Assembly (NCBI GenBank): GCA_009664345.1
Contig: CP043547.1
Location: 4,244,709 to 4,308,708, forward strand
DNA length: 64,000 nucleotides
Direction of reading: 5' to 3'
DNA from: Planctomycetales bacterium 10988
GTDB lineage: Bacteria > Planctomycetota > Planctomycetia > Pirellulales > Pb10988
The position numbers were made by a program, and so were the translations under genes. The notes under the pieces are model-generated. The model saw only the letters and a program-made list of their open reading frames with translations. It did no database searches and was not told the origin of the DNA. This document shows, one piece after another, positions 1 through 64,000 of the stretch. Position 1 is the first letter of the stretch. The number at the start of each line of letters is the position of its first letter.

Positions 1-1
1 G

Positions 2-2497
2 ATTGGCTGTAGCTCAGAATCCGCGGAATTTTCTGAAGCGGAAAACCCGGACTCCAAAGTCAAAACCACTTCGCAGCGAGTCCTGCCTGTGCCCGAAACG
101 CCGACGGGTCCTTCGGCCAAGTCCGTGCTGGAGAAGATGGTCCAGGCCTATCGCCAAGCCTCCGCGTATCAAGACGAAGGCTTCATCCTCTCGCAATTTC
201 AATCCAATGGCCAATGGGTTCGCCAGGAGTTGGCCCCGTTCTCGGTCCGCTTTGAACGACCGAACCGGCTGTGGATGATCGCCCATAGCGCCCATGTACG
301 GACCACCAATGAGCAACTTCAATTCTGGGTGCAATCGCTTCCGCAGCAGCTTCTGATTGCCAAACAGCCTGCCAAGCTCGCGGTGGAGCACCTTTATTTC
401 GATCCGGTTTTCCGTCAGGAGTCCATTCAACTTCCTGTCGGCAGCCATCCGGTGATCGGCTTGTTGCTGGCGGAAGAACCTCTGAAAGCCATCTTGCAAG
501 ATAGTGAAGAACCGCAACTCTTGGCCTCTGAATTTGTGGCGGATCGCTCCTGTTATTTGGTGCGGCTCAAACGTCCTGAAGGCAAGCTCGACTTGTGGAT
601 CGATCAAGAAAATTATCTGCTGCGGCGGATGGCGGTTCCGATGGAGGATTACAAGGCCCAGGTCGATCCGGAGGGGGCCCTGCCCGGCTTGCAGATTTCG
701 GTGGAACTCAAGCAGGCGGAATTTTTGCTGAAGCTTCCAGAGATCGCCTTTCCACAACCCCCGCAAGAGGCCGAGGAAGTCCGCTATTTTGTCCCACTGA
801 CCGAGCCGCAACCGCCTTCCCAACTCCTGGGTAAATCGATCTTCTCCTTTCAATTACAACGCGATCAAGGAGCGACCCTCGGCAGGCAGGATTTAGCAGG
901 CAAGCCGGCGGTCCTGCAAACGTGGTCGGTCTGGAATCAGACGAGTTTGATGGCCATCACCCAGCTTGAGCAGGCTCGCCTGTTATTTGTCGAAGAAACC
1001 GCCAAAGTCGCCCCGGCTGGCTCGCCCGCTCCTCCGTCAGACGCTGCTTCGAAGGCCAGCTCTTCCGCCATCCGCTGGATCGGAGTGAATACCGATGGCG
1101 AACAACTCGACTTACAGCAATTCAAGGAGGCCACCAAACGCCTCTCGATCCAAATGCTCAACACCAGAGATATGACCGGATCGTTTCAAAAGTCTTTGCC
1201 TTCGGAGGAAATCCCGCAGACCCTCGTCGTCGATGCGGAGGGGGTTGTGCAATGGCACGACATCGGTTTTTACCCGCTGGCCCCGGAGATGTTTGTTTCC
1301 CAATTGCAGCGGATTCAGGCCGGCGAAGACCTGACCGAGGAGATCCGTGAAGGCTATCAAACTGCAAAACAAGAGTACGAAAACCGCTTGGCCGAGGCTT
1401 CCTATCATCAATCGAATCCTCCTCAGCAGGAACCTTCCCCACCGGTCGCCAGCGAAGGCGAACGCCAAGTCGTGCTTGTCCATCGCTGGTCCAATTCGCA
1501 ACTCAAGGCCCCCGGCAACTTGACCGTCATCGCCGCGGGAGACTCCATCCGCAAGCCCGATCCATCCGCCATTTGGGTCCATGAAGGTTGGCAAACGCTG
1601 GCGAAGCTCAATCGTGAGGGGAATCTGGACGGAATTCAGCGGCTCGACTTACCAGCCGATTTAGGCATCACGCAACTCGTCCCGGTCACCGATCGCGGCG
1701 GAGCGGCCTACTGGGTCGGTTGGACGACGGGCGGTGCTCAGCTTCTTTTCTTTGATGCCAAGTGGCAACTTCTGTGGAAATGGCCCAAAGACCCGCAACA
1801 AGGGAGCCTTAGCGAGGTGCAAGCCGCCGACCTGGACGGAGATGGCCGCACCGAACTCCTCGTCAGCCTTTTCGGCGAAGGGGGCATTCACCAGCTTTCG
1901 CTCTCGGGTGAAGTCCTCTGGTCGAACGATCAAATCAATCATATTCTCGGCTTTGCCGTCGTCGGCCCCGATCCGCAAGGCAAACGCTATGCGTTAATCG
2001 TCGATGGAGAAGGGGCTCTAGTGCCGATCAATTCGAAAGGGCAAACGAGCAGCCCGGTCAAAGTCGGCCAAAATCCCACGCTGCCCGCTGGCCGCTATCT
2101 GACCGCGTTGATTTCCGCCGATCTGAATGAAGACCGTTTTCCCGAGCTGTTAGGCGTTGCGGCCAGTCCGGAAGGGGAAGAAATCCTTCTCGGCATCGGT
2201 CCAGATGGGAAAGAGCAGTGGAGTTTCGTGATGGAAACCGCTTTGAAACTCCCACCGGTTCGCTCGATCCTCCCTGGCCGTCTTGCAGAGGAAGACCAGG
2301 GAATTTGGATCATTGTCGATCGCGAAAATCGCCTTTATTTCCTAGGCGAAGACGGCTCGCCCATCGATCGTTTCCAATTCAGCCAAGACATCACCGGGAT
2401 CGATCTCTTCCAAGAGCAGAACAAAACCTGGCTCGTCGTCTCCAGCATTCTCGACGGTCGAGCGAGTGTGGATTGTTGGGAGATGAGGGTTGAATAG
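2..2497 (+). CDS. FG-GAP/thioredoxin-like lipoprotein, 5' end outside window
   Basis: The frame is open from base 2, so the start lies before the window; a GTG at 89 is in frame but probably internal. The first visible residues read I-G-C-S-S, which resembles the end of a lipobox, so the protein is probably a secreted lipoprotein. The N-terminal third (LEKMVQAYRQASAYQDEG and on) resembles the LolA/DUF2092-like fold common in planctomycetes. A thioredoxin-like middle follows (GKPAVLQTWSVWNQTS), with no CxxC, so redox activity is unlikely. The C-terminal half holds FG-GAP/VCBS-type calcium-loop repeats (DLDGDGRTELLVS, DLNEDRFPELLG), normally a beta-propeller. The role is unknown. It converges on metG across an inverted-repeat element. 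Confidence 0.8.
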   Translation: MGCSSESAEFSEAENPDSKVKTTSQRVLPVPETPTGPSAKSVLEKMVQAYRQASAYQDEGFILSQFQSNGQWVRQELAPFSVRFERPNRLWMIAHSAHVRTTNEQLQFWVQSLPQQLLIAKQPAKLAVEHLYFDPVFRQESIQLPVGSHPVIGLLLAEEPLKAILQDSEEPQLLASEFVADRSCYLVRLKRPEGKLDLWIDQENYLLRRMAVPMEDYKAQVDPEGALPGLQISVELKQAEFLLKLPEIAFPQPPQEAEEVRYFVPLTEPQPPSQLLGKSIFSFQLQRDQGATLGRQDLAGKPAVLQTWSVWNQTSLMAITQLEQARLLFVEETAKVAPAGSPAPPSDAASKASSSAIRWIGVNTDGEQLDLQQFKEATKRLSIQMLNTRDMTGSFQKSLPSEEIPQTLVVDAEGVVQWHDIGFYPLAPEMFVSQLQRIQAGEDLTEEIREGYQTAKQEYENRLAEASYHQSNPPQQEPSPPVASEGERQVVLVHRWSNSQLKAPGNLTVIAAGDSIRKPDPSAIWVHEGWQTLAKLNREGNLDGIQRLDLPADLGITQLVPVTDRGGAAYWVGWTTGGAQLLFFDAKWQLLWKWPKDPQQGSLSEVQAADLDGDGRTELLVSLFGEGGIHQLSLSGEVLWSNDQINHILGFAVVGPDPQGKRYALIVDGEGALVPINSKGQTSSPVKVGQNPTLPAGRYLTALISADLNEDRFPELLGVAASPEGEEILLGIGPDGKEQWSFVMETALKLPPVRSILPGRLAEEDQGIWIIVDRENRLYFLGEDGSPIDRFQFSQDITGIDLFQEQNKTWLVVSSILDGRASVDCWEMRVE

Positions 2498-2528
2498 CAG
2501 GAAAGCCCGCGTTAGCGGGGTTCCACGA

Positions 2529-2762
2529 GCACCAGGGTAACGAATCGTGTTCGGTTCACTAGGGTTGAAATGCCTTGGCCGATTAACGCCGACAGCGGGA
2601 TGAAGATTTCTTCTATATAAAAGGCAACCTCTTAAAAAACGTCGCCTCAAAGTGTCAGATCATTTTAAATAAAAAAAGAAAACGTTCACCTGCCGACAGA
2701 TTTTCACCCCAAGTACCGAACACTGAAAACCGAACACCGAACACGACCCATTACCCTGGTGC
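2529..2762. repeat. Imperfect inverted-repeat element between convergent genes
   Basis: A 27-base left arm (2529-2555, GCACCAGGGTAA, four variable bases, TCGTGTTCGGT) is matched in inverse orientation by 2736-2762, with 23 of 27 bases identical. The arms are 180 bases apart. Near the right arm CCGAACAC occurs three times (2716-2744). Each outer flank carries a GC hairpin: CCCGC-GTTA-GCGGG before the left arm and a CCGCC/GGCGG palindrome near 2772-2784. It may be a small non-autonomous element or a bidirectional terminator region. No ORF inside looks real. Confidence 0.55.
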
Positions 2763-2796
2763 CCGCGTCGTCCCGCCAAGGCGGTCCAACCCCGCC

Positions 2797-4833
2797 CTAA
2801 TGAACTCTCTGACCCGGAAGTGCTCCTTCATCGGGCGAGAGGAGGAAAACGTCTTTCCCGCCAGGGCCAGAGGCAACGACCATCCCTTCACTGACGCCGA
2901 ACCGCATTTTTCTCGGGGCCAAGTTAGCGACCATGATCACCAAGCGGCCGACGAGGGCTTCCGGTTCGTAAGCCGCTTTGATCCCGGCAAAGACATTGCG
3001 GCGTTCCTCGCCACCGAGGCTTAACGTGAGTTGCAACAACTTTCGAGCCTCGGGAACCTCCTTCGCTTCCACAATGCGGGCGACGCGGAGATCGACTTTC
3101 ATAAAGTCATCAAATTCAATCGTCTCGGACAGCGGCTCTTTTTCTAAAGGCTCGGCCGAGTCTTGAAATTCACCACCGGCGATCGGGGCTTCTTCCGGTT
3201 GTTTACTCTCTTCAATCACAGCGTTTACTTTCTTTTCTTCAATACGGGTCATCAAGTGTTTAAATTTTTGAATCGACTGATTGACGAGCGGGGTTTTCGC
3301 ATCTTCCCAATGTTCAATCGGCTTGTTAAATAAAGTATCCGTTTTTTCAGCAAGCTCCGGCAAGATCGGTTTTAAATAAACAATAATTTGTCGATAAAGA
3401 TTTAACGCGACCGTACACACATCTTGTAAGGCTTGTGCTTGGTCGGGGTCTTTCTTCATTTTCCAAGGGGCTTGTTGATCAATATATTGGTTTGCTTGAT
3501 CGGCTAACGCCATGATGCGACGGACGGCTTGACTAAACTCACAGGCTTCAAACGCTTCGGCAATCGCATCGCCTTCGGCGGAGGCTTGTTGAAATAAACC
3601 CCCATCCTCTGGGTAAGTTTCTGACAGTCCAGTTTCTTGAATAAACTTCGCGGAGCGACTGGCTAAGTTGACAACCTTTCCGACTAAATCACTATTTACT
3701 TTAGAAATAATTTCCTGCGTATTTAAATCGAGATCGCCATCATTAGCCGAAAGTTTACTGGCATAAAAATAGCGTAAATACGAAGGATTCAAGTGATTTA
3801 AATAAGTCAAGGCTTCAATGAAGGTGCCGTCCGACTTGGACATTTTTTTACCATCGACGGTCAAAAAGCCGTGGATGTGAATTCTTTTCGGCAGCGTGAA
3901 GCCAGCCGTTTTTAACATCGCCGGCCAAAAGAGCGTATGAAAATAAGTGATATCTTTTCCAATAAAGTGATGGATTTCCGTGTCAGAATTTTTCCACCAA
4001 TCTTCATAAGATTGACCGTTCGCATCACACCATTCCTTGGTTGAGGCAATGTACCCGATCGGGGCATCAAACCAGACGTACCAGTAATCATCTTTCCTGT
4101 CGGGAATTTGAAAACCGAAGTAAGGACCAGGTCTTGAAATGTCCCAATCTTTTAAAGGTTCTTTGAGAAAGAAGTTTTTTAAATAATTGGCGCTCTCCGT
4201 TTGTAAATGTCCGGGTTCTTGGGTCCATTCATCTAAAAAACTGTGAAGCTTTTCTAATTGAACAAAAAGTTGTTTTGAAGGACGTTTCTCTGGCGTGGCC
4301 TCGCTTAAAGTACTTTTCGGATCGATAAGCTCCGTTGGATCGTAGGTTGCCTGACACTGCACGCAACTATCGCCATTTTGATTGGGCGCGCCGCAATTAG
4401 GACACGTTCCTTTTACAAAACGATCGGCGAGGAACATCCCGACTTTCGGATCGTAAAGTCGAATGACTTCCTTTTCGACAACTAAATCAGCATTCAGCAA
4501 TGATTGCCAGAACGAACCGCAAAGCTCTCGGTTCGCATCGGAATGGGTACTGCCGTAGTGATCAAATTCGATTTGAAACCCGGTAAAAGCCTTTAAATGG
4601 GCCTCTTTCATTTGGGCAATCCAGGTTTCCTCGGGGATGTTCCGCTCTTTGGCGGATTTCATAATGGCCGTGCCGTGGGTGTCGTCGGCACAGAAATAGC
4701 GGCAATCATGGCCACGCAGTTTTTGGAAGCGGACCCAGATATCTGTCTGTATATATTCGACCAAATGCCCTAAATGGATCGGACCATTGGCATAAGGAAG
4801 TGCGCTGGTGACTAGGATGCGGCGTTGACTCAT
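2797..4833 (-). CDS. metG: Methionine-tRNA ligase
   Basis: This cytoplasmic enzyme charges tRNA-Met. The 678-residue length fits the long bacterial type with a C-terminal tRNA-binding domain. The class I signature is present near residues 13-25 ([15 protein letters not shown]), a zinc knuckle near 145-160 (CPNCG...CVQC) and the KMSKS loop near 330 ([10 protein letters not shown]). The last 105 residues ([20 protein letters not shown] and on) are the EMAP/Trbp111-type OB fold. The ATG at 4833 gives the usual N-terminus. The interior is visibly richer in A and T than neighbouring genes, with many TTTAAA-type codon pairs, which may mean a different ancestry or codon regime. Within the gene, near 4264 and 4308, are two sequences resembling the dispersed palindrome. 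Confidence 0.97.
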
Positions 4834-5553
4834 GAATGGGACCCCTCTTCTCGAACTAGCATGCGAGCGTTTTACTTTAGTGATTCAGTTTATCGTCAGC
4901 GAAACAAAGATGGTAAGCCGTTCAAACAGGCAAGAAAAACGCTCTAGTCGCAGCTTTTTGGCTTCCGAGCCACGACCGTACAGACGAAATTCTAACGCAG
5001 ACAGGAAAAAACAAAAGTCCTTTCGCGAGGAAGCCCCACCATCGGGGGTATTCGAGAGAACGTTCTAAGAGACACAGGTAAATAAGGGAAGGTTCGAGAA
5101 GAATAAAATCCTGAACTTTAATAAAAGTCCAGGAAAAATGAAAAATCGCGGTTGCGGGATTCCGAGGAAAGGAATAGAACCTCGGACATCACATGTCGAT
5201 TCTTGAGAAAAGAATTTTATTTTGAGCATTTCTCTTGTTTCAATTCGTTTGATCTTCGAGTTTTCCGAGATAGACAGCCAACAGCTTCAGCACATCTTCT
5301 GAAGGCTTGTCTCGCGTTTCGGTCACGGGCAGGATGTTCGGACCCCCACGATGCGGAAAACTTCATGTCATTCATTTCCATTCAATCTTTGATCTGGTTC
5401 TCTAAGCAATCCCTTGTTTTATGGTCGGGCTTTTCGATGAAAGCTTGTGGCTGGGATGGCCATCAAGTGGTGTCGTGCCTGCACTCAACAAGGTTTAGAC
5501 AGCTACTTCCGAGTGATTGAATGTGAACAGTGCGATTCCAAGGAGGGAACGCG
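4834..5553. other. Long non-coding stretch upstream of metG and the Trx-protease gene
   Basis: About 720 bases lie between two divergent genes. They must hold both promoters, but I see no clear -35/-10 pair, riboswitch, T-box or strong hairpin. Longer reading frames here lack coding character. The only possible gene is the small one at 5456-5587. Confidence 0.5.
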
Positions 5554-5587
5554 ATGTCTGCGCTTGCAATGGCTTTGTTGTTGTTGA
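5456..5587 (+). CDS. Possible small two-CxxC protein overlapping the next gene
   Basis: This 43-codon frame starts ATG GCC and contains WCRAC and CEQC, spaced like a small zinc ribbon, followed by a cysteine-rich end. It overlaps the first 34 bases of the thioredoxin-protease gene in another frame, and that gene's Shine-Dalgarno lies inside it. Its own ribosome site is weak. It could be a translationally coupled leader peptide or chance. Confidence 0.2.
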   Translation: MAIKWCRACTQQGLDSYFRVIECEQCDSKEGTRCLRLQWLCCC

Positions 5588-7065
5588 CGAGTCCGGGTTC
5601 GGATGTCGTGCTTTATGATTTCTCGGCCACCTGGTGTGGACCGTGCCAATCCATGAAGCCGACCGTCCATCGCTTGTCGAGCGAAGGCTACCCGGTACAA
5701 ATCGTCGATGTCGATCGACAACCGCAACTGGCCTCTCAATATCAAGTCCGTCAAGTTCCTTGTTTTGTCTTGGTTTCCGGTGGAAAGCCGGTCGCCCGAC
5801 TGACGGGAACGCAATCTTATCAAACCTTAAAGCAACTTCTCGATCGCGAGCTTTCCCAGCGGCCGAGCGCTGCCAGCCCGAATGTAGGGCAGGAATATGC
5901 TTCGCGAACAATGCGAACCATGAATGGCCCGCAGGGGATGCCCGCGACGCCTTCGACCGAGTCGCCCTTCACGCAAATGTCGGCCAGTGCCCGTTCGACG
6001 CCTGCCGCGACCGCTACTCCGGCTAGTCACCAAGCGGCCCCGGCAACCATCGATCAGGCCGATCAAGCCTCCTTGCAACAAATCGCTCAAATGGCCTTTG
6101 CCGCCAGCTGCCGACTTCGCATCGAAGACCCGGATGGACATTCGTGGGGATCGGGAACGGTCGTACATGCTCATGGCAAAGAGGCGTTGATCATCACCTG
6201 CGGTCATGTCTTTCGCGATAGCAAAGGGAAAGGGGAAATCTCCGTGGATTTCTTCGGGCCGGGTTCGCTCAAGGGGCTGGCTGGGCAGGTCGTAAGTTAC
6301 GATCTCAAGCGAGATGTCGGCTTGGTGCGAATCGAAACGCCGTATCCTTTGACCTGTGCCCGCGTTGCTCCGGTCGGCTATGTTGCCAAGCAAAATGACA
6401 CGGTGATCAGTATCGGTTGCCCGCACGGGAATGATCCCGAAGTCCTCGCCAGCCAAATCAATTCGATCAATAAATTCCTCGGACCGCCGAATCTGCAAGT
6501 CGCCGGTGCCCCGGTGCAAGGTCGCAGTGGTGGCGGGCTTTTTTCGGACGATGGCCTGTTGATCGGCGTTTGCAATGCTGCTGATCCGGAAGATGATGAA
6601 GGTCTCTTCGCGGCCTTGGGTTCGGTCCATGCAATCTTGGATCAGGTGCAACTGAGCTTTGTTTATCGCCCTGAACTTGCCCCGCAATATGCCATGGGCG
6701 GTTCGGCCCCGGCCCGGCGTTCGGCCCCTTCGTTCCAACCGGCTTCCCGTCCGAGTGCCACTCCGCAGGCGGACCCTTATCGTTCGGCTTCGAATCCCCC
6801 GCGTCGTGAAAGTGCCACGAATCCGGTACTTGGCGAGTTGACGCCGGTTTCGGCTCCGCCGCAAGCGGAAAGTTTTTCGATGCCGACGGTAGGCATCACC
6901 GGTGAAGGTTCGGAAGTGATCTGCATCGTCCGTTCCATCGAAGACCCGACCGGCAAAAGCCAAGTGATGGTCCTCGATCGCGCCTCGCCGGAATTTATGG
7001 AACAGCTTAGCCGTGAAGTTGGCGTGCAAAACTCCCGGCATTATACTTCCCATGAGGGGAGGTAG
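5554..7065 (+). CDS. Thioredoxin-trypsin-like serine protease fusion
   Basis: The ATG at 5554 is chosen because AAGGAGGG lies just upstream; an in-frame GTG at 5530 precedes that site and is unlikely. The protein has 503 residues. A short hydrophobic N-terminus (ALAMALLLL) leads into a thioredoxin domain with an intact WCGPC motif near residues 28-32 and a cis-Pro segment (QVPCFVL). After a Pro/Ala/Thr linker comes an S1-type protease domain with a plausible triad: His in TCGHVF, Asp in KRDVGLV and Ser in GRSGGG. A second low-complexity linker leads to a C-terminal tail of unknown fold. It is probably exported and may couple disulfide chemistry to proteolysis; that is inference. Confidence 0.85.
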   Translation: MSALAMALLLLTSPGSDVVLYDFSATWCGPCQSMKPTVHRLSSEGYPVQIVDVDRQPQLASQYQVRQVPCFVLVSGGKPVARLTGTQSYQTLKQLLDRELSQRPSAASPNVGQEYASRTMRTMNGPQGMPATPSTESPFTQMSASARSTPAATATPASHQAAPATIDQADQASLQQIAQMAFAASCRLRIEDPDGHSWGSGTVVHAHGKEALIITCGHVFRDSKGKGEISVDFFGPGSLKGLAGQVVSYDLKRDVGLVRIETPYPLTCARVAPVGYVAKQNDTVISIGCPHGNDPEVLASQINSINKFLGPPNLQVAGAPVQGRSGGGLFSDDGLLIGVCNAADPEDDEGLFAALGSVHAILDQVQLSFVYRPELAPQYAMGGSAPARRSAPSFQPASRPSATPQADPYRSASNPPRRESATNPVLGELTPVSAPPQAESFSMPTVGITGEGSEVICIVRSIEDPTGKSQVMVLDRASPEFMEQLSREVGVQNSRHYTSHEGR

Positions 7066-7113
7066 TGGAGGGGCGAGAAGTTGGTTCAGTGTCCCTTGTT
7101 CGCGGGTGAATGT

Positions 7114-7128
7114 AAAAAACGGTTTTTG
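7114..7128. repeat. Dispersed palindrome copy (AAAAAACGGTTTTTG)
   Basis: This variant of the AAAAAGTRCTTTTT family lies in the gap after the thioredoxin-protease gene. It is followed by GAAATAG, a tail shared in form with the next copy. Confidence 0.6.
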
Positions 7129-7190
7129 AAATAGGGGAGAGGGAGTAAGGAATAGAGGCTGAGCGTTTGCCTTGATTGGTAGGTAAATAC

Positions 7191-7205
7191 AAAAAGTGGT
7201 TTTTG
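7191..7205. repeat. Dispersed palindrome copy (AAAAAGTGGTTTTTG)
   Basis: The second copy in this gap has the same T-run tail (GAAAGATAG). It lies 15 bases beyond the stop codon of the minus-strand DUF4416 gene. Confidence 0.65.
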
Positions 7206-7219
7206 AAAGATAGCAGAGA

Positions 7220-7771
7220 TTATTCAGCCGGGGGTGGATTGCGATACGATTTTCGCAGCCACTGCCGGCTTTCTGTCAAAAAGTCGTGGACTTCTTTGCG
7301 TTGATAATCGGGATAGGTCCATGGCCACGAGGTCCATACCCCCTGCCGCAGATGAAGCGTCACTTCGGCATAAATCCCCTCCCGCATATAAATCCGGTGG
7401 GCGTGATCTTTGGTGCTTGCCAAGACCAACTTCCCCAACGTGACGTAGCCAGGATCGAGATTCAATGGCCTCGCTTCCTGGTGATCGGCCTGCTCGCGAT
7501 ACTCTTCCTCCCAAGCATTCGATTGATGCTTCCGTTCGACTAACTCCTCCGATCTCATCGTCTTGGGTAATGCCCAAAGTAGTTTTTGCAAGTTGGAGCC
7601 CATCGAGTGTTCGTAGTAGCTTGTTTCCACGAAAATAAAAGGCTTGCTTTCAATCGTGATTGTTCCGTAAGTGTCTTCAAGCCGCTGCTTCGCCCAAGCA
7701 ATGGCCTCTGGATAGCGGCTGAAAACAGCATAGATGGGAACGACTGGTTGTGGTTGTCCAATATCACCCAT
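7220..7771 (-). CDS. DUF4416 family protein
   Basis: The 183-residue length and the conserved core RPLNLDPGYVTLGKLVLAS, then TKDHAHRIY, GIYAEVTL and WTYPDY are characteristic of DUF4416. The family is cytosolic and has no proven function. The gene is flanked on both sides by copies of the dispersed palindrome, two at each end, and a further weaker AAAGTAG-type variant lies inside it near 7576. There is no operon partner. Confidence 0.88.
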   Translation of the reverse strand: MGDIGQPQPVVPIYAVFSRYPEAIAWAKQRLEDTYGTITIESKPFIFVETSYYEHSMGSNLQKLLWALPKTMRSEELVERKHQSNAWEEEYREQADHQEARPLNLDPGYVTLGKLVLASTKDHAHRIYMREGIYAEVTLHLRQGVWTSWPWTYPDYQRKEVHDFLTESRQWLRKSYRNPPPAE

Positions 7772-7847
7772 GGGATTGTGGAGGGGTTAGAGGGAAGGGA
7801 TGAGGGGCGAGAGAGTTCGCTCCCGAAATTGCATGGCGAATGAAAAT

Positions 7848-7864
7848 AAAAAAACGCTTTTTGG
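7848..7864. repeat. Dispersed palindrome copy (A7CGCT5GG)
   Basis: This copy lies in the gap between the DUF4416 gene and the permease gene. It is followed by AATAATAG, then immediately by the next copy. Confidence 0.6.
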
Positions 7865-7874
7865 AATAATAGAT

Positions 7875-7890
7875 AAAAATTACTTTTTGG
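7875..7890. repeat. Dispersed palindrome copy (AAAAATTACTTTTTGG)
   Basis: This copy follows the previous one by ten bases and carries the same TTTTTGGAAT tail, so the two form a tandem pair downstream of the permease stop codon. Confidence 0.6.
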
Positions 7891-7914
7891 AATGAGATAA
7901 ATTTCTTCGAACAC

Positions 7915-9372
7915 CTATCCCCCTTTTTTTCTTGCACGCAGTCTTAAATAGAGGGGCCATCCGGCAGCGATGAAGGACAGCCCGATCAGACTTCGAAAGT
8001 AATCGCCGGCAAACAGAAAGCAGACCAGCAAAGCATAGCTGAAGACGAAAAACGCCGGTACCCAGGGATAGCCCCAAGTGCGATACGGCCGAATCGCGTC
8101 AGGTTGTTTCTTTCTCAGAATAAAGACTCCCAGCGTGGCGAGCAAATAAAAGAGCGAACCTCCGAAGATACAATAGCTCGTCAGTAAATCAAAAAGTTGG
8201 ATGTCTTGAGGGAGCAATGTCTGTTGCAGGATGCCGCTATCGAGGAGCGATTCTTGAGCCGTGGTGAAGAGCGTTCCCAGCAGAATCAACATGGCGCTCC
8301 AAATCGAAAGTGCCCAAATGGCCCGCGCGGGGGTCTTGCTGCGAGGGTCGATCTTGGCAAACGATGGAAAAAAGAGGCCATCCCGGGACATCGCAAAGAG
8401 AACTCTTGGCCCCATAATGATGTTGGCATTGAGGGCTCCGACGATGGAAATGATCAAAATCCCCAGCACCGCCGAACCGCCCCATTCCGGCCAAATCGTA
8501 CCCATCGCGGTCATGGCAGGGACCTGAGATTGAGCGATTTCCTCCCAAGGCAAAAGGAGATGATATCCTAGATTCGCCCCGAAATAGAGAACGATCAACA
8601 GCCCAACCCCGGTGACTAAGGACCAAGGGACGTTCTTCGCCGGCTCCTCGATTTCTTCAACGATCGTGCTCAGGCTTCCCCAGCCATCGTAGGTCCACAT
8701 GATGCCTGCCAGGGCAAGACCGATCCCTTGCCACAAAGGCAAATCCCAAGTTTCCGGCCAAGCCTCGGTCGAAGCAATCGCCGGTTCGGAACTTCCCCAA
8801 AAGGGCAAAATCGCCAACATGCCCACGGCGATCACTTTGAGTAATGTGGTAAGATTTTGCACGAACCCGCCGTATCGGGTGCCGAGTACATTCAGCCAAG
8901 CCAGGACAAGGATGAGACCGACGGCAACGAAGCTTTCTTCCCAAAGCCCCAAATGAATCCCGGCGATTTGCTCAAGAAGTTGCTTCACGGAGATCATCGT
9001 TGCGGCAGCCAACGCGGCGATTGCCCCGCTGCGAATGACTGTCAGCTCCGCCCAACCCCAGAAAAAGGCCAGTCCTGAGCCGTAGGCTTCCCGCAAATAA
9101 ACGTACGTTCCGCCAGCGTGCGGCATCATGGTGGCCAATTCGGCCAAGGTCAGCGCACCGCAGAGATTCACCATCCCGCACAACACCCAAAGAAAAAGGA
9201 TCAGCCCCCAGTGTCCTTGAGTGGCAGCGGCAATGACATTGGCTTTCAGGAAAATCCCGGAGCCAATCACGGCCCCGATGACCATCGCGATCGCCGTCCA
9301 CCGCCCCATCGATGTTTGTAATCGTTCCACAAAGTGCCCAAGCAAAGAGGAAAAGGAATCTTCGGCGATCAA
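7915..9372 (-). CDS. APC-superfamily amino acid permease
   Basis: The 485-residue protein is highly hydrophobic with about 12 predicted membrane segments. The first segment carries GAVIGSGIFL, the unwound helix-1 motif of APC transporters that binds the amino acid backbone. The following GALTLAELATMMPHAGG also matches the family. It most resembles LAT-like or YfnA-like permeases; the substrate cannot be told from sequence. It stands alone on the minus strand, with a long regulatory gap upstream. Confidence 0.9.
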   Translation of the reverse strand: MIAEDSFSSLLGHFVERLQTSMGRWTAIAMVIGAVIGSGIFLKANVIAAATQGHWGLILFLWVLCGMVNLCGALTLAELATMMPHAGGTYVYLREAYGSGLAFFWGWAELTVIRSGAIAALAAATMISVKQLLEQIAGIHLGLWEESFVAVGLILVLAWLNVLGTRYGGFVQNLTTLLKVIAVGMLAILPFWGSSEPAIASTEAWPETWDLPLWQGIGLALAGIMWTYDGWGSLSTIVEEIEEPAKNVPWSLVTGVGLLIVLYFGANLGYHLLLPWEEIAQSQVPAMTAMGTIWPEWGGSAVLGILIISIVGALNANIIMGPRVLFAMSRDGLFFPSFAKIDPRSKTPARAIWALSIWSAMLILLGTLFTTAQESLLDSGILQQTLLPQDIQLFDLLTSYCIFGGSLFYLLATLGVFILRKKQPDAIRPYRTWGYPWVPAFFVFSYALLVCFLFAGDYFRSLIGLSFIAAGWPLYLRLRARKKGG

Positions 9373-9455
9373 ACTGACAAAGAAGGGACCGGCTCTAGTC
9401 TATCGCTTTGGAGGGGAGTTGAATAGTTTTCGGCGGGTAATTTGAGGGTATAAAA

Positions 9456-9501
9456 TGCTTCAAGGCCGAGGGACTTGTGAAAATCCCTCGGCCTTGAAGC
9501 A
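9456..9501. other. Perfect 18-bp hairpin
   Basis: An 18-base arm starting TGCTTCAAGGCC (9456-9473) pairs perfectly with 9484-9501 around a ten-base loop. On the plus strand it is followed by CGAAAAAATATATA, on the minus strand by TTTTAT. It sits about 85 bases upstream of the permease start. It may be a minus-strand terminator for an unseen small transcript, an attenuator, or a transposable remnant. Confidence 0.6.
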
Positions 9502-9545
9502 CGAAAAAATATATATAAGAAACCCAGGCGTCGCCCAGGATCAAA

Positions 9546-9770
9546 GTGGGAAGGGAAACCGTTCTGATTTCCCAAGGAAGGATGCCGGTTGCATCGTTTC
9601 AACTGGGGGAAGTTTCTTTGAAACAGGTTCTCGAAACTTCCAGCATCGCTTCTGGCTCGGTGTACCTCAAAAGTGAGCTACAGGTGTCGAAAGCAGAATT
9701 CCATCTCGGCGGAGAACACTTAAAACGTGTTCTTCCAATAGGTTCTGTCCTTCGACTTATTTATAAGTGA
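9546..9770 (+). CDS. Putative small protein with internal repeat
   Basis: This frame of 74 residues begins with GTG, and AGGA lies five bases upstream. The protein contains a duplicated segment, FQLGEVSLKQVL and FHLGGEHLKRVL, spaced by about 25 residues. Codon choice looks coding. I know no family for it. It could be a genuine small beta-rich protein or the remnant of a larger repeat protein. Confidence 0.35.
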   Translation: MGRETVLISQGRMPVASFQLGEVSLKQVLETSSIASGSVYLKSELQVSKAEFHLGGEHLKRVLPIGSVLRLIYK

Positions 9771-10216
9771 CGAGAGCGAAAGTGCTCTCAGGTTGTCGGG
9801 AGAAGATAAATGCAAAGGTGATGCCAATTGAAAAATAAGCCCCATTTTTTTGTGAAACGGGGGGATTTGAGCCAGTTTTGGCAAAAAATGGCCGAAAGTG
9901 AACAGGTGGCGGACATCTGCTGTTCGATCAACTGCCAGATTGCTGTCAATTTGACATCCAGAAAGGCATTTTTGGCCTGATAAAATAACCTATAAGTTGA
10001 TTTTTGAAACATTTTTCCAAATAGACAAGGGAAATAGGCAGCTTTCTTCGAGATTCTGCCCGATGCCCTTTGCAATTTTGATTCGCATCAGTCAAAATTG
10101 ATCAGTGCAACGGAACTTTATCTATATAATCTGAGAGAATAGCCGCAGCCGATGCGGCTTCCTTACGTTCTATCACAACCGAAACTCCCAGCTTCATCCC
10201 TCCGGAGGTGAATCGC

Positions 10217-11434
10217 GTGTCCCCATCTTCGCCTTCCCATCCTCAAGATTCCCATTCCCCGGCGGTCGATCAGCCTTTTGCAGTCCCTTTCGTCCATCGG
10301 CTCCGCTTTACAAAAGATGTGCTTCGCCAAGATAGCGAGATCCTCGCCGATCTGCTGGAGCCTTCCGGCGATCGCCCGGCCCGCGTTCAATTTTGGCTCG
10401 ATGAAGAAGTTGCCAAAGCGAATCCGGAGTTGCCCTCTTTATTAAATGGCTTGATTGAGCGGCATGCCGACCGATTGGAATTGGCGGGGAACATTCAAAC
10501 GGTGGTCGGAGGCGAGGCCGTCAAAAATGATGTTCACTTGCTGGAGCGGATGCTAAAAGTTTTCAATGCCGCGAATTTGGACCGTCGCAGTTATATCGTG
10601 GTGATCGGGGGCGGGGCGGTTTTGGATGCGGTGGGTTTTGCCGCGGCGATTGCTCACCGGGGCATTCGGCTTGTCCGCCTGCCGACGACCACCCTTGCCC
10701 AAGGCGATTCCGGCATCGGCGTGAAAAACAGTGTCAATCTTTTCGACAAGAAAAATTGGGTCGGAACCTTCGCCGTGCCCTGGGGGGTCATCAATGATGA
10801 GGCTCTCTTGGCCACACTGCCCGATCGTGATTTCCTCTGTGGTTTTTCCGAGGCAGTCAAGGTTTCGCTGCTCAAAAGTCCGCAAATGTTTGACGATCTT
10901 TGTCAGTCGGCGAAGAAAATTCATGCTCGCGAGATGTCTGCTGCCGGTCCGTTGTTGCGAGCCAGTGCGGAATGGCACCTCGCCCACATCACCCAAGGCG
11001 GCGATCCCTTCGAGGCCCTCGAAGCCCGGCCGCTCGACTATGGGCATTGGTCGGCTCATAAAATGGAAGTGATGACCGAGTTCCACCTTCGTCATGGGGA
11101 AGCCGTCGGCATCGGGGTCGCGATCGACACGGTTTATTCGTCGCTCGCGCACGGCCTTTCCGACAAAGATGCCCAACGGGTCCTACATTGCCTCCGGGAT
11201 TTAGGCTTGCCGCTTTACCATCCCATTCTTGCCGAAACGGACCCTCTCTTTGCCGGGCTGGAAGAATTTCGACAACACCTCGGTGGCCGCCTCACTGTCA
11301 CGATGCTCGACGGCATCGGCAAACCGATCAACGTTCATGAGATCGACCATGCGTTGATGCAACAGGCGATTGATCAAGTTACTGCCTTCGCCCTGACTCC
11401 TTCCAGCTCCCTCCTGGCAACCAAATCGCGATAA
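10217..11434 (+). CDS. 3-dehydroquinate synthase-like sugar phosphate cyclase (EboD-like)
   Basis: The protein has about 405 residues. The GTG at 10217 is preferred to the one at 10208 because GGAGGTG sits six bases before it. The NAD-binding glycines ([16 protein letters not shown]), the [20 protein letters not shown] segment and metal-ligand regions ([21 protein letters not shown]) match the AroB fold. The extended N-terminus and divergent loops resemble EboD of the ebo clusters rather than the housekeeping AroB. The other ebo genes are not beside it, so the substrate is uncertain. Confidence 0.8.
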
Positions 11435-11437
11435 CAC

Positions 11438-11453
11438 AAAAAGTGCTTTTTGG
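11438..11453. repeat. Dispersed palindrome copy (AAAAAGTGCTTTTTGG)
   Basis: This near-consensus copy begins six bases after the first base of the cyclase stop codon and ends 19 bases before the ATG of the next gene. It therefore forms most of that gene's leader. Confidence 0.8.
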
Positions 11454-11471
11454 AAATTGCAGAGACGCGAG

Positions 11472-11759
11472 ATGAATGGTCAAGATAATACTGTCTGGGT
11501 GTTTCAAGGCGCAAGTGCCCTACATCCGAGTGCGGCCTTTACCACCCTCGAATTGGCTGAGCGATGGATCGCGGAAAAGAAAGTATCGGGCCTGTTAACG
11601 GCCTATCCGCTAGACATTTCTATTTATGAGTGGGCTATTCAAAAGAGCCATTTTTCACCCGATCAAGCCTATCAGCGGGAGTCGGAGTTTATCCAAAAAT
11701 TCTCCTCCGCCTACTTAGAACATTATCATTACGAATGCGGGGTAAAGTCCTCGGAATGA
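11472..11759 (+). CDS. DUF7710 domain protein
   Basis: The 95-residue protein runs from an ATG at 11472; the TTG at 11457 is less likely because it abuts the palindrome. VWVFQGAS near the start, then AERWIAEKKVSGLLTAYPLD and FSSAYLEHYHYECG are the conserved blocks of DUF7710. Such small domains occur alone or with immunity-type proteins; the function is unknown. It ends three bases before the convergent murJ stop. Confidence 0.75.
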   Translation: MNGQDNTVWVFQGASALHPSAAFTTLELAERWIAEKKVSGLLTAYPLDISIYEWAIQKSHFSPDQAYQRESEFIQKFSSAYLEHYHYECGVKSSE

Positions 11760-11762
11760 AAT

Positions 11763-13373
11763 TTAGGGGAGATTAGTCTCGTCCCTCTTGCGTAAACGCC
11801 CGAACAGCCAAAGCCATTCGTATTGACGAAAAATGATTGCCAACAGGGAATAACTGACAATACCAACCAGGAGAAACAAAGCGAGGGTCAATAATCGAGC
11901 GGTGGTTGAAGTCAGGGTTTGCAAAGGTTGATAAAGTACGTTGGCGGCGAATGTTTGAAAGAGAATCAAGCTGATCGCCATCCCTCCGCTGCAAAGCAGG
12001 GCCTTGAAAAAGCTGATTCCGAGCGACTTCCAACGAAGACTCACCCGCCCCATTGTGAATCGTTTGAGCAATCCTAGACAAAGGCAGACCGCCGCGATTG
12101 AAGTGACGATCGCCATGCCTGCCGCCCCACCCTCCAAGGAGTAAACGATTCCGTTCACAATGATATTGAGCAAAACCGTGGTTATTCCCCAAAGTGCCGG
12201 ACCGCGATAATCGCCCAAAGCATAGCGTCCGCGAATCAGAACCGGCAGCAAAGCAAAGATCATCACCCCGAAGGCATAGCCCCTGACCACTCCCGCCATT
12301 CGCAAGGCATCATCGAGGCGAAATTCGCCGTGCTGGAAAAGAGCAATCGTAACCGGTTCCGCCAAGCAAGCCAGTCCCGCACTCGCCGGCATTCCGACAA
12401 CAAACGCCAATTGCAACGCCTGGGTGAGATCATCGCGCAAGGCCTTCCAATCCTTCCGGGCAGCGTGTCGACTTAACAGTGGCAGCAACGCTGATCCCAG
12501 CGCGATCCCGATTAAACCGACGGGAAATTGAAACAAGCGCTCGGCAAAGTACAAGGCCGCCGTCGCCCCTGATGGTGCCAACAGCCAAGCCATTGCCGTA
12601 TCCAAAAAGGTATTCACATGAGTGATCGAAAGCCCCCATAGCGTCGGCATGGTCGACCAATGAATGCGTCGAACCTCGCGATGCAGGGCCTTCGCAGTCT
12701 CCGGCGAAAGGGGTTGCCAACGATATCCCAGCCGAAAGACCATCCAACCTTGCAGACAAAATTGGCAAATGCCCCCGATCAGAATCGCCGTTGCTAAAAG
12801 AATCGCTTGCGTGGCATTATTCGATGTCATCGCCGGGGCAATCCACCAAGCTGTCGCCAGCCAAAGAAGATTCACCATCAGTGGGGCCCAAGCCGGCGCG
12901 GTGAAATGTCCCAGGCTTTGCAAAGTCGCCGCCAGTTGAGCCGCCAGCAGAATAAACCAAAGATAAGGGAGAAACAGGGCGATCAACCCGACTGAAAGAT
13001 GATTTTCTGTCCAAAGCAGACCTGCACAGAGGAGCCAACTCACCAAGACTAGGCCACCAAATTGCAGCGAAACCCGTTGCACAATCGATTGCACAAGTTG
13101 CCAACCGGCCTCTTCACTCTCGTTCCAGCGGGCGGCAAGTGCCGGAATGAAGCTCGCCGTGAAAGCCCCTTCACCCAAGAGCCGACGGATTAAATCCGGC
13201 CCGCGAAAGGCAATCGCAAAGGCATCCATCACCCCGCCGCTGGCCAGCCCCAGCAGCGAAGCGGTCGCCACATCGCGCAACATCCCCAAGATGCGGCTGA
13301 CCAGCGTACCAGCCCCTTGCAATCGAACTCCGTGCCAAAATTGTCGTTGCTCCTGTTCACTCATGGCACGCAT
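11763..13373 (-). CDS. murJ: Lipid II flippase MurJ
   Basis: This 536-residue, roughly 14-helix membrane protein belongs to the MATE/MOP superfamily MurJ branch, which moves lipid II across the inner membrane for peptidoglycan synthesis. The N-terminal segment (SRILGMLRDVATASLLG...AFRGPDLIRRLLGEGAFTAS, interrupted here) is diagnostic. Conserved charged residues in helices 1, 2 and 8 appear kept. The ATG at 13373 and a second at 13364 are both possible. Its presence agrees with the finding that planctomycetes make peptidoglycan. Confidence 0.93.
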   Translation of the reverse strand: MRAMSEQEQRQFWHGVRLQGAGTLVSRILGMLRDVATASLLGLASGGVMDAFAIAFRGPDLIRRLLGEGAFTASFIPALAARWNESEEAGWQLVQSIVQRVSLQFGGLVLVSWLLCAGLLWTENHLSVGLIALFLPYLWFILLAAQLAATLQSLGHFTAPAWAPLMVNLLWLATAWWIAPAMTSNNATQAILLATAILIGGICQFCLQGWMVFRLGYRWQPLSPETAKALHREVRRIHWSTMPTLWGLSITHVNTFLDTAMAWLLAPSGATAALYFAERLFQFPVGLIGIALGSALLPLLSRHAARKDWKALRDDLTQALQLAFVVGMPASAGLACLAEPVTIALFQHGEFRLDDALRMAGVVRGYAFGVMIFALLPVLIRGRYALGDYRGPALWGITTVLLNIIVNGIVYSLEGGAAGMAIVTSIAAVCLCLGLLKRFTMGRVSLRWKSLGISFFKALLCSGGMAISLILFQTFAANVLYQPLQTLTSTTARLLTLALFLLVGIVSYSLLAIIFRQYEWLWLFGRLRKRDETNLP

Positions 13374-13534
13374 CGTACGCGGATTCCCGCCGCCGACAAG
13401 GGGGGACCGAACGGAGCCCCAGAATTGAGTGAGAAGCGGGTGTTTTTTTGAAGTTCCGTTACTGGGAGCAATAATGACATGAGTTGGATCAAGAAAGAAT
13501 TGACAAGCGAAGTTGTGGACAAGGGAGTTGTAGA

Positions 13535-13987
13535 ATGGAATTTGATTATGGGCTTGATTTTAAAAAGATTAACTTTCGTGAGCGGCCTGAACTTTATCGG
13601 ATTGGAAAAGGGGAACAAGGTGTTCTTCTTGTCGAACCTTATAAAAGTGAAATCTTGCCGCATTGGCGTTTTAAAACAGAAGCGATTGCCAAAGAGTCGT
13701 CGCAAGTTATTTATCAAATGTTTCTTGATTATTTAAACGCGGAAGATTTTGTCGGGGCGGACATGGCTCGCAAATTTTTGCAGATGGGTTGGACGCGTGC
13801 CCGCCGGTATGCCAATCACAAAGGGGGGCGAAAGTATGACAAAGAAACGGGAGAAGAACTCCCCCGCAGGAACGATCCTGAGAAAGCCGCTGCCGCGGAG
13901 GTTTTCTATCATCGATACGTTGAGGCCCGGGAGCATCCTAAATATAAACAGCTCAAGCAAATCCATCGAGAACAATATGAACAATAA
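13535..13987 (+). CDS. DUF4385 family protein
   Basis: The 150-residue protein starts at ATG 13535, preceded by AAGGGAG; the upstream in-frame extension from 13484 is not conserved in the family. The blocks FDYGLDFKKINFRERPELY, GEQGVLLVEPYKSEILPHW and GWTRARRYANHKGG are typical of DUF4385. It is cytosolic with unknown function. Its family is strongly conserved and scattered among bacteria, viruses and algae, which suggests transfer. No partner is evident. Confidence 0.88.
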   Translation: MEFDYGLDFKKINFRERPELYRIGKGEQGVLLVEPYKSEILPHWRFKTEAIAKESSQVIYQMFLDYLNAEDFVGADMARKFLQMGWTRARRYANHKGGRKYDKETGEELPRRNDPEKAAAAEVFYHRYVEAREHPKYKQLKQIHREQYEQ

Positions 13988-14043
13988 TTCAATGGTAGAA
14001 TCAATAGAGAGATATTTATTAAATAATAGAAAATGATACTTTG

Positions 14044-14766
14044 ATGTTAACACAATCTCTTTTGGCGGCTCTTGCTCTATCTATTGTGCATCTTTTCGGA
14101 AGTCGGCTCCGTTATCTTGATGCGATTCCGCGAGCGCGGTGGTTGTCGATTGCCGGTGGGGTAGCGGTCGCTTATGCGATTCTTCATTTACTGCCGGAGT
14201 TGCAGGGTTATCGTGACGTGTTGGATCGGGCGGGGGCGGAGTTCGCCTTACCGATCCCCGGTGAGCATGCTGTTTATCTGTTGACTTTACTGGGGTTGAT
14301 TATCTTTTATGGACTTGAAAAGTTGGCCGCCAAGTCCAAGCAACAAACTCCAGACGGCAAGCCGAGCGGGGAAGTTTTCTGGCTGCATATTTCTTCCTAC
14401 ACCGTTTATAATGCGTTGCTTGGCTATTTGTTGGTGCGAGAAGACCGGAGTTGGCAGGCGGCGGTGTTGTTCTGTCTTGGGATCGGGCTTCATTTTGTGG
14501 TGAATGATTATAGCCTCCGTGAGCACCATCAGTATCGTTATCATCTCGTCGGCCGTTGGCTCCTGGCCGGAGCGATTCTTCTTGGTTGGGCGGTCGGCGT
14601 TCTGACAGAAATTCATGAAGCCCTTACCGCCTCGGTCATTGCTTTTCTCGCAGGCGGCATTCTGCTCAATACTTTTAAAGAGGAACTTCCCGAAGAACAA
14701 GAAAGCCGCTTTTGGTTTTTCGCCCTCGGCGCTGCGGCCTATGCGGTGATATTGATCGTGATGTAA
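14044..14766 (+). CDS. ZIP-like integral membrane protein
   Basis: The 240-residue protein has seven or eight hydrophobic segments. The histidine-bearing helices (GGVAVAYAILHLLPEL and HEALTASVIAFLAGG), a middle HISSYTVYN and an NDYSLREHHQYRYH loop recall the ZIP metal-transporter fold, though canonical H-N-x-P-E motifs are not fully kept. A function in metal transport is therefore only inferred. It is followed four bases after the stop codon by a palindrome copy. Confidence 0.6.
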   Translation: MLTQSLLAALALSIVHLFGSRLRYLDAIPRARWLSIAGGVAVAYAILHLLPELQGYRDVLDRAGAEFALPIPGEHAVYLLTLLGLIIFYGLEKLAAKSKQQTPDGKPSGEVFWLHISSYTVYNALLGYLLVREDRSWQAAVLFCLGIGLHFVVNDYSLREHHQYRYHLVGRWLLAGAILLGWAVGVLTEIHEALTASVIAFLAGGILLNTFKEELPEEQESRFWFFALGAAAYAVILIVM

Positions 14767-14769
14767 TTC

Positions 14770-14784
14770 AAAAAGTACCTTTTG
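14770..14784. repeat. Dispersed palindrome copy (AAAAAGTACCTTTTG)
   Basis: The copy follows the stop codon of the ZIP-like gene and precedes the AlkB-like gene. One arm has a C in place of T. Confidence 0.65.
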
Positions 14785-14887
14785 ATTATGTGTTTGTGGT
14801 TCGCGTCTCACATAAAGGTTGAACTTTTCGGATAAAGATCTTGTCTGAGTCGTTGAGAAGTGATCTTTAATTTTTATGGAGGAACTA

Positions 14888-15403
14888 ATGAGCCCAGACA
14901 TTCTTATAGAACAAAAATATTTATTTAATCAAAAAGTACTTTTCGAAAAAATGCTGAAGATCGTTGAATGGGATGGCTCGATGAAGGCAAGGAAAACAGC
15001 TTCTTTCGGGAAGCCGTATGATTATTCTCAAATGCATTATCTCCCAGCGGAAATGCCAAAGGAGCTAATCGCTGTAGTCAACCTGCTCGAAGAACGTTTG
15101 AACATTCGCTTCAATAATTGTTTGCTAAATTATTACCAGACTGGCAACAATACGATGGGATTCCATGCCGATGAAACCGCACAACTATCCGAAGGAACGG
15201 GAGTTGCTATCGTTTCGTTGGGGAGCACTCGAACGATTACCTTTCGAAATCAGCAAAACTTGAATATTCAAATGGAATATAAATTGGAGCCTGGCTCGCT
15301 TCTTTATATGGGGCAGGATGTCCAACAGAATTGGCATCATGCCATTAAAAAACAGACAAACGTAGGTCCTCGCATCAGTCTGACTTGGCGTTCAATTCGT
15401 TGA
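14888..15403 (+). CDS. AlkB-like 2-oxoglutarate/Fe(II) dioxygenase
   Basis: The start is ATG 14888: GGAGG at 14878-14882 lies five bases before it, whereas an ATG at 14876 overlaps that site. The 171-residue protein carries NYYQTGNNTMGFHADE, giving the metal His and Asp, then SLGSTRTITF, and a later QNWHHAIKK with the third ligand and GPRISLTWR with the 2-oxoglutarate arginines. These match AlkB homologues that repair alkylated bases. A dispersed palindrome lies inside the coding region near residues 15-19 (QKVLF), upstream of the conserved core, suggesting tolerated insertion or drift. Confidence 0.85.
   Translation: MSPDILIEQKYLFNQKVLFEKMLKIVEWDGSMKARKTASFGKPYDYSQMHYLPAEMPKELIAVVNLLEERLNIRFNNCLLNYYQTGNNTMGFHADETAQLSEGTGVAIVSLGSTRTITFRNQQNLNIQMEYKLEPGSLLYMGQDVQQNWHHAIKKQTNVGPRISLTWRSIR
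14931..14945. repeat. Dispersed palindrome copy inside alkB-like CDS
   Basis: AAAAAGTACTTTTCG encodes Lys-Val-Leu-Phe near the N-terminus of the AlkB-like protein. Confidence 0.7.
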
Positions 15404-15427
15404 TGATTTTAATGGAGCAAAGCTTTG

Positions 15428-16090
15428 ATGAGTTTGAACAGCAGACTAAAACAAGTCTCGGAAAAGTTGAATTTGCTCCAGCCGATTTGGCAACAGGAAC
15501 GGAACTTGAGGACCTCTTATATCGAAGAGGACGAGGTCTTTGTTCATCAGCCTGTTCCGTCGAGTCAGCTTGACGATATTGAATCGCGACATGGTATCAA
15601 TTTCCCTGAGGCGTATCGAGCCTTTCTTGAACAAATTGGCGATATTGTGGTCGGCCCCGGATTGGGAATGGAGCCTCTTGAAAAGAGTATTTATCAGCAT
15701 TCGTCGGAAAGCTTCCCTTTGGATAGGCCATTCCTCGGTGAACTTTCGATTGAGCACCAATCGCTACCGGAGAGCGAGAAAAGGGAGAGCTATTTATCCT
15801 TGGGAAAGCAATGGGACAAGATTCCCAAAGAACATGGGGTGTTGCTGATCGCCGATTACGGTTGTGCAATCTATGCCATGCTTGTCTTGAATGGGCCGAT
15901 GATCGGCCAAATTTGGATGCAACAAGGTGAGGTATCCTATTACGGTCCCTATGGCGGATATGAAGGGTTTGACGATGAACGGTATACTTTTGAAGGCATC
16001 ACAAATACTCCCAGTGAATATTATTTCTTGGAGTGGTATGAGTTTTGGCTCGACGTTCAGATAAGAGAGTGGGTAGATCTTGAAGAATAA
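15428..16090 (+). CDS. SMI1/KNR4 (SUKH) family protein
   Basis: The 220-residue protein has a SUKH fold signature: SSQLDDIESRHGINFPEAYR followed by FLEQIGDIVVGPGLG, and later GVLLIADYGCAIYAMLVL. SUKH proteins often act as immunity partners of polymorphic toxins but also occur alone. No toxin gene is adjacent. The ATG at 15428 is preferred to the TTG before it. It follows the AlkB-like gene by 24 bases on the same strand and shares its low GC content, so the two may have been acquired together. Confidence 0.75.
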   Translation: MSLNSRLKQVSEKLNLLQPIWQQERNLRTSYIEEDEVFVHQPVPSSQLDDIESRHGINFPEAYRAFLEQIGDIVVGPGLGMEPLEKSIYQHSSESFPLDRPFLGELSIEHQSLPESEKRESYLSLGKQWDKIPKEHGVLLIADYGCAIYAMLVLNGPMIGQIWMQQGEVSYYGPYGGYEGFDDERYTFEGITNTPSEYYFLEWYEFWLDVQIREWVDLEE

Positions 16091-16096
16091 GATAGC

Positions 16097-16112
16097 AAAA
16101 AATACTTTTTGG
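16097..16112. repeat. Dispersed palindrome copy (AAAAAATACTTTTTGG)
   Basis: The copy starts seven bases after the stop of the SUKH gene. Confidence 0.65.
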
Positions 16113-16191
16113 TTTCTGTTGGGTATCCGATGGAGGAGAGGGATAGAACGATTCTAACTCGTCGTGTTTATTTTTCTCTTCACTTATCAAT

Positions 16192-16203
16192 AAAAAGTGT
16201 TTG
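16192..16203. repeat. Degenerate palindrome copy (AAAAAGTGTTTG)
   Basis: Only the left arm and centre fit the consensus. It lies in the same gap as the preceding copy. Confidence 0.35.
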
Positions 16204-16288
16204 TTGCTTGGTGGTGATTTATTACTATCGCTTTGAGTTGCTTTTCTGCTGTTTAATTGAGTAGAATCAATCGCAGGAGGGCGCTATT

Positions 16289-16897
16289 ATGCAACAATGC
16301 AGAAACCATCGAAACCAACCTTGGAGGCTGTTGGCGAAAGGCTTGCTCATCCTCTTGCTCGCCCTAAGTGGGATTCATTTGATGGGCACCGGCTCGCCGA
16401 TCCCGCTTTGGTATTTTGAACGCTTGGAAAATTCCCGAGCGGTCCAGGCGATCAGCGAAGGCCACCTAACATTGGCCGATCAAACGGAGCTGGCTTTACC
16501 CAAGATTCAACGGATTCCGGCGAAACATCCGCTGTTTCAAGCGGCCCTTGTGCATGGGGTAGAAGTTGATTCGGCGGGGGAGTTGATCGGTCTTGTCCCG
16601 GTGGATCGGGCGTGCGGAAATGATCCAATTCTCTATCGCCGCTTACGGATCAATCTCAGTCATTTGGCGGGGGCACTCGATCCCGAGGGAATTGAAGTTT
16701 CTGCCGTGACTCCGGATGCGATTGAGTTTTTGAAAGAATACACCATTCAATACGGGCATCGTCGCAGTAGTCACGAGCGGGGCCATTTGACGTTTTATGA
16801 CTTGATGAACGTCGCGCACGTGAAACGGCAATTCGAAGACCCGATTGATTTTTCTCAAGCTTATCGAGTGGAAGGCAATCCACAGGAGTCGCCATGA
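16289..16897 (+). CDS. Membrane-anchored hypothetical protein
   Basis: I do not recognise this 202-residue protein. A basic N-terminus (KNH-type, residues 1-18) leads into one hydrophobic helix (LLILLLALSGIHLMG), so it is probably anchored with the rest outside the cytoplasm. A clear GGAGG lies upstream of the ATG. Its stop overlaps the next start by four bases, so it is translationally coupled to the acetyltransferase. Confidence 0.7.
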   Translation: MQQCRNHRNQPWRLLAKGLLILLLALSGIHLMGTGSPIPLWYFERLENSRAVQAISEGHLTLADQTELALPKIQRIPAKHPLFQAALVHGVEVDSAGELIGLVPVDRACGNDPILYRRLRINLSHLAGALDPEGIEVSAVTPDAIEFLKEYTIQYGHRRSSHERGHLTFYDLMNVAHVKRQFEDPIDFSQAYRVEGNPQESP

Positions 16898-17406
16898 ATC
16901 CTCTTATTCGAGAGGAAACCTCCGAAGATTTTGAGGCGATCCGAAGTGTCAATCTTGCGGCTTTTCAAGGGGTGGGCGAGGCGGACCTTGTGGACCAGTT
17001 GCGAAGCGAAGGCTATGTCGAACTTTCACTGGTCGCGGTGGTCAATGGGGAAGTGGTCGGGCATCTGCTCTTGAGCAAAATGCAAATTCGCACTGCTGAG
17101 GGGGAGTTGGCGGCGCTTTCGTTGGCCCCGATGGCGGTTCTGCCGGAGTTTCAACGGGGTGGCGTTGGGACGAGGCTCATGCAGGCGGGTCTTTCGCTTT
17201 GCCGAGAGCGAGGGCATGCGATCGTGCTGGTCTTGGGGCATCCCGATTATTATCGGCAGTTTGGTTTTTCCTCGGAGCTGGCGGAGTCGATCGCGTCTCC
17301 TTTCGGAGGGGGCGAAGCCTGGATGGCCTTGGAACTGACACCGGGAGCACTAGAAGGAGTCCGGGGGGAAGCGGTGTTCTCCCCTCCGTTTCAAATGTTT
17401 GAATAA
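16894..17406 (+). CDS. GNAT N-acetyltransferase (YhbS-like)
   Basis: The 170-residue protein is a cytosolic GNAT acetyltransferase. Acetyl-CoA binding is shown by LAPMAVLPEFQRGGVGTRLM (the Q/R-x-x-G-x-G/A loop). VLGHPDYYRQFGF is the hallmark of the YhbS subfamily (COG3153). The substrate is unknown. It overlaps the preceding gene by four bases. Confidence 0.88.
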   Translation: MNPLIREETSEDFEAIRSVNLAAFQGVGEADLVDQLRSEGYVELSLVAVVNGEVVGHLLLSKMQIRTAEGELAALSLAPMAVLPEFQRGGVGTRLMQAGLSLCRERGHAIVLVLGHPDYYRQFGFSSELAESIASPFGGGEAWMALELTPGALEGVRGEAVFSPPFQMFE

Positions 17407-17433
17407 AATTATTCGTCCTCTTTGGTCCTTGCT

Positions 17434-18111
17434 CTATTCGCGGATTTCTTCGCGGAGAGGAAGAAGATGAGGTGGAATGTTAGTTGGATCGGAAGGCAGC
17501 CAGTTGACCTGGAAAGAGCCTTGATAGCCGAACAGCCGGCCCCAAGTGGGATTGGTCACTTCTACTTGAATGCGGAAGGTTTCAGCTTCGTCATCATACC
17601 ATTCACGGACCTCGGCGATTCCGGAGAAGAACGGCGGGAAGATGAAAGCCAGCGGGCCTTCATAGAATCGTTGGGCTCCTGAACGGATGTTGAGGCCACC
17701 TTCTTCGTCAACGGAAAGATCGAGATCAACGGCCAAATGTTGATGTGATCCCAGGTAATCGACGATGCATTTCCGTTGAGGACTATAGATCATATAGGCG
17801 TCGAAGCGGCGGCGTTTATCATTTTCAAAAGTGCGAATCCACGTCACTGTTTCACGTCCAAAGCGGTCTCGATAGGAGTAGTTTTCTACCTTAAAAGGAA
17901 TGTTTTTTCCGTGTTCGGGGAACATAATCCGCCGCCAAGTGCCGACGTAGAGAAATGGTAATGTATAGAGCGGGCCTCGCCACACCTCTTCCATCACGCC
18001 GGTGCCTACCGAGGCAATCCGGTCCCCGCTGTCGAAACCAAACCGCTGTTGTATTTTGGGATGGAGCTTTTTGAAGTCCGAGCCGAGCACTTGTTGATAG
18101 ATCGAGGTCAT
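17434..18111 (-). CDS. DUF4166 domain protein
   Basis: The 225-residue protein starts with a segment (IYQQVLGSDFKKLHPKIQQR) and blocks such as WRRIMFPEHGKNIPF typical of DUF4166. This domain is often found next to or fused with DoxX-like proteins, and here its start overlaps the SRPBCC-DoxX gene by four bases. The function is unknown. No signal peptide is visible. Confidence 0.82.
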   Translation of the reverse strand: MTSIYQQVLGSDFKKLHPKIQQRFGFDSGDRIASVGTGVMEEVWRGPLYTLPFLYVGTWRRIMFPEHGKNIPFKVENYSYRDRFGRETVTWIRTFENDKRRRFDAYMIYSPQRKCIVDYLGSHQHLAVDLDLSVDEEGGLNIRSGAQRFYEGPLAFIFPPFFSGIAEVREWYDDEAETFRIQVEVTNPTWGRLFGYQGSFQVNWLPSDPTNIPPHLLPLREEIRE

Positions 18112-19016
18112 GCGTCAATCTCCGGTTTTGTGCGTAAACACCGTCGAGCGGAAGGTAGGTCTCTCAACGTAAGTAACCCAATGAGCGAGACGGTTGCGAG
18201 CAAAAGATTTAAGCTGATCGGGTTGAACGCTGCCATTAGATATTGTGGGGAATTGAGGAAGACCCCGATCGTAGCGAGCACCATCAAGCAGATTGTCAGC
18301 ACAAACGGCCAGCGACTGCGAAGGCAACAGAGGACGTAAACGCCGATGAGTGCTTCGAGGATGCCAACGCTTGCAGCGATAAAAGGAGCATTGGTTTGAG
18401 AAATGCCAGCCTCGGTGAGCATGGTAAGTTCGTCGGAATGCACGGCGATGAGCTTTGGAATAAGCCCTTGATAAAGCCAGACAACAGCGACCGCAAACCG
18501 AGAAATCGCGTGAATCAGGCTATTTCGCAAAGAGGTCGCCGGGTCGATGTCCTGTTCAATCCAAAGCCGCAAACGATCGAAACTCCAGGCGGTCGCCCAG
18601 CCCATCAAAGGCCGGAAACAGAGGCGATCGAAGGTCCGCCCTAGCCAGCCGAAGCGGGTTTGATAGTTGTACCCGGTGATGAAGCGAATGCCGTTTTTAT
18701 CGGGGATATACTTCCAATAGCCGCTCCCGATGCGGATCAACGATTTGGGGTCTTCCGACCAAAAGCGAAGAGAAGAGGTCCTTTCGCCGCGGCCGTTCGT
18801 GCGATCGCTGACCGTTTCCCCTTCGCCATTGACGGCTAGGCCGAAGCCGATTCTGGTTGCATAAAGAAATCGTTGCGGTGAGGATTCTTGCTCGCGGGGG
18901 AGATACTCAATCGAGGTGAAGCGGGCATCCCACCGTTCGTGTAGTTGGGGGCATTGGGTCTTTTCCCAAAGTTCCTCCAGCGGCCCATTAATTCGAGCCT
19001 CGACATAAATACTCAT
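18108..19016 (-). CDS. SRPBCC domain fused to a DoxX-like membrane domain
   Basis: Residues 1-150 look like an SRPBCC/polyketide-cyclase-type lipid-binding domain (EARINGPLEELWEKTQCPQLHERWD split by variable loops). Residues about 165-290 form four hydrophobic helices of the DoxX-like type (SRFAVAVVWLYQGLIPKL). It is the first gene of a two-gene operon with the DUF4166 gene. The pairing suggests a joint role at the membrane, possibly with a lipid ligand; that is inference. Confidence 0.78.
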   Translation of the reverse strand: MSIYVEARINGPLEELWEKTQCPQLHERWDARFTSIEYLPREQESSPQRFLYATRIGFGLAVNGEGETVSDRTNGRGERTSSLRFWSEDPKSLIRIGSGYWKYIPDKNGIRFITGYNYQTRFGWLGRTFDRLCFRPLMGWATAWSFDRLRLWIEQDIDPATSLRNSLIHAISRFAVAVVWLYQGLIPKLIAVHSDELTMLTEAGISQTNAPFIAASVGILEALIGVYVLCCLRSRWPFVLTICLMVLATIGVFLNSPQYLMAAFNPISLNLLLATVSLIGLLTLRDLPSARRCLRTKPEIDA

Positions 19017-19154
19017 CGGTGATTTCTTCCCCCACGTCTTTCGTTGATCGTCCTGTCGACAAGCTTCAACTTGCGGTCATGGACGAATCCGGGAAGGTAA
19101 CCGTTTTCACTGGCGAGGAATAACCCGCTTTTTTGAGGGTGATAACATTCCGCC

Positions 19155-19979
19155 CTAGGCGGCGGTTTTCAAGGGGTGAGGTTTGAGGCGGTTGCAGATG
19201 GTGAGTTCACCACTTTTGGAGAGTTCGAAGTCCTGGCCTTGGATGGCTTGGTGGAAAATTTCCGTGGCATTTCCAAAGTGGGAATCGTCATGGAGTTCGA
19301 TCGCAAGCGAATCGACTTTTCCTAGCCATGATTGGTAATCGCCGGCGAACATCATCACTTCGGCCCCTTCAACGTCGATCTTCAAAAGCGAAATCCGGTC
19401 GAACCCCGATTCCTTCAACAAGGTATCGACGTCGATTCCCTGTAGTTCCGCGGTTTCGCCGTCGTAGCATTCTCGCACCTGCTTGGACCATTCCAACCCG
19501 TCGCGGTACATCTCCTCCACCATCTTCAGGGTCGTGGGATGCGACCAAATACCGGCCTGCAAGCATTTTACGCGATCGCCATAGGGGGCAAGATTTCTTT
19601 CCAAGACCGCGAAATTGTGGGGATCAGGTTCGACCGCCACAACTTGGCATTGTGGAAATTTCGAAAGAAAATACGCGCTGGAATAGCCGACATTCGCCCC
19701 GCAATCGATGATCAAACCCGCCTCGGAAGGTAAATCCAAACAGGCATATTCTTCCTCAAGGAAAATTTGTTGGAAGACCCCTTGATCTGAGGTGGGGGGG
19801 CGAAGGGTGATCGGATAGCGAAGTTGCTTGGGATGGAGTCGAAGCTCTTTCCCGCGAATCTTCCCCTTCTTGAGGAGAAGATATTTGAACGCCGCGGACA
19901 TCCCGAGGAGTCGAGAAAGTGATCGGAAGCGGTTCCATCGCGACCGGAGAGCGAGTCGATATCGAAGTTGGGAGAGCAT
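19155..19979 (-). CDS. FkbM family methyltransferase
   Basis: The 274-residue protein has the SAM-binding motif IIDCGANVGYSSAYFL followed by VVAVEPDPHNFAVLERNL, and later LLKIDVEGAE, all characteristic of FkbM-type methyltransferases. Members methylate sugars or polyketides; the acceptor here is unknown. It is a single gene, with no glycosyltransferase or polysaccharide genes beside it. Confidence 0.92.
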   Translation of the reverse strand: MLSQLRYRLALRSRWNRFRSLSRLLGMSAAFKYLLLKKGKIRGKELRLHPKQLRYPITLRPPTSDQGVFQQIFLEEEYACLDLPSEAGLIIDCGANVGYSSAYFLSKFPQCQVVAVEPDPHNFAVLERNLAPYGDRVKCLQAGIWSHPTTLKMVEEMYRDGLEWSKQVRECYDGETAELQGIDVDTLLKESGFDRISLLKIDVEGAEVMMFAGDYQSWLGKVDSLAIELHDDSHFGNATEIFHQAIQGQDFELSKSGELTICNRLKPHPLKTAA

Positions 19980-20633
19980 TTCTTTTCCTCACCGTTTGTG
20001 AGTAGCTTGCGGATCGGTAAGCCTACTTGCTAGAAATCCAGAGAGAACCAGCTCGAAGGTGAATCAATTTGCACGCCTGATCTTAGGGGGCGTAGGGATG
20101 TTCCATCATCCGATTTCATCTTGCTCGGGATAAAATGTGCCGAATGTCTTTGGGAAATGAACAGATGCGTGACTGTTTTGAGATCTCAAAATGATAAAGA
20201 ATTGATGAGGAGATCTTCTATTCTAATTTCGGCTTAATCGAGTAAAAGCTAAAGAGAAAGTGGTAAATTTTATTTCCCAGTAATTACTTCCACGGAATTG
20301 CCCTTCACCTCCTTCCCCGTTCTTTGTTTAGTTTTTCGAGCAAGTTGCTTGCGATGGCTTGCTTGCAAACGGGCTTTTGCTTAATGGACGTGCGTCCGCT
20401 GCTTACAGGCTCACCAGAGGCCAAAAAGAACCACCATTTGGAATGATAGTTGTAAATTGTTCTGTCTAAGTAGTTTAGGAAGGCTGTTGTTGTAAGTTTT
20501 CCGTTAGGCACAATCCTTGCGATCCTTAAAACGCAAAAGATGGTAGCAGGATGCTGCTTGCCGCTCGAAGCATTGAGCGATCCCCTCGATATCTTACTTA
20601 TGTTCTGAACAGCAATAAGGATATTACAGAACC
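19980..20633. other. Long intergenic stretch with a 16-base palindrome
   Basis: About 650 bases lie between divergent genes. The notable feature is the palindrome at 20176-20191. A minus-strand frame at 20305-20511 has no ribosome site or coding bias and is not called. Nothing else is recognisable. Confidence 0.5.
20176..20191. promoter_or_regulatory. Perfect palindrome, possible operator
   Basis: TTTTGAGATCTCAAAA is a perfect 16-base palindrome. It lies 200 bases before the FkbM start on one side and 440 before the transporter on the other. A dimeric regulator site is possible; no promoter elements fix its role. Confidence 0.4.
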
Positions 20634-22790
20634 ATGAAACGTCTGAGTCTCACCACATTGATCCTCATTGGGTTGGTGTTGGGAATCGCAGTTGGAATTT
20701 TTATCGGCGAACGGGCGGAGGTCCTCGACCCGATTGGAACTGGATTTATTCGTCTTTTGCAAATGGCCGTCTTGCCCTATTTTGTGGTGAGTTTGCCGCT
20801 GGGCTTTGGTCGACTTTCTTATGAAGAGGCGAAGTTGATGGGCGTTCGTTTGACGCTCTTTTCGTTGCTCTTGTGGGCGATGGCGATCCTGATGGTCGTA
20901 CTGTTGCCGATGACCTTCCCGGCGATTGAGTCCGCCAGCTTCTTCAGTCGCAACATTGTCGAACCTGCTCAAGATGTCGATTTTGTGGAGCTTTACATCC
21001 CGGCGAATCCGTTTAGCAGTCTCTCCGACGCGATTATCCCCGGCGTAGTTGTGTTTGGAATCGCGGTCGGGATTGCCTTGATTGGAGTCCCGCAGAAGCA
21101 GCAACTCCTGACGATTCTCGATAGTCTGGCCGATGCGTTGGGTCGCATCACCGGGTTTGTGGTGAAGTTGACGCCGATCGGGGTCTTTGCCTTGGCCGCG
21201 AGTGCCGCCGGAACGATGACCTTGGAGGACCTCAGCCGTTTGCAAGTTTATTTGATTGCCTACACCGCCGGGGCGGTGCTCTTGACTTTTTGGCTGGTGC
21301 CGATGTTGGTCGCTTCGATGACCCCGTTTCGGTATCGCGATGTATTGCGTGCCACCCGCGATCCGTTGGTGACCGGCTTCACGACGGGGAATTTGTTGGT
21401 GGTCCTGGCGATGCTCGCGGAGAATTGCAAACAACTTTTTCAAGAGCAGGAAGAACTCAGCCGCCGCCACGCGGAATCGGTCGTCGATGTCAGCCTGCCG
21501 ATCGCTTTCACCTTTCCCAATCTCGGCGTCGTGTTGCTCTTGCTCTTTATCCCTTTTGCCGGGTGGTTCACGGGTAACCCCGTCGAGTGGGCTCAATACC
21601 CCAAGCTCTGCCTGTTGGGATTTTTTAGCTTCTTCGGCAGTGTGGAGATCGGCCTACCGTTTGTTTTGCAGCAACTACGCATCCCGACGGATATGTTTCA
21701 GTTGCATGTGGTCACGCTCGTTTATATCGGTCGGCTCGCGACACTGCTGGCCGTGATGCACTTGGCGGGGATCGCGCTGTTGAGCGCGGCGGGCAATGCC
21801 GGTTGGTTAAAGTTTCGACCGCAGAAGCTTGGGCTTTTTGCAGGAGTTTCCGCGGCCATCCTGCTTGTCTGCGTCGGTGGCACGCGGTTCGTCTTGCAAT
21901 CGACGGTCGATCAAGCCTATTCCAAGGATCAAGTCCTCGCCGGGATGCAGTCCATCAAGTACAAGCTCAATGGCAATGTGAATCGTCAAATCCCGGCCCC
22001 GCTAGAAGTGGCCGATGGTGCGAGCCCCCTCGAATCGATCCGCGAGCGAAAGGTCCTCCGCGTCGGTTACGATCCGGAAGGTTTGCCCTTTAGTTTCTTC
22101 AATAAGCAGAATGAATTGGTCGGCTTCGATATTGAAATGACGCAGGCCCTGGCCGACGAGTTGGGCGTTGAAGTGCAGTATTTCCCTTATCAAAAGAGTG
22201 ACATGGCCGCAGGGCTCAATGGCAGCCGCCGCTATGATCTCTTGGTGGGCGGTCTCTTCGCGACGACGAGCCGAGTAGAAAAAATGCGGTTCAGCGAGCC
22301 GTATCTCGATCTGAATTTATCGTTCATCGTGCCGGATTATCGCAAGCATGAATTTGCCAAGCTGTCCGCTTTGAAGCATCGCGACGATCTCCGCATCGGC
22401 GTCTTGGAGCGGCCTTACTTTGGTTCGCGGATTCAAGCCGCCGCCCCGAATGCCGAAGTGGAACTGCTCGATTCGCCGCGGGCGTTTTTTGAAAAGGCCT
22501 CCGAATTTGATGCTTTGGTGATGAGTGCCGAAGCCGGCAGTGCCTGGACGCTGCTCTATCCTCGCTACAGTGTCGTGATTCCCGAAGACGGCCGCCTTAC
22601 CGTGAGCGTTGGCTATCCGATGCCGCTGGATGCGATGCATTTAGAAAATGTCATCAGCCGTTGGATCGATCTCAAACGAAAGGACGGCACGCTTGACGAA
22701 CTCTATCAGCATTGGATTCTCGGTCAAAACGCCGAAAAAGCGGAACCCCGTTGGAATGTGCTGACGAATGTTCTCAACTGGGGTATTTGA
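20634..22790 (+). CDS. Dicarboxylate symporter fused to a solute-binding domain
   Basis: The 718-residue protein joins two domains. Residues 1-385 form the SDF (GltP/DctA) symporter with many membrane helices (VLGIAVGIFIGERAEVL, GVVVFGIAVGIALIGVP). A further helix near 400-420 is followed by an SBP_bac_3 domain from about 465 (RERKVLRVGYDPEGLPFSFF, ELVGFDIEMTQALADELGV, DLLVGGLFATTSR). The second domain would lie outside the membrane and may feed or gate the carrier. It probably takes up acidic amino acids or dicarboxylates with sodium or protons. It is monocistronic, ending at a hairpin terminator. Confidence 0.92.
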   Translation: MKRLSLTTLILIGLVLGIAVGIFIGERAEVLDPIGTGFIRLLQMAVLPYFVVSLPLGFGRLSYEEAKLMGVRLTLFSLLLWAMAILMVVLLPMTFPAIESASFFSRNIVEPAQDVDFVELYIPANPFSSLSDAIIPGVVVFGIAVGIALIGVPQKQQLLTILDSLADALGRITGFVVKLTPIGVFALAASAAGTMTLEDLSRLQVYLIAYTAGAVLLTFWLVPMLVASMTPFRYRDVLRATRDPLVTGFTTGNLLVVLAMLAENCKQLFQEQEELSRRHAESVVDVSLPIAFTFPNLGVVLLLLFIPFAGWFTGNPVEWAQYPKLCLLGFFSFFGSVEIGLPFVLQQLRIPTDMFQLHVVTLVYIGRLATLLAVMHLAGIALLSAAGNAGWLKFRPQKLGLFAGVSAAILLVCVGGTRFVLQSTVDQAYSKDQVLAGMQSIKYKLNGNVNRQIPAPLEVADGASPLESIRERKVLRVGYDPEGLPFSFFNKQNELVGFDIEMTQALADELGVEVQYFPYQKSDMAAGLNGSRRYDLLVGGLFATTSRVEKMRFSEPYLDLNLSFIVPDYRKHEFAKLSALKHRDDLRIGVLERPYFGSRIQAAAPNAEVELLDSPRAFFEKASEFDALVMSAEAGSAWTLLYPRYSVVIPEDGRLTVSVGYPMPLDAMHLENVISRWIDLKRKDGTLDELYQHWILGQNAEKAEPRWNVLTNVLNWGI

Positions 22791-22819
22791 TCCAAGCTAG
22801 CTTCATCTTGAATAAAACG

Positions 22820-22858
22820 AAAAGTGCTTTTTGGGTAAAACTCGAAAAGCACTTTTTT
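22820..22858 (+). terminator. Terminator-like hairpin built of two palindrome copies
   Basis: AAAAGTGCTTTT (22820-22831) and AAAAGCACTTTT (22845-22856) are exact reverse complements, separated by 13 bases, and a T-run follows. It lies 30 bases after the transporter stop. Each arm is itself a copy of the dispersed palindrome, so two copies can form a longer stem. Confidence 0.65.
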
Positions 22859-22886
22859 ATTTGACAAGGTTCTATTTCTTTGAAAG

Positions 22887-23252
22887 TTACTTCTTCTGAT
22901 CCAGCCGAGAAGTATCTTCACCTAAATCACCTGGCGACCAACGTGCTAATGTATCGGCGACCGCTTGCTTAATTTTCTCGATCGAAACAGGTGGACATTC
23001 AAAACCTTCTCCAAACTCTTTGCTGATAGCGAGGATCTGCGATTCGGTAATGAGCGCTAAATCTGTCGGAGTTACCTTATTCCCCATGACGAGGAGTACC
23101 GGTTCTAACCAGTCGTCAGGATCGGCGTAGTAAAGGTCTTCCTCAGTAACGAGATCGTCTAGATTATAGTAAAATGATTCGCCAATCGCTTGCAAAAATT
23201 CAACCTGCCAGTCTTTCCCGTCATCCTCTTGATCTTCCATGTTTTCATTCAT
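22887..23252 (-). CDS. Acidic hypothetical protein
   Basis: I do not recognise this 121-residue protein. It is very acidic at the N-terminus (MNENMEDQEDDGKDW), has no membrane segment and contains DLYYADPDDWLEPVLLVMG. An AAAGGA lies before the ATG. The divergent sulfatase gene starts 200 bases away. The low GC content suggests an accessory gene. Confidence 0.55.
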   Translation of the reverse strand: MNENMEDQEDDGKDWQVEFLQAIGESFYYNLDDLVTEEDLYYADPDDWLEPVLLVMGNKVTPTDLALITESQILAISKEFGEGFECPPVSIEKIKQAVADTLARWSPGDLGEDTSRLDQKK

Positions 23253-23454
23253 CGCTTGTTGTTCCTTTCTCAGGTCATTTTTGGCACAGATGATGTCGGC
23301 AAGAGAACTCTGAGTCTAGCACATTTGTCTAAGAACGATAACTCCCCGGAAAAATTCCCCGCTCAGGAGGGATTTGGCCCAGCGATCGTGATAAGATAGC
23401 GGTTTCGGTTGAATGCAGTTGGATTTCACCCCCAGAATTCGAGGCGGACCTACC

Positions 23455-25239
23455 ATGCCCGTTAGCTCCTCTCTGTATCGTTTTAAATTCTTTCTGTTTC
23501 TCCTTGGTTGGATTTTATACTTGCCGACGACGGGGGCCGGGGAACTTTCCACTCCAAAACATCCCAATATTCTTTTGATTTGCGTGGATGACCTTCGCCC
23601 TGAGTTGGGTTGTTATGGGGCCGAACATATGCAAACGCCGAACATCGATGCCTTCTCGGAAAGCGGCGTGACGTTCGATCGTTGCTATGTGCAGGTGGCG
23701 GTCTGCAATCCCTCGCGGGCGAGTATGATGACCGGCATTCGCCCCGATCGCTTGGGGGTGTGGACCTTACGCATTCACTTTCGCGAGGCGATGCCGGACG
23801 CGGTGACGCTCCCGCAATATCTCCGCCAGACGGGCTACACTTGCGAAGGCTACGGGAAAATCTTTCACAATCCCTGGCCCGATCCACGTTCTTGGGATCA
23901 GCCGCATCGTTGGAGCCCCGGAGGATTCACGCATTATACGGCCGAGCAAAAAGCCTTTGCCCAAGAAGTCCGGGAGTCGTTTCCGGAGGGAAGTTGGCTG
24001 CGGCAAAATCTCCGTGGCCTGATCACCAATGCCCCGGAGATCGAAGATACCGAGCATAAAGATGGCGGTCTCACGCTGTTGGCGGTCGAGCGATTGAAGG
24101 CCCTCGGGAAGCAGAAAAAACCCTTCTTTCTCGCGGTAGGCTACACGTTGCCGCACTTGGCTTGGTGCCCGCCGAAACGCTGGTGGGATCGCTATGATCG
24201 AGAGCAGCTCCCGCTGGCAAGCAATCCTTTTCCGCCCAAAGATGCCCCGCAGGTTGCCGTCGGGACGAACTACGAACCCGCCTATTACGCGGATATGATC
24301 GACATGCCCAAACCTTGGGAGGGAAGCGTCTCGGAGGAAACCGCCCGCCGGTTGCGGCATGGGTACTTCGCTTCGATCTCGTTTATTGATTCGGAAATCG
24401 GCAAGTTGCTGGCGGCCCTCGATGCCGAAGATCGGGCGGACGATACGATCGTTGTCCTTTGGAGTGATCACGGTTACAAGCTGGGCGAACATGCCGGCTG
24501 GAGCAAGATGACGAATTACGAAATCGACACTCGCATCCCTTTCATCATTCGCGACCCTCGCTCGCCTTCAAACGGGCAACGATGCGATCGCCTCGTGGAA
24601 ACGCTGGACTTGTTCCCTACACTCTGTGAACTGGCCGGCGTTGCGATGCCGGAGATGGTCGATGGCCAAAGTGCCGCCGCTTTAATCAACGACCCCGAGG
24701 CCCTGCATAAAGGCGCGGCCTTTACACAGTTTGTTCGTCAACAAATGATCGGCAATGCCATCCGTACTGACAAGTGGCGTTATGTTGAATGGCGAACTTT
24801 AAAAGAGGCCGAACTAAAACATCAAGAACTTTATGATCAACAGAATGACCCGGATGAAAATAAAAACGTATTCGGCCAACATCCTGAGGTCGAAGCGGAC
24901 CTTCAACAGCGGCTCTGTAAAGTTCTCGTTCCGCACTCTATATCACTGATTCCGCCGATTCGTTCCAAGAAAGGTGGCAAGCGTGTGAAGGTCGAATGGA
25001 CCAATCAACACAACGGCCCCGTTCGCGTAACTTGGATCAATCCTCAAGGCGAACGCAAAGTCCTTTTTGATCTTCCCGCTGGCGCGTCTCGTAAAAACAC
25101 GACTTCTGTCGGGCATCTTTTTTCTATGGAAAGTAAAGACGGAATCTATCACGAAAACCTAGAAATTACTGACACTTCCAAACAACTTTTTCTAGGGAAA
25201 GGTGCAGACGATGAACTTCCAACAGCAAAGGATCAATAG
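23455..25239 (+). CDS. Sulfatase with C-terminal pVHL-like beta domain
   Basis: The 594-residue enzyme resembles iduronate-2-sulfatases. A signal peptide (residues 1-28) implies export. CNPSR near residue 84 is the formylglycine motif, and [12 protein letters not shown] and [11 protein letters not shown] supply calcium and catalytic ligands. Residues about 505-565 ([20 protein letters not shown] and on, [14 protein letters not shown]) resemble the beta domain of the von Hippel-Lindau protein, seen elsewhere as an extracytoplasmic appendix. The ATG at 23455 is preferred to 23413 because it begins the signal peptide. The next gene starts directly after its stop. Confidence 0.9.
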
Positions 25240-25677
25240 ATGATGGAACTACCTTCCGATTTAATAAAGTTTCTACAAGAAGGTAAACAGCTTGAATACC
25301 AAGTGGAAGATTGTGAATGCGGCAGTGTCAAACTTTTGCCGCTGGGTAAGCATTTTTATGACAAGCTTGAGGTAGATGGCCAGTCCCTTTATGGCATTGC
25401 AGAGGACCCCAATGAAGGGATTCACGGATACTATATTGTCCCGGCTATCAATTTAATTGCTTCTTGTGAAGACTATGGTCCAGAACATATCCTTTCATGG
25501 ATTCCCGATTTAAATCTTTATATCACTTACGATGTGGACCACCAAGGAATCCTCGCTTTCCCGAAAGCTACCTGGCAAGACATCGCCACCAATCCGCTTC
25601 GATATTTAAATGCGCAGTGGGATTCACCTTCCATCGGTGAACCTTTCGTCCCTTGGCCAAGGTATCCTTTTCAATAG
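25240..25677 (+). CDS. Hypothetical protein coupled to the sulfatase
   Basis: The 145-residue product is cytosolic and acidic; the family is unknown to me. The end (YITYDVDHQGILAFPKATW) recalls small SUKH- or Imm-type proteins, but this is weak. Two ATG codons follow the sulfatase stop without a gap, so it is probably translated by coupling. Its composition is AT-rich, unlike most of the sulfatase gene but like the end of it. Confidence 0.65.
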   Translation: MMELPSDLIKFLQEGKQLEYQVEDCECGSVKLLPLGKHFYDKLEVDGQSLYGIAEDPNEGIHGYYIVPAINLIASCEDYGPEHILSWIPDLNLYITYDVDHQGILAFPKATWQDIATNPLRYLNAQWDSPSIGEPFVPWPRYPFQ

Positions 25678-25923
25678 CGTCAAAGTGTTAACAGTGGGGA
25701 GTGACAAGCAGGCAATCGTTTTACATTGAAAAGAAAAAACTTGGAAAAACTTAAAAAATAGATTTGCTATTCGTTTTTTGTTCGTTAGAATCGCCTGTGT
25801 GTTTGTGCAGTTAATCAGGCAGCGCTGCTTGTAACTAAGCGATGCAAGTGGGGTGAAGTTTCAGGAAGTTGACTCCAGGGTAAAGGATTATCGCCTTTTT
25901 TCTCCTTTGATGGAGTTTCGAAC

Positions 25924-26277
25924 ATGAAGCGAACGACCAAGAAATTGTTGACGAGCGTGGCGATGCTGGGTGTGTTGGGAATGGTCATTCTCCCCGGTTT
26001 TACGCAAGAAAAAGAGACCGCCTCGCCTGCCATGACGGCGAAAGATTCAAAAGAGAGCAGCTTCCGAGGTCGTTTGCCGAATTATTATTCTCGCGTCGTT
26101 TCCCATAAACAACGGCAAGAAATCTATCGACTACAACATGAGTATCATCAGCAACTTGCTCCGCTCTATGCGAAGATTGCCGCTCTGAAAGCTGAACGCG
26201 ACAAAAAAATTGAAGCCGTGTTAACCCCCGACCAACTAACCGAAGTCCTCTCCTATACCCAACCTGACGAACAATAA
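25924..26277 (+). CDS. Secreted Spy-like helical protein
   Basis: The 117-residue protein has a signal peptide (TTKKLLTSVAMLGVLGMVIL) and a helical, charged C-terminus (SHKQRQEIYRLQHEYHQQL, KAERDKKIEAVLTPDQL). This resembles the LTxxQ-type helical proteins such as Spy and CpxP, periplasmic stress proteins. Its transcript probably ends at the hairpin 60 bases downstream. The exact role is unknown. Confidence 0.7.
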   Translation: MKRTTKKLLTSVAMLGVLGMVILPGFTQEKETASPAMTAKDSKESSFRGRLPNYYSRVVSHKQRQEIYRLQHEYHQQLAPLYAKIAALKAERDKKIEAVLTPDQLTEVLSYTQPDEQ

Positions 26278-26335
26278 CAGCTAAAATCTCTCGTTTACCA
26301 GAACGATTCCTGCTACGATTATTCTCTGAGACAAC

Positions 26336-26366
26336 TACGGATAGTTCATCTAGCCGTATGTTTTTT
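26336..26366 (+). terminator. Rho-independent terminator
   Basis: TACGGATAG and CTAGCCGTA pair with one mismatch around a five-base loop, and TGTTTTTT follows. It ends the Spy-like gene and separates it from modA. Confidence 0.75.
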
Positions 26367-26397
26367 ATAGTCTGGGAAGGATCGTGAAAGGAAACGT

Positions 26398-27255
26398 ATG
26401 GCGAGAGATTATCCCTCGAAGCTACGTGCGGGGAGGTATCACCCGGAATGGATGGTAACCCCTTTCGTGCTTCTATTTCTCCTGGTTGTATTCACCAATG
26501 GCTATCGAGCGATTATTGACACAAGGGAGAAGGTAGAAGCTCGACGGAAAGAAGTCAGGGTGGCGGTGGCGGCGAATTTTCAATTTGCTTTTGAAGAGAT
26601 GGCCGCCGCGTTTCGGGAAGAATACCCTGAGTTCGAAGTCTCGCCGACGTATGGTTCCTCCGGGAATTTTTATGCACAACTCTCGCAAGACGCCCCGTTT
26701 GATCTCTTCCTTTCCGCAGATACCCACTATCCGAGGCAGCTCGTCGAGCAAGGTTTCGCCAAGAACGAAGATACCTTTCTTTATGCCGTCGGGCAGATTG
26801 TCCTGTGGGTGCCGAATCGATCGGAGCTTGATTTAGAGAGGCTCGGCATCGAGGCGGTGAACGATTCCTCGGTGAAAAAAATCGCCATCGCCAACCCCAC
26901 CCTTGCCCCTTACGGCCAAGCCGCCGAGGCCGCCCTCAAGAAGTTGGGCGTCTATGAAGCGGTGAAAGATCGGCTGGTTTTCGGGGATAATATTGCTCAA
27001 ACCGCTCACTTCGTTGAGTCCGGGGCCGCCGATCTTGGCATCCTCGCCCTGTCGCTGGCGGTTGCCGAACCGATGAAAGAAAGAGGCCGCTACTGGGTGG
27101 TGCCGCTTGATACTTATCCGCCGATCGAGCAAAGTGGGGTGATCTTGCAGGCGGCAAAGAGTGAGAAAGCTACCCTTGCCCTGCGAAGTTTCTTGACCGG
27201 GCCGCAGGGTCGCGGGATTCTCAAGCGGTACGGTTACACATTGCCAGAGGAATAA
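26398..27255 (+). CDS. modA: Molybdate ABC transporter substrate-binding protein
   Basis: The 285-residue protein has an N-terminal membrane helix (residues 19-35) and a ModA domain: VAVAANFQFAFEEMAAAF, PTYGSSGNFYAQLSQDAPFD and DLFLSADTHYPRQL provide the Ser and backbone contacts to the oxyanion. It captures molybdate or tungstate outside the inner membrane. The non-cleaved helix suggests membrane anchoring. AAAGGA lies before the ATG. It heads the modABC operon. Confidence 0.93.
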   Translation: MARDYPSKLRAGRYHPEWMVTPFVLLFLLVVFTNGYRAIIDTREKVEARRKEVRVAVAANFQFAFEEMAAAFREEYPEFEVSPTYGSSGNFYAQLSQDAPFDLFLSADTHYPRQLVEQGFAKNEDTFLYAVGQIVLWVPNRSELDLERLGIEAVNDSSVKKIAIANPTLAPYGQAAEAALKKLGVYEAVKDRLVFGDNIAQTAHFVESGAADLGILALSLAVAEPMKERGRYWVVPLDTYPPIEQSGVILQAAKSEKATLALRSFLTGPQGRGILKRYGYTLPEE

Positions 27256-27256
27256 G

Positions 27257-27916
27257 GTGGATTGGACAGCACTCGCGGTGACGTTGAAGCTCGCTGCTTG
27301 GACCACCGTGATATTGCTGGTGCTGGGGCTGCCGCTTGCCTACTGGCTGGTGACGATGCGTTGGCGGGGGAAATTTTTGATCGAGGCCGTCGTCGCGTTG
27401 CCGCTAGTGCTGCCGCCGACCGTCTTGGGCTATTATCTCTTGATGGCGACCGGGCCGAACAGCTATCTCGGCGAAGGCGTCGAGTCGCTGACTGGCGAAA
27501 GATTGCCCTTTACCTTCTTGGGGATTCTTGTCGGGTCGGTGTTGTTCAATCTACCCTTTGCCGTTCGTCCGTTCGCCGCGGCCTTTCTGTCGGTCGATCG
27601 AAAATTAATCGAGGCCTCTTGGTGCCTGGGGGAATCTCGCCTTGGCACGTTCTTTCGGATTGTCATGCCGCTCTCTTGGCCGGGCATTTTCACCGGGATG
27701 ATTCTGACCTTCGCCCACACGGTCGGAGAGTTCGGCGTCGTGCTGATGGTCGGAGGCAATATCCCCGGTGTCACCCGCACGCTCTCGATCGCACTTTACG
27801 ATGATGTCCAGGCCATGCAATACGAAGCCGCCGGCGAAACGGCCCTGCTGCTGGTGGCTTTCTCGTTCGCCGCCCTCTGTATCATTCACTTCTTTCAACG
27901 AAGAGTGGTGCTATGA
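27257..27916 (+). CDS. modB: Molybdate ABC transporter permease
   Basis: The 219-residue permease has five or six helices and the EAA loop that docks the ATPase (EASWCLGESRLGTFFRIVMP). It starts with GTG one base after the modA stop and overlaps modC by four bases. The length and order fit ModB. Confidence 0.94.
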   Translation: MDWTALAVTLKLAAWTTVILLVLGLPLAYWLVTMRWRGKFLIEAVVALPLVLPPTVLGYYLLMATGPNSYLGEGVESLTGERLPFTFLGILVGSVLFNLPFAVRPFAAAFLSVDRKLIEASWCLGESRLGTFFRIVMPLSWPGIFTGMILTFAHTVGEFGVVLMVGGNIPGVTRTLSIALYDDVQAMQYEAAGETALLLVAFSFAALCIIHFFQRRVVL

Positions 27917-29001
27917 GCAAGGAGTTGGCGGCCCGATTCGTGAAGCGTTTTGGAAAGAAGGTGGCAATCGAGGCGGACTTTCAATGGCTGGCCGATCGCT
28001 TTTCGATCACCGTATTGTTTGGTCCTTCCGGCTGTGGCAAGACCACGACGCTCCGTTGTCTGGCAGGCTTGGAACGCCCGGAAGAAGGAAAAATCACTTT
28101 TGGGAAGTCAACTTGGTTCGATGCGGAAGAGCGTATCCATCTCAGCCCGCAACAGCGTGGGATTGGGTATTTGTTTCAAGATTACGCCTTGTTTCCGCAT
28201 TTGACGGTCTTTCGAAATATCGCCTATGGGCTTCGCGGGGTCTCTCGAGCGGAGCGGCGAAAGCTCGTCGGGGCGATGCTCGAACGCTTTAATCTCCTCG
28301 GCTTGGAGGATCGTTTTCCACATCAAGTCTCCGGCGGAGAGCAACAGCGAATCGCGTTGGCCCGGGTCTTGGTCTGCCGCCCTCAACTGTTGTTGCTGGA
28401 CGAGCCGCTTTCGTCGCTCGATTCCCCGATCCGTAAGCAGCTTCGCACCGACCTCCGATATTTGCTCATTGATTTTGATATCCCCGTGGTGCTGGTGACG
28501 CATGACCGCATCGAGGCGATGGCCCTCGCGGATCACTTGATCGTGTTGGATCAAGGCCGCATTCGGCAGCAAGGCCCCGTGGCGGAAGTCTTCAATCGGC
28601 CCGTCGATATCGATGTCGCCCGTATCGTCGGGATGGGGAATGTTCAACCCGGCCGCATCGTCGAAACGAACGAAGGTCTGGCGACTGTGGAAGTCGGCAA
28701 CAGGCAGCTTACCGCCTTTGCTCCTATTCCACTGGCCGAGCAAGTCTATGTCTGCATTCAACCGGAAGAAGTGATTTTGCAGAAGGCAAGCCCCGAACTC
28801 TCCAGCCCCCGCAACCGATTGCTAGGCACCATCAAGTCACTGACGCATGAAGGCCCCACAGTTTTAGTCACGATCGATTGTGGCTTTTCCCTTGTCGCGC
28901 TAGTCACTCGCCCGGCCAGCGAGGAACTTGCCCTCACCGTCGGAATGCCAATCACCGCCCTGGTGAAAACCCCGGCGGTGCATCTCATCCCCCGCAGTTG
29001 A
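27913..29001 (+). CDS. modC: Molybdate ABC transporter ATPase
   Basis: The 362-residue cytosolic ATPase has Walker A GPSGCGKT, a Q-loop, signature VSGGEQQR, Walker B LLLLDEP and a switch His (VTHDR). A C-terminal TOBE/Mop-type extension from about residue 230 may bind molybdate. It completes the modABC operon. ModA, ModB and ModC form the whole importer; no ModE or Moco riboswitch was seen. Confidence 0.94.
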   Translation: MSKELAARFVKRFGKKVAIEADFQWLADRFSITVLFGPSGCGKTTTLRCLAGLERPEEGKITFGKSTWFDAEERIHLSPQQRGIGYLFQDYALFPHLTVFRNIAYGLRGVSRAERRKLVGAMLERFNLLGLEDRFPHQVSGGEQQRIALARVLVCRPQLLLLDEPLSSLDSPIRKQLRTDLRYLLIDFDIPVVLVTHDRIEAMALADHLIVLDQGRIRQQGPVAEVFNRPVDIDVARIVGMGNVQPGRIVETNEGLATVEVGNRQLTAFAPIPLAEQVYVCIQPEEVILQKASPELSSPRNRLLGTIKSLTHEGPTVLVTIDCGFSLVALVTRPASEELALTVGMPITALVKTPAVHLIPRS

Positions 29002-29639
29002 AGCGGTAATCGTCTCTTATAAAAAGAGCCAACTGTGAAGCAGCTTACAGTAATGCTTGATTTGAGGGAGTAGAATGACCTTAGATTTCAGCTTGAAAGT
29101 AAGATGAAGATCTATTTTTTTCGAACCCTGATACAACGAACGTAAGTGAACGAGATTTTTTGAATCTTTTACCGTGTCGATCGGGTAAATGTATCAGGCT
29201 CTTTCCTGCTCGAATTGTGCTGGTGGCTGCGTTTTAGAATGGGTTGTTTGGAGGATCTGGAGAAAGGAATAGAAAGCAGGGAACCTTGAGGGGACTTTTC
29301 TGTCTATCTAATGTGTCTACTAACTCGCCGACGGAAGTCGGAGAATCGGAATCCCCGTTTTTTCTGGGAAAATGAATATCTTTTCAAATATTAGGTGATC
29401 TTTTGTACAAAGACCAATTGAAAATCAACTTCAATTTGGTACATTAAGAAGAGATAATTCTAGTATCAATGACCTGCTCCCAACGAATGATTCGCCGACC
29501 TACCGACTGGTTTATTGGAAGGCGACTCAATCCCCAACTACTATCTTTCTCTTTCCGTTTTCTCGATTCGTGCCGTGTTCTTCGCGCTGAGAAAAGGAAT
29601 TTCTCCTGCGAGTAATCACTGTCTCTTAAGGAGAGGCTC
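29002..29639. other. Intergenic stretch before the Ser/Thr kinase
   Basis: About 640 bases hold no convincing gene. Near 29404-29445 GTAC...ACCAATTGAA and TTCAATTTGGTAC form an imperfect inverted repeat that could be an operator. The kinase ribosome site (AAGGAG) lies at its end. Confidence 0.45.
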
Positions 29640-31313
29640 ATGGACGTGCAGCGATCGACTAGTCCCAAATCGTCTCCGTTCGATCAAACGATTGATGCGG
29701 AAAACTTTCAGCCGGCGCCACCGACACGGCGTTGCGGGATGCGCTTTGCCTCGGAGACGGTCGGTCAAATGACCCAAGAGATGGAATCGGTTTTGCGGTT
29801 TCGATTGCAAGCCGCGGCCATTAGTATCGGCGTAGGTCTAGGAGTGTTCTTGCTTTACGGCATGTTCTACTTCCCGGTCGAAAGCCCTGCCCAAGCTTGG
29901 TTACGGATTTTTCACGGCCTGGTCGTCGTGATTCTTTCCGGCTATGGACTTTCCATGTTTTGGAAGGCCCCCTGCTCGAAAACCCTGCGAGTGGCGGAAC
30001 TTACGATCTTCGGTCTGCCGGCGATTTTCTTTGCGAATTTGCAATTCTTCGCCTTTCATCGTGGGATCGATTTAGGGTCTTTGCCCGAAATGGGAGGGCA
30101 ATGGATCGCCCTGATCTTTACCTATGCCCTTTTTATTCCGACCTCTTGGAAACGGGCTGCGATTGTTATCAGCATGATTTGTGCTTGCCCGTTGACCGTT
30201 ATCACAGTGATGTGGTTGAAGAACCCTGCTTTTGCGGAACTATTGACTTCTTCCTATCTCATTGAACATGGATTGACCCTTGGGTATGCGGCGGTTTCTT
30301 CGGTGGTGGCGACGAAATTGATTAGCAAGCTGCGAACGGAAGCCTATGAAGCCAAACAGCTTGGGCAATACCGACTCGAACGCCTTTTGGGTGCTGGGGG
30401 GATGGGCGAAGTTTATTTGGCTCAACATAAATTCCTCAAACGTCCTTGTGCGGTCAAATTGATTCGAAGCAACAAGGCCGGCGATCAACGGGTCTTGGCT
30501 CGCTTCGAGCGAGAGGTTCAGGCAACCGCCTCGCTTTCGCATTGGAATACCGTGGAGATTTTCGATTATGGGCGAACCGAAGAAGGCGTCTTTTATTATG
30601 TGATGGAATATTTGCCGGGTAAAAGCCTGCAAGATTTGGTCGATCGCTATGGTCCGCTGCCGGCGTCGCGAGCGGTCCATCTGTTGCAACAGACTTGCGG
30701 GGCCTTGCGGGAAGCCCACGAACAGGGAATCCTCCACCGAGATATTAAGCCGGGCAATATCTTCTCTGCTCAACGGGGTGGCGTTTATGATGTGGCAAAG
30801 TTGTTGGACTTCGGCTTGGTGAAACAAATCCGTCGCCAAGCGGGAACGATGCAACTGACCCAGGAGCAAACCTTGACGGGTTCTCCTTTGTTTATGTCTC
30901 CCGAGCAGGCTCTCGGCGAAGGCGAGCCGGATGTTCGCAGCGATCTGTATTCGCTGGGAGCGACCGCTTATTTTCTGTTGACCGGGCATGCCCCGTTCGA
31001 GTACGAAAACCCGATGAAGGTGATCGTTGCACAGGCGAATGAGATTCCCAAGCCTTTGCAAGAATGGAATCCGGAGATCCCGGATGATTTGGAACAGGTG
31101 ATCTTGCGGCTCTTGGAAAAAGACCCGAATGACCGCTTCCAAACAGTCGGGGAATTGCAAGCCGCCTTGGAAGAACTTTCGATCTGCCGAGAGTGGACGC
31201 GGGAAGATGCCGAAGCTTGGTGGAAAAACATCTGCCGCGGCGAAGGCGAAAAATGCCTGGAGCAACCCCCTTCCTTCGCGGAGCAGCCGACCGAAGCGAT
31301 CTCGGTTGCCTAA
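29640..31313 (+). CDS. Membrane Ser/Thr protein kinase
   Basis: The 557-residue protein has about six membrane helices (residues 55-220) and then a PknB-type kinase domain. Key residues are visible: the Gly loop GAGGMGEVYL near 245-254, the Lys in CAVKLI near 271, HRDIKPGN near 365 and DFGLV near 389, with activation segment LTGSPLFMSPEQ. The C-terminus is short, without sensory repeats. The N-terminal helices may sense a membrane signal. It is a single gene with a good AAGGAG site. Confidence 0.93.
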   Translation: MDVQRSTSPKSSPFDQTIDAENFQPAPPTRRCGMRFASETVGQMTQEMESVLRFRLQAAAISIGVGLGVFLLYGMFYFPVESPAQAWLRIFHGLVVVILSGYGLSMFWKAPCSKTLRVAELTIFGLPAIFFANLQFFAFHRGIDLGSLPEMGGQWIALIFTYALFIPTSWKRAAIVISMICACPLTVITVMWLKNPAFAELLTSSYLIEHGLTLGYAAVSSVVATKLISKLRTEAYEAKQLGQYRLERLLGAGGMGEVYLAQHKFLKRPCAVKLIRSNKAGDQRVLARFEREVQATASLSHWNTVEIFDYGRTEEGVFYYVMEYLPGKSLQDLVDRYGPLPASRAVHLLQQTCGALREAHEQGILHRDIKPGNIFSAQRGGVYDVAKLLDFGLVKQIRRQAGTMQLTQEQTLTGSPLFMSPEQALGEGEPDVRSDLYSLGATAYFLLTGHAPFEYENPMKVIVAQANEIPKPLQEWNPEIPDDLEQVILRLLEKDPNDRFQTVGELQAALEELSICREWTREDAEAWWKNICRGEGEKCLEQPPSFAEQPTEAISVA

Positions 31314-31318
31314 ATGTT

Positions 31319-31333
31319 AAAAAGCGGTTTTTG
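31319..31333. repeat. Dispersed palindrome copy (AAAAAGCGGTTTTTG)
   Basis: It lies between the kinase stop and the ATG of the next small gene, which begins four bases after it. It takes the place where a ribosome site would be expected. Confidence 0.7.
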
Positions 31334-31336
31334 ATA

Positions 31337-31570
31337 ATGTCAGACTTGGTGATTGTTTCTTTTGGCTTTTATTTCATCGCCTGTCTGACATTTTTATTTT
31401 CCTTCTCCGTGCGTCGCTTCATTCGCACCTTTGGGGGAGGAATGGATTTTCAAGCGAAGCGAGAGATGCTCCGCGACCCGCAATTCCGCACCGGCATGCA
31501 ATTCATCGCCGCCCTCCAAGCCGGTTTGGCAACTCTCTTCCTTTTGGCCGGTCTCTTCAAATTCTGGTAG
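31337..31570 (+). CDS. Small two-helix membrane protein
   Basis: The 77-residue protein has two hydrophobic helices (FGFYFIACLTFLFSF near 9-23 and FIAALQAGLATLFLLAGLF near 56-74) joined by a basic loop. No Shine-Dalgarno is visible; the ATG directly follows a palindrome copy. The start is chosen because it begins the first helix. Function unknown; it may be translated by coupling to the kinase. Confidence 0.6.
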   Translation: MSDLVIVSFGFYFIACLTFLFSFSVRRFIRTFGGGMDFQAKREMLRDPQFRTGMQFIAALQAGLATLFLLAGLFKFW

Positions 31571-31600
31571 GGTTTGAAGCTAAGAAGACTTCTACAACCT

Positions 31601-32146
31601 TTAACCCTCGCCATGTAACTCTTCAGCGGTGGAACCATTGGGTTCCTCTTCATCCGGTAGATGGCCGGAGATAAGATTGGTTACCATACTTTTTAAATAG
31701 CTTCGATTGAAAACTTTCTGTAAGTTCTCTCGAAACTCAAGTGGTGTGTCGGCCACCCATTCATTGTTAACTGTTATGGTTTCCTTGGTACCACGAACCG
31801 ATTCTAAAACGGTTTCTATCCCTTTCCGGCCTGAAACGGTATAGGATTTTCTTAAAATGTCAGGGAGTTCCTCTTCCTCTAGAATGATTGAAACAGGGTA
31901 TGGGGAATTTTGGCGATGGAGAACAGTAAACACCGTAGCGGTTCTATTGCTAGGAATATGCTTGATATCGACAATAATACGCATTTCAATTAATAGCCCA
32001 TTAATGCCTTCTACTTTGATAGTATTTAATACTAAGTTCAGAATTCCATCACTATTCGAATCCCAATCCCTTTGAGCTTCTTTCAAAATCTCTATCGGTG
32101 ACTGAATGTTTTTTAGCTCGATCCCTGAAGGCCAAAAGCTACTCAT
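31601..32146 (-). CDS. Hypothetical partner of the EEP-family gene
   Basis: I do not recognise this 181-residue cytosolic protein. It has no membrane segment or motif. Its start overlaps the end of the endonuclease/exonuclease/phosphatase gene by eight bases, so the two form an operon. Both are AT-rich, suggesting common transfer. Confidence 0.6.
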   Translation of the reverse strand: MSSFWPSGIELKNIQSPIEILKEAQRDWDSNSDGILNLVLNTIKVEGINGLLIEMRIIVDIKHIPSNRTATVFTVLHRQNSPYPVSIILEEEELPDILRKSYTVSGRKGIETVLESVRGTKETITVNNEWVADTPLEFRENLQKVFNRSYLKSMVTNLISGHLPDEEEPNGSTAEELHGEG

Positions 32147-33020
32147 TTTCTTTTTCTCCTAGCGTTACAAGAATCGGGAAATGGTCCGAAGCTTTACTCT
32201 TATCAGGTCGTCCTTGCTTATTCATTAGGTTGTAATTTTCTGCTTGGGTCAAGATTTCGACGTTCTTAAAAAAATTTACCAACGAATGATGAATTAACAC
32301 TTGATCAAGCATGCTCCATCCATAGGGGCCTTGACCAGTCAGGTCGTGGACGGTGCCCGGTGGACCACTTGAGTTATCGCCGAAAAGACTCCACATCGGG
32401 TTGTAGTAAAAGTCATAATCTTCTTCGATGTGGCGTCGTTTACCCAAGCTTACGCAACTTCTAGTCATCATTGCGTTAAAGCCCGCAGCTTGATTCATTC
32501 CAGCATCAAAGGGATTCATGTTGAAATCACCCAATAATATGACGCCAGTCGCCGATTGCTCCTCCATTCTAATACGTATCTCCGCTGAAAGAGTTTGTGC
32601 GAATGACTGTCGTGTCGCGGGATCATTGTTGCGGACATCGATACCATGGATCAGAGCCAACAGCGATCTTGTTGACCCTATTTTGAGCTCTCGGAAACTG
32701 CTGCGACTACTGTAATGAACTTCTGAAAGACCTAATGATTCGTCACGGCAAAAACAATAAAATCGTTTTTCGGACATACATTCTGGTTTGAAGAAGCGGG
32801 TATCAACTTCCTGCCTCAGTGCCGAGAGCGTTTGTTTGCTGGGAACGTCATTTTCATTGAGGACGATCACATCCGCTTTGGTACTTCTTGCGAGCGCGCA
32901 TACCATGGGAGTTAGGTCTTTTCGATGGACATTCCAAAAGACAATGCGTGGCAAGGTAAAGTTCCAGGGCAAATGGGAGTTGGTAAGATTGAGTAGACTC
33001 CAAAGGGGGAATATTCTCAA
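32139..33020 (-). CDS. Endonuclease/exonuclease/phosphatase family protein
   Basis: The EEP fold is indicated by RIVFWNVHRKD (metal Asn), VIVLNEND (metal Glu region), VILLGDFNMNPFD and the final SDHFPILVTLG. Such enzymes cut nucleic acid or phosphoesters. The 33020 start is TTG, and other starts a few codons downstream are possible. The overlapping partner gene of unknown type makes a joint function likely. No signal peptide is seen. Confidence 0.8.
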   Translation of the reverse strand: MRIFPLWSLLNLTNSHLPWNFTLPRIVFWNVHRKDLTPMVCALARSTKADVIVLNENDVPSKQTLSALRQEVDTRFFKPECMSEKRFYCFCRDESLGLSEVHYSSRSSFRELKIGSTRSLLALIHGIDVRNNDPATRQSFAQTLSAEIRIRMEEQSATGVILLGDFNMNPFDAGMNQAAGFNAMMTRSCVSLGKRRHIEEDYDFYYNPMWSLFGDNSSGPPGTVHDLTGQGPYGWSMLDQVLIHHSLVNFFKNVEILTQAENYNLMNKQGRPDKSKASDHFPILVTLGEKENE

Positions 33021-33109
33021 TCATAAATCTACCAATTTTGCTGGAAATCTCAGCGTGCGTCAACGATCTCCAAGTGGAGTTTTCGCCTTCAATCGCCTGA
33101 ATCTATAAA

Positions 33110-34882
33110 CTAAGCGGAGTCGAGGAGTTTGAGGGAGGGGCAGATTTCGCTGAGTTGTTCTTCGAGGTATTTGTTGATTTGAGCATGCGTGCGGAAGCAT
33201 TGGACTTGTCGCCAGATGCGGCTGGTTCGCTCTTGGGTGAGGTGACTGGCGAGTTCTTTCATCGTCGGGACGAAGGCCGGGCTCATGCTGAAACTTCGCA
33301 GGCCCATCGCATAGAGCAACGCAAACGAACGCGGCGAGCCAGCCATTTCTCCACAAACCGTTACCGGCTTCCGGGCGATGTTGCAGGCCTCGATCACATC
33401 ACACAGCACCTTGAGTACCGGCGGACTTAGCGGTTGGCAAAGATGGGCGACCTTGGGGTTATCCCGATCGGCGGCCATCAAATATTGCACCAAGTCATTC
33501 GAGCCGATGCTGACAAAGTCGGTCTCCGGCAAAAGCTGGTGGATCGAAATCGCCGCGGCGGGCACTTCGATCATGATTCCAAAAGGCACCTCGCCGTAAG
33601 GAATTCCTTCTTCATCCAACTGGCGGCAGGCCTTTTTCACCAGACCTTTCAGCTTGCGGACTTCCGAATAGGTCGAAACCATTGGGAAGAGCATCCGGAT
33701 TTGCGGCTTTTCTCCAGTCGTAGGATCGGGGGCACTCGCTCGCAGGATCGCCCGGATTTGGCTGAGGAAAAAGTCAGGGTGTTCGAAGGAAATTCGAATC
33801 GAACGCCAACCCAAAAAGGGATTCGCCTCTCGCTGCCGGCTGAGATAGGGGATCGACTTATCCCCACCGATGTCGAGCGTGCGGAGGGTCACCGGACCCG
33901 GCGGACTGGCTGCGAGAACCTGACGGTAAGCTTCAAGTTGTTCCTCTTCATCGGGCACATCGGGATGCGTGAGGAAAAGATATTCCGTGCGGAAAAGCCC
34001 GATTCCGGTGGCTCCCACGGCCTTGGCGGCTTCGGCATCCGCGACATTGTTTATATTCGCCCAAAGCTGCAATGTCTCGCCATCGGCACTCAGGGCCGGT
34101 TGATCGCGGTTGGCGGCGAGATAATCTTTTAAATTGACAAACTCGCGTTGGAGCTTGTGATAGGCATTTTCCGTTTCAAAATCGGGATTCAGAAAGACAT
34201 GCCCATCACGGCCATCGACGATGATCGTATCGCCATTGCGGGCCTCGTTGAGAATGTCCGTGACTCCGGCCACCGCGGGAATGCCTCGACTCCGGGCCAG
34301 AATGGCAGCGTGGCTGGTTTGGCCTCCGGAGGAAGTGACGATCCCGGCGACTTCACGATCTCCCAACGTCAACGCTTGCGAGGGGAGCACCTCTCGCGCG
34401 ACGACAATCAGCGGTCCCGACAACGCAGGGGAATCTGGCTTAAGAGCTTCGGAAAGATGCGAACTCAATCGCAGGATCACATCGCGGAGGTCCGTCAGGC
34501 GTTCTTTCAGATAGGCATCGTTCGTTTGGGAGAAGATGGCGGTGTATTCATTCATCACCCGATGGAGCGATGCCATGGCGGAAAGCCGGTCCTCGACAAT
34601 CCCACGGCGAACTTTTCCCTTGAAAGAAGGGTCTTGTAGAATCGCCACATGGGCGTTGAAGATTGCCGCTTCTTCTTCGCCGACTTGCTTGGCGACTTTG
34701 GCATGGAGATGGCGGAGTTCTTCGATCGCCTTGCGGCAGGCATCTTCGAAGCGTTCCAACTCATGGCAGGTCTCGGATTGATCCAGCAATTCAAGCTGAG
34801 GGGGTACGAAAATATCCTCAATGCAGTAAGCGACGCCCACCGCAATGCCGGGTGATACAGAGATTCCACGTTTTGCTTCCAT
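33110..34882 (-). CDS. ptsI: Phosphoenolpyruvate-protein phosphotransferase (PTS enzyme I)
   Basis: The 590-residue protein has the N-terminal EI domain, the phosphorylated His in SGGQTSHAAILARSRGIPAV, and a PEP-binding barrel with GIGLFRTEYLF, FLGWRSIRI and CGEMAG. It moves phosphate from PEP to HPr. No HPr or EII gene is near, so the target may be regulatory rather than sugar uptake, as in several PTS-poor bacteria. Confidence 0.95.
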   Translation of the reverse strand: MEAKRGISVSPGIAVGVAYCIEDIFVPPQLELLDQSETCHELERFEDACRKAIEELRHLHAKVAKQVGEEEAAIFNAHVAILQDPSFKGKVRRGIVEDRLSAMASLHRVMNEYTAIFSQTNDAYLKERLTDLRDVILRLSSHLSEALKPDSPALSGPLIVVAREVLPSQALTLGDREVAGIVTSSGGQTSHAAILARSRGIPAVAGVTDILNEARNGDTIIVDGRDGHVFLNPDFETENAYHKLQREFVNLKDYLAANRDQPALSADGETLQLWANINNVADAEAAKAVGATGIGLFRTEYLFLTHPDVPDEEEQLEAYRQVLAASPPGPVTLRTLDIGGDKSIPYLSRQREANPFLGWRSIRISFEHPDFFLSQIRAILRASAPDPTTGEKPQIRMLFPMVSTYSEVRKLKGLVKKACRQLDEEGIPYGEVPFGIMIEVPAAAISIHQLLPETDFVSIGSNDLVQYLMAADRDNPKVAHLCQPLSPPVLKVLCDVIEACNIARKPVTVCGEMAGSPRSFALLYAMGLRSFSMSPAFVPTMKELASHLTQERTSRIWRQVQCFRTHAQINKYLEEQLSEICPSLKLLDSA

Positions 34883-34990
34883 AATACTTGATTTTAGATC
34901 AATTTTCTCTAGTAGCCAAGTAGAGAAACTGGTTGGGTTTTCAAGCCGGGGATTTTCTCTGCGGCTGGCTGGGCGAAGTTCCGAAGATTT

Positions 34991-35000
34991 GATTATAATC
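34991..35000. promoter_or_regulatory. GATTATAATC palindrome upstream of the metal ATPase
   Basis: This perfect ten-base palindrome lies 74 bases before the P-type ATPase start. Its centre resembles half of a Fur/PerR-type box (TTATAAT). P1B-4 iron exporters are PerR- or Fur-controlled in other bacteria, so it is a candidate site only. Confidence 0.25.
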
Positions 35001-35073
35001 GATCTGTTGAAGCACTTATCCAGGCCACAGCTCAGACGGTTGCTTTTCTACTTTTCAGAAACAAGGGCGAATA

Positions 35074-37119
35074 ATGCCTTGCTGCCATTCAAACACATCT
35101 CACGGTTGCTCCTCCAGCGGGCACGCACACGAGCATACAAAACTTTCACTCTACTCGGCCATTAGTGCCGGGGTTGTGTTGCTGATCACGTGGATTTCCG
35201 CCACCTTTTTTGGTTTGTCGGAAACGGGCCAAATTGTCGGCTATTCGGTGGCCTACTTGCTGGGAGGTTGGGAGGCGACGATTGAGGCCTTTCAGCATGT
35301 GCGACGTGGTTCGTTCGATATCGACACGCTCATGATTGTGGCGGCAGTCGGAGCAGCGATCCTCGGGCATTGGGCGGAAGGGGCCTTACTTCTCTTTCTT
35401 TTCAGCCTTGGCCATGCCTTGGAACATTGGGCCTTAGCCCGTGCGAAGAAGGCGATCAATGCCTTGGCGGACTTGGCTCCGGAAACCGCTCGAATCGAGG
35501 AGAACGGCGAAGAGCGAATGATTCCGGTGGAGGAACTCAAGGTCGGTGATCATGTCGTGGTCCTGCCGGGAGAACGCCTCCCTGCCGATGGCTTTGTCAT
35601 TCAAGGAACGAGCCAAATCGATCAAGCCCCCATCACCGGCGAGAGCATTCCCGTTGAGAAATGGCCGGTCGAGAATCCTGAGCAAGCCCGCTCGGCTCCT
35701 GATCAGATCGATGCCGCACATCAAGTCTTCGCTGGAACGTTGAATGGGAATGATGCCTTGATCGTGGAGGTTTTGCGACCGGCCCACGATACGACCTTGG
35801 CCCGCATTGCTCAAACCGTGGCCGAAGCCCAGCAACGGCAATCGCCATCGCAACGCTTCGCCAAGAAGTTCGAACGGGTTTTTGTCCCTTGCGTGTTGAT
35901 CGGCGTGGGGTTGCTGCTTTGTTCGAGTTTGGTGATCGACGAGACTTTTGGTGAAAGCTTTTATCGCGCGATGGCGGTCCTCGTGGCGGCGAGCCCTTGT
36001 GCCTTGGCGATTTCGACGCCGAGTGCGGTCTTGGCGGGAATTGCCCGCGCAGGCCAACAAGGAGTACTGGTCAAAGGAGGGCAGCCGCTCGAATTTTTGG
36101 CGAAGCTCACAACGATCGTCTTTGACAAGACGGGTACGCTCACCCTCGGCAAGCCGCAATTGAGCGAAGTCCTCACGCTAAAAGATTCGACCGAAGAGGA
36201 GCTGTTGCAAGTCGTCCAAGCGGTAGAAATTCATAGCACGCACCCTTTGGCCAAGGCAATCGTCAAAGCAACCAAAGAGCGATTGGGTAGCCAGAGCTTG
36301 CCTCCGGCGGAGGCCTTGACCAATCACGCCGGATTGGGATTAGAAGCGAAGCTGCAAGGCAAACCCGTCTGGATCGGCAAGCCGGCGCTCTTTGAAAAGA
36401 TCGATTCCCGCCCGCTGTCGGACCCGACCTTGGAAGCCTTGCGATCCTTGGAGACCCAAGGCTATACGACGCTGGCCGTTCGTTGGGACGACCGAGAGTT
36501 GGGCGTTTTGGGCCTGCGAGATACCCCGCGACCGGTCTCCAAGGCAGTCATTCGCCGACTGCGTGAAATGAATATTCAGTCGCTTCTGTTGTTTTCTGGA
36601 GATAATCGCCAGACCGCGGCGGCCATTGCGGAGGAGCTGGGGCTGGACCGGGGCGAAGGGGACATGATGCCAGCGGATAAAGCCAAGCGTGTCCGGCAAC
36701 TGGCGGAACGGGAACAAGTGGCCATGATTGGCGACGGCGTCAACGATGCCCCGGCCATGGTCGAAGCCCAAGTCGCGATTGCCATGGGGGCCGCCGGATC
36801 GGATGTCGCTTTGGAAACCGCCGATGTGGCGTTGATGGGCGATCGCCTGGAACGGTTGCCATTCATCATTGGACTCAGCCGCTTTACCATGCAGATCATT
36901 CGGCAAAATCTCTGGATCAGCCTCGGCGTGATTGCCTTGCTGGTGCCGGCCACCATCACCGGATTGCCGATTGGTCCGGCGGTTGTGTTTCATGAAGGCT
37001 CGACCCTGGTGGTGGTCTTCAATGCCTTGCGGCTCTTGGCGTATCAAGGAGCGGAACTCTTGCCGAAATCCGAGCCATCTACCTTTTCAGAAAAGAAAAC
37101 CCCTGCGACGGTTGCTTAG
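35074..37119 (+). CDS. P1B-4-type heavy-metal exporting ATPase
   Basis: The 681-residue ATPase has a His/Cys-rich start (CCHSNTSHGCSSSGHAHEH), a TGES loop, the membrane motif SPC in VAASPCALAIS, the phosphorylated Asp in DKTGTLT, and the hinge GDGVNDAPA. A late helix carries HEGST. SPC plus HEGxT define the P1B-4 group, which exports Fe(II), Co(II) or Zn(II), rather than the CPC-type. It lacks a full HMA domain. AAGGG precedes the ATG. Confidence 0.93.
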   Translation: MPCCHSNTSHGCSSSGHAHEHTKLSLYSAISAGVVLLITWISATFFGLSETGQIVGYSVAYLLGGWEATIEAFQHVRRGSFDIDTLMIVAAVGAAILGHWAEGALLLFLFSLGHALEHWALARAKKAINALADLAPETARIEENGEERMIPVEELKVGDHVVVLPGERLPADGFVIQGTSQIDQAPITGESIPVEKWPVENPEQARSAPDQIDAAHQVFAGTLNGNDALIVEVLRPAHDTTLARIAQTVAEAQQRQSPSQRFAKKFERVFVPCVLIGVGLLLCSSLVIDETFGESFYRAMAVLVAASPCALAISTPSAVLAGIARAGQQGVLVKGGQPLEFLAKLTTIVFDKTGTLTLGKPQLSEVLTLKDSTEEELLQVVQAVEIHSTHPLAKAIVKATKERLGSQSLPPAEALTNHAGLGLEAKLQGKPVWIGKPALFEKIDSRPLSDPTLEALRSLETQGYTTLAVRWDDRELGVLGLRDTPRPVSKAVIRRLREMNIQSLLLFSGDNRQTAAAIAEELGLDRGEGDMMPADKAKRVRQLAEREQVAMIGDGVNDAPAMVEAQVAIAMGAAGSDVALETADVALMGDRLERLPFIIGLSRFTMQIIRQNLWISLGVIALLVPATITGLPIGPAVVFHEGSTLVVVFNALRLLAYQGAELLPKSEPSTFSEKKTPATVA

Positions 37120-37435
37120 CATCGTCCCGTTCTGGGCATTTTTCTGCAAGGAAAAGCCCCGCGGAAACGGCCTGTGAGCGTCTCGATCAGGGAAATTCTA
37201 TCAGCTATTCGGTCCCTTCTTGAATTTTTCGCACGATTTACGCAACGTTCTGTCTCGGTTTACCTTGTATCTGCTCCCGCTTTCCTTCACAATTCTTTAT
37301 GGAAGGAAAAAAAGTAGGAGTTCATATCACTTTTTTCTTGAGTTGAAGAAGGATTCCTCGGCACAGTTTTATCCCAGCGAGTGGGCCTTCTCTTAATCAG
37401 TACCGTGCCGAAGAGAACCCCCAAGGGAGTTGGTC
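37120..37435. other. Intergenic stretch before the MglA-like gene
   Basis: About 315 bases hold no gene. AAAAAAGT and ACTTTTTT form an inverted repeat around 37309-37350, similar to separated arms of the dispersed palindrome. AAGGGAG near its end serves the next gene. Confidence 0.4.
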
Positions 37436-39124
37436 ATGCCCCTGTTCGATGCGCGAGCCAAAGAGATTCTCGTCCGAATCGTTTATGATGGTCCCCCGGA
37501 TGCCGGGAAAACGACCAATTTGCAGTTCCTCCACCAGGTGGTTCCACGTACGATTCGCACCGAACTGGAAACGCCCGGCCCGCAAGCCGATCAAACCTTG
37601 TATTTTGATTGCTTTGATATTCGCGGCATTCGCTGTTTGGGATATCGGATTCGTTGCCAACTGCTCTCGGTTCCGGGCCAAAGTTATTTAATCAATCGCC
37701 GCCGGTATTTGCTTTCGTTGGCGGATGCAGTCGTCTTCGTGGCGGATTCCAGCCGCTCTGAATTGGAACTCAATCGCCAGCTCTTCCATGATTTGGAACA
37801 ATCCCTCGATGCCGAATATGGCGATCCGACCTCTGTGCAGGTCTTGCTGCAAGCGAATAAGCAAGATTTGGAAGATCGTTTTTCGGTCGAAGAAATCCTT
37901 AATCTTCTGAATCTTTCTCCTACTTTTCCGCATACCATCGCTCAGGCAAATATCGGCCAAGGGGTCAAAAAAACCTTCATGGTGGCGTTGCAACTCGCCC
38001 TGGGAAGGTTGAAAGCCCTCCGCGAACGGAAGCGGTTTTCGCTCTCTTCCGGCTCTCAACTTTCGGTCGATACGCTCTTTCAAGCCTTGGAGACTTTGGA
38101 AACCGAAGAAGATTTCGGCCAAACTTTGCAAGAGATGACTTCCGCGAACGAGGTGGAGGTTTCGAACTCGAGCGGTACGCTGCAAGAGGAGCAAGAATCT
38201 TCCGAAGCGGTCATGATCGCCACGGAAACGCCCCCTCAGGGGGGCTATCAAGATACCGGGGCGGAGCCGCCGGAAGACCCGGAGGAGAATGTCCCGATCT
38301 TGGAAATCGTGACCGATGAACCTTACGAAGAGAATGGCCAAGGGGAAGATTCCATCGTCGAGATTCAAACACACGACGGGGCCGTAGTGGAGGAAGAGGA
38401 CGTTCCCGTTCTCGAGGTCGCTGAAGAATACGAAGAAGAAGCCGAGATCGGCTCGATTACCATTTATCCCAGCGAATTGCCGCAAATCGCGGTTCGGGCT
38501 GGGCACATCTGGCCACCGGCGACCGGGCGGGAATATCTGCGGCAATTGGTCGAATATCGTGATACTTTCCCCGGCGAAAGTTGGGAAACGCTCCCTTCCG
38601 GCTCACAGCTTTTGCATCTCGGCACCCAATGGCATTTGCTCACCCAACCGGAATGGCGGTTCACTGATAGTAACCAAGGCCGCTCAGTCTTGATGAAAGT
38701 CGTCTCCGATCAGATGACGATGAAGCGATTTCTTCCCGAAGGCAAAACGGTGCTGCTCACTGAAGAAGGGGAAAACTGGCGGCTGTGGATTTGTACCCCG
38801 CATGTGCCGACCTTGTGGGAGCAGTTTGAAGGAATCGTCGCTCAACAAAGCCCTGGGGATTTTTCGATCGCCTTGCGAAAAGCGGAACGTTCTTTGCAAA
38901 CGATTCGTTCCCAAGCGTTGGCTCTCTCGGTTGGCATTGATCTTTCGCTTTCGGTCGTGGCGGAAACCCCGCTCGGCGTCGTTTACTTAGGGGAAATCAT
39001 CTCCGGTGGCGAAACGTTGGCCGATGACAAAGCCCTGAAACACGCGATCGCCGAGGAACTTCGTCCCTTACTTTACAATCACCCCGGCCTCATCCAATCT
39101 CTTGAAATGTGGCTCAATGGGTAG
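37436..39124 (+). CDS. MglA-like Ras-type GTPase with long acidic extension
   Basis: The 562-residue protein starts with a small GTPase domain: P-loop GPPDAGKTTN near 18-27, SVPGQ for switch II and NKQD near 140. This resembles MglA and planctomycete GTPases. After residue 200 comes a linker, very acidic from 235-345, and a C-terminal domain (residues 345-562) of unknown type, repeated in no other gene here. AAGGGAG supports the ATG at 37436. MglA controls polarity and motility in myxobacteria; here no partner roadblock gene is adjacent. Confidence 0.82.
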   Translation: MPLFDARAKEILVRIVYDGPPDAGKTTNLQFLHQVVPRTIRTELETPGPQADQTLYFDCFDIRGIRCLGYRIRCQLLSVPGQSYLINRRRYLLSLADAVVFVADSSRSELELNRQLFHDLEQSLDAEYGDPTSVQVLLQANKQDLEDRFSVEEILNLLNLSPTFPHTIAQANIGQGVKKTFMVALQLALGRLKALRERKRFSLSSGSQLSVDTLFQALETLETEEDFGQTLQEMTSANEVEVSNSSGTLQEEQESSEAVMIATETPPQGGYQDTGAEPPEDPEENVPILEIVTDEPYEENGQGEDSIVEIQTHDGAVVEEEDVPVLEVAEEYEEEAEIGSITIYPSELPQIAVRAGHIWPPATGREYLRQLVEYRDTFPGESWETLPSGSQLLHLGTQWHLLTQPEWRFTDSNQGRSVLMKVVSDQMTMKRFLPEGKTVLLTEEGENWRLWICTPHVPTLWEQFEGIVAQQSPGDFSIALRKAERSLQTIRSQALALSVGIDLSLSVVAETPLGVVYLGEIISGGETLADDKALKHAIAEELRPLLYNHPGLIQSLEMWLNG

Positions 39125-39151
39125 TTTTTAGAGGTCGCACCCAATTCCCAA

Positions 39152-39850
39152 CTAAGGGCCGGCGAAGAGGCCGCGGGGGCCGATGGCGGAAGGGAGCGGA
39201 TGGGTGATGCCTTGATAGAGAAGTTGCACATCGACGGCTTCGGTGGTGCGATTGATATCCGGCTCGTCGTAATTGATGCTCGAACCTCGGCAAACGACCG
39301 TGCCATCGAGACCCGTCAAGATGGGACCTTGCCAATAAATAATGCCCCAGCCTTGTTCGACTTTTCGCTGAACGGCCGCAAAGAGTCGGCGTTGTCCACG
39401 TGGATCAAGCCCACGAAGGCGATTAGTCACCAGGAACCGCGATCGCAATCCGGCGGCATCCAGGGCAACGAGGGTTTGCTCGGTCCGGTCCAGTTGTGAC
39501 CACCGCATCCGACGAGAAATCCCCAGGCTATAGAGCAAGCGGGAGGTCTCCCGATCCCCTAAATCAAACAAGCGGCGGACCGCTTTTTTGACGGTCAACG
39601 GGAAAAGGAAGTTGAGTTGCGGAGGTTGACAGTTAAGAAAATAAGGGTCCGCGAAGATAATTTTTTCATCCGGCAATTGGACGCCGGGGTGGGCATGCGT
39701 TCCTTCCAGCAGATCGACCCAGTCGCATTCCTCCCGCGTTCCGACCGGAAAAGGCCAGCAGAACCCGAGCAAATCGCGTGGACGTAAGGAAAAGGCAGGG
39801 ATCGTCACCCGACCGAGCTTCATATCAGGGCATTGCAGGAGATCACCCAT
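39152..39850 (-). CDS. Degenerate ABC-ATPase-like protein
   Basis: The 232-residue protein has a C-terminal half that resembles an ABC ATPase: LDRTEQTLVALDAAGLRSRF sits where the signature region and Walker B would be, and GLDPRGQRRLFAAV matches the D-loop side. No Walker A is present, so ATP hydrolysis is unlikely. The start at 39850 has GAAAGGAAGG upstream; a longer frame to 39913 is possible. It is convergent with the MglA-like gene. Call is tentative. Confidence 0.45.
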   Translation of the reverse strand: MGDLLQCPDMKLGRVTIPAFSLRPRDLLGFCWPFPVGTREECDWVDLLEGTHAHPGVQLPDEKIIFADPYFLNCQPPQLNFLFPLTVKKAVRRLFDLGDRETSRLLYSLGISRRMRWSQLDRTEQTLVALDAAGLRSRFLVTNRLRGLDPRGQRRLFAAVQRKVEQGWGIIYWQGPILTGLDGTVVCRGSSINYDEPDINRTTEAVDVQLLYQGITHPLPSAIGPRGLFAGP

Positions 39851-40016
39851 CCGAGAAGTGCCTTCCTTTCCACACAAAGAGAGGTCCACGCAACCAACAC
39901 GTCCGCGGGACAAGCATTACCTGTTCATTACAAATTTTTTACCAAGCCAGCTCATTTGACAAGCGTGTTGGAAAAATTGTCTGCGATGCAGCGACGCCTG
40001 AACCTCGGAGAAGATA

Positions 40017-40475
40017 CTATTCCGAGGCCAGGAACTTCGCTTCCAACGCATGAACCTTATGCAGACGCCGGGTGTGCCGTTCTTCGCCGGTGAAGTGAGA
40101 GGCCAAATAGGACCGCATGATATCCGCGGCCAGCTGCACCCCGATCACGCGAGACCCCATGACCAGGACATTCATGTCGTCATGTTCCACCCCTTGATGG
40201 GCCGAATAGGTGTCATGACAAATCCCCGCGCGAATCCCCGGCAGCTTGTTAGCGGCAATCGAAGCACCGATGCCACTGCCGCAAATCAAGATTCCCTTTT
40301 CGGATTTCCCTTCGAGAATCGCCTCGCCGACCTTTTGGGCGAAGTCAGGATAGTCGACCGAATCACAAGAATGCGTGCCGACATCCAACACTTCATAACC
40401 TGCTTCTTTCACCAACGGAAGCAAAAATTGCTTCAATTCATATCCGGCATGGTCGGAACCGATCACTACGATCAT
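40017..40475 (-). CDS. rpiB: Ribose-5-phosphate isomerase B
   Basis: The 152-residue enzyme interconverts ribose-5- and ribulose-5-phosphate. [10 protein letters not shown] and the block [17 protein letters not shown] with the catalytic Cys, then [10 protein letters not shown], fit RpiB. A GAGGAGCAAGGA site precedes the ATG. It stands alone on the minus strand. Confidence 0.96.
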
Positions 40476-40716
40476 TCCTTGCTCCTCATCAAATTCTCTG
40501 CGGAAGAGGTCTCAATTTCTGGGAAAACGCACTTGGCGGCGACGACTGGGGTGAAGTGCTCCGCAAAGCCATTCGAGGGAGGAACGACTCTCCTTTGCAG
40601 GTCCATCATAACCACAAACCGGGGCGAACGGGAAGCGGTTGCCAAAGGTTTTCCAAGGCGGACCCTTGCAGAAGAAGGGAAAGGCATCTCAAAAGGAAAC
40701 CGCTCCTCCGCGACCT

Positions 40717-41052
40717 TTAAACATCAAAGGAAAGTTTACAACATCCCAGATCGAGGGTCTTATCCACCGTGCGCATTGATTCCACTTGAGGAGACAAGCA
40801 ATAGCGTACGGATTTCCCCTCTCGTTTTGATTGAACAAGGCCCGCTTCTCGCAAAACCTTGAGATGATGGGAGAGAAGACAAGGGTCAAGCCGAAGCTGA
40901 GCGTTTAATTCTCCCACACGCTTGGGCTTAACCATGAGTTGCCGTAAAACCGAAAGACGGGTTTCATCGGCTAATACTTTCAAGATTGTGGCACAATTAT
41001 CTGAACCCGTTAACTCTTCAGACACGAGGCCGCCTTTTCTTGTATCTTTCAA
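40717..41052 (-). CDS. ArsR/SmtB family regulator
   Basis: The 111-residue winged-helix repressor contains LKVLADETRLSVLRQL, CLLSHHLKVLREAGLV and GKSVRYCLS. Cysteines at about 20 and 58 and a C-terminal Cys-Cys pair could sense a thiophilic metal. No target gene is adjacent. It lies 3.6 kb from the P1B-4 ATPase, which it might or might not control. Confidence 0.9.
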   Translation of the reverse strand: MKDTRKGGLVSEELTGSDNCATILKVLADETRLSVLRQLMVKPKRVGELNAQLRLDPCLLSHHLKVLREAGLVQSKREGKSVRYCLSPQVESMRTVDKTLDLGCCKLSFDV

Positions 41053-41500
41053 TTTAAACCATCCGCTCGTAGATAGGAAATAATATTAAGCCCCTTTAAA
41101 AAAATAGTCATCTTAGGCTGGAAGCTGCCAGCCCTCTTATGGGTGGGTTTTGAAAAAGTTATCTAAAAAACTTACCTTTTTTTCGAATATACTGCATAGA
41201 CACACTGGCTAAAAACGTAAAATGCTCTGAATTATCCACTTCCTAAAGTTCCGTTTGAGACCTTGCCACCATGATCGCGGAGGTAGATCCGGCGATCAAA
41301 ACCGCTCAGAGAAGGGAAATGCCTGAAAAAAGCGAATCTCAAATTACTTGACTGCAACCTCTAAAAATTAAGTGGGAAGGATGGATTTGCCGAACAAATC
41401 AATATATAATGATGTTTAGAGCTTTGTGGAGTTGTGTTGTCTTTCCGTGTGGATTGTAACGAATCCAGCGATTTCCCTTGCCGGTGTTGGTAGTTTTCGA
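41053..41500. other. AT-rich gap upstream of the DUF1592 gene
   Basis: About 450 bases separate two divergent genes. A six-base-stem hairpin (GGCTGG, loop, CCAGCC) lies near 41118-41135. No gene is supported. The in-frame ATG at 41426 is not used because the signal peptide begins at 41501. Confidence 0.5.
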
Positions 41501-44257
41501 ATGATTCGCATCTCGCCTTCCTGCTTCTTTCCCACCTTTCTGGCCGTAGCGCTGGCATTTGCTTGTGGAATGTCTCCGCTGGCAAAAGCGAACGATCTAG
41601 CGGAAATTCGCCCCTTCCTGACGAAATATTGTGTGGCTTGTCATAGTGCGGATTATGCCGAGTCGGAAATCAACCTTGAAGGATATGCCGATTTAACCGC
41701 CATTCGCAACGATCGAGAAACCTGGAAAAAAGTCCTGCGGGTGCTGCGTGATCAAGAAATGCCCCCGGATGAGCCGCTGCCCGACCCGCATGAACGGGCC
41801 GATGCCATCGAATGGGTGGAAGAGGCGATCAAGGTCGATTGGTCGCGAATGAAAAACCCCGGTCGCGTCACATTGCCGCGTTTCACCCAAGAAGAATACA
41901 ACAATACAATGCGGGATTTGCTGGGAATTGACCTTCGCCCCGGCGATCTCTTCTCTCCTGATGGCGAAGGAAAAAGCGGTTTCAATACCGATCGAGATGC
42001 CTTATTCCTCACCCCAGCGCTGATGGAAAAGTACCTCGACGCGGCCGACCAAACCCTCGAAGCGATCCTGGCTTTACGACGCCCCCCCATGAAAGTAAAG
42101 CTGGAAAGCGAAAAGATGTTCATGACCGAAACCAAGTCACGTACGCGGGATTTCGGGGATGGTTTTGTCGGATATGTCCTCAATCGTGGACAGATGACGC
42201 TCTATGAATCGGTCAACTTTCCCGCGGATGGCTACTATCGTTTTACGGTCCGTGCCCGTAGCACGGCGGGACTTACCGGCACGCGGATGCGAGTGGCAAA
42301 CCAAATCAAAGGGGATATCGAAGTTCCTTATCGTTACAGTCGCAGCTATGAATTGATTTGCCTGGTTCCGCAGGGAAGTCAGCAAGTGACCTTCAATATC
42401 CATAAGCCTTTCATTCCCCCGAATCTTCGCCAAAGCAAACGGGACAATCGAGATGTCAAAAAGCTTCCGCCCAACGCGAATACCATTGTCGGGCAAATGT
42501 CCGGCAAGAATATTCCTCGTTACCCTGCTCCCAAAGGAACAGATCAAAGGGCCTTGCAACTGATTCGGCGGATCAACTCCTCCCACGGTTCTGCCCAGCG
42601 TCCGCTAGAGTGGCTGCGGCTCTTGGAGGACAACGGCGATAAGAGTGAGATGCGGCGTTTTCTCGGTTATTATTATGACCGAACCTCGGATTTGAAGGAG
42701 CTTCACGCGGAACTTGCCAAGGTGCAAGGAATCTCGGTGGCGGAAGTAGAGCGACGCTTCAACAAGGTGAATGCCGAATGGGTCCGTGATCGAGATCATC
42801 TGCTCAACCGAGCCGAAGCGGCGTCCGAATCTTCTCGCTTGGTCACTCCAGGCGAAGTCGCCATTGACTGGATTCAAATTGAAGGTCCGTTGCATCCTCG
42901 TGATATACAAGAACTTAAGGTGCCTTGGGAATGCTATCGTCCCGAAGGCCGTAACCCACGAGAAGCCGCCAAAGCAGGGCTAACGGAGTTTGCAAAACGA
43001 GCCTTTCGCCGCCCGGTCACCGAAGCCGAGGTTGCCCCTTATCTATTGCTTTTTGAACGTGGACAACAGCGAGGGGACACTTTCGAAGAATCGATGAAAC
43101 TCGCGACGCTGGGGATTTTGGTTTCTCCTAACTTTCTCTACCGCGTGGAGTTAGGGCCTCGGCAAGAAGAATATCAACTCGATCCATACCAACTTGCCTC
43201 GCGGCTTTCTTACTTCCTCTGGATGTCGATGCCGGATGAGGAATTGTTCGAACTGGCCGATTCGGGAACTTTGCAAAATCCCGAGGTTCTCACCGCTCAA
43301 GTGCATCGGATGTTGCACGATCCCAAAGTCAGAGCGATGACAGAAACCTTTACTGGTCAATGGCTTGGAACATCGCCTTTGGGAGAAAGCGTCTTTCCGG
43401 ATGGTGGAGTCTTTCCCGAATTTTCACCGGAACTTGCCGAAGATATGAAGGCCGAAACGACCCTCTGTTTCGAAGCCTTACTCCAAGAAAATCGCTCCCT
43501 GCTTGATCTGATCGACAACCGCGAAACCTTCGTGAATGCCCGCTTGGCCGCTCATTATGGTTTGGAAGAGTACGGCATGGAGCAGTTTCGCCAAGAACGC
43601 CAAGAGACGGAAAATCATTCTCTTTATCAAAGAGTTGCCCTCAATGATCCGCAGCGTGGCGGACTCTTGGGAATGGCCAGCGTGCTGACGATGACCTCTA
43701 GCCCGACGCGAACCAGTCCGGTGCTTCGCGGAAAATGGGTCTTGGAAACCATGCTGGGCCGCGAGCTGCCCGAACCGCCCGCTGATGCTGGTGAACTTTC
43801 CGGAGATGCCGGCAAGAAAAAGTTGACGCTCCGCGAAGAATTATTGCTCCATCGCCGTAACCCAAGTTGTGCCACTTGTCATGATAAGATCGACCCGATC
43901 GGGTTTGGCTTGGAGAATTTCGATGCAATTGGCCGATTCCGAACGAAGCAGGCCGGCAAACCGATCGACAACACCGGGACCTTGCCGGGTGGGATTACCT
44001 TCCAAGGGGCTTCCGAACTGAAGGAATACCTCGTTCGTGAGCGACAAGAAGAATTTTTAACCAATGTCGTCGAGCGGATGCTCAGCTTTGCCCTTGGTCG
44101 GCAGTTGCAGCCTTACGACGAATATGCGGTGATCCAGATTATGGAGAAATTGCGGGCGGAAGAGAATCGAGCCGAAACCTTGATCCGAGAAATCGTCCTC
44201 AGCTATCCGTTCCAATTTCAAGATAATCAGGCTCCGATGGAAACGTTAGGCGAGTGA
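41501..44257 (+). CDS. DUF1587/DUF1592/DUF1588/DUF1585 protein with cytochrome-type domain
   Basis: The 918-residue exported protein has a signal peptide (residues 1-30) and an N-terminal CVACH haem-type motif near 43, then the DUF1587 region, DUF1592 (FLWMSMPDEELFELADSG), DUF1588 (RGGLLGMASVLTMTSSPTRT) and a second CATCH near 789 followed by DPIGFGLENFD, then DUF1585. This architecture is typical of planctomycetes. It is followed by the usual partner DUF1552 gene. The joint function is unknown; the haem motifs suggest redox activity outside the cytoplasm. Confidence 0.95.
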   Translation: MIRISPSCFFPTFLAVALAFACGMSPLAKANDLAEIRPFLTKYCVACHSADYAESEINLEGYADLTAIRNDRETWKKVLRVLRDQEMPPDEPLPDPHERADAIEWVEEAIKVDWSRMKNPGRVTLPRFTQEEYNNTMRDLLGIDLRPGDLFSPDGEGKSGFNTDRDALFLTPALMEKYLDAADQTLEAILALRRPPMKVKLESEKMFMTETKSRTRDFGDGFVGYVLNRGQMTLYESVNFPADGYYRFTVRARSTAGLTGTRMRVANQIKGDIEVPYRYSRSYELICLVPQGSQQVTFNIHKPFIPPNLRQSKRDNRDVKKLPPNANTIVGQMSGKNIPRYPAPKGTDQRALQLIRRINSSHGSAQRPLEWLRLLEDNGDKSEMRRFLGYYYDRTSDLKELHAELAKVQGISVAEVERRFNKVNAEWVRDRDHLLNRAEAASESSRLVTPGEVAIDWIQIEGPLHPRDIQELKVPWECYRPEGRNPREAAKAGLTEFAKRAFRRPVTEAEVAPYLLLFERGQQRGDTFEESMKLATLGILVSPNFLYRVELGPRQEEYQLDPYQLASRLSYFLWMSMPDEELFELADSGTLQNPEVLTAQVHRMLHDPKVRAMTETFTGQWLGTSPLGESVFPDGGVFPEFSPELAEDMKAETTLCFEALLQENRSLLDLIDNRETFVNARLAAHYGLEEYGMEQFRQERQETENHSLYQRVALNDPQRGGLLGMASVLTMTSSPTRTSPVLRGKWVLETMLGRELPEPPADAGELSGDAGKKKLTLREELLLHRRNPSCATCHDKIDPIGFGLENFDAIGRFRTKQAGKPIDNTGTLPGGITFQGASELKEYLVRERQEEFLTNVVERMLSFALGRQLQPYDEYAVIQIMEKLRAEENRAETLIREIVLSYPFQFQDNQAPMETLGE

Positions 44258-44445
44258 GCCACGTAGTAAGGGTAGAAATCGCCAGATTTGGTCAATAAAA
44301 CAAACATCGACAATCGGTAAATTACGAAAATATCCCCCTCAAGCGGGAAAAATTTGAATTTCAATGTTCAAATCTTCCTTTTTGTGGGTAGCCGAATAAA
44401 TTCGCCGCAATCAAAATCAACCTCACCAACTTAGGAGGTGACATA

Positions 44446-45759
44446 ATGGACAAAGCTTGGCAGATTCCTCGCCGTACGTTTTTACGTGGGCTTGGTGCCG
44501 GTTTGGCCCTTCCTTATCTCGACATCATGGAAACGCCTGCCCAAGCGAGCGTGGCGGCGTCGGCACCTCCTCAGCGGTTGTTGTGTATTTTCCAACCCAA
44601 TGGCGTTTATCCTAAAGCATGGGATGTCAAAGGTGCTGGGCGGAATTTTCGGCTTTCTCCCATTCTGCAACCGCTGGCCGATCTGCAAGACGATTTGGTC
44701 GTCCTTTCGCATTTAGATAATGTCGGCACCCGCGGTCATGTGCAGATGACGAGTTCGTTCTTGACCGGTGTGGCCATCGACGGCAATCGCAATGGCGTTT
44801 CGCTCGATCAGGTGATTGCTCGCAAGATCGGCCAAGAGACGGCTTTCCCTTCTTTGCAACTCGGTACCGAACCGCCCCGCCAAGGGCAAGCCGGCGCGGA
44901 TCCGATCTCCTTCGCCAACACCGTTTCGTGGAATACTCCGACGACGCGACTTTCGCCGGAAATCAACCCTCGCGTGGCCTTTGATCGTTTGTTCCGCAAC
45001 AACGTCGGCCCTGCCGCCATGCAGCGAAATGAAGATCGTCAAAGCGTCCTCGATCTCGTTTTGGAAGATGCCCGTGACTTACGTCGACGCGGCAGTCGTC
45101 ATGATCAACGCAAGCTCGATGAATACTTACAAAGCGTCCGGGCGGTGGAATCGCAAATCGATCGTGCTCTCAATCCGCCGAAAAAATCGTGGGAGCCGCC
45201 GACCCATCCCGGCCCACTTTCGGCCCCGGCCCCGGGACTTCCCCGCCAACGCGATGAGCATTTGCGGATGATGATCGACTTGATGGTGCTGGCGATGTGG
45301 ACCGATAGCACCCGCGTCGGCACGCTGATGACGGCCCATGGCTTCAGCCGCCAGAATTTCAGCTTCCTCGATGGCGTGACTTCCGACCATCACGGCATGA
45401 GCCATCATAAAAATAAGAAACAAGCCGTCGACGAATACACGACCGTCAGCCGTTGGTATATCGAACAGTTGGCCTACTTGCTCAAGCGGATGAAGCAAAT
45501 CGACGAAGGTGGGCAAAGCCTGCTTGAATCGTCGGTCGTCTTCTACGGCTCAGGCATGAAAGATGGAAACGGCCACGTTCGCACGAATCTCCCGTTGCTC
45601 GTTGCCGGCCAAGGAGGCGGAACGCTGCAAACGGGTCGCCATATCGTGTGCAAGGAGCATACCCCGTTGGCGAACCTCCACCTTTCGCTGTTGCATAAAT
45701 TCGGCATTGAAGCCGATCACTTCAATGGTGCCAGCACAGGCGTCATCAGCGAATTGTAA
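44446..45759 (+). CDS. DUF1552 protein, Tat-exported
   Basis: The 437-residue protein opens with PRRTFLRGLGAGLALP, a twin-arginine export signal. Blocks FQPNGVYPKAW and HGFSRQNFSFLDGVTSDHHG fit DUF1552, usually found next to the DUF1592 proteins. The fold is related to alkaline-phosphatase-like domains in some models. AGGAGGTGA lies before the ATG. It ends in a good terminator. Confidence 0.94.
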   Translation: MDKAWQIPRRTFLRGLGAGLALPYLDIMETPAQASVAASAPPQRLLCIFQPNGVYPKAWDVKGAGRNFRLSPILQPLADLQDDLVVLSHLDNVGTRGHVQMTSSFLTGVAIDGNRNGVSLDQVIARKIGQETAFPSLQLGTEPPRQGQAGADPISFANTVSWNTPTTRLSPEINPRVAFDRLFRNNVGPAAMQRNEDRQSVLDLVLEDARDLRRRGSRHDQRKLDEYLQSVRAVESQIDRALNPPKKSWEPPTHPGPLSAPAPGLPRQRDEHLRMMIDLMVLAMWTDSTRVGTLMTAHGFSRQNFSFLDGVTSDHHGMSHHKNKKQAVDEYTTVSRWYIEQLAYLLKRMKQIDEGGQSLLESSVVFYGSGMKDGNGHVRTNLPLLVAGQGGGTLQTGRHIVCKEHTPLANLHLSLLHKFGIEADHFNGASTGVISEL

Positions 45760-45784
45760 GCGAACCCCGATGTCCCCTTCACGT

Positions 45785-45826
45785 GAAATGGCCTGGTGAA
45801 TCCCCTTCGCCAGGCCATTTCTTATT
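45785..45826 (+). terminator. Rho-independent-type terminator after DUF1552 gene
   Basis: GAAATGGCCTGGTGAA pairs with TTCGCCAGGCCATTTC across a five-base loop, with one G-U pair, then CTTATT. It lies 26 bases after the stop. Confidence 0.8.
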
Positions 45827-45849
45827 CGCTAGAAGCAGAATTAGTCTTC

Positions 45850-47377
45850 CCTGAAAAAGTCTTAAAAATTCAATTTTTCCTGGGTATGATAGCTTTAACA
45901 CCGGCGAAGGGTAGGGTAAACTTTGCCAGGATTTTCGGCCTTGACCTTGCAAACCTTGCAAACGGAGAACGGTGATGAAGCCGCCTTTGAACCCAGAGTC
46001 GAACCAGCAGGACCTGTTTCGGGCGTCGTTCGAGCAGATTCTCAACCCCGAGCATCCGCTTGTTCGTCTCGCCGAGCGGATCGATTGGCGGCGGTTTGAG
46101 GCGGCGTTCGAGGGCTGTTATGCCGCCGACTTCGGGGCTCCGGCGAAGGCCACCCGGCTGATGGTCGGGCTGCATTATCTCAAGCACGCCTTCGGCGAGT
46201 CGGACGAATCGCTGCTGGATCGTTGGGTGGAAAACCCGTACTGGCAGTGCTTTTGCGGCTTCACGACGATGCAACATGTGCCGCCGATTCATCCCACCGC
46301 GCTCATCAAATGGCGGCAACGCGTCGGGGCCGAACGGCTGCAACAGCTGCTGGAAGAGACCCTCGCTCTGGCCGTTCGTAGCAAGCAAGTCCGGCCTCAA
46401 GAGCTGCGGCAGGTCACCGTCGACACGACCGTGCAGGAGAAAAATATCACGCCGCCGACTCGAAGTTGCTGCTGAAGGCGATCCACAAACTCGGCAAGGC
46501 GGCCAAAACGCGGGGCATTCGCCTGCGGCAATCGTATGTCAACGTCGCCAAGCAGGCCGCCCTGCAAGCGAGTCGTTATGCCCACGCCAAGCAGTTCAAG
46601 CGGATGCGACGCCGCCTCAAAAAGCTCCGCACTTGCCTCGGTCGGGTGATCCGCGACGTCCGCCGCAAGCAGCCGAAGCCCGATTTTTCCCTGGAAAAAC
46701 TGCTGTTCTTGTGCGAACGCGTCCACCGGCAGCAGCCGCATGATAAGCAAAAACTCTACAGCCTCCACGAGCCGGAGGTGGTTTGCATCAGCAAAGGCAA
46801 GGCCCACCGGCGGTACGAATTCGGGCAAAAGATCGCCCTCGCGACGAGCAATCGCGGCAATTGGGTCGTCGGCGTGCGGCTGTGCGAGGGCAATCCGTAC
46901 GACGGCCACACCCTCGCCGCGACGCTGCAAACGGTCGAGTCGACGACCGGCCAAGCGGTGAGCGACGCCTTCGTTGACAAGGGATATCGCGGCCATGATT
47001 ACCGTGGTCCAGCGAGGGTTCACTTGGCCGGCAGCAGCACGCGAGGCCTGAGTCGGACCCAGAAAAAACGCCGCCGACGCCGCAACGCGATCGAGCCAAA
47101 GATCGGCCACCTCAAGTCGGACCACCTTCTGGGACGTTGCTTTCTCAAGGGCTTGGCCGGTGACGCGATCAACGCGGTCTTGGCTGGAGCGGCGGCGAAC
47201 ATCCGAAAACTACTTTTGGCTTTCGGGCCTGCGCGGATTGGTTGGCCGTGGCAACAGCTCGCCCTGCTCCTCAAGCTCCTCAAAGAAGCGTTTACCTGCC
47301 CAGCAATGGCTCCCCCCCCGAACCCGCACTCCCCTCCTCGCTTGATAAAAGCGAGAAAAAAAGACCTTTTTTCAGGG
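45850..47377 (+). mobile_element. IS5-like insertion sequence
   Basis: The element is about 1.53 kb. Its ends are inverted: CCCTGAAAAAGTCTT at the left and AAGACCTTTTTTCAGGG at the right, identical in CCCTGAAAAA. It holds one transposase broken into two frames. No clear target duplication is visible (TCTT left, ACGA right), so a long time since insertion or a deletion is possible. It separates the DUF1552 gene from a methyltransferase gene. Confidence 0.85.
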
Positions 47378-47389
47378 ACGACTACTTAA
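45975..47389 (+). pseudogene. IS5 family transposase, frameshifted
   Basis: Frame one (45975-46475) ends in NITPPTRSCC; frame two (from about 46450 to 47389) continues with ADSKLLLKAIHKLG. One missing A near 46454 would restore NITPTDSKLLLKAI, as in IS5 relatives. The DDE residues are visible in VTVDTT, DKGYRG and NAIEPKIGHLK. There is no standard slippery heptamer at the junction. The second frame runs past the right inverted repeat; an eight-C run at 47312-47319 may hide a second shift, since a stop at 47343 lies in the next frame. It is probably inactive. Confidence 0.8.
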
Positions 47390-47401
47390 GGAGACGAATG
47401 G

Positions 47402-48085
47402 ATGCCCTTTTCGCTTGATCAGGTCGTTCCCTGGGGCCGTTCTTATGAAGACTATGTCGAGATGTTCTTGCTTGATGAAAAAGACCTTCGGCGTCGCCTC
47501 TTGGGGTGCGCGGATGGCCCGGCGTCCTTCAATGCCGACTTGACACTGGCCGGAGGAGAAATTCTTTCTTGCGATCCACTCTACCAATTTTCGGCGAAAG
47601 AAATCGAAAGCCGAATCGAAGCGTGTTATAAAACAGTCCTGAATCAAACACGAGAGAATGCGGCGTCTTTTCGTTGGTCCACGGTGGTTCCGGACGTGGA
47701 AACGCTTGGATTCCTAAGGCAACAGAGCATGCAAAAATTCCTGCGAGACTACGAAACCGGGAAAAAAGAGGGGCGATATGTCGATGCAGGTTTACCACAG
47801 TTGCCTTTTAAGGATCAGCAGTTCGAGTTGGCCCTTTGCTCGCATTATTTATTTCTTTATGGGATGCTTGGGCTGCCCTTCCATCTGCAATCCATTCGTG
47901 AACTCTGCCGAATCGCCGAGGAGGTTCGCATCTTTCCTATCGTTCAATTGGATGGAAGCGCATCGCCTTACCTTGCAGAAGTTCTTGCCGATCTAGAAAC
48001 ACACGGCCATCAAGCAAGGCTCTCAAAAGTCTCTTACGAATTCCAACGTGGGGCGAACACCATGCTTCAGGTCTTCACAAAATAA
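47402..48085 (+). CDS. SAM-dependent methyltransferase
   Basis: The 227-residue protein shows a class I fold: RRLLGCADGPASFNADLTLAG is the SAM loop, ILSCDPLY the acidic strand end, and VDAGLPQLPFKDQQFELALC the substrate side. The acceptor is unknown. It starts 25 bases beyond the IS right end and may depend on a promoter in the element. Confidence 0.82.
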   Translation: MPFSLDQVVPWGRSYEDYVEMFLLDEKDLRRRLLGCADGPASFNADLTLAGGEILSCDPLYQFSAKEIESRIEACYKTVLNQTRENAASFRWSTVVPDVETLGFLRQQSMQKFLRDYETGKKEGRYVDAGLPQLPFKDQQFELALCSHYLFLYGMLGLPFHLQSIRELCRIAEEVRIFPIVQLDGSASPYLAEVLADLETHGHQARLSKVSYEFQRGANTMLQVFTK

Positions 48086-48095
48086 TACTCAACCC

Positions 48096-48109
48096 AAAAA
48101 ATACTTTTT
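48096..48109. repeat. Dispersed palindrome copy (AAAAAATACTTTTT)
   Basis: It lies between the methyltransferase stop and the convergent end of the next gene, preceded by CCC. Confidence 0.65.
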
Positions 48110-48122
48110 ATATTGGTCGATC

Positions 48123-48947
48123 TCATCCTGATGCAGACAAGATCGTATCTTGGTTTAATAGATCACCATGCAATCGTTTGCAATAGACGGGAAGATCAGG
48201 AGCGATCGTTTCTTGACACATGGCCGTATTTAAGAAACTTCGTGCTGGCCCATGGCTGAAAGAATCGCATCCTTCTTGTTTGACAGAGGGCGATTTTGAA
48301 GACTCTTCCCTGTCCGCCGCCTGATAATAAAGATGGTGGTCAAAGCCGGCAGTGCGATGGAGCTTTCGATCGTGGACATGAACCGTCGGAAAGAAAATGG
48401 CGTCTGGCATTCGCGAAGAAAATTCAAATGCCATCGGATGAATCGTTTTCGGGCGTGGCAAAAAGCCCAATCTGGTAGGAGTCGGTTTCAGTTTGAAAAC
48501 CGCGAAGCCATAGTCCTTATACTCCGGTAATTGCCCCCAGAGGTCGGCGGGCAAGCGAAACCTCTCGTCTAATCGGCTCCAATCACTTTGGCTTGGAACA
48601 AAAGAAGCCTCGTAATCACCAACATCCTGGACTTTCAACTTGGGTTTCTTTATGCGGGCGGACTCAATCCCGAAATGCTCCTCACTCTCCTTTAAGAAGC
48701 CTTGCTTCATCTCAAGGAAAAAATTCGGATAGCTCTTGAAGTTCAGAAAGCTGACCGAATCCTCGTTCGAACCGGCGACGATTGGAATCGGGAGAATCAT
48801 CGCTGCGGCCACCGAGGAAGCGAGCTCCATGCTATAGATGAGTACCTGCTTCCCGTTGTCTTTCTGTCGAGCGAAGATCCTTGTCCCGGAAACCTCTACT
48901 TTCCGTCGAAAAGACCAAGCGTTCTTACTTCCTACGATAATACACAT
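48123..48947 (-). CDS. Conserved hypothetical protein (TRIFARQ/AMILPIP type)
   Basis: The 274-residue product has blocks TRIFARQ, LIYSMELASSVAAAMILPIP, DVGDYEASFVPSQSDWSRLD and FFPTVHVHDRKLH, which I recall as a widespread family without named function. It is probably cytosolic. TGAGGATC precedes the start. A perfect palindrome copy lies just upstream, shared with the transglutaminase gene. Confidence 0.68.
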   Translation of the reverse strand: MCIIVGSKNAWSFRRKVEVSGTRIFARQKDNGKQVLIYSMELASSVAAAMILPIPIVAGSNEDSVSFLNFKSYPNFFLEMKQGFLKESEEHFGIESARIKKPKLKVQDVGDYEASFVPSQSDWSRLDERFRLPADLWGQLPEYKDYGFAVFKLKPTPTRLGFLPRPKTIHPMAFEFSSRMPDAIFFPTVHVHDRKLHRTAGFDHHLYYQAADREESSKSPSVKQEGCDSFSHGPARSFLNTAMCQETIAPDLPVYCKRLHGDLLNQDTILSASG

Positions 48948-48979
48948 CGAATGATCCTCAGGCTGGATCGAGCTCTTGC

Positions 48980-48993
48980 AAAAAGTACTTTTT
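48980..48993. repeat. Perfect dispersed palindrome AAAAAGTACTTTTT
   Basis: This is the full 14-base palindrome in the 54-base gap between two same-strand genes. It lies about 33 bases upstream of the 48947 start on the minus strand, where it could be a promoter or leader element. Confidence 0.85.
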
Positions 48994-49001
48994 ATCTATT
49001 T

Positions 49002-50258
49002 CTAATTCCCTTGCAAGGTAGTGTGGTCCTTAAAAGGGAACTTGAACGGTTTGTCCGCCTGATACTGATGCACGGTCATCCAGGAGAATTCCCGCTGCTC
49101 GATGTTGGCGGGATCAGGATCGTCGAACACCTCGCCATCGGCTTCAATGTAGGCAGTGCGGACGACTCGCACTGGCTGAGTAGCCCTGGGAACAAGTTCG
49201 TAATCGGTTCCTTTGGTCATCAATAGCCAGCTATTTTCGCGGAAGCCAGAGATCAGTCGCTGACGTGCCTTGGCGACAAGATGCTGTTTTTCCTTCTCGC
49301 TTAATGTCTCGCTCGCTTGAATTTTCCCGGCCAACTTCTGTGTTTCCGAGAGATCAAAACTGACCCAACCGTAGGGCGGGATGAAGGCTTCCATTTTGCA
49401 ATGCGAAGGGGAATTTTTGGGATACATGGCCAGACCGTACGTCACCCTGGTGGGAAAACCCAACGCTCTTCCCATCGTTGCACAAAGTCCATGATAGTCG
49501 CTGCAATGGCCTACACGTTGGGACAAGGCATGGTTGGCATCCGCCTTCAGCGAGGCATTGACATGATCGTATTGCAGATGGTCATCAATCCAAGAAATCA
49601 CCTGAGGGAGGTCTTTTGCACCACCCTGCCGGACAGGAACCACCTCTTTCAGCAACAATTCCCTGAACTGCGACTCATCGGTTAATGGCTGGGGTTTTAA
49701 ATACGGTGAGAACGCATTTGGCCACTTTTCAATTTGACGGATGTTCCTCAAGTCCACATTCCAGTGCTGATTCCAGATCGTCGCTGCAAAACGATGGCGG
49801 ATAATCTGTGCCCCTTGGGGATGATGGAATTCGAAGTAGGCAAATTTGTTCCCATAGACGGGTTCGGTATTGACCTGCGGATCGACATTCATGGGAAAGG
49901 TGCTGAACTGACTTGCTCCGATTTGTTGAGCTTCATTCGTTTGCGGAATGGGAAGCCAGACTTTTAACACCTCACAATGATAAGGGGGAGTCACAACGAC
50001 AGAAAAGTCAATCGTATGCTGGATTGGATCGCTATTTTCCGAGGAATAAGGCATTTGAGGCGTGAGCTCGAACGTCGGCTGGGCCTGACCCAAGCAAGTG
50101 GAGGTACAGGCAGAAAGCGCTCCCAAGGCCAACATCACAAGTCCGAGTTGTCCCCATTGCCGTTGATAGAAGGCCTGAGCAGCTTTCTTAAAAAGTACAT
50201 TTTGAATTATCATTCGTGTTACCTTATCGCAAAAATAAGAGTTACGCAGCGTCATCAT
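49002..50258 (-). CDS. Transglutaminase-like protein, secreted
   Basis: The 418-residue frame (or 403 if it starts at ATG 50213) has a transglutaminase core: Cys in VGHCSDYHGLC, His in SPSHCKMEAF, Asp in WVSFDLSE. A hydrophobic helix near residues 37-54 (LGLVMLALGALSACTS) ends in a possible lipobox. These enzymes act on glutamine or peptide bonds, often as proteases. A palindrome copy falls between 50190 and 50204 and encodes QNVLF near the start. The start is uncertain. Confidence 0.85.
   Translation of the reverse strand: MMTLRNSYFCDKVTRMIIQNVLFKKAAQAFYQRQWGQLGLVMLALGALSACTSTCLGQAQPTFELTPQMPYSSENSDPIQHTIDFSVVVTPPYHCEVLKVWLPIPQTNEAQQIGASQFSTFPMNVDPQVNTEPVYGNKFAYFEFHHPQGAQIIRHRFAATIWNQHWNVDLRNIRQIEKWPNAFSPYLKPQPLTDESQFRELLLKEVVPVRQGGAKDLPQVISWIDDHLQYDHVNASLKADANHALSQRVGHCSDYHGLCATMGRALGFPTRVTYGLAMYPKNSPSHCKMEAFIPPYGWVSFDLSETQKLAGKIQASETLSEKEKQHLVAKARQRLISGFRENSWLLMTKGTDYELVPRATQPVRVVRTAYIEADGEVFDDPDPANIEQREFSWMTVHQYQADKPFKFPFKDHTTLQGN
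50190..50204. repeat. Dispersed palindrome copy inside transglutaminase N-terminus
   Basis: AAAAAGTACATTTTG has one altered base. On the minus strand it encodes Gln-Asn-Val-Leu-Phe beside the second start codon. Confidence 0.65.
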
Positions 50259-50368
50259 TTAAAATATATTTAACCAACAAACAATTTAATCATTATTTAA
50301 CTTTCGTCAAGTTAACGTCTCCATCCTCGTGATAAAATGTGTGTCTCTCCTTCGATCCGATAACTCTT

Positions 50369-50381
50369 AAAAAGCACTTTT
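50369..50381. repeat. Dispersed palindrome overlapping the regulator stop codon
   Basis: AAAAAGCACTTTT shares its last bases with the TAA of the AraC/XylR gene, whose stop occupies 50380-50382. Confidence 0.7.
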
Positions 50382-51570
50382 AGTGAGAGGTGCGATACTC
50401 CTTGGGGGTAAGACCTACCTGTTGATGAAACGCTCGACAAAGATTCGCGGAGGTCTGAAAGCCCGCCCGTTTGGCAATCGTCAAGATCTTGTCGTCGGTT
50501 TCCAGCAACATCTTCTTGGCAACCTGAAGGCGAAAGTGGCGTAACTCTTCCATCGGGGCACGAACATAATGTTCGCGAAAGGCCTTTTCTAATCCACTTC
50601 GTGACATCGCTACATGCTGGGTGACTTGGTCCATGCGAATCGGCTCGTGGGCATGTTCATGGATAAATCGCAGGGCAGCCACAACCCCAGGGTGATCCAC
50701 GGCGAGACTATCCGTGCTCCGACGTTCGACGACTCCGGTTGGGGGGATATAGAGAGGAGAGGTCGGCGGGTCCGCACCTTGTAACATGCGATCAAGGAGC
50801 GAAGCCCCTTCGTAGCCAACTTGCTCCCACTGATTTTCAATGCTGGAGAGCGGAATTCTCAAGCAATCACAGATCGTCTCTGTATTATCAACCCCGAGAA
50901 CAGCCACTTCGTCGGGGATATGAAGGCCCGCCGCAAGACAAGCCTCGATGACCTCCACGGCCTCCACATCGCGCATGGCAAACACCGCGAGCGGTTTGGG
51001 CAGAGTTTGAAGACGCCGCATCAGCCACCGATGGCGTTGCGCTCGCGTGTCGGGCTTCCCTCGATTTTCCCGCGTCCAGGAAAGAATTTCGCATCGATAA
51101 CCGGCTTCACTGAGCGTTGCTCGATAATGATCTCGACGCCGTCGGCTGACCCCTAGATCCCAACGGTGGACGAAGGCATGATGGCGATAGCCTCGTTCGA
51201 GGAAATGCTCCGCGGCCATGCGGCCAATCGCCGCGTTATCCATCGTCACCCGAGGGAGCGAAATGTTCGGACGGCTTTCCGCCAAGTCAACGATCGGCAC
51301 TCGCAATCTTCGCAACTGCCGCCAGATATTTTGCTGCGCCCCCAAGAGCGTGATGACTCCATCGCCATTCCAATGTTTCGGGACAAGGTCGTCAAAATCA
51401 GCCGTCAGGTGCCACCCATGATCGCGGGCGAATCGGGCGACTCCTCGATGAATCTCGGGATAATACCAGCCTAACGCCAACAAGATATTGCGGGCTTCCC
51501 TCGGCTGTGCCGGTGCGGGGCGGGCTTGCTTTCGTTTTGAAGCTTGACGGAGCGGGCGAATGGGAGTCAT
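50380..51570 (-). CDS. AraC/XylR-type transcriptional regulator
   Basis: The 396-residue protein (ATG 51570; the upstream 45 codons look non-coding) joins a LacI-like sugar-binding domain ([46 protein letters not shown]) to a C-terminal AraC helix-turn-helix pair ([35 protein letters not shown]). Such regulators sense a sugar. It is divergent from the sulfatase-sialidase operon and is the natural candidate to control it, perhaps with sialic acid or a sulfated product as ligand. Confidence 0.9.
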
Positions 51571-51668
51571 GAGAGGGCCGTACTTACCAGCATTGAACGG
51601 AATTTCTGCTAAAAGCCAATCACAATCGCAAAAAGAGAGAAGTAACGAAAATGATAACTTTTTTACGC

Positions 51669-51691
51669 AACATGTCAATGTTCGGTAACCG
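51669..51691. promoter_or_regulatory. Twin inverted repeats in the divergent regulator/sulfatase region
   Basis: AACAT-GTCA-ATGTT (51669-51682) and CGGT-A-ACCG (51683-51691) lie side by side in the 167-base gap between the regulator start and the sulfatase start. They are candidate operators. If the sulfatase began at 51651 they would be coding, which speaks for the start at 51738. Confidence 0.35.
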
Positions 51692-51737
51692 AGCGTCTGA
51701 TACAATTGAAGCCGGAAATCAAAAACTTGCTCCCAGA

Positions 51738-53213
51738 ATGGATGAAATGAATCGCATGCCCCCCCGCTTAATTCGTTTCGGCTGCTGGCCTTTATATGCC
51801 TTCCTCTGCACGTTGCTCCTGGTAGGCGGCAGCCCAGCGACGAAGGCCGCCGACCAGCGACCAGACGTTCTTTTCTTTGTCGTGGATGATCTGAATGACT
51901 GGATCACTCTCCTCGACTCTTCGGCACCGATCCACACTCCAAATCTTGAGCGGCTTGCTGCGCGGGGCATGTTATTTACCAAGGCTTATTGCATTTCTCC
52001 TGCGTGCAATCCTTCGCGGGCGGCAACGCTGACCGGGTTGCGACCTTCGACGACGGGCGTGTATGGCAATAAGAGCGACTGGCGGCGTGCGATGCCGGAT
52101 CGCCCCACAATCATGCAACATTTCATGACTGCCGGATATGAAGTCCGCGGGGCCGGCAAAATCTTTCATCATCACTTGGACGGGGCTTTTCATGACGAGG
52201 CTTCCTTTCATGCGTTTCAGCCGATGCGACCGCAGCTTTATCCTCCGGAAAAGTTGAACAAGGCACCGAATTACGGCTCGCCAAATACGGATTGGGGAGA
52301 ATGGCCGCAGAAGATCGAAGACTCCATCGACTACCAAACCGCCAACTACTGCATTCAAGAACTTCAAAAAACCGAAAGAACGAAGCCATTATTTCTCGCT
52401 TGCGGTATCTTCAAACCCCATTCGCCGTTCTTCGCCCCGCCCCGCTTTCACGAAGCTTATCGCAGCATTGACCTCCCTTTGAGGCTTGATAATGACTGGA
52501 AGGATTTACCTCGGGGGGCAGCGGCTCTCCTTAAAAACAAAAAGTGGTTTTGGGAAGGAATGACACAAGTCGAACGTGAGCACCCTGGAGCGTATCATGA
52601 TTTTATTCGCTCTTATGCAGCGGCGGCCTCTTTTGCCGATGCTCAGATTGGACGAGTCCTTGATGCTTTGGACCAAAGTCCACAAAAGGACAACACGATC
52701 ATCGTGCTGTGGTCGGATCATGGGTTTCATCTGGGGGAAAAGGACCACATCGAAAAGTTCGCCCTCTGGGAAAAAAGCAATCATATCCCTTTCATCATCG
52801 TCGCCCCCGGCGTGACGACTCCGGGGAGCCGCTGCTCACAACCTGTGGATTTAACAGTTCTTTATCCAACCTTATTAGAGCTTTGTGGCCTGCCTAATGA
52901 TCCGAACTGTGATGGCAGAAGTGTCTTGCCTTTACTTCAAGATCCTTCCGCGACTTGGGAATTCCCGGCAGTGATGACTTATGCAAAAGGGAATCATGCC
53001 GTTCGCAGCCCGCGATGGCGTTACATTCGCTATTCTGATGGAACGGAAGAACTCTATGATCACCAGGCCGATCCACATGAGTGGAACAACCTTGCTGATA
53101 ACCCTGAACTGATCGCAGTCATCAATCAACATAGAAAGTGGCTGCCTAACAAAGAGGCCGACAAAATCCCTGATTTAAAGAAGCCCAAGAAATCAGGAGC
53201 GAGCAATCAATGA
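51738..53213 (+). CDS. Sulfatase, first gene of the operon
   Basis: The 491-residue sulfatase has a signal sequence (residues 10-37), CNPSR near residue 90 for formylglycine, VVDDLNDW for the calcium site and [13 protein letters not shown]. It resembles iduronate-2-sulfatases. No clear ribosome site fixes the start; 51651 and 51747 are also in frame. Its stop overlaps the next start by four bases. A palindrome-like segment encodes KKWFW near 52539. Confidence 0.88.
52539..52554. repeat. Palindrome-like segment inside sulfatase CDS
   Basis: AAAAAGTGGTTTTGGG differs in centre and right arm, and encodes Lys-Lys-Trp-Phe-Trp. It may be chance. Confidence 0.35.
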
Positions 53214-54691
53214 AAAGTACTTTTTGTATTCTTGTAAGCCTTTGCCTTCTTATAATAGGGGTCGATCCTTCCTCCGCGAGCGAAAGGACGACCGTCACTC
53301 GTCCAAATATCCTCTTTATTGCAATCGACGATCTCCGTCCGACCTTGGGATGTTATGGCGATCCTATCGCGAAAACCCCCAACATTGATCAACTGGCACA
53401 GCAAGGAATCCTTTTTCAAAGGGCCTATTGTCAGCAAGCGGTGTGCAGTCCGTCGAGGACCTCGCTGTTAACCAGCCGCCGTCCCGATACCGTTCGTGTT
53501 TGGGACTTGAAGACTCATTTCCGTAAAACGCTTCCGAACGCGGTGACCTTGCCGCAATTCTTCAAGCAGCAAGGTTACTTCGCTTGTAGCATCGGCAAGA
53601 TTTTTCATGGCAGTGGGAAACCATCACAAGACCCACCATCCTGGTCATGCGAGCCGGAGTATGATATCAGCCGAGAGGCCCACCTCCGATACGCTTTACC
53701 GGAAAACTTAAGTGGAACGGGCCTGAAACGTGCCGCGTCGGAGAAAGCGAAGGTCGCCGACGATACTTATATCGACGGGGTTGTCTGCAAGGCAGCCATC
53801 GAAAAATTGCACGCTCTGCAACAAACAACGCAGCCGTTCTTTTTAGCGGTCGGCTTTCGAAAACCGCATTTACCTTTTTGTGCTCCAGCGAAATATTGGA
53901 ACCTCTACGAACCGAACGAGATCCCGCCTCTCGTCAATGATCAGACTCCGCAAGGAGCCCCGGAAGTGGCAACGCGAAGCTGGCAAGAGCTTGAGGGATA
54001 CACGGATATCCCAGCCAATGGCGAGTTGCCCCCAGCCAAGGTGGCGGAGCTTCGGCATGGGTATTACGCCTGTGTCAGTTATGTCGATGCCCTGGTGGGT
54101 CGTCTCTTGCGTGCGTTGGATGGGTTGAAGCTTCGTGAACAGACGATCGTTGTGTTGTGGTCGGATCATGGTTTTCACCTCGGCGAGCAAGGGCTGTGGA
54201 CCAAGGCAAACAACTATGAACTTTCCACGCGAGTTCCTTTGATGGTTGCTTTCCCACAAAAATATCCCCAGGGGGTACGCACCAACGCGATCGTGGAACT
54301 GGTAGACCTTTACCCCAGTTTGGTCGAAGCTTGTGGAATCGAAGTCCCTGAAGACCTCGAAGGAAAAAGCTTTCTTCCCTTGCTTTCCAATCCACAGCGG
54401 CAATGGAAAGAGGCCGCCTTCAGCCAGTTCCCTCGCCCCTACAAAGGCAGTCGCTTCGAAGAAGATGGCGACATCATGGGATATACCGTGCGTTCGGATC
54501 GTTATCGATACGTGCAGTGGCGAGATTTGCAAACGGGCCACATGCACGCGGAAGAATTTTACGATCATCAAACCGATCCCGAAGAGATGCAGAACTTGGT
54601 AGGCCAATCGTCGAGCGTTCGCATCTTGAAAGAGCATCGCCAACGGCTCACCGAGCAAGGGAGCTTCTCTTCGCTATCACGCTTTGAATAA
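53210..54691 (+). CDS. Sulfatase, second in operon (iduronate-2-sulfatase type)
   Basis: The 493-residue exported sulfatase has CSPSR near residue 79, IDDLRPTLGCYG and [11 protein letters not shown]. The lipophilic start [17 protein letters not shown] is a signal peptide whose first residues come from a palindrome copy (53213-53226). The ATG overlaps the TGA of the previous gene. It is closest to the same type as the gene at 23455 but lacks the pVHL-like tail. Confidence 0.92.
   Translation: MKSTFCILVSLCLLIIGVDPSSASERTTVTRPNILFIAIDDLRPTLGCYGDPIAKTPNIDQLAQQGILFQRAYCQQAVCSPSRTSLLTSRRPDTVRVWDLKTHFRKTLPNAVTLPQFFKQQGYFACSIGKIFHGSGKPSQDPPSWSCEPEYDISREAHLRYALPENLSGTGLKRAASEKAKVADDTYIDGVVCKAAIEKLHALQQTTQPFFLAVGFRKPHLPFCAPAKYWNLYEPNEIPPLVNDQTPQGAPEVATRSWQELEGYTDIPANGELPPAKVAELRHGYYACVSYVDALVGRLLRALDGLKLREQTIVVLWSDHGFHLGEQGLWTKANNYELSTRVPLMVAFPQKYPQGVRTNAIVELVDLYPSLVEACGIEVPEDLEGKSFLPLLSNPQRQWKEAAFSQFPRPYKGSRFEEDGDIMGYTVRSDRYRYVQWRDLQTGHMHAEEFYDHQTDPEEMQNLVGQSSSVRILKEHRQRLTEQGSFSSLSRFE
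53213..53226. repeat. Dispersed palindrome at a start codon (AAAAGTACTTTTTG)
   Basis: The copy begins three bases into the start codon of the second sulfatase and encodes Lys-Ser-Thr-Phe of its signal peptide. Confidence 0.75.
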
Positions 54692-54743
54692 CCCACTCGA
54701 ATCAAACTTGATCCCGTACTTCATCACCTGCTAGAGAAATCTA

Positions 54744-55907
54744 ATGCCAAAAAGCACTTTTTATTTATTGACGCTTCTTTCGTTACTCTGCTTGGTTCCG
54801 TTTGTTTCCTTTGCCGAGGAAGCAGCTGGCGAAGGCTCGCTACAGCCCTTCTTAGGAAAGCCGAAATTCAAGCAGCAGCGAGTTTTCAAGGATGAACGTT
54901 TCCCCAATATCGTCGTGACGAAAGAAGGAACGCTCGTTGCCAGTTGGGGAAAAGGGCACATTCGCGTGCGTCGCAGTGAGGACGGCGGGAAGACTTGGGG
55001 GAAAGAAATTACCATCGCCGACGAGGGTTTCCATGGCGGAGGAACGACCGTCGACGAAACCACCGGAGACCTTTTGGTCTTTGTCGAAACAGAACATCCC
55101 CCGGCCCCGATCGTGATGTATCGAAGTCAGGATGATGGCAAAACTTGGCAGCCTGAAGAGATCACCATTCACCCCGACAGCAAAGAGAACATGCCTTCGA
55201 TGCACATGAACGAGCATGGAATCACCTTGCAACATGGAAAATATCCAGGGCGTTTGGTGCGAGCGACCCGTTTCTATGGCGAGGAAAATAGCCGCGAACA
55301 GTGGCCCTATCATTACACGAATGCCATGTTTAGCGACGATGGCGGCAAGACTTGGCAAACGAGCGAACCCTTTCCGGAAAATGGGACCGGCGAAGCAGCC
55401 GTCGTCGAATTGTCCGATGGACGCATCTATTACAACTCCCGCGTTCACTGGCAAGAGCGGCCCAACAATACACGACGCCGATCGGCGATGAGCGATGACG
55501 GAGGGGCAAACTGGAAAGATTGGCGGATTGTCGAGGTTCTTCCCGACGGGCATCAACACCGATCTTATGGCTGTATGGGCGGGCTGGTTCGGCTTCCGGT
55601 CGCAGGTCGGGACATTCTGATCTTCAGCAATCTCGATACCCCCAATGCCCAGCGTGAACGGGCAACCGTTTGGGCGAGCTTCGATGGCGGAGAAACTTGG
55701 CCCATCAAACGACTTGTACACAATGGCCCGAGTGCCTATTCTTCGCTGACCGCCGGTCGCCCCGGCACGCCGACGGAAGGCTGGATTTACCTTCATTTCG
55801 AACGCGAGAAGGATGGCGGCTCGAACGTCGCCCGCTTCAACCTCGCTTGGCTGCTTCAAGGCGAGCCGACCGGTGATGGGGAAGTTCCCACCGAACTGCT
55901 CCCTTAA
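54744..55907 (+). CDS. Sialidase-like exported glycosidase with five Asp boxes
   Basis: The 387-residue protein starts with a signal peptide (MPKSTFYLLTLLSLLC). RFPNIVVTKEGTLVASW sits at the place of the FRIP motif, and five Asp boxes follow: SEDGGKTW, SQDDGKTW, SDDGGKTW, SDDGGANW and SFDGGETW. This is a six-bladed propeller of the sialidase superfamily (GH33-like). The R-I-P arginine is moved, so exact sialidase activity is likely but not certain. The gene lies between two sulfatase genes and upstream of nanA-like and NanM/SSS genes, which supports sialic acid release. Confidence 0.87.
   Translation: MPKSTFYLLTLLSLLCLVPFVSFAEEAAGEGSLQPFLGKPKFKQQRVFKDERFPNIVVTKEGTLVASWGKGHIRVRRSEDGGKTWGKEITIADEGFHGGGTTVDETTGDLLVFVETEHPPAPIVMYRSQDDGKTWQPEEITIHPDSKENMPSMHMNEHGITLQHGKYPGRLVRATRFYGEENSREQWPYHYTNAMFSDDGGKTWQTSEPFPENGTGEAAVVELSDGRIYYNSRVHWQERPNNTRRRSAMSDDGGANWKDWRIVEVLPDGHQHRSYGCMGGLVRLPVAGRDILIFSNLDTPNAQRERATVWASFDGGETWPIKRLVHNGPSAYSSLTAGRPGTPTEGWIYLHFEREKDGGSNVARFNLAWLLQGEPTGDGEVPTELLP
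54749..54762. repeat. Dispersed palindrome in signal peptide (AAAAAGCACTTTTT)
   Basis: A perfect 14-base palindrome starts at codon 2-3 of the sialidase gene and encodes Lys-Ser-Thr-Phe. Confidence 0.8.
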
Positions 55908-55922
55908 ATAGAGTATCAATCA

Positions 55923-57509
55923 ATGAACCTTCGTCGCGTGAGTTCTCAATCTTTACGGGAAAAATCGATGCAGCTGCCTGCATGGCATCCATTCGTGTTC
56001 GTCTTCCTTGCCCTCTTCGCTCTGCATTTTCACGCAGAAAACATTGAGGGCGGGGAGCGGTCCGCCTTGCCCAATGATCCGCCGAATGTCCTTTTTCTGG
56101 CTGTGGATGACCTGAACGATTGGGTCGATTGCCTGCAGGGATACCCCGGCACGGTTCACACTCCGAACATCGATCGTTTGGCAAAAGAGGGGGTACTCTT
56201 TACCAATGCACATTGTGTCTCGCCGAAATGTGCCCCTTCACGGGCGGCAATCCTCACCGGCTTGCGACCTTCTTCGACGGGCCTGTATGAGAACAGTCAT
56301 TGGTGGCTGCCGAACCTTCCGCATGTGAAGACGCTGCCGACTTACTTTCGAGAGAACGGTTACCACGTTGTCGGTGCTGGCAAAATCTTTCATCACACGG
56401 CTGGAAATAATCCGCCTAATCAGTGGGATGACTACTTTCGGTTGACCTTTCGCAACGATCCTTGGTTTCGAGGGGTGAAAAAAAATTATCCCTGGTCGGA
56501 GGATGATCCCTACCCGCCAGGCTTTCCTTTCAGCGGAGTGAAGGGGCTCGGACATGAAAACGACTGGGGTTCGTTAGGTATCAAAGAGTCCGAGTACGAC
56601 GACTCTTTGACCGCGAGCTATGCCATTGATTTCCTTAAAAAACCTCAAAGCAATCCGTTCTTTCTGGCCTGTGGAATCTTTCGACCTCATCTACCGTGGT
56701 ACGTACCGCAAAATTATTTTGACCTTTATCCCCTTGAGGAAATCGAATTACCGGTGGTTCGTGAAGATGATTTGGATGACGTCCCGGCGATGGGGCAGAA
56801 GCTGGCCGGCGATCGCCACCGTGACTTGGAGCTAATTCAAAAGTCAGGCAATTGGAAATCGGCTGTCAGGGCGTATCTGGCCAGTATCTCCTACGCGGAT
56901 GCACAACTAGGCAGGGTCTTGGACACGCTGGCCGAATCCCCGCACGCATCGAACACCATCGTCGTTTTGTGGTCCGATCATGGTTGGCACTTGGGCGAAA
57001 AACAACATTGGCACAAGTCCACGCTTTGGGAAGAAGCAACGCGGATTCCGCTGGTGATCTCCGCACCAAATTATTCGACCGGCAGCTGCCCTCGCCCGGT
57101 GAGCTTGATCGATCTCTTCCCGACTCTCCTTGAACTCTGCGGGTTGCAACCGATCGCAGCACATGATGGGACGAGTCTCGTTCCTTTGTTAAAAAATCCC
57201 AAGCGATCATGGGATCGGCCTGCGGTGATTGAGTATCTCTTCAAGAATGCAGCCGTTCGCAGTGAACGATATCGCTATATTCGATACCGAGATGGAAGCG
57301 AAGAACTCTACGACCATCAATCCGATCCCCATGAATGGCAGAATCTGGCGGAGAATTCGGAATATGATTCGATCAAAACAGAGCTAGCGAAGTGGCTTCC
57401 AAAAAATTGGGACTCCGCAGCAAAACCAAAAAGTGCTTTTACTTTTGATCCTAGCTCTTTCACGTGGACAGAGAAATCCTCCGGAAGCAAAATATCAGGA
57501 AGCAAGTAA
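55923..57509 (+). CDS. Sulfatase, third in operon
   Basis: The 528-residue sulfatase has a signal-like helix (FVFVFLALFALHFHA near 24-38), CAPSR near residue 103 and WSDHGWHLGEKQHWHKSTLW. Blocks such as AVDDLNDWVD and GAGKIFHH link it with the first gene at 51738. The last 30 residues, encoded beside a palindrome copy (57428-57440), are variable. It follows the sialidase gene by 15 bases. Confidence 0.9.
   Translation: MNLRRVSSQSLREKSMQLPAWHPFVFVFLALFALHFHAENIEGGERSALPNDPPNVLFLAVDDLNDWVDCLQGYPGTVHTPNIDRLAKEGVLFTNAHCVSPKCAPSRAAILTGLRPSSTGLYENSHWWLPNLPHVKTLPTYFRENGYHVVGAGKIFHHTAGNNPPNQWDDYFRLTFRNDPWFRGVKKNYPWSEDDPYPPGFPFSGVKGLGHENDWGSLGIKESEYDDSLTASYAIDFLKKPQSNPFFLACGIFRPHLPWYVPQNYFDLYPLEEIELPVVREDDLDDVPAMGQKLAGDRHRDLELIQKSGNWKSAVRAYLASISYADAQLGRVLDTLAESPHASNTIVVLWSDHGWHLGEKQHWHKSTLWEEATRIPLVISAPNYSTGSCPRPVSLIDLFPTLLELCGLQPIAAHDGTSLVPLLKNPKRSWDRPAVIEYLFKNAAVRSERYRYIRYRDGSEELYDHQSDPHEWQNLAENSEYDSIKTELAKWLPKNWDSAAKPKSAFTFDPSSFTWTEKSSGSKISGSK
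57428..57440. repeat. Dispersed palindrome in sulfatase C-terminus (AAAAAGTGCTTTT)
   Basis: It encodes Lys-Ser-Ala-Phe in the non-conserved end of the third sulfatase. Confidence 0.7.
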
Positions 57510-57531
57510 CCTATAATCTCACGGAATCCCT

Positions 57532-58965
57532 ATGAAAACCTATCTTCTCCTGTTCAATCTATTCCTCCTCTCCCTCTTTCCTCAATCGGTCGAGGCTGAT
57601 GCATCGCCAGCGAAAACGAAGCTGAATATGGTACTTATCCTCATCGATGACCTCGGCTGGCGTGACTTGGGATGTTATGGAAGCGACTATTATCAGACCC
57701 CGAACATCGATCGGCTGGCGGAAGAAGGGATGCGATTCACCGATGGGTATGCGGCATGCAATGTCTGTTCGCCTACGCGGGCAGCCATCATGACGGGGAA
57801 ATATCCAGCCCGGCTGCTGCTCACTCAGTGGCTTCCCTCCGGTCGATGGAGTGCGACCAAGAACCGAATGCGAGAAGGTCGCTACCTCTCCAACTTACCT
57901 TTGGAAGAAGTGACGATCGCCGAAGCATTGCGAGAGGCCGGCTATCAAACGGCCTTCATGGGTAAGTGGCATCTCGGCACCGCGACCTATTATTTCCCCG
58001 AGCATCAAGGTTTTGACCTCAATATCGCCGGGCGAGATTATGGGGCACCGGGGAGCTACTTCTATCCTTTCGAAGGCAGTTGGAATATCCCGACAACCGG
58101 ACAAAAGCTGCATAAAGAGTCGCCGCTTCCGGGGAAAAAAGGGGATTATCTCATCGATCGTTTGGCAAAAGAGGCATCGAACTACATTCGCACCCATGCC
58201 GAGAAGCCGTTCTTTTTGATGCTCTCCCACTACGCCGTGCATGCTCCACTGCAAGGAAAGCCGGAGATGGTCGACCGCTATGAAAAGGTCAAAAAGAGAA
58301 AGCAGCAAGGCAAGCCCGACTATGCAGCGATGGTCGAAAGCGTCGACGAGAGCGTGGGCCGCGTCATGCAAACGCTCCGCGAAATGAATCTCGAAGACCA
58401 AACAATGGTCATCTTTACCAGTGATAACGGAGGTTTTGCCAAGGCGACAAGCAATACACCGCTACGGGCAAATAAAGGTTCGAACTACGAAGGGGGCTTG
58501 CGTGTGCCGGTGATCATTAAATGGCCAGGGCAAACTTCACCGGGGACCGTTTCACACGAACCCGTGATTAGCACGGATTTTTATCCCACGATTTTGGAAG
58601 CCGTCGGGCAGGAACTTCGACCTTTTCAGCACACAGATGGTGAGAGCCTTGTCCCGATTTTAACCGGCGAAGGGACGTTTCAGCGGGACGCCCTCTTCTG
58701 GCATTATCCCCATTACAATCAACACCCCGAAAGTTTTCCCTCCGGCGTAATTCGTCAAGGGGATTGGAAATTGATCGAGGATTATGAGACGAATCAAGTG
58801 TCGCTCTATCATTTAAAGGAAGACCTCGGGGAGAAAAACAACCTCGCTGAGGAAAAACCGGAGAAGACAGCAGAGCTTTTCAAGAAGCTCCAAGCATGGC
58901 GAAGCGAAGTCGGTGCCGAGCCGATGCGTCTGAATCCACAATATATGGACAAGAAAACCAAGTAG
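57532..58965 (+). CDS. Sulfatase, fourth in operon (arylsulfatase type)
   Basis: The 477-residue sulfatase has a signal peptide (residues 1-22), CSPTR near residue 79, IDDLGWRDLGCYGSDYY, GKWHLG and TSDNGGFAKAT. These place it with arylsulfatase-A-type enzymes, a different subfamily from the other three. Different specificities along one glycan are therefore likely. It is 22 bases after the third sulfatase. Confidence 0.93.
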   Translation: MKTYLLLFNLFLLSLFPQSVEADASPAKTKLNMVLILIDDLGWRDLGCYGSDYYQTPNIDRLAEEGMRFTDGYAACNVCSPTRAAIMTGKYPARLLLTQWLPSGRWSATKNRMREGRYLSNLPLEEVTIAEALREAGYQTAFMGKWHLGTATYYFPEHQGFDLNIAGRDYGAPGSYFYPFEGSWNIPTTGQKLHKESPLPGKKGDYLIDRLAKEASNYIRTHAEKPFFLMLSHYAVHAPLQGKPEMVDRYEKVKKRKQQGKPDYAAMVESVDESVGRVMQTLREMNLEDQTMVIFTSDNGGFAKATSNTPLRANKGSNYEGGLRVPVIIKWPGQTSPGTVSHEPVISTDFYPTILEAVGQELRPFQHTDGESLVPILTGEGTFQRDALFWHYPHYNQHPESFPSGVIRQGDWKLIEDYETNQVSLYHLKEDLGEKNNLAEEKPEKTAELFKKLQAWRSEVGAEPMRLNPQYMDKKTK

Positions 58966-58974
58966 ATAAAACTC

Positions 58975-58987
58975 AAAAAGCGATTTT
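58975..58987. repeat. Dispersed palindrome copy (AAAAAGCGATTTT)
   Basis: It lies ten bases after the sulfatase stop and pairs with the next copy 13 bases on, as at 22820. Confidence 0.6.
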
Positions 58988-58999
58988 CATTTTATCTCT

Positions 59000-59014
59000 A
59001 AAAAGTACTTTTAG
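59000..59014. repeat. Dispersed palindrome copy (AAAAAGTACTTTTAG)
   Basis: The copy ends 11 bases before the ATG of the aldolase gene and fills its ribosome-site region. Confidence 0.75.
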
Positions 59015-59025
59015 TGTTGAAGACC

Positions 59026-59964
59026 ATGAAGCAACTTTCACTCGATGGACTCATTGCAGCGACCTTTACCCCGTTTCATAAAGATGGCTCACTTCATCTC
59101 GAAGCCATTCCCTCCTTGGTAGAACATTTAATCTCCGAGGGAGTAAGCGGCCTTTACGTCCTGGGAAGTACCGGCGAAGGCTTGTCCTTGACCCAGGACG
59201 AACGCTTCCAAGTCGCGGAAGCCTATGTGAAGGCAGCGGCCAAGCGAATCCCCGTCCTGATTCATGTCGGTTCCGAGTGCCTTTCACAAGCACGCTCGCT
59301 CGCCATTCATGCCGCCATCATCGAAGCGGACGGGATTTCCGCAGTTTCGCCAGTGTATTTCAAGCCCAATTCGCTGACAACGTTGGTGCGATCCATGGCC
59401 GAAATCGCCGCTGGAGCTCCAAAACTTCCTTTTTATTATTATCATATTCCTGCAATTACCGGGGTCTCGGTGAACTTGATCGAGTTTCTGCAACGCGGGG
59501 CGGAGCAAATCCCGACCCTCCAGGGAATCAAGTTTACCTCGCCGAACGTGCATGAATTCCAAAGTTGTTTAGAGTTTGCCGGCGATCGCTATGACATTTT
59601 GTGGGGTCTCGATGAGATGCTGCTGAGCGGTTTAACCGCTGGGGCCAAGGCCGCTGTCGGAAGCACTTATAACTATGCGGCCCCGATTTATCAGCGGCTC
59701 CTCGCCGCCTTCGAAAAGGGTGACCTCGCCGCCGCTCGACATTTTCAATCGCAATCGCAGGCAGTGGTTCGCACTTTCGTTCCCTTTGGGCCGCGTGCCG
59801 CACAAAAAGCAATCATGGCGATGATCGATCAAGATTGCGGCCCCTCCCGTTTGCCGATCGCTTCACTCACCGCAAGCCAATCCCTGGCCTTACGCAAAGA
59901 ACTGGAAGTCATCGGCTTTTTTGATTGGGTTCAAGAGCGATCCAGACGGGTTACAAATCTTTGA
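59026..59964 (+). CDS. nanA: N-acetylneuraminate lyase-like aldolase (DapA family)
   Basis: The 312-residue enzyme of the DHDPS/NAL family has GSTGEG at 47-52, the catalytic Tyr in FYYYHIP near 137-140 and the Schiff-base Lys in GIKFTS near 165. The spacing and the Y-Y-H-I-P variant fit N-acetylneuraminate lyase better than DapA, and the context of a sialidase and a NanM domain agrees. It splits sialic acid to ManNAc and pyruvate. The ATG at 59026 is chosen; the GTG at 59014 overlaps a palindrome. No nanE or nanK is near. Confidence 0.85.
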
Positions 59965-59990
59965 GGCTCGGTAAAGGAAGCGAACGATCT

Positions 59991-62615
59991 ATGCAAACTC
60001 GTGTGATACCCTCCCTCTTCGTGTCTATCTTCTTCGCCAGTTGCCTTTCCAATGGAGCAACGAACTGCTTCGGTCAAAGTGATGCTGGGGAGAAGACTCG
60101 GATGCAGAGCGTTCTGGATTGGGAACAACTGCCAGCCTTGCCAAATGAGTTGGGCGTCGCTGGCCCGTTTGTGGGAGTTCATCATGGAGCCCTACTCGTG
60201 GCCGGCGGAGCAAACTTCCAAAAGCCGGTTTGGGAGAGTGACAAAGAATGGCACAAGGAGATTTATGTCCTCAACAAGACGGAAACGGGCTACAAGTGGC
60301 AATCGGGAGGCCAATTGCCACGGCCGATCGCCTACGGTGCGGCGGTTTCTACGCCGGAGGGAATTATCTGCTTGGGAGGAAATGACAGTGAGCAAACCTT
60401 TCAGGAAGCCTTCCTATTGCAATGGAATCCTATCAACAGCCGCGTTGAGGTCTCTGATTTTCCGGCACTTCCCCAGCCTTGTGCTTATGGGCAAGCGGTG
60501 CTCGTTGGAACGAGGATTTATCTAGCAGGAGGGCAATCCGGCAGTAATCTTCAGTCGGCCATGAAAAATTTTTGGACCATCGACCTCTCCCAAAGTGAAG
60601 ACCCGGCAAGGTTCGTCTGGCGAGAACTCCCACCTTGGCCGGGTCCCGCGAGGGCGTTTAATATTACCGCCCAACAACATAACGGTTATGAAGACTGTAT
60701 CTACGTGATCAGTGGTCGGCATGAAGATGATTCCGAAATCCGCTTTTTGAAAGACGTTTGGGAATTTAATCCAAAAACTAATTTTTGGAAGAAGCGAGCA
60801 GATGCCCCCCGTTGTGTCATGGCGGGAACAGGGATTGGCCTTGGACAAAGCCACCTCTTTATTTTCGGCGGAGCGGACGGCTCGCTGTTTGCCAAAGCTG
60901 ACGATCTGAAGGATGAGCATCCCGGCTTTCCCAAGGAGGCATTGGCCTTCCACACGATCACGAACACCTGGACGACTGCTGGCACCATGCCCATCAACCA
61001 AGTGACAACGATTCCGGTGAAGTGGGAGGACAAGGTCATTTTAGCGAGTGGCGAGATTCGGCCTCGCGTACGGACCCCGCAAGTCTGGAGCGTGGAGCCC
61101 GTTGCCGAGCAGCATGGCTTCGGCCTGATCAATTACGGCGTCTTGTTTGGATATCTGCTCGCCATGTTGGGTATTGGCTTTTATTTCGCTTTGAAGAACA
61201 AAACCACTGACGACTATTTTCGCGGCGGGAAACATCTCCCCTGGTGGGCGGCGGGGTGTAGTATTTTCGCCACGATGCTTAGCTCGTTGACCTTTACGGG
61301 GATTCCGTCCAAAGCATTCGCTCAAGACTGGGTCTATGCCGTGGGGAATTTTATGATTCCGGTTGTCGCCTTCATCGGGGTTTATGTAGCGTTGCCTTTT
61401 TATCGACGGATCGATGCGACGAGTGCCTATGAATATCTCGAACATCGTTTTAGTCGAGGGGTACGGCTTTTCGGCAGCGCAAGCTTTACCCTCTTTCACC
61501 TCTTTCGAATGGCCGTGGTGATGTCACTCACCGGCTTGGCGCTGGCCGTGGCAACGCCGCTGACTCCGGTACATTCTGTCTTATTAATCGGTGTGCTCAG
61601 TATTATCTATTGCACCATTGGTGGGATCGAAGCGGTGATCTGGACGGATACCATTCAAACCGTGGTCCTGCTCGGCGGGGCAACGCTGGCGTTGACTCTT
61701 TTGATCCTAGGAACCGAAGAAGGTTGGCTCGGCACCGTGCAGGCCGCGACCACCGCGGAGAAATTTCGGCTGGCGAATTTTCACCTAGACCCCACCAGCA
61801 TGCAGTTGGCGTTGTGGGTGGTCGTTCTCGGAGCGATCGGCCAGAACATTTCTTCCTACACTGCCGATCAAGCCGTCGTGCAACGGTACATGACCACCCC
61901 CGATCAACGCCTGGCCGCTTGTTCCATCTGGACAAATGCCATTCTCACGATTCCGGCCACGCTGCTCTTCTTCGGGATAGGAACGGCACTCTTTACTTTT
62001 TATCGATCACATCCAGAGCGACTTGATCCCACTATCACGACGGACCAAATCTTCCCCCTCTTTATTGCGAATGAAATGCCGATCGGAATCGCCGGGCTGA
62101 TCGTGGCGGGGGTCTTTTCGGCAGCCCAATCAACGGTCTCAACAAGTATGAACTCGACGGCAACGACGATCGTGACCGACTTTCTCCGGCCATTTGAAAT
62201 GGCGAAAAGCGAACGGTGGTATCTGCGAGCGGCTCAAGGAATCACGTTCGCGATGGGCGTCCTCGGCACGCTCCTTGGCTTGATCTTCGTCGATCCAGCC
62301 ATCAAATCGCTTTTTGATACCTTTATTAAAGTCATCGGTCTCTTCATGGGGGTTCTCGGCGGGCTATTCGTTTTGGGAGTCATGACCCAGCGGGCGAATG
62401 CCTTCGGGGCGATGATCGGGGCACTCGTCGGAGCCGCGTCGATGTTCGTACTTTGGAAATTTACAGCTATCAACGGTTATTTGTATACGGCGTGCGGAAT
62501 CACGACCTGCTTTCTGGCGGGGTACTTCGCAAGTTTTCTCGCCCCGCAGACTCAACAAAACCTGGACGGCCTGACCCTCTATACCCTTTCGAATGCGGCA
62601 AAATCAAACGACTAG
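59991..62615 (+). CDS. NanM-like kelch domain fused to SSS sialic acid symporter
   Basis: The 874-residue protein starts with a signal sequence. Residues about 35-370 form a kelch propeller ([34 protein letters not shown]) like the sialic acid mutarotase/epimerase NanM. From about 375 comes a sodium:solute symporter with some 13 helices ([33 protein letters not shown]). The propeller would face outside and could convert the released sugar to the anomer carried. It starts 26 bases after the aldolase gene. Fusion of the two functions is unusual. Confidence 0.9.
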
Positions 62616-62909
62616 GCCGATTATTCCAGCCTTTACCCCTTCCTATCTCACCCCGCCTCCTCAGAAAATCTCCGGCAAAGTAAACCATTTTTTCTTCTCA
62701 ACCGTAGAAGTATTGGGCTTTTGTGTTTCATGCACCAAACGGTTCGAGTTACAAAACTTGCCCTGCGACGCATTGACGAAATAATCTGACAGGCTTTTCT
62801 CACTAGATTTCTAGTCAAAACTTTGTAGATAGAAGGTAGGCACCCCGCCCTTGGTGTTTCTTCTGCGGGTCTTTTTCCTACACGAATATCTCCTTACGAG
62901 GACAATCGA

Positions 62910-64000
62910 ATGTTTTTTATCACGGGCAAGGTCATTCGCATGGCGTTGTTTCTAGTGTGTTTGATCGCGACGTTGGCGTGGCTGGTGGCTGGCTTGCCTT
63001 TAACGGATGCGGTGGTGGATAACCGTCCGCCTTCGGCAACGACCGAGTTGAACGAAATTACCGAAGAACTGATGCGAGAGGACCCGGAAGCCGCCGCGAC
63101 GATCACACGACTTCGCGAGAACCGGGAAGTTCGCGAGTTGGCTCTAGCGAGTGCAGTCCATGAATCGAAGACAAGAGGAGGGCTGCCGGCGGTACGAAGC
63201 CTCTTGAAAGAATCGACTCCTTTGCAGCCACTACCCGGAGAAATACGCTTGGCGATGCTGGCAACCGATCCGCAAAAACTTCCTTCGGCAGCGTATCGCG
63301 ACCGCTTTTTGTCGGCTCATGGCACGGCGGTCCAAGTTTTGCAAACAAGTGGCAACCCTGCTCATACCCAGGCGTATCTCGATCAGCTCGAACTCCTGGC
63401 CCACAGCGATGATCGATGGCAGTCGGTTTACGATGATTCGTTCTCGCTGGTGGTGGCCGAGGTGGTCGACGACCCGAGCCTTTGGGATTATTATCTGCAA
63501 GAGAAAGAGGAGGGCTGGATCGAAGAGGCCCTCACTCAGGCCGTCGTTATGGCCGAAGGCGACCCGAATCCCGATTCCCAAGAGGAGATCATTGCCGATT
63601 TTCTGCAGGTCGCCCAAGAGTACCACCCTTATTTCAAACAGGCTCTCATGGAACACGGATTCGATGGGAACCTCTTTTTTCTCTTCAATCAATACGGCAA
63701 TGTGATCGAAATTGCCATCACCAAACATGCCTTGCCAATCGATGAAGTGCTGGAGGTGATCTTCGCCAATACCGATTATTTCGAGGAAAAACAGGCGGAA
63801 CAGAGTGAAACCGAACTGGCGGCGACCCTGGCTTATCTCCGCAATCACAAGCCGTCCGTCTGGCAAGAGGCCCGTTACTCCGCTTTGACACTACGACTGC
63901 ATGACGAGGTTCCCCAGTATGCCGAAGAGATTTTCATTCAGTATCCGCAAGAGGACCTCGCCGCATTTCTCTACGCAGGCTACGAAGACGAGATCGTGAA
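62910..64000 (+). CDS. Membrane-anchored hypothetical protein, 3' end cut off
   Basis: The frame is open to the end of the window (at least 363 codons). The start has one hydrophobic helix (IRMALFLVCLIATLAWLVAG) and the rest is acidic, helical and probably outside the cytoplasm. A GAGGA lies before the ATG. I know no family; such long acidic anchored proteins are common in planctomycetes. It is separated from the NanM/SSS gene by about 295 bases in which I see nothing else. Confidence 0.65.
   Translation, partial: MFFITGKVIRMALFLVCLIATLAWLVAGLPLTDAVVDNRPPSATTELNEITEELMREDPEAAATITRLRENREVRELALASAVHESKTRGGLPAVRSLLKESTPLQPLPGEIRLAMLATDPQKLPSAAYRDRFLSAHGTAVQVLQTSGNPAHTQAYLDQLELLAHSDDRWQSVYDDSFSLVVAEVVDDPSLWDYYLQEKEEGWIEEALTQAVVMAEGDPNPDSQEEIIADFLQVAQEYHPYFKQALMEHGFDGNLFFLFNQYGNVIEIAITKHALPIDEVLEVIFANTDYFEEKQAEQSETELAATLAYLRNHKPSVWQEARYSALTLRLHDEVPQYAEEIFIQYPQEDLAAFLYAGYEDEIV

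Follow-up and report, generated by a model that had tools for sequence, protein, structure and literature searches.

Why would a sodium symporter carry a kelch propeller at its N-terminus, and what would such a chain import? The window analysed here, the whole stretch of 64,000 nucleotides from Planctomycetales bacterium 10988, contains a gene that raises this question (59991-62615, + strand). According to an initial annotation, a NanM-type propeller and a sodium symporter are joined in this gene, so that the enzyme that conditions sialic acid and the carrier that imports it would be one chain.

To explain the fused gene, we propose that it very probably encodes a bifunctional mutarotase-importer for sialic acids. 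In this proposal, which is built on sequence comparison, the signal would place the propeller on the periplasmic side of the membrane. The alpha anomer of the sugar would be released by retaining sialidases, and the propeller would accelerate the conversion from alpha to beta by means of a NanM-like Glu/Arg pair. The beta anomer would then be imported together with sodium by the SiaT-like symporter that follows the propeller in the chain. In the cytoplasm, the product of the neighbouring lyase gene would split the imported sugar into pyruvate and a hexose or hexosamine. The fusion would then link sialic acid uptake, in several phyla, with the circularly permuted mutarotases. It would also make it possible to ask, in a natural system, whether the import of sialic acid is limited by mutarotation.

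Fusion of two domains in one frame

Read from stop to stop, the open frame covers 59925-62615 on the + strand and has 896 amino acids, counted from a TTG. An ATG at 59991 gives a chain of 874 amino acids (59991-62615). We consider this ATG the better start because AAAGGAAG ends ten bases 5' of it and because it follows the stop codon of the upstream lyase homologue (59962-59964) after a gap of 26 nt.

The chain begins with a predicted hydrophobic signal (residues 1-28, 59991-60074). We assigned the signal from the translation, from a helix at residues 5-20 of the AlphaFold2 model and by inspecting the N-termini of relatives by eye. Residues 19-37 lie below pLDDT 50 in the model. Behind the signal follow a kelch propeller (residues 40-370, 60108-61100) and a sodium symporter of the SSS type (residues 376-860, 61116-62570). 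In a Pfam search with the 896-residue frame, the NANM profile PF24996 matches the N-terminal half in three stretches, together with kelch motifs (124.6 bits, cut-off 45), and the SSF profile PF00474 matches residues 431-836 (137.1 bits, cut-off 22.8). In NCBIfam, the sss profile TIGR00813 reaches 192.8 bits (cut-off 184). With scores above the gathering and curated cut-offs, the chain combines a propeller of the NANM family with a carrier of the SSS family (TC 2.A.21).

The same pairing recurs in other genomes. Both domains lie in one frame in at least 14 of the 77 genomes of the order, our own included (G000, G005, G014, G021, G023, G027, G031, G038, G039, G055, G061, G062, G070 and G073). 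For G027 one TGA was noted inside the match, and the frame that was read spans query residues 64-888 without a stop. In G025 the fusion is cut by the contig end. Beyond the order, we scanned named species with two patterns of the carrier half. At least 587 relatives were confirmed, and we analysed the 80 with the best match to the fused query (the best 80), again with open frames read from stop to stop. A single frame spans query residues ≤90 to ≥830 in 72 of the best 80 loci, a proportion that should not be read as how often SiaT relatives in general are fused, since the patterns came from the carrier half and the best 80 of at least 587 were ranked by a fused query. Of the remaining loci, seven run into a contig end, and in L070 the frame begins inside the propeller. 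A chance read-through or frame artefact is ruled out by the recurrence of the pairing within and beyond the order.

The titles of the best 80 name Planctomycetota, Verrucomicrobiota, Bacteroidota, Acidobacteriota, KSB1 and others, although the contig names of draft genomes, and hence these phylum labels, may be wrong through contamination. Rhodopirellula baltica (L049), which has the lyase in addition to the fusion, is among the titles, as are the Bacteroidota Phocaeicola plebeius, Parabacteroides, Capnocytophaga canis and Arenibacter. A Pseudoalteromonas plasmid carries the fusion as well; of the 41 plasmid records that match, it alone has a location covering 80% of the query. There the gene is annotated only as 'sodium/solute symporter', a label that can conceal an enzyme. 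Our literature search found no description of a mutarotase-SSS fusion in the titles, abstracts or passages it returned. Such fusions may, however, be mentioned in the NanM paper of Severi from 2008 or in a later review by the same group.

The propeller and its NanM-like motif

As the query for the PDB search we used a propeller fragment of 337 amino acids (60099-61109). Its best match is E. coli NanM (2uvk, E 9e-13). The alignment falls into two pieces in swapped order, with residues 159-332 of the fragment on NanM residues 34-222 and residues 6-96 on NanM residues 229-326. Thus the blade order is circularly permuted. The fusion and the NanM type of the propeller, as initially annotated, both hold; NanM's own blade order does not.

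How close is the propeller to the known families? NanM proper (YjhT, TIGR03547/PRK14131) was rejected as an assignment, given the permuted segments and scores of 122.8 vs 256.35 and 130.3 vs 416 bits. The profile for cyclically-permuted mutarotases (TIGR03548) matches residues 76-387 of the 896-residue frame over model positions 2-322 of 323, with 151 bits against a cut-off of 243. Despite this near-full coverage we therefore treat the propeller as a relative and do not file it as a member of TIGR03548. Two other fused chains that we scanned also fall below the cut-off. A further difference from TIGR03548 is the position of the propeller at the N-terminus of a carrier. Kelch folds are among the structures that match the AlphaFold2 model in a fold search. 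NanM 2uvk is not among the 50 matches listed per search, which is no evidence either way because a permuted order can hide it.

The putative active site is a GEIRPRVR motif (residues 354-361, 61050-61073). In the piece that ends at NanM residue 222, GEAKPGLRT of NanM is aligned to GEIRPRVRT of the fused chain. Counting back from residue 222, the Glu and Arg of the motif are equivalent to Glu209 and Arg215, which we take to be the catalytic residues of NanM; our literature search found no paper that names these two residues together with NanM. In an alignment of relatives, all 15 rows that reach the motif have GExxPxxR. It is also present in 76 of the best 80 chains and absent from L058 and L059 (both KSB1), L117 and L074. 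The L074 chain is cut before the motif position, whereas L058, L059 and L117 reach the site. The loss of NanM's active-site residues had been named in advance as a result that would speak against the annotation. Instead, the Glu/Arg pair of sialic acid mutarotases is kept, as aligned to 2uvk.

Alternatively, the propeller could be a non-enzymatic docking or capture domain in the periplasm that keeps a partner, or the sugar itself, close to the carrier. The sub-threshold TIGR03548 score and the three chains that reach the site without the motif would fit such a domain. However, a scaffold would not need a Glu/Arg motif that is this widely conserved, and the same class of propeller also occurs free and fused to a sialidase-like domain (see below). 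We consider a docking role improbable and keep to the mutarotase reading.

Like the fused propeller, NanM is a kelch propeller with the Glu/Arg motif. The available passages on NanM place it in the periplasm and describe a separate, soluble homodimer of six-bladed propellers (PMC10017367). Relative to NanM, the propeller of the fused chain is permuted. By analogy with NanM, the fused propeller is probably periplasmic too.

The carrier and its connection to the propeller

Among solved structures, the best relative of the carrier half is SiaT, a sialic acid symporter from Proteus mirabilis (5nv9, 349 bits); the next is a multivitamin transporter (173 bits). An AlphaFold2 model of the whole chain, built with 56 sequences, has a mean pLDDT of 92.5 and a pTM of 0.90. 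In the fold search it matches SiaT 5nva with a Z-score of 50.6 and an rmsd of 1.7 over 469 residues, and the TM-score by SiaT's length is 0.96. SiaT itself has no propeller.

Much of the SiaT binding site recurs in the fused chain. Ser60, Thr63, Arg135, Asp182, Asn247, Arg260, Ser342 and Ser345 of SiaT are identical, and seven sites are changed (Thr58 to Met, Phe78 to Tyr, Gln82 to Asn, Phe243 to Ala, Gln250 to Ser, Ser343 to Thr and Ser346 to Thr). Passages of the SiaT study report that Arg135 binds the carboxylate of sialic acid and that S60A, T63A, Q82D and R135E each abolish transport (PMC5931594). The Arg135 equivalent of the fused chain is residue 506 (codon 61506-61508). Among the best 80 relatives, Arg135 and Ser60 are kept in all 80 chains and Thr63 in 79, while Asp182 is kept in 78 of the 79 chains that have a residue there. 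Hence the fused carrier has the carboxylate residues of the SiaT type. The side chains of the Na2 and Na3 sites are also preserved: Ser342, Ser345 and Asp182 are unchanged, and the hydroxyls at Ser343 and Ser346 are retained because both residues are Thr in the fused chain. These are candidate sodium sites.

The anomer is a different matter. According to the passages found, the crystal of SiaT contains the beta anomer (PMC5931594). In SiaT, Thr58 binds the anomeric hydroxyl and Gln82 the glycerol tail, while Phe78, Gln82 and Phe243 face the acyl and glycerol parts of the sugar. The Thr58 site is Met in our chain and Met or Gln in 62 of the best 80. Because the residue that binds the anomeric hydroxyl is replaced, the anomer preference of SiaT cannot be transferred to the fused carrier. 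The Gln82 site is Asn in 51 of the best 80 and Gln in 12.

In a tree of carrier halves (61 rows), the 44-row clade of fused chains also includes SiaT (support 97/92), which groups with two fused chains from Verrucomicrobiota (support 100/98). No other SiaT is part of the tree, and the branch leading to it is long (1.22). The fused clade further contains L024 and L025, two planctomycete carriers that are unfused. Since SiaT is nested among fused chains, SiaT-type carriers may descend from the fusion by loss of the propeller.

Could the carrier instead import an unrelated solute, another organic acid for example, with a merely decorative kelch domain? SSS carriers are diverse, and our genome encodes several of them. 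However, the conserved carboxylate site, the position of SiaT in the tree and the gene context described below all point to sialic acid, where transport of an unrelated solute had been named beforehand as a way for the annotation to fail. We regard an unrelated solute as highly improbable and continue with a sialic acid importer.

Where does the propeller sit relative to the carrier? A plain hydropathy count gave no usable topology, and the topology thus rests on SiaT and on the model. The N-terminus of SiaT is periplasmic according to the passages found (PMC5931594), which is consistent with the predicted signal. By this analogy the propeller would lie outside, where the initial annotation had put it.

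In the model, the final propeller strand runs to residue 370, and helix 0 starts at residue 379. The distance from the motif Arg to a conserved Tyr of helix 0 is nearly constant: it is 25 residues in 11 chains, 26 in 62, 27 in two and 28 in one (n = 76). Together with a pTM of 0.90 for a two-domain chain, which we read as predicting a fixed arrangement of the halves, this geometry makes a hand-over from propeller to carrier at the membrane plausible. It is also quite possible that the fusion serves co-expression and stoichiometry only, without any hand-over. A mutarotated sugar could presumably diffuse in the periplasm, and in one locus (L136) a propeller of this kind is encoded by a gene of its own, next to that of an MFS carrier. 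Yet 73 of the 76 chains have a spacing of 25-26 residues, and the whole chain is modelled with confidence; both suggest a fixed arrangement, from which a gain by physical coupling might arise. We go one step further only tentatively, and with more doubt than conviction: the mutarotase may stand rigidly over the mouth of the carrier, flip the sugar in place and deliver it, and the SiaT-type carriers may be what is left after loss of the propeller. If the arrangement is indeed rigid, the fusion would be unusual as a secondary carrier on which an enzyme is mounted.

Gene context and the sugar

The fused gene is preceded by a tightly spaced run of genes on the same strand. The run consists of two sulfatases (51651-53213 and 53210-54691), a BNR/GH33 sialidase-like gene (54744-55907; PF13088), two more sulfatases (55923-57509 and 57532-58965; all four PF00884) and a homologue of N-acetylneuraminate lyase from the DHDPS superfamily (59014-59964). 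A divergent gene on the - strand (50380-51705), with a LacI-like sensor (PF13377) and an AraC-type domain (PF12833), is a candidate regulator of the run. Four sulfatases around a sialidase-like gene on one strand suggest that the run 51651-58965 degrades sulfated, sialylated glycans.

The top three solved relatives of the lyase homologue (6h4e, 5afd and 6arh, the last of which we take to be a human chain) are N-acetylneuraminate lyases or putative ones. Its GSTGE, YYHIP, KFT, GLDE and GSTYN stretches, presumably typical of lyases, align with the solved lyase chains. It lies below the curated nanA cut-offs, with 135.7 bits for TIGR00683 vs 131.2 bits for the dapA profile TIGR00674. The best solved relative of the sialidase-like gene is 1eur (E 5e-25), which we take to be a sialidase from Micromonospora. 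Certain Arg, Glu and Tyr positions of 1eur, presumably catalytic, are conserved, and one loop, which we believe bears the catalytic Asp, is gapped. Hence the activity of the sialidase-like gene is uncertain; its product may be inactive or use another acid. NanA homologues have been reported in Planctomycetes, according to the passages found (PMC2693436).

Similar genes surround the fusion elsewhere. Direct searches of the best 80 fused loci found a lyase in the flanks of 40 (E<1e-20), a BNR gene at 29 (E<1e-5) and an AGE epimerase at 20. The flanks of the other 40 contain no lyase match at E<1e-20, and some of these contigs are short. In 34 of the best 80 the lyase is a same-strand neighbour of the fusion at a distance of up to 350 nt (25 upstream, 9 downstream). 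A lyase, an AGE epimerase or a sialidase-like gene flanks 56 of the best 80 fused loci vs 4 of 20 unfused SSS controls (NAL 3, AGE 1, BNR 1); the controls were drawn from relatives in one order rather than from the phyla represented by the 80, and two control loci are shorter than the others. One control, L162, is an unfused SSS carrier that adjoins a lyase-family gene. Our own genome has a second, unfused SSS carrier (L135:7367-9879, G000:C1:4857366-4859878), and a DHDPS/lyase-family gene comes directly after it, while a sulfatase lies farther upstream; this locus is shown beside the controls and not counted. Thus a lyase neighbour is not unique to the fusion.

Clustering the neighbours of the best 80 yields DHDPS (36), BNR_2 (25), AGE (19), sulfatases (16), GntR regulators (13), GFO/IDH/MocA (11), SusD (10), TonB-dependent receptors (10) and GDSL/SASA esterase (6). 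Clusters were named from one representative each, with Pfam run on the first 10 of at least 24 clusters. The first three counts differ from the direct searches (40, 29 and 20) because the methods differ. On the Pseudoalteromonas plasmid a gene of the sialidase family neighbours the fusion, and nagA and a gene of the DHDPS family lie farther along.

The permuted propeller is also found apart from the symporter. In three loci a BNR_2 sialidase-like domain precedes it in one frame (L132:4126-6558 in G076, L133:3931-6444 in G011 and L134:2595-5117 in G050). In G045 (L136) a free propeller belongs to a run of a sialidase-like gene, an AGE epimerase, the propeller, an MFS carrier and a lyase. In Parabacteroides merdae, passages report that Neu5Ac raises the expression of a cyclically-permuted mutarotase gene by 2.1 log2, along with that of sialidase, AGE epimerase and MFS genes (PMC12893687). 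Sialic acid is therefore the common theme of these propellers.

Which sialic acid, then? A profile search of our genome (one contig, 95.6% complete) found neither an AGE epimerase (PF07221) nor NanE (PF04131); ROK-family genes are present. Among 15 related genomes, PF07221 scores above its cut-off in eight and not in seven, and PF04131 in none. With no recognisable ManNAc epimerase in our own genome, the exact sugar may be Neu5Ac, Neu5Gc, KDN or another; our interpretation of the fusion is the same in each case. Possibly an unrecognised enzyme performs the ManNAc step, or the substrate is a sugar such as KDN. The lysis of KDN yields pyruvate and mannose, so no ManNAc epimerase would be needed.

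The same machine could thus serve another sugar, a non-acetylated or sulfated nonulosonate such as KDN. Besides the epimerase pattern, the four sulfatases of the run fit this idea, and so do Tyr, Asn and Ala at the acyl- and glycerol-facing sites Phe78, Gln82 and Phe243 of SiaT. However, an AGE epimerase lies within 160 nt 3' of the fusion in five relatives (G005, there after its second copy, G014, G027, G039 and G070), and a non-homologous epimerase could have escaped detection. The same Tyr and Asn also occur in SaSiaT of Staphylococcus aureus, which differs from our chain at the Phe243 site (Asn instead of Ala) and which the passages found describe, with no mention of a propeller, as a functional sialic acid symporter for Neu5Ac and Neu5Gc that binds Neu5Gc better than Neu5Ac (PMC6039549). 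A KDN-type substrate therefore seems rather unlikely to us, and a mutarotase-importer for sialic acids in general remains our preferred reading.

Two further arrangements of the propeller were observed. In Arenibacter sp. 6A1 a free TIGR03548-like gene (L092:10670-11809; 211 bits, cut-off 243) lies right after the fused chain. In G021 one open frame (L019:1486-5328) joins three domains: a 3-keto-disaccharide hydrolase (PF06439), a NANM propeller and an SSF carrier.
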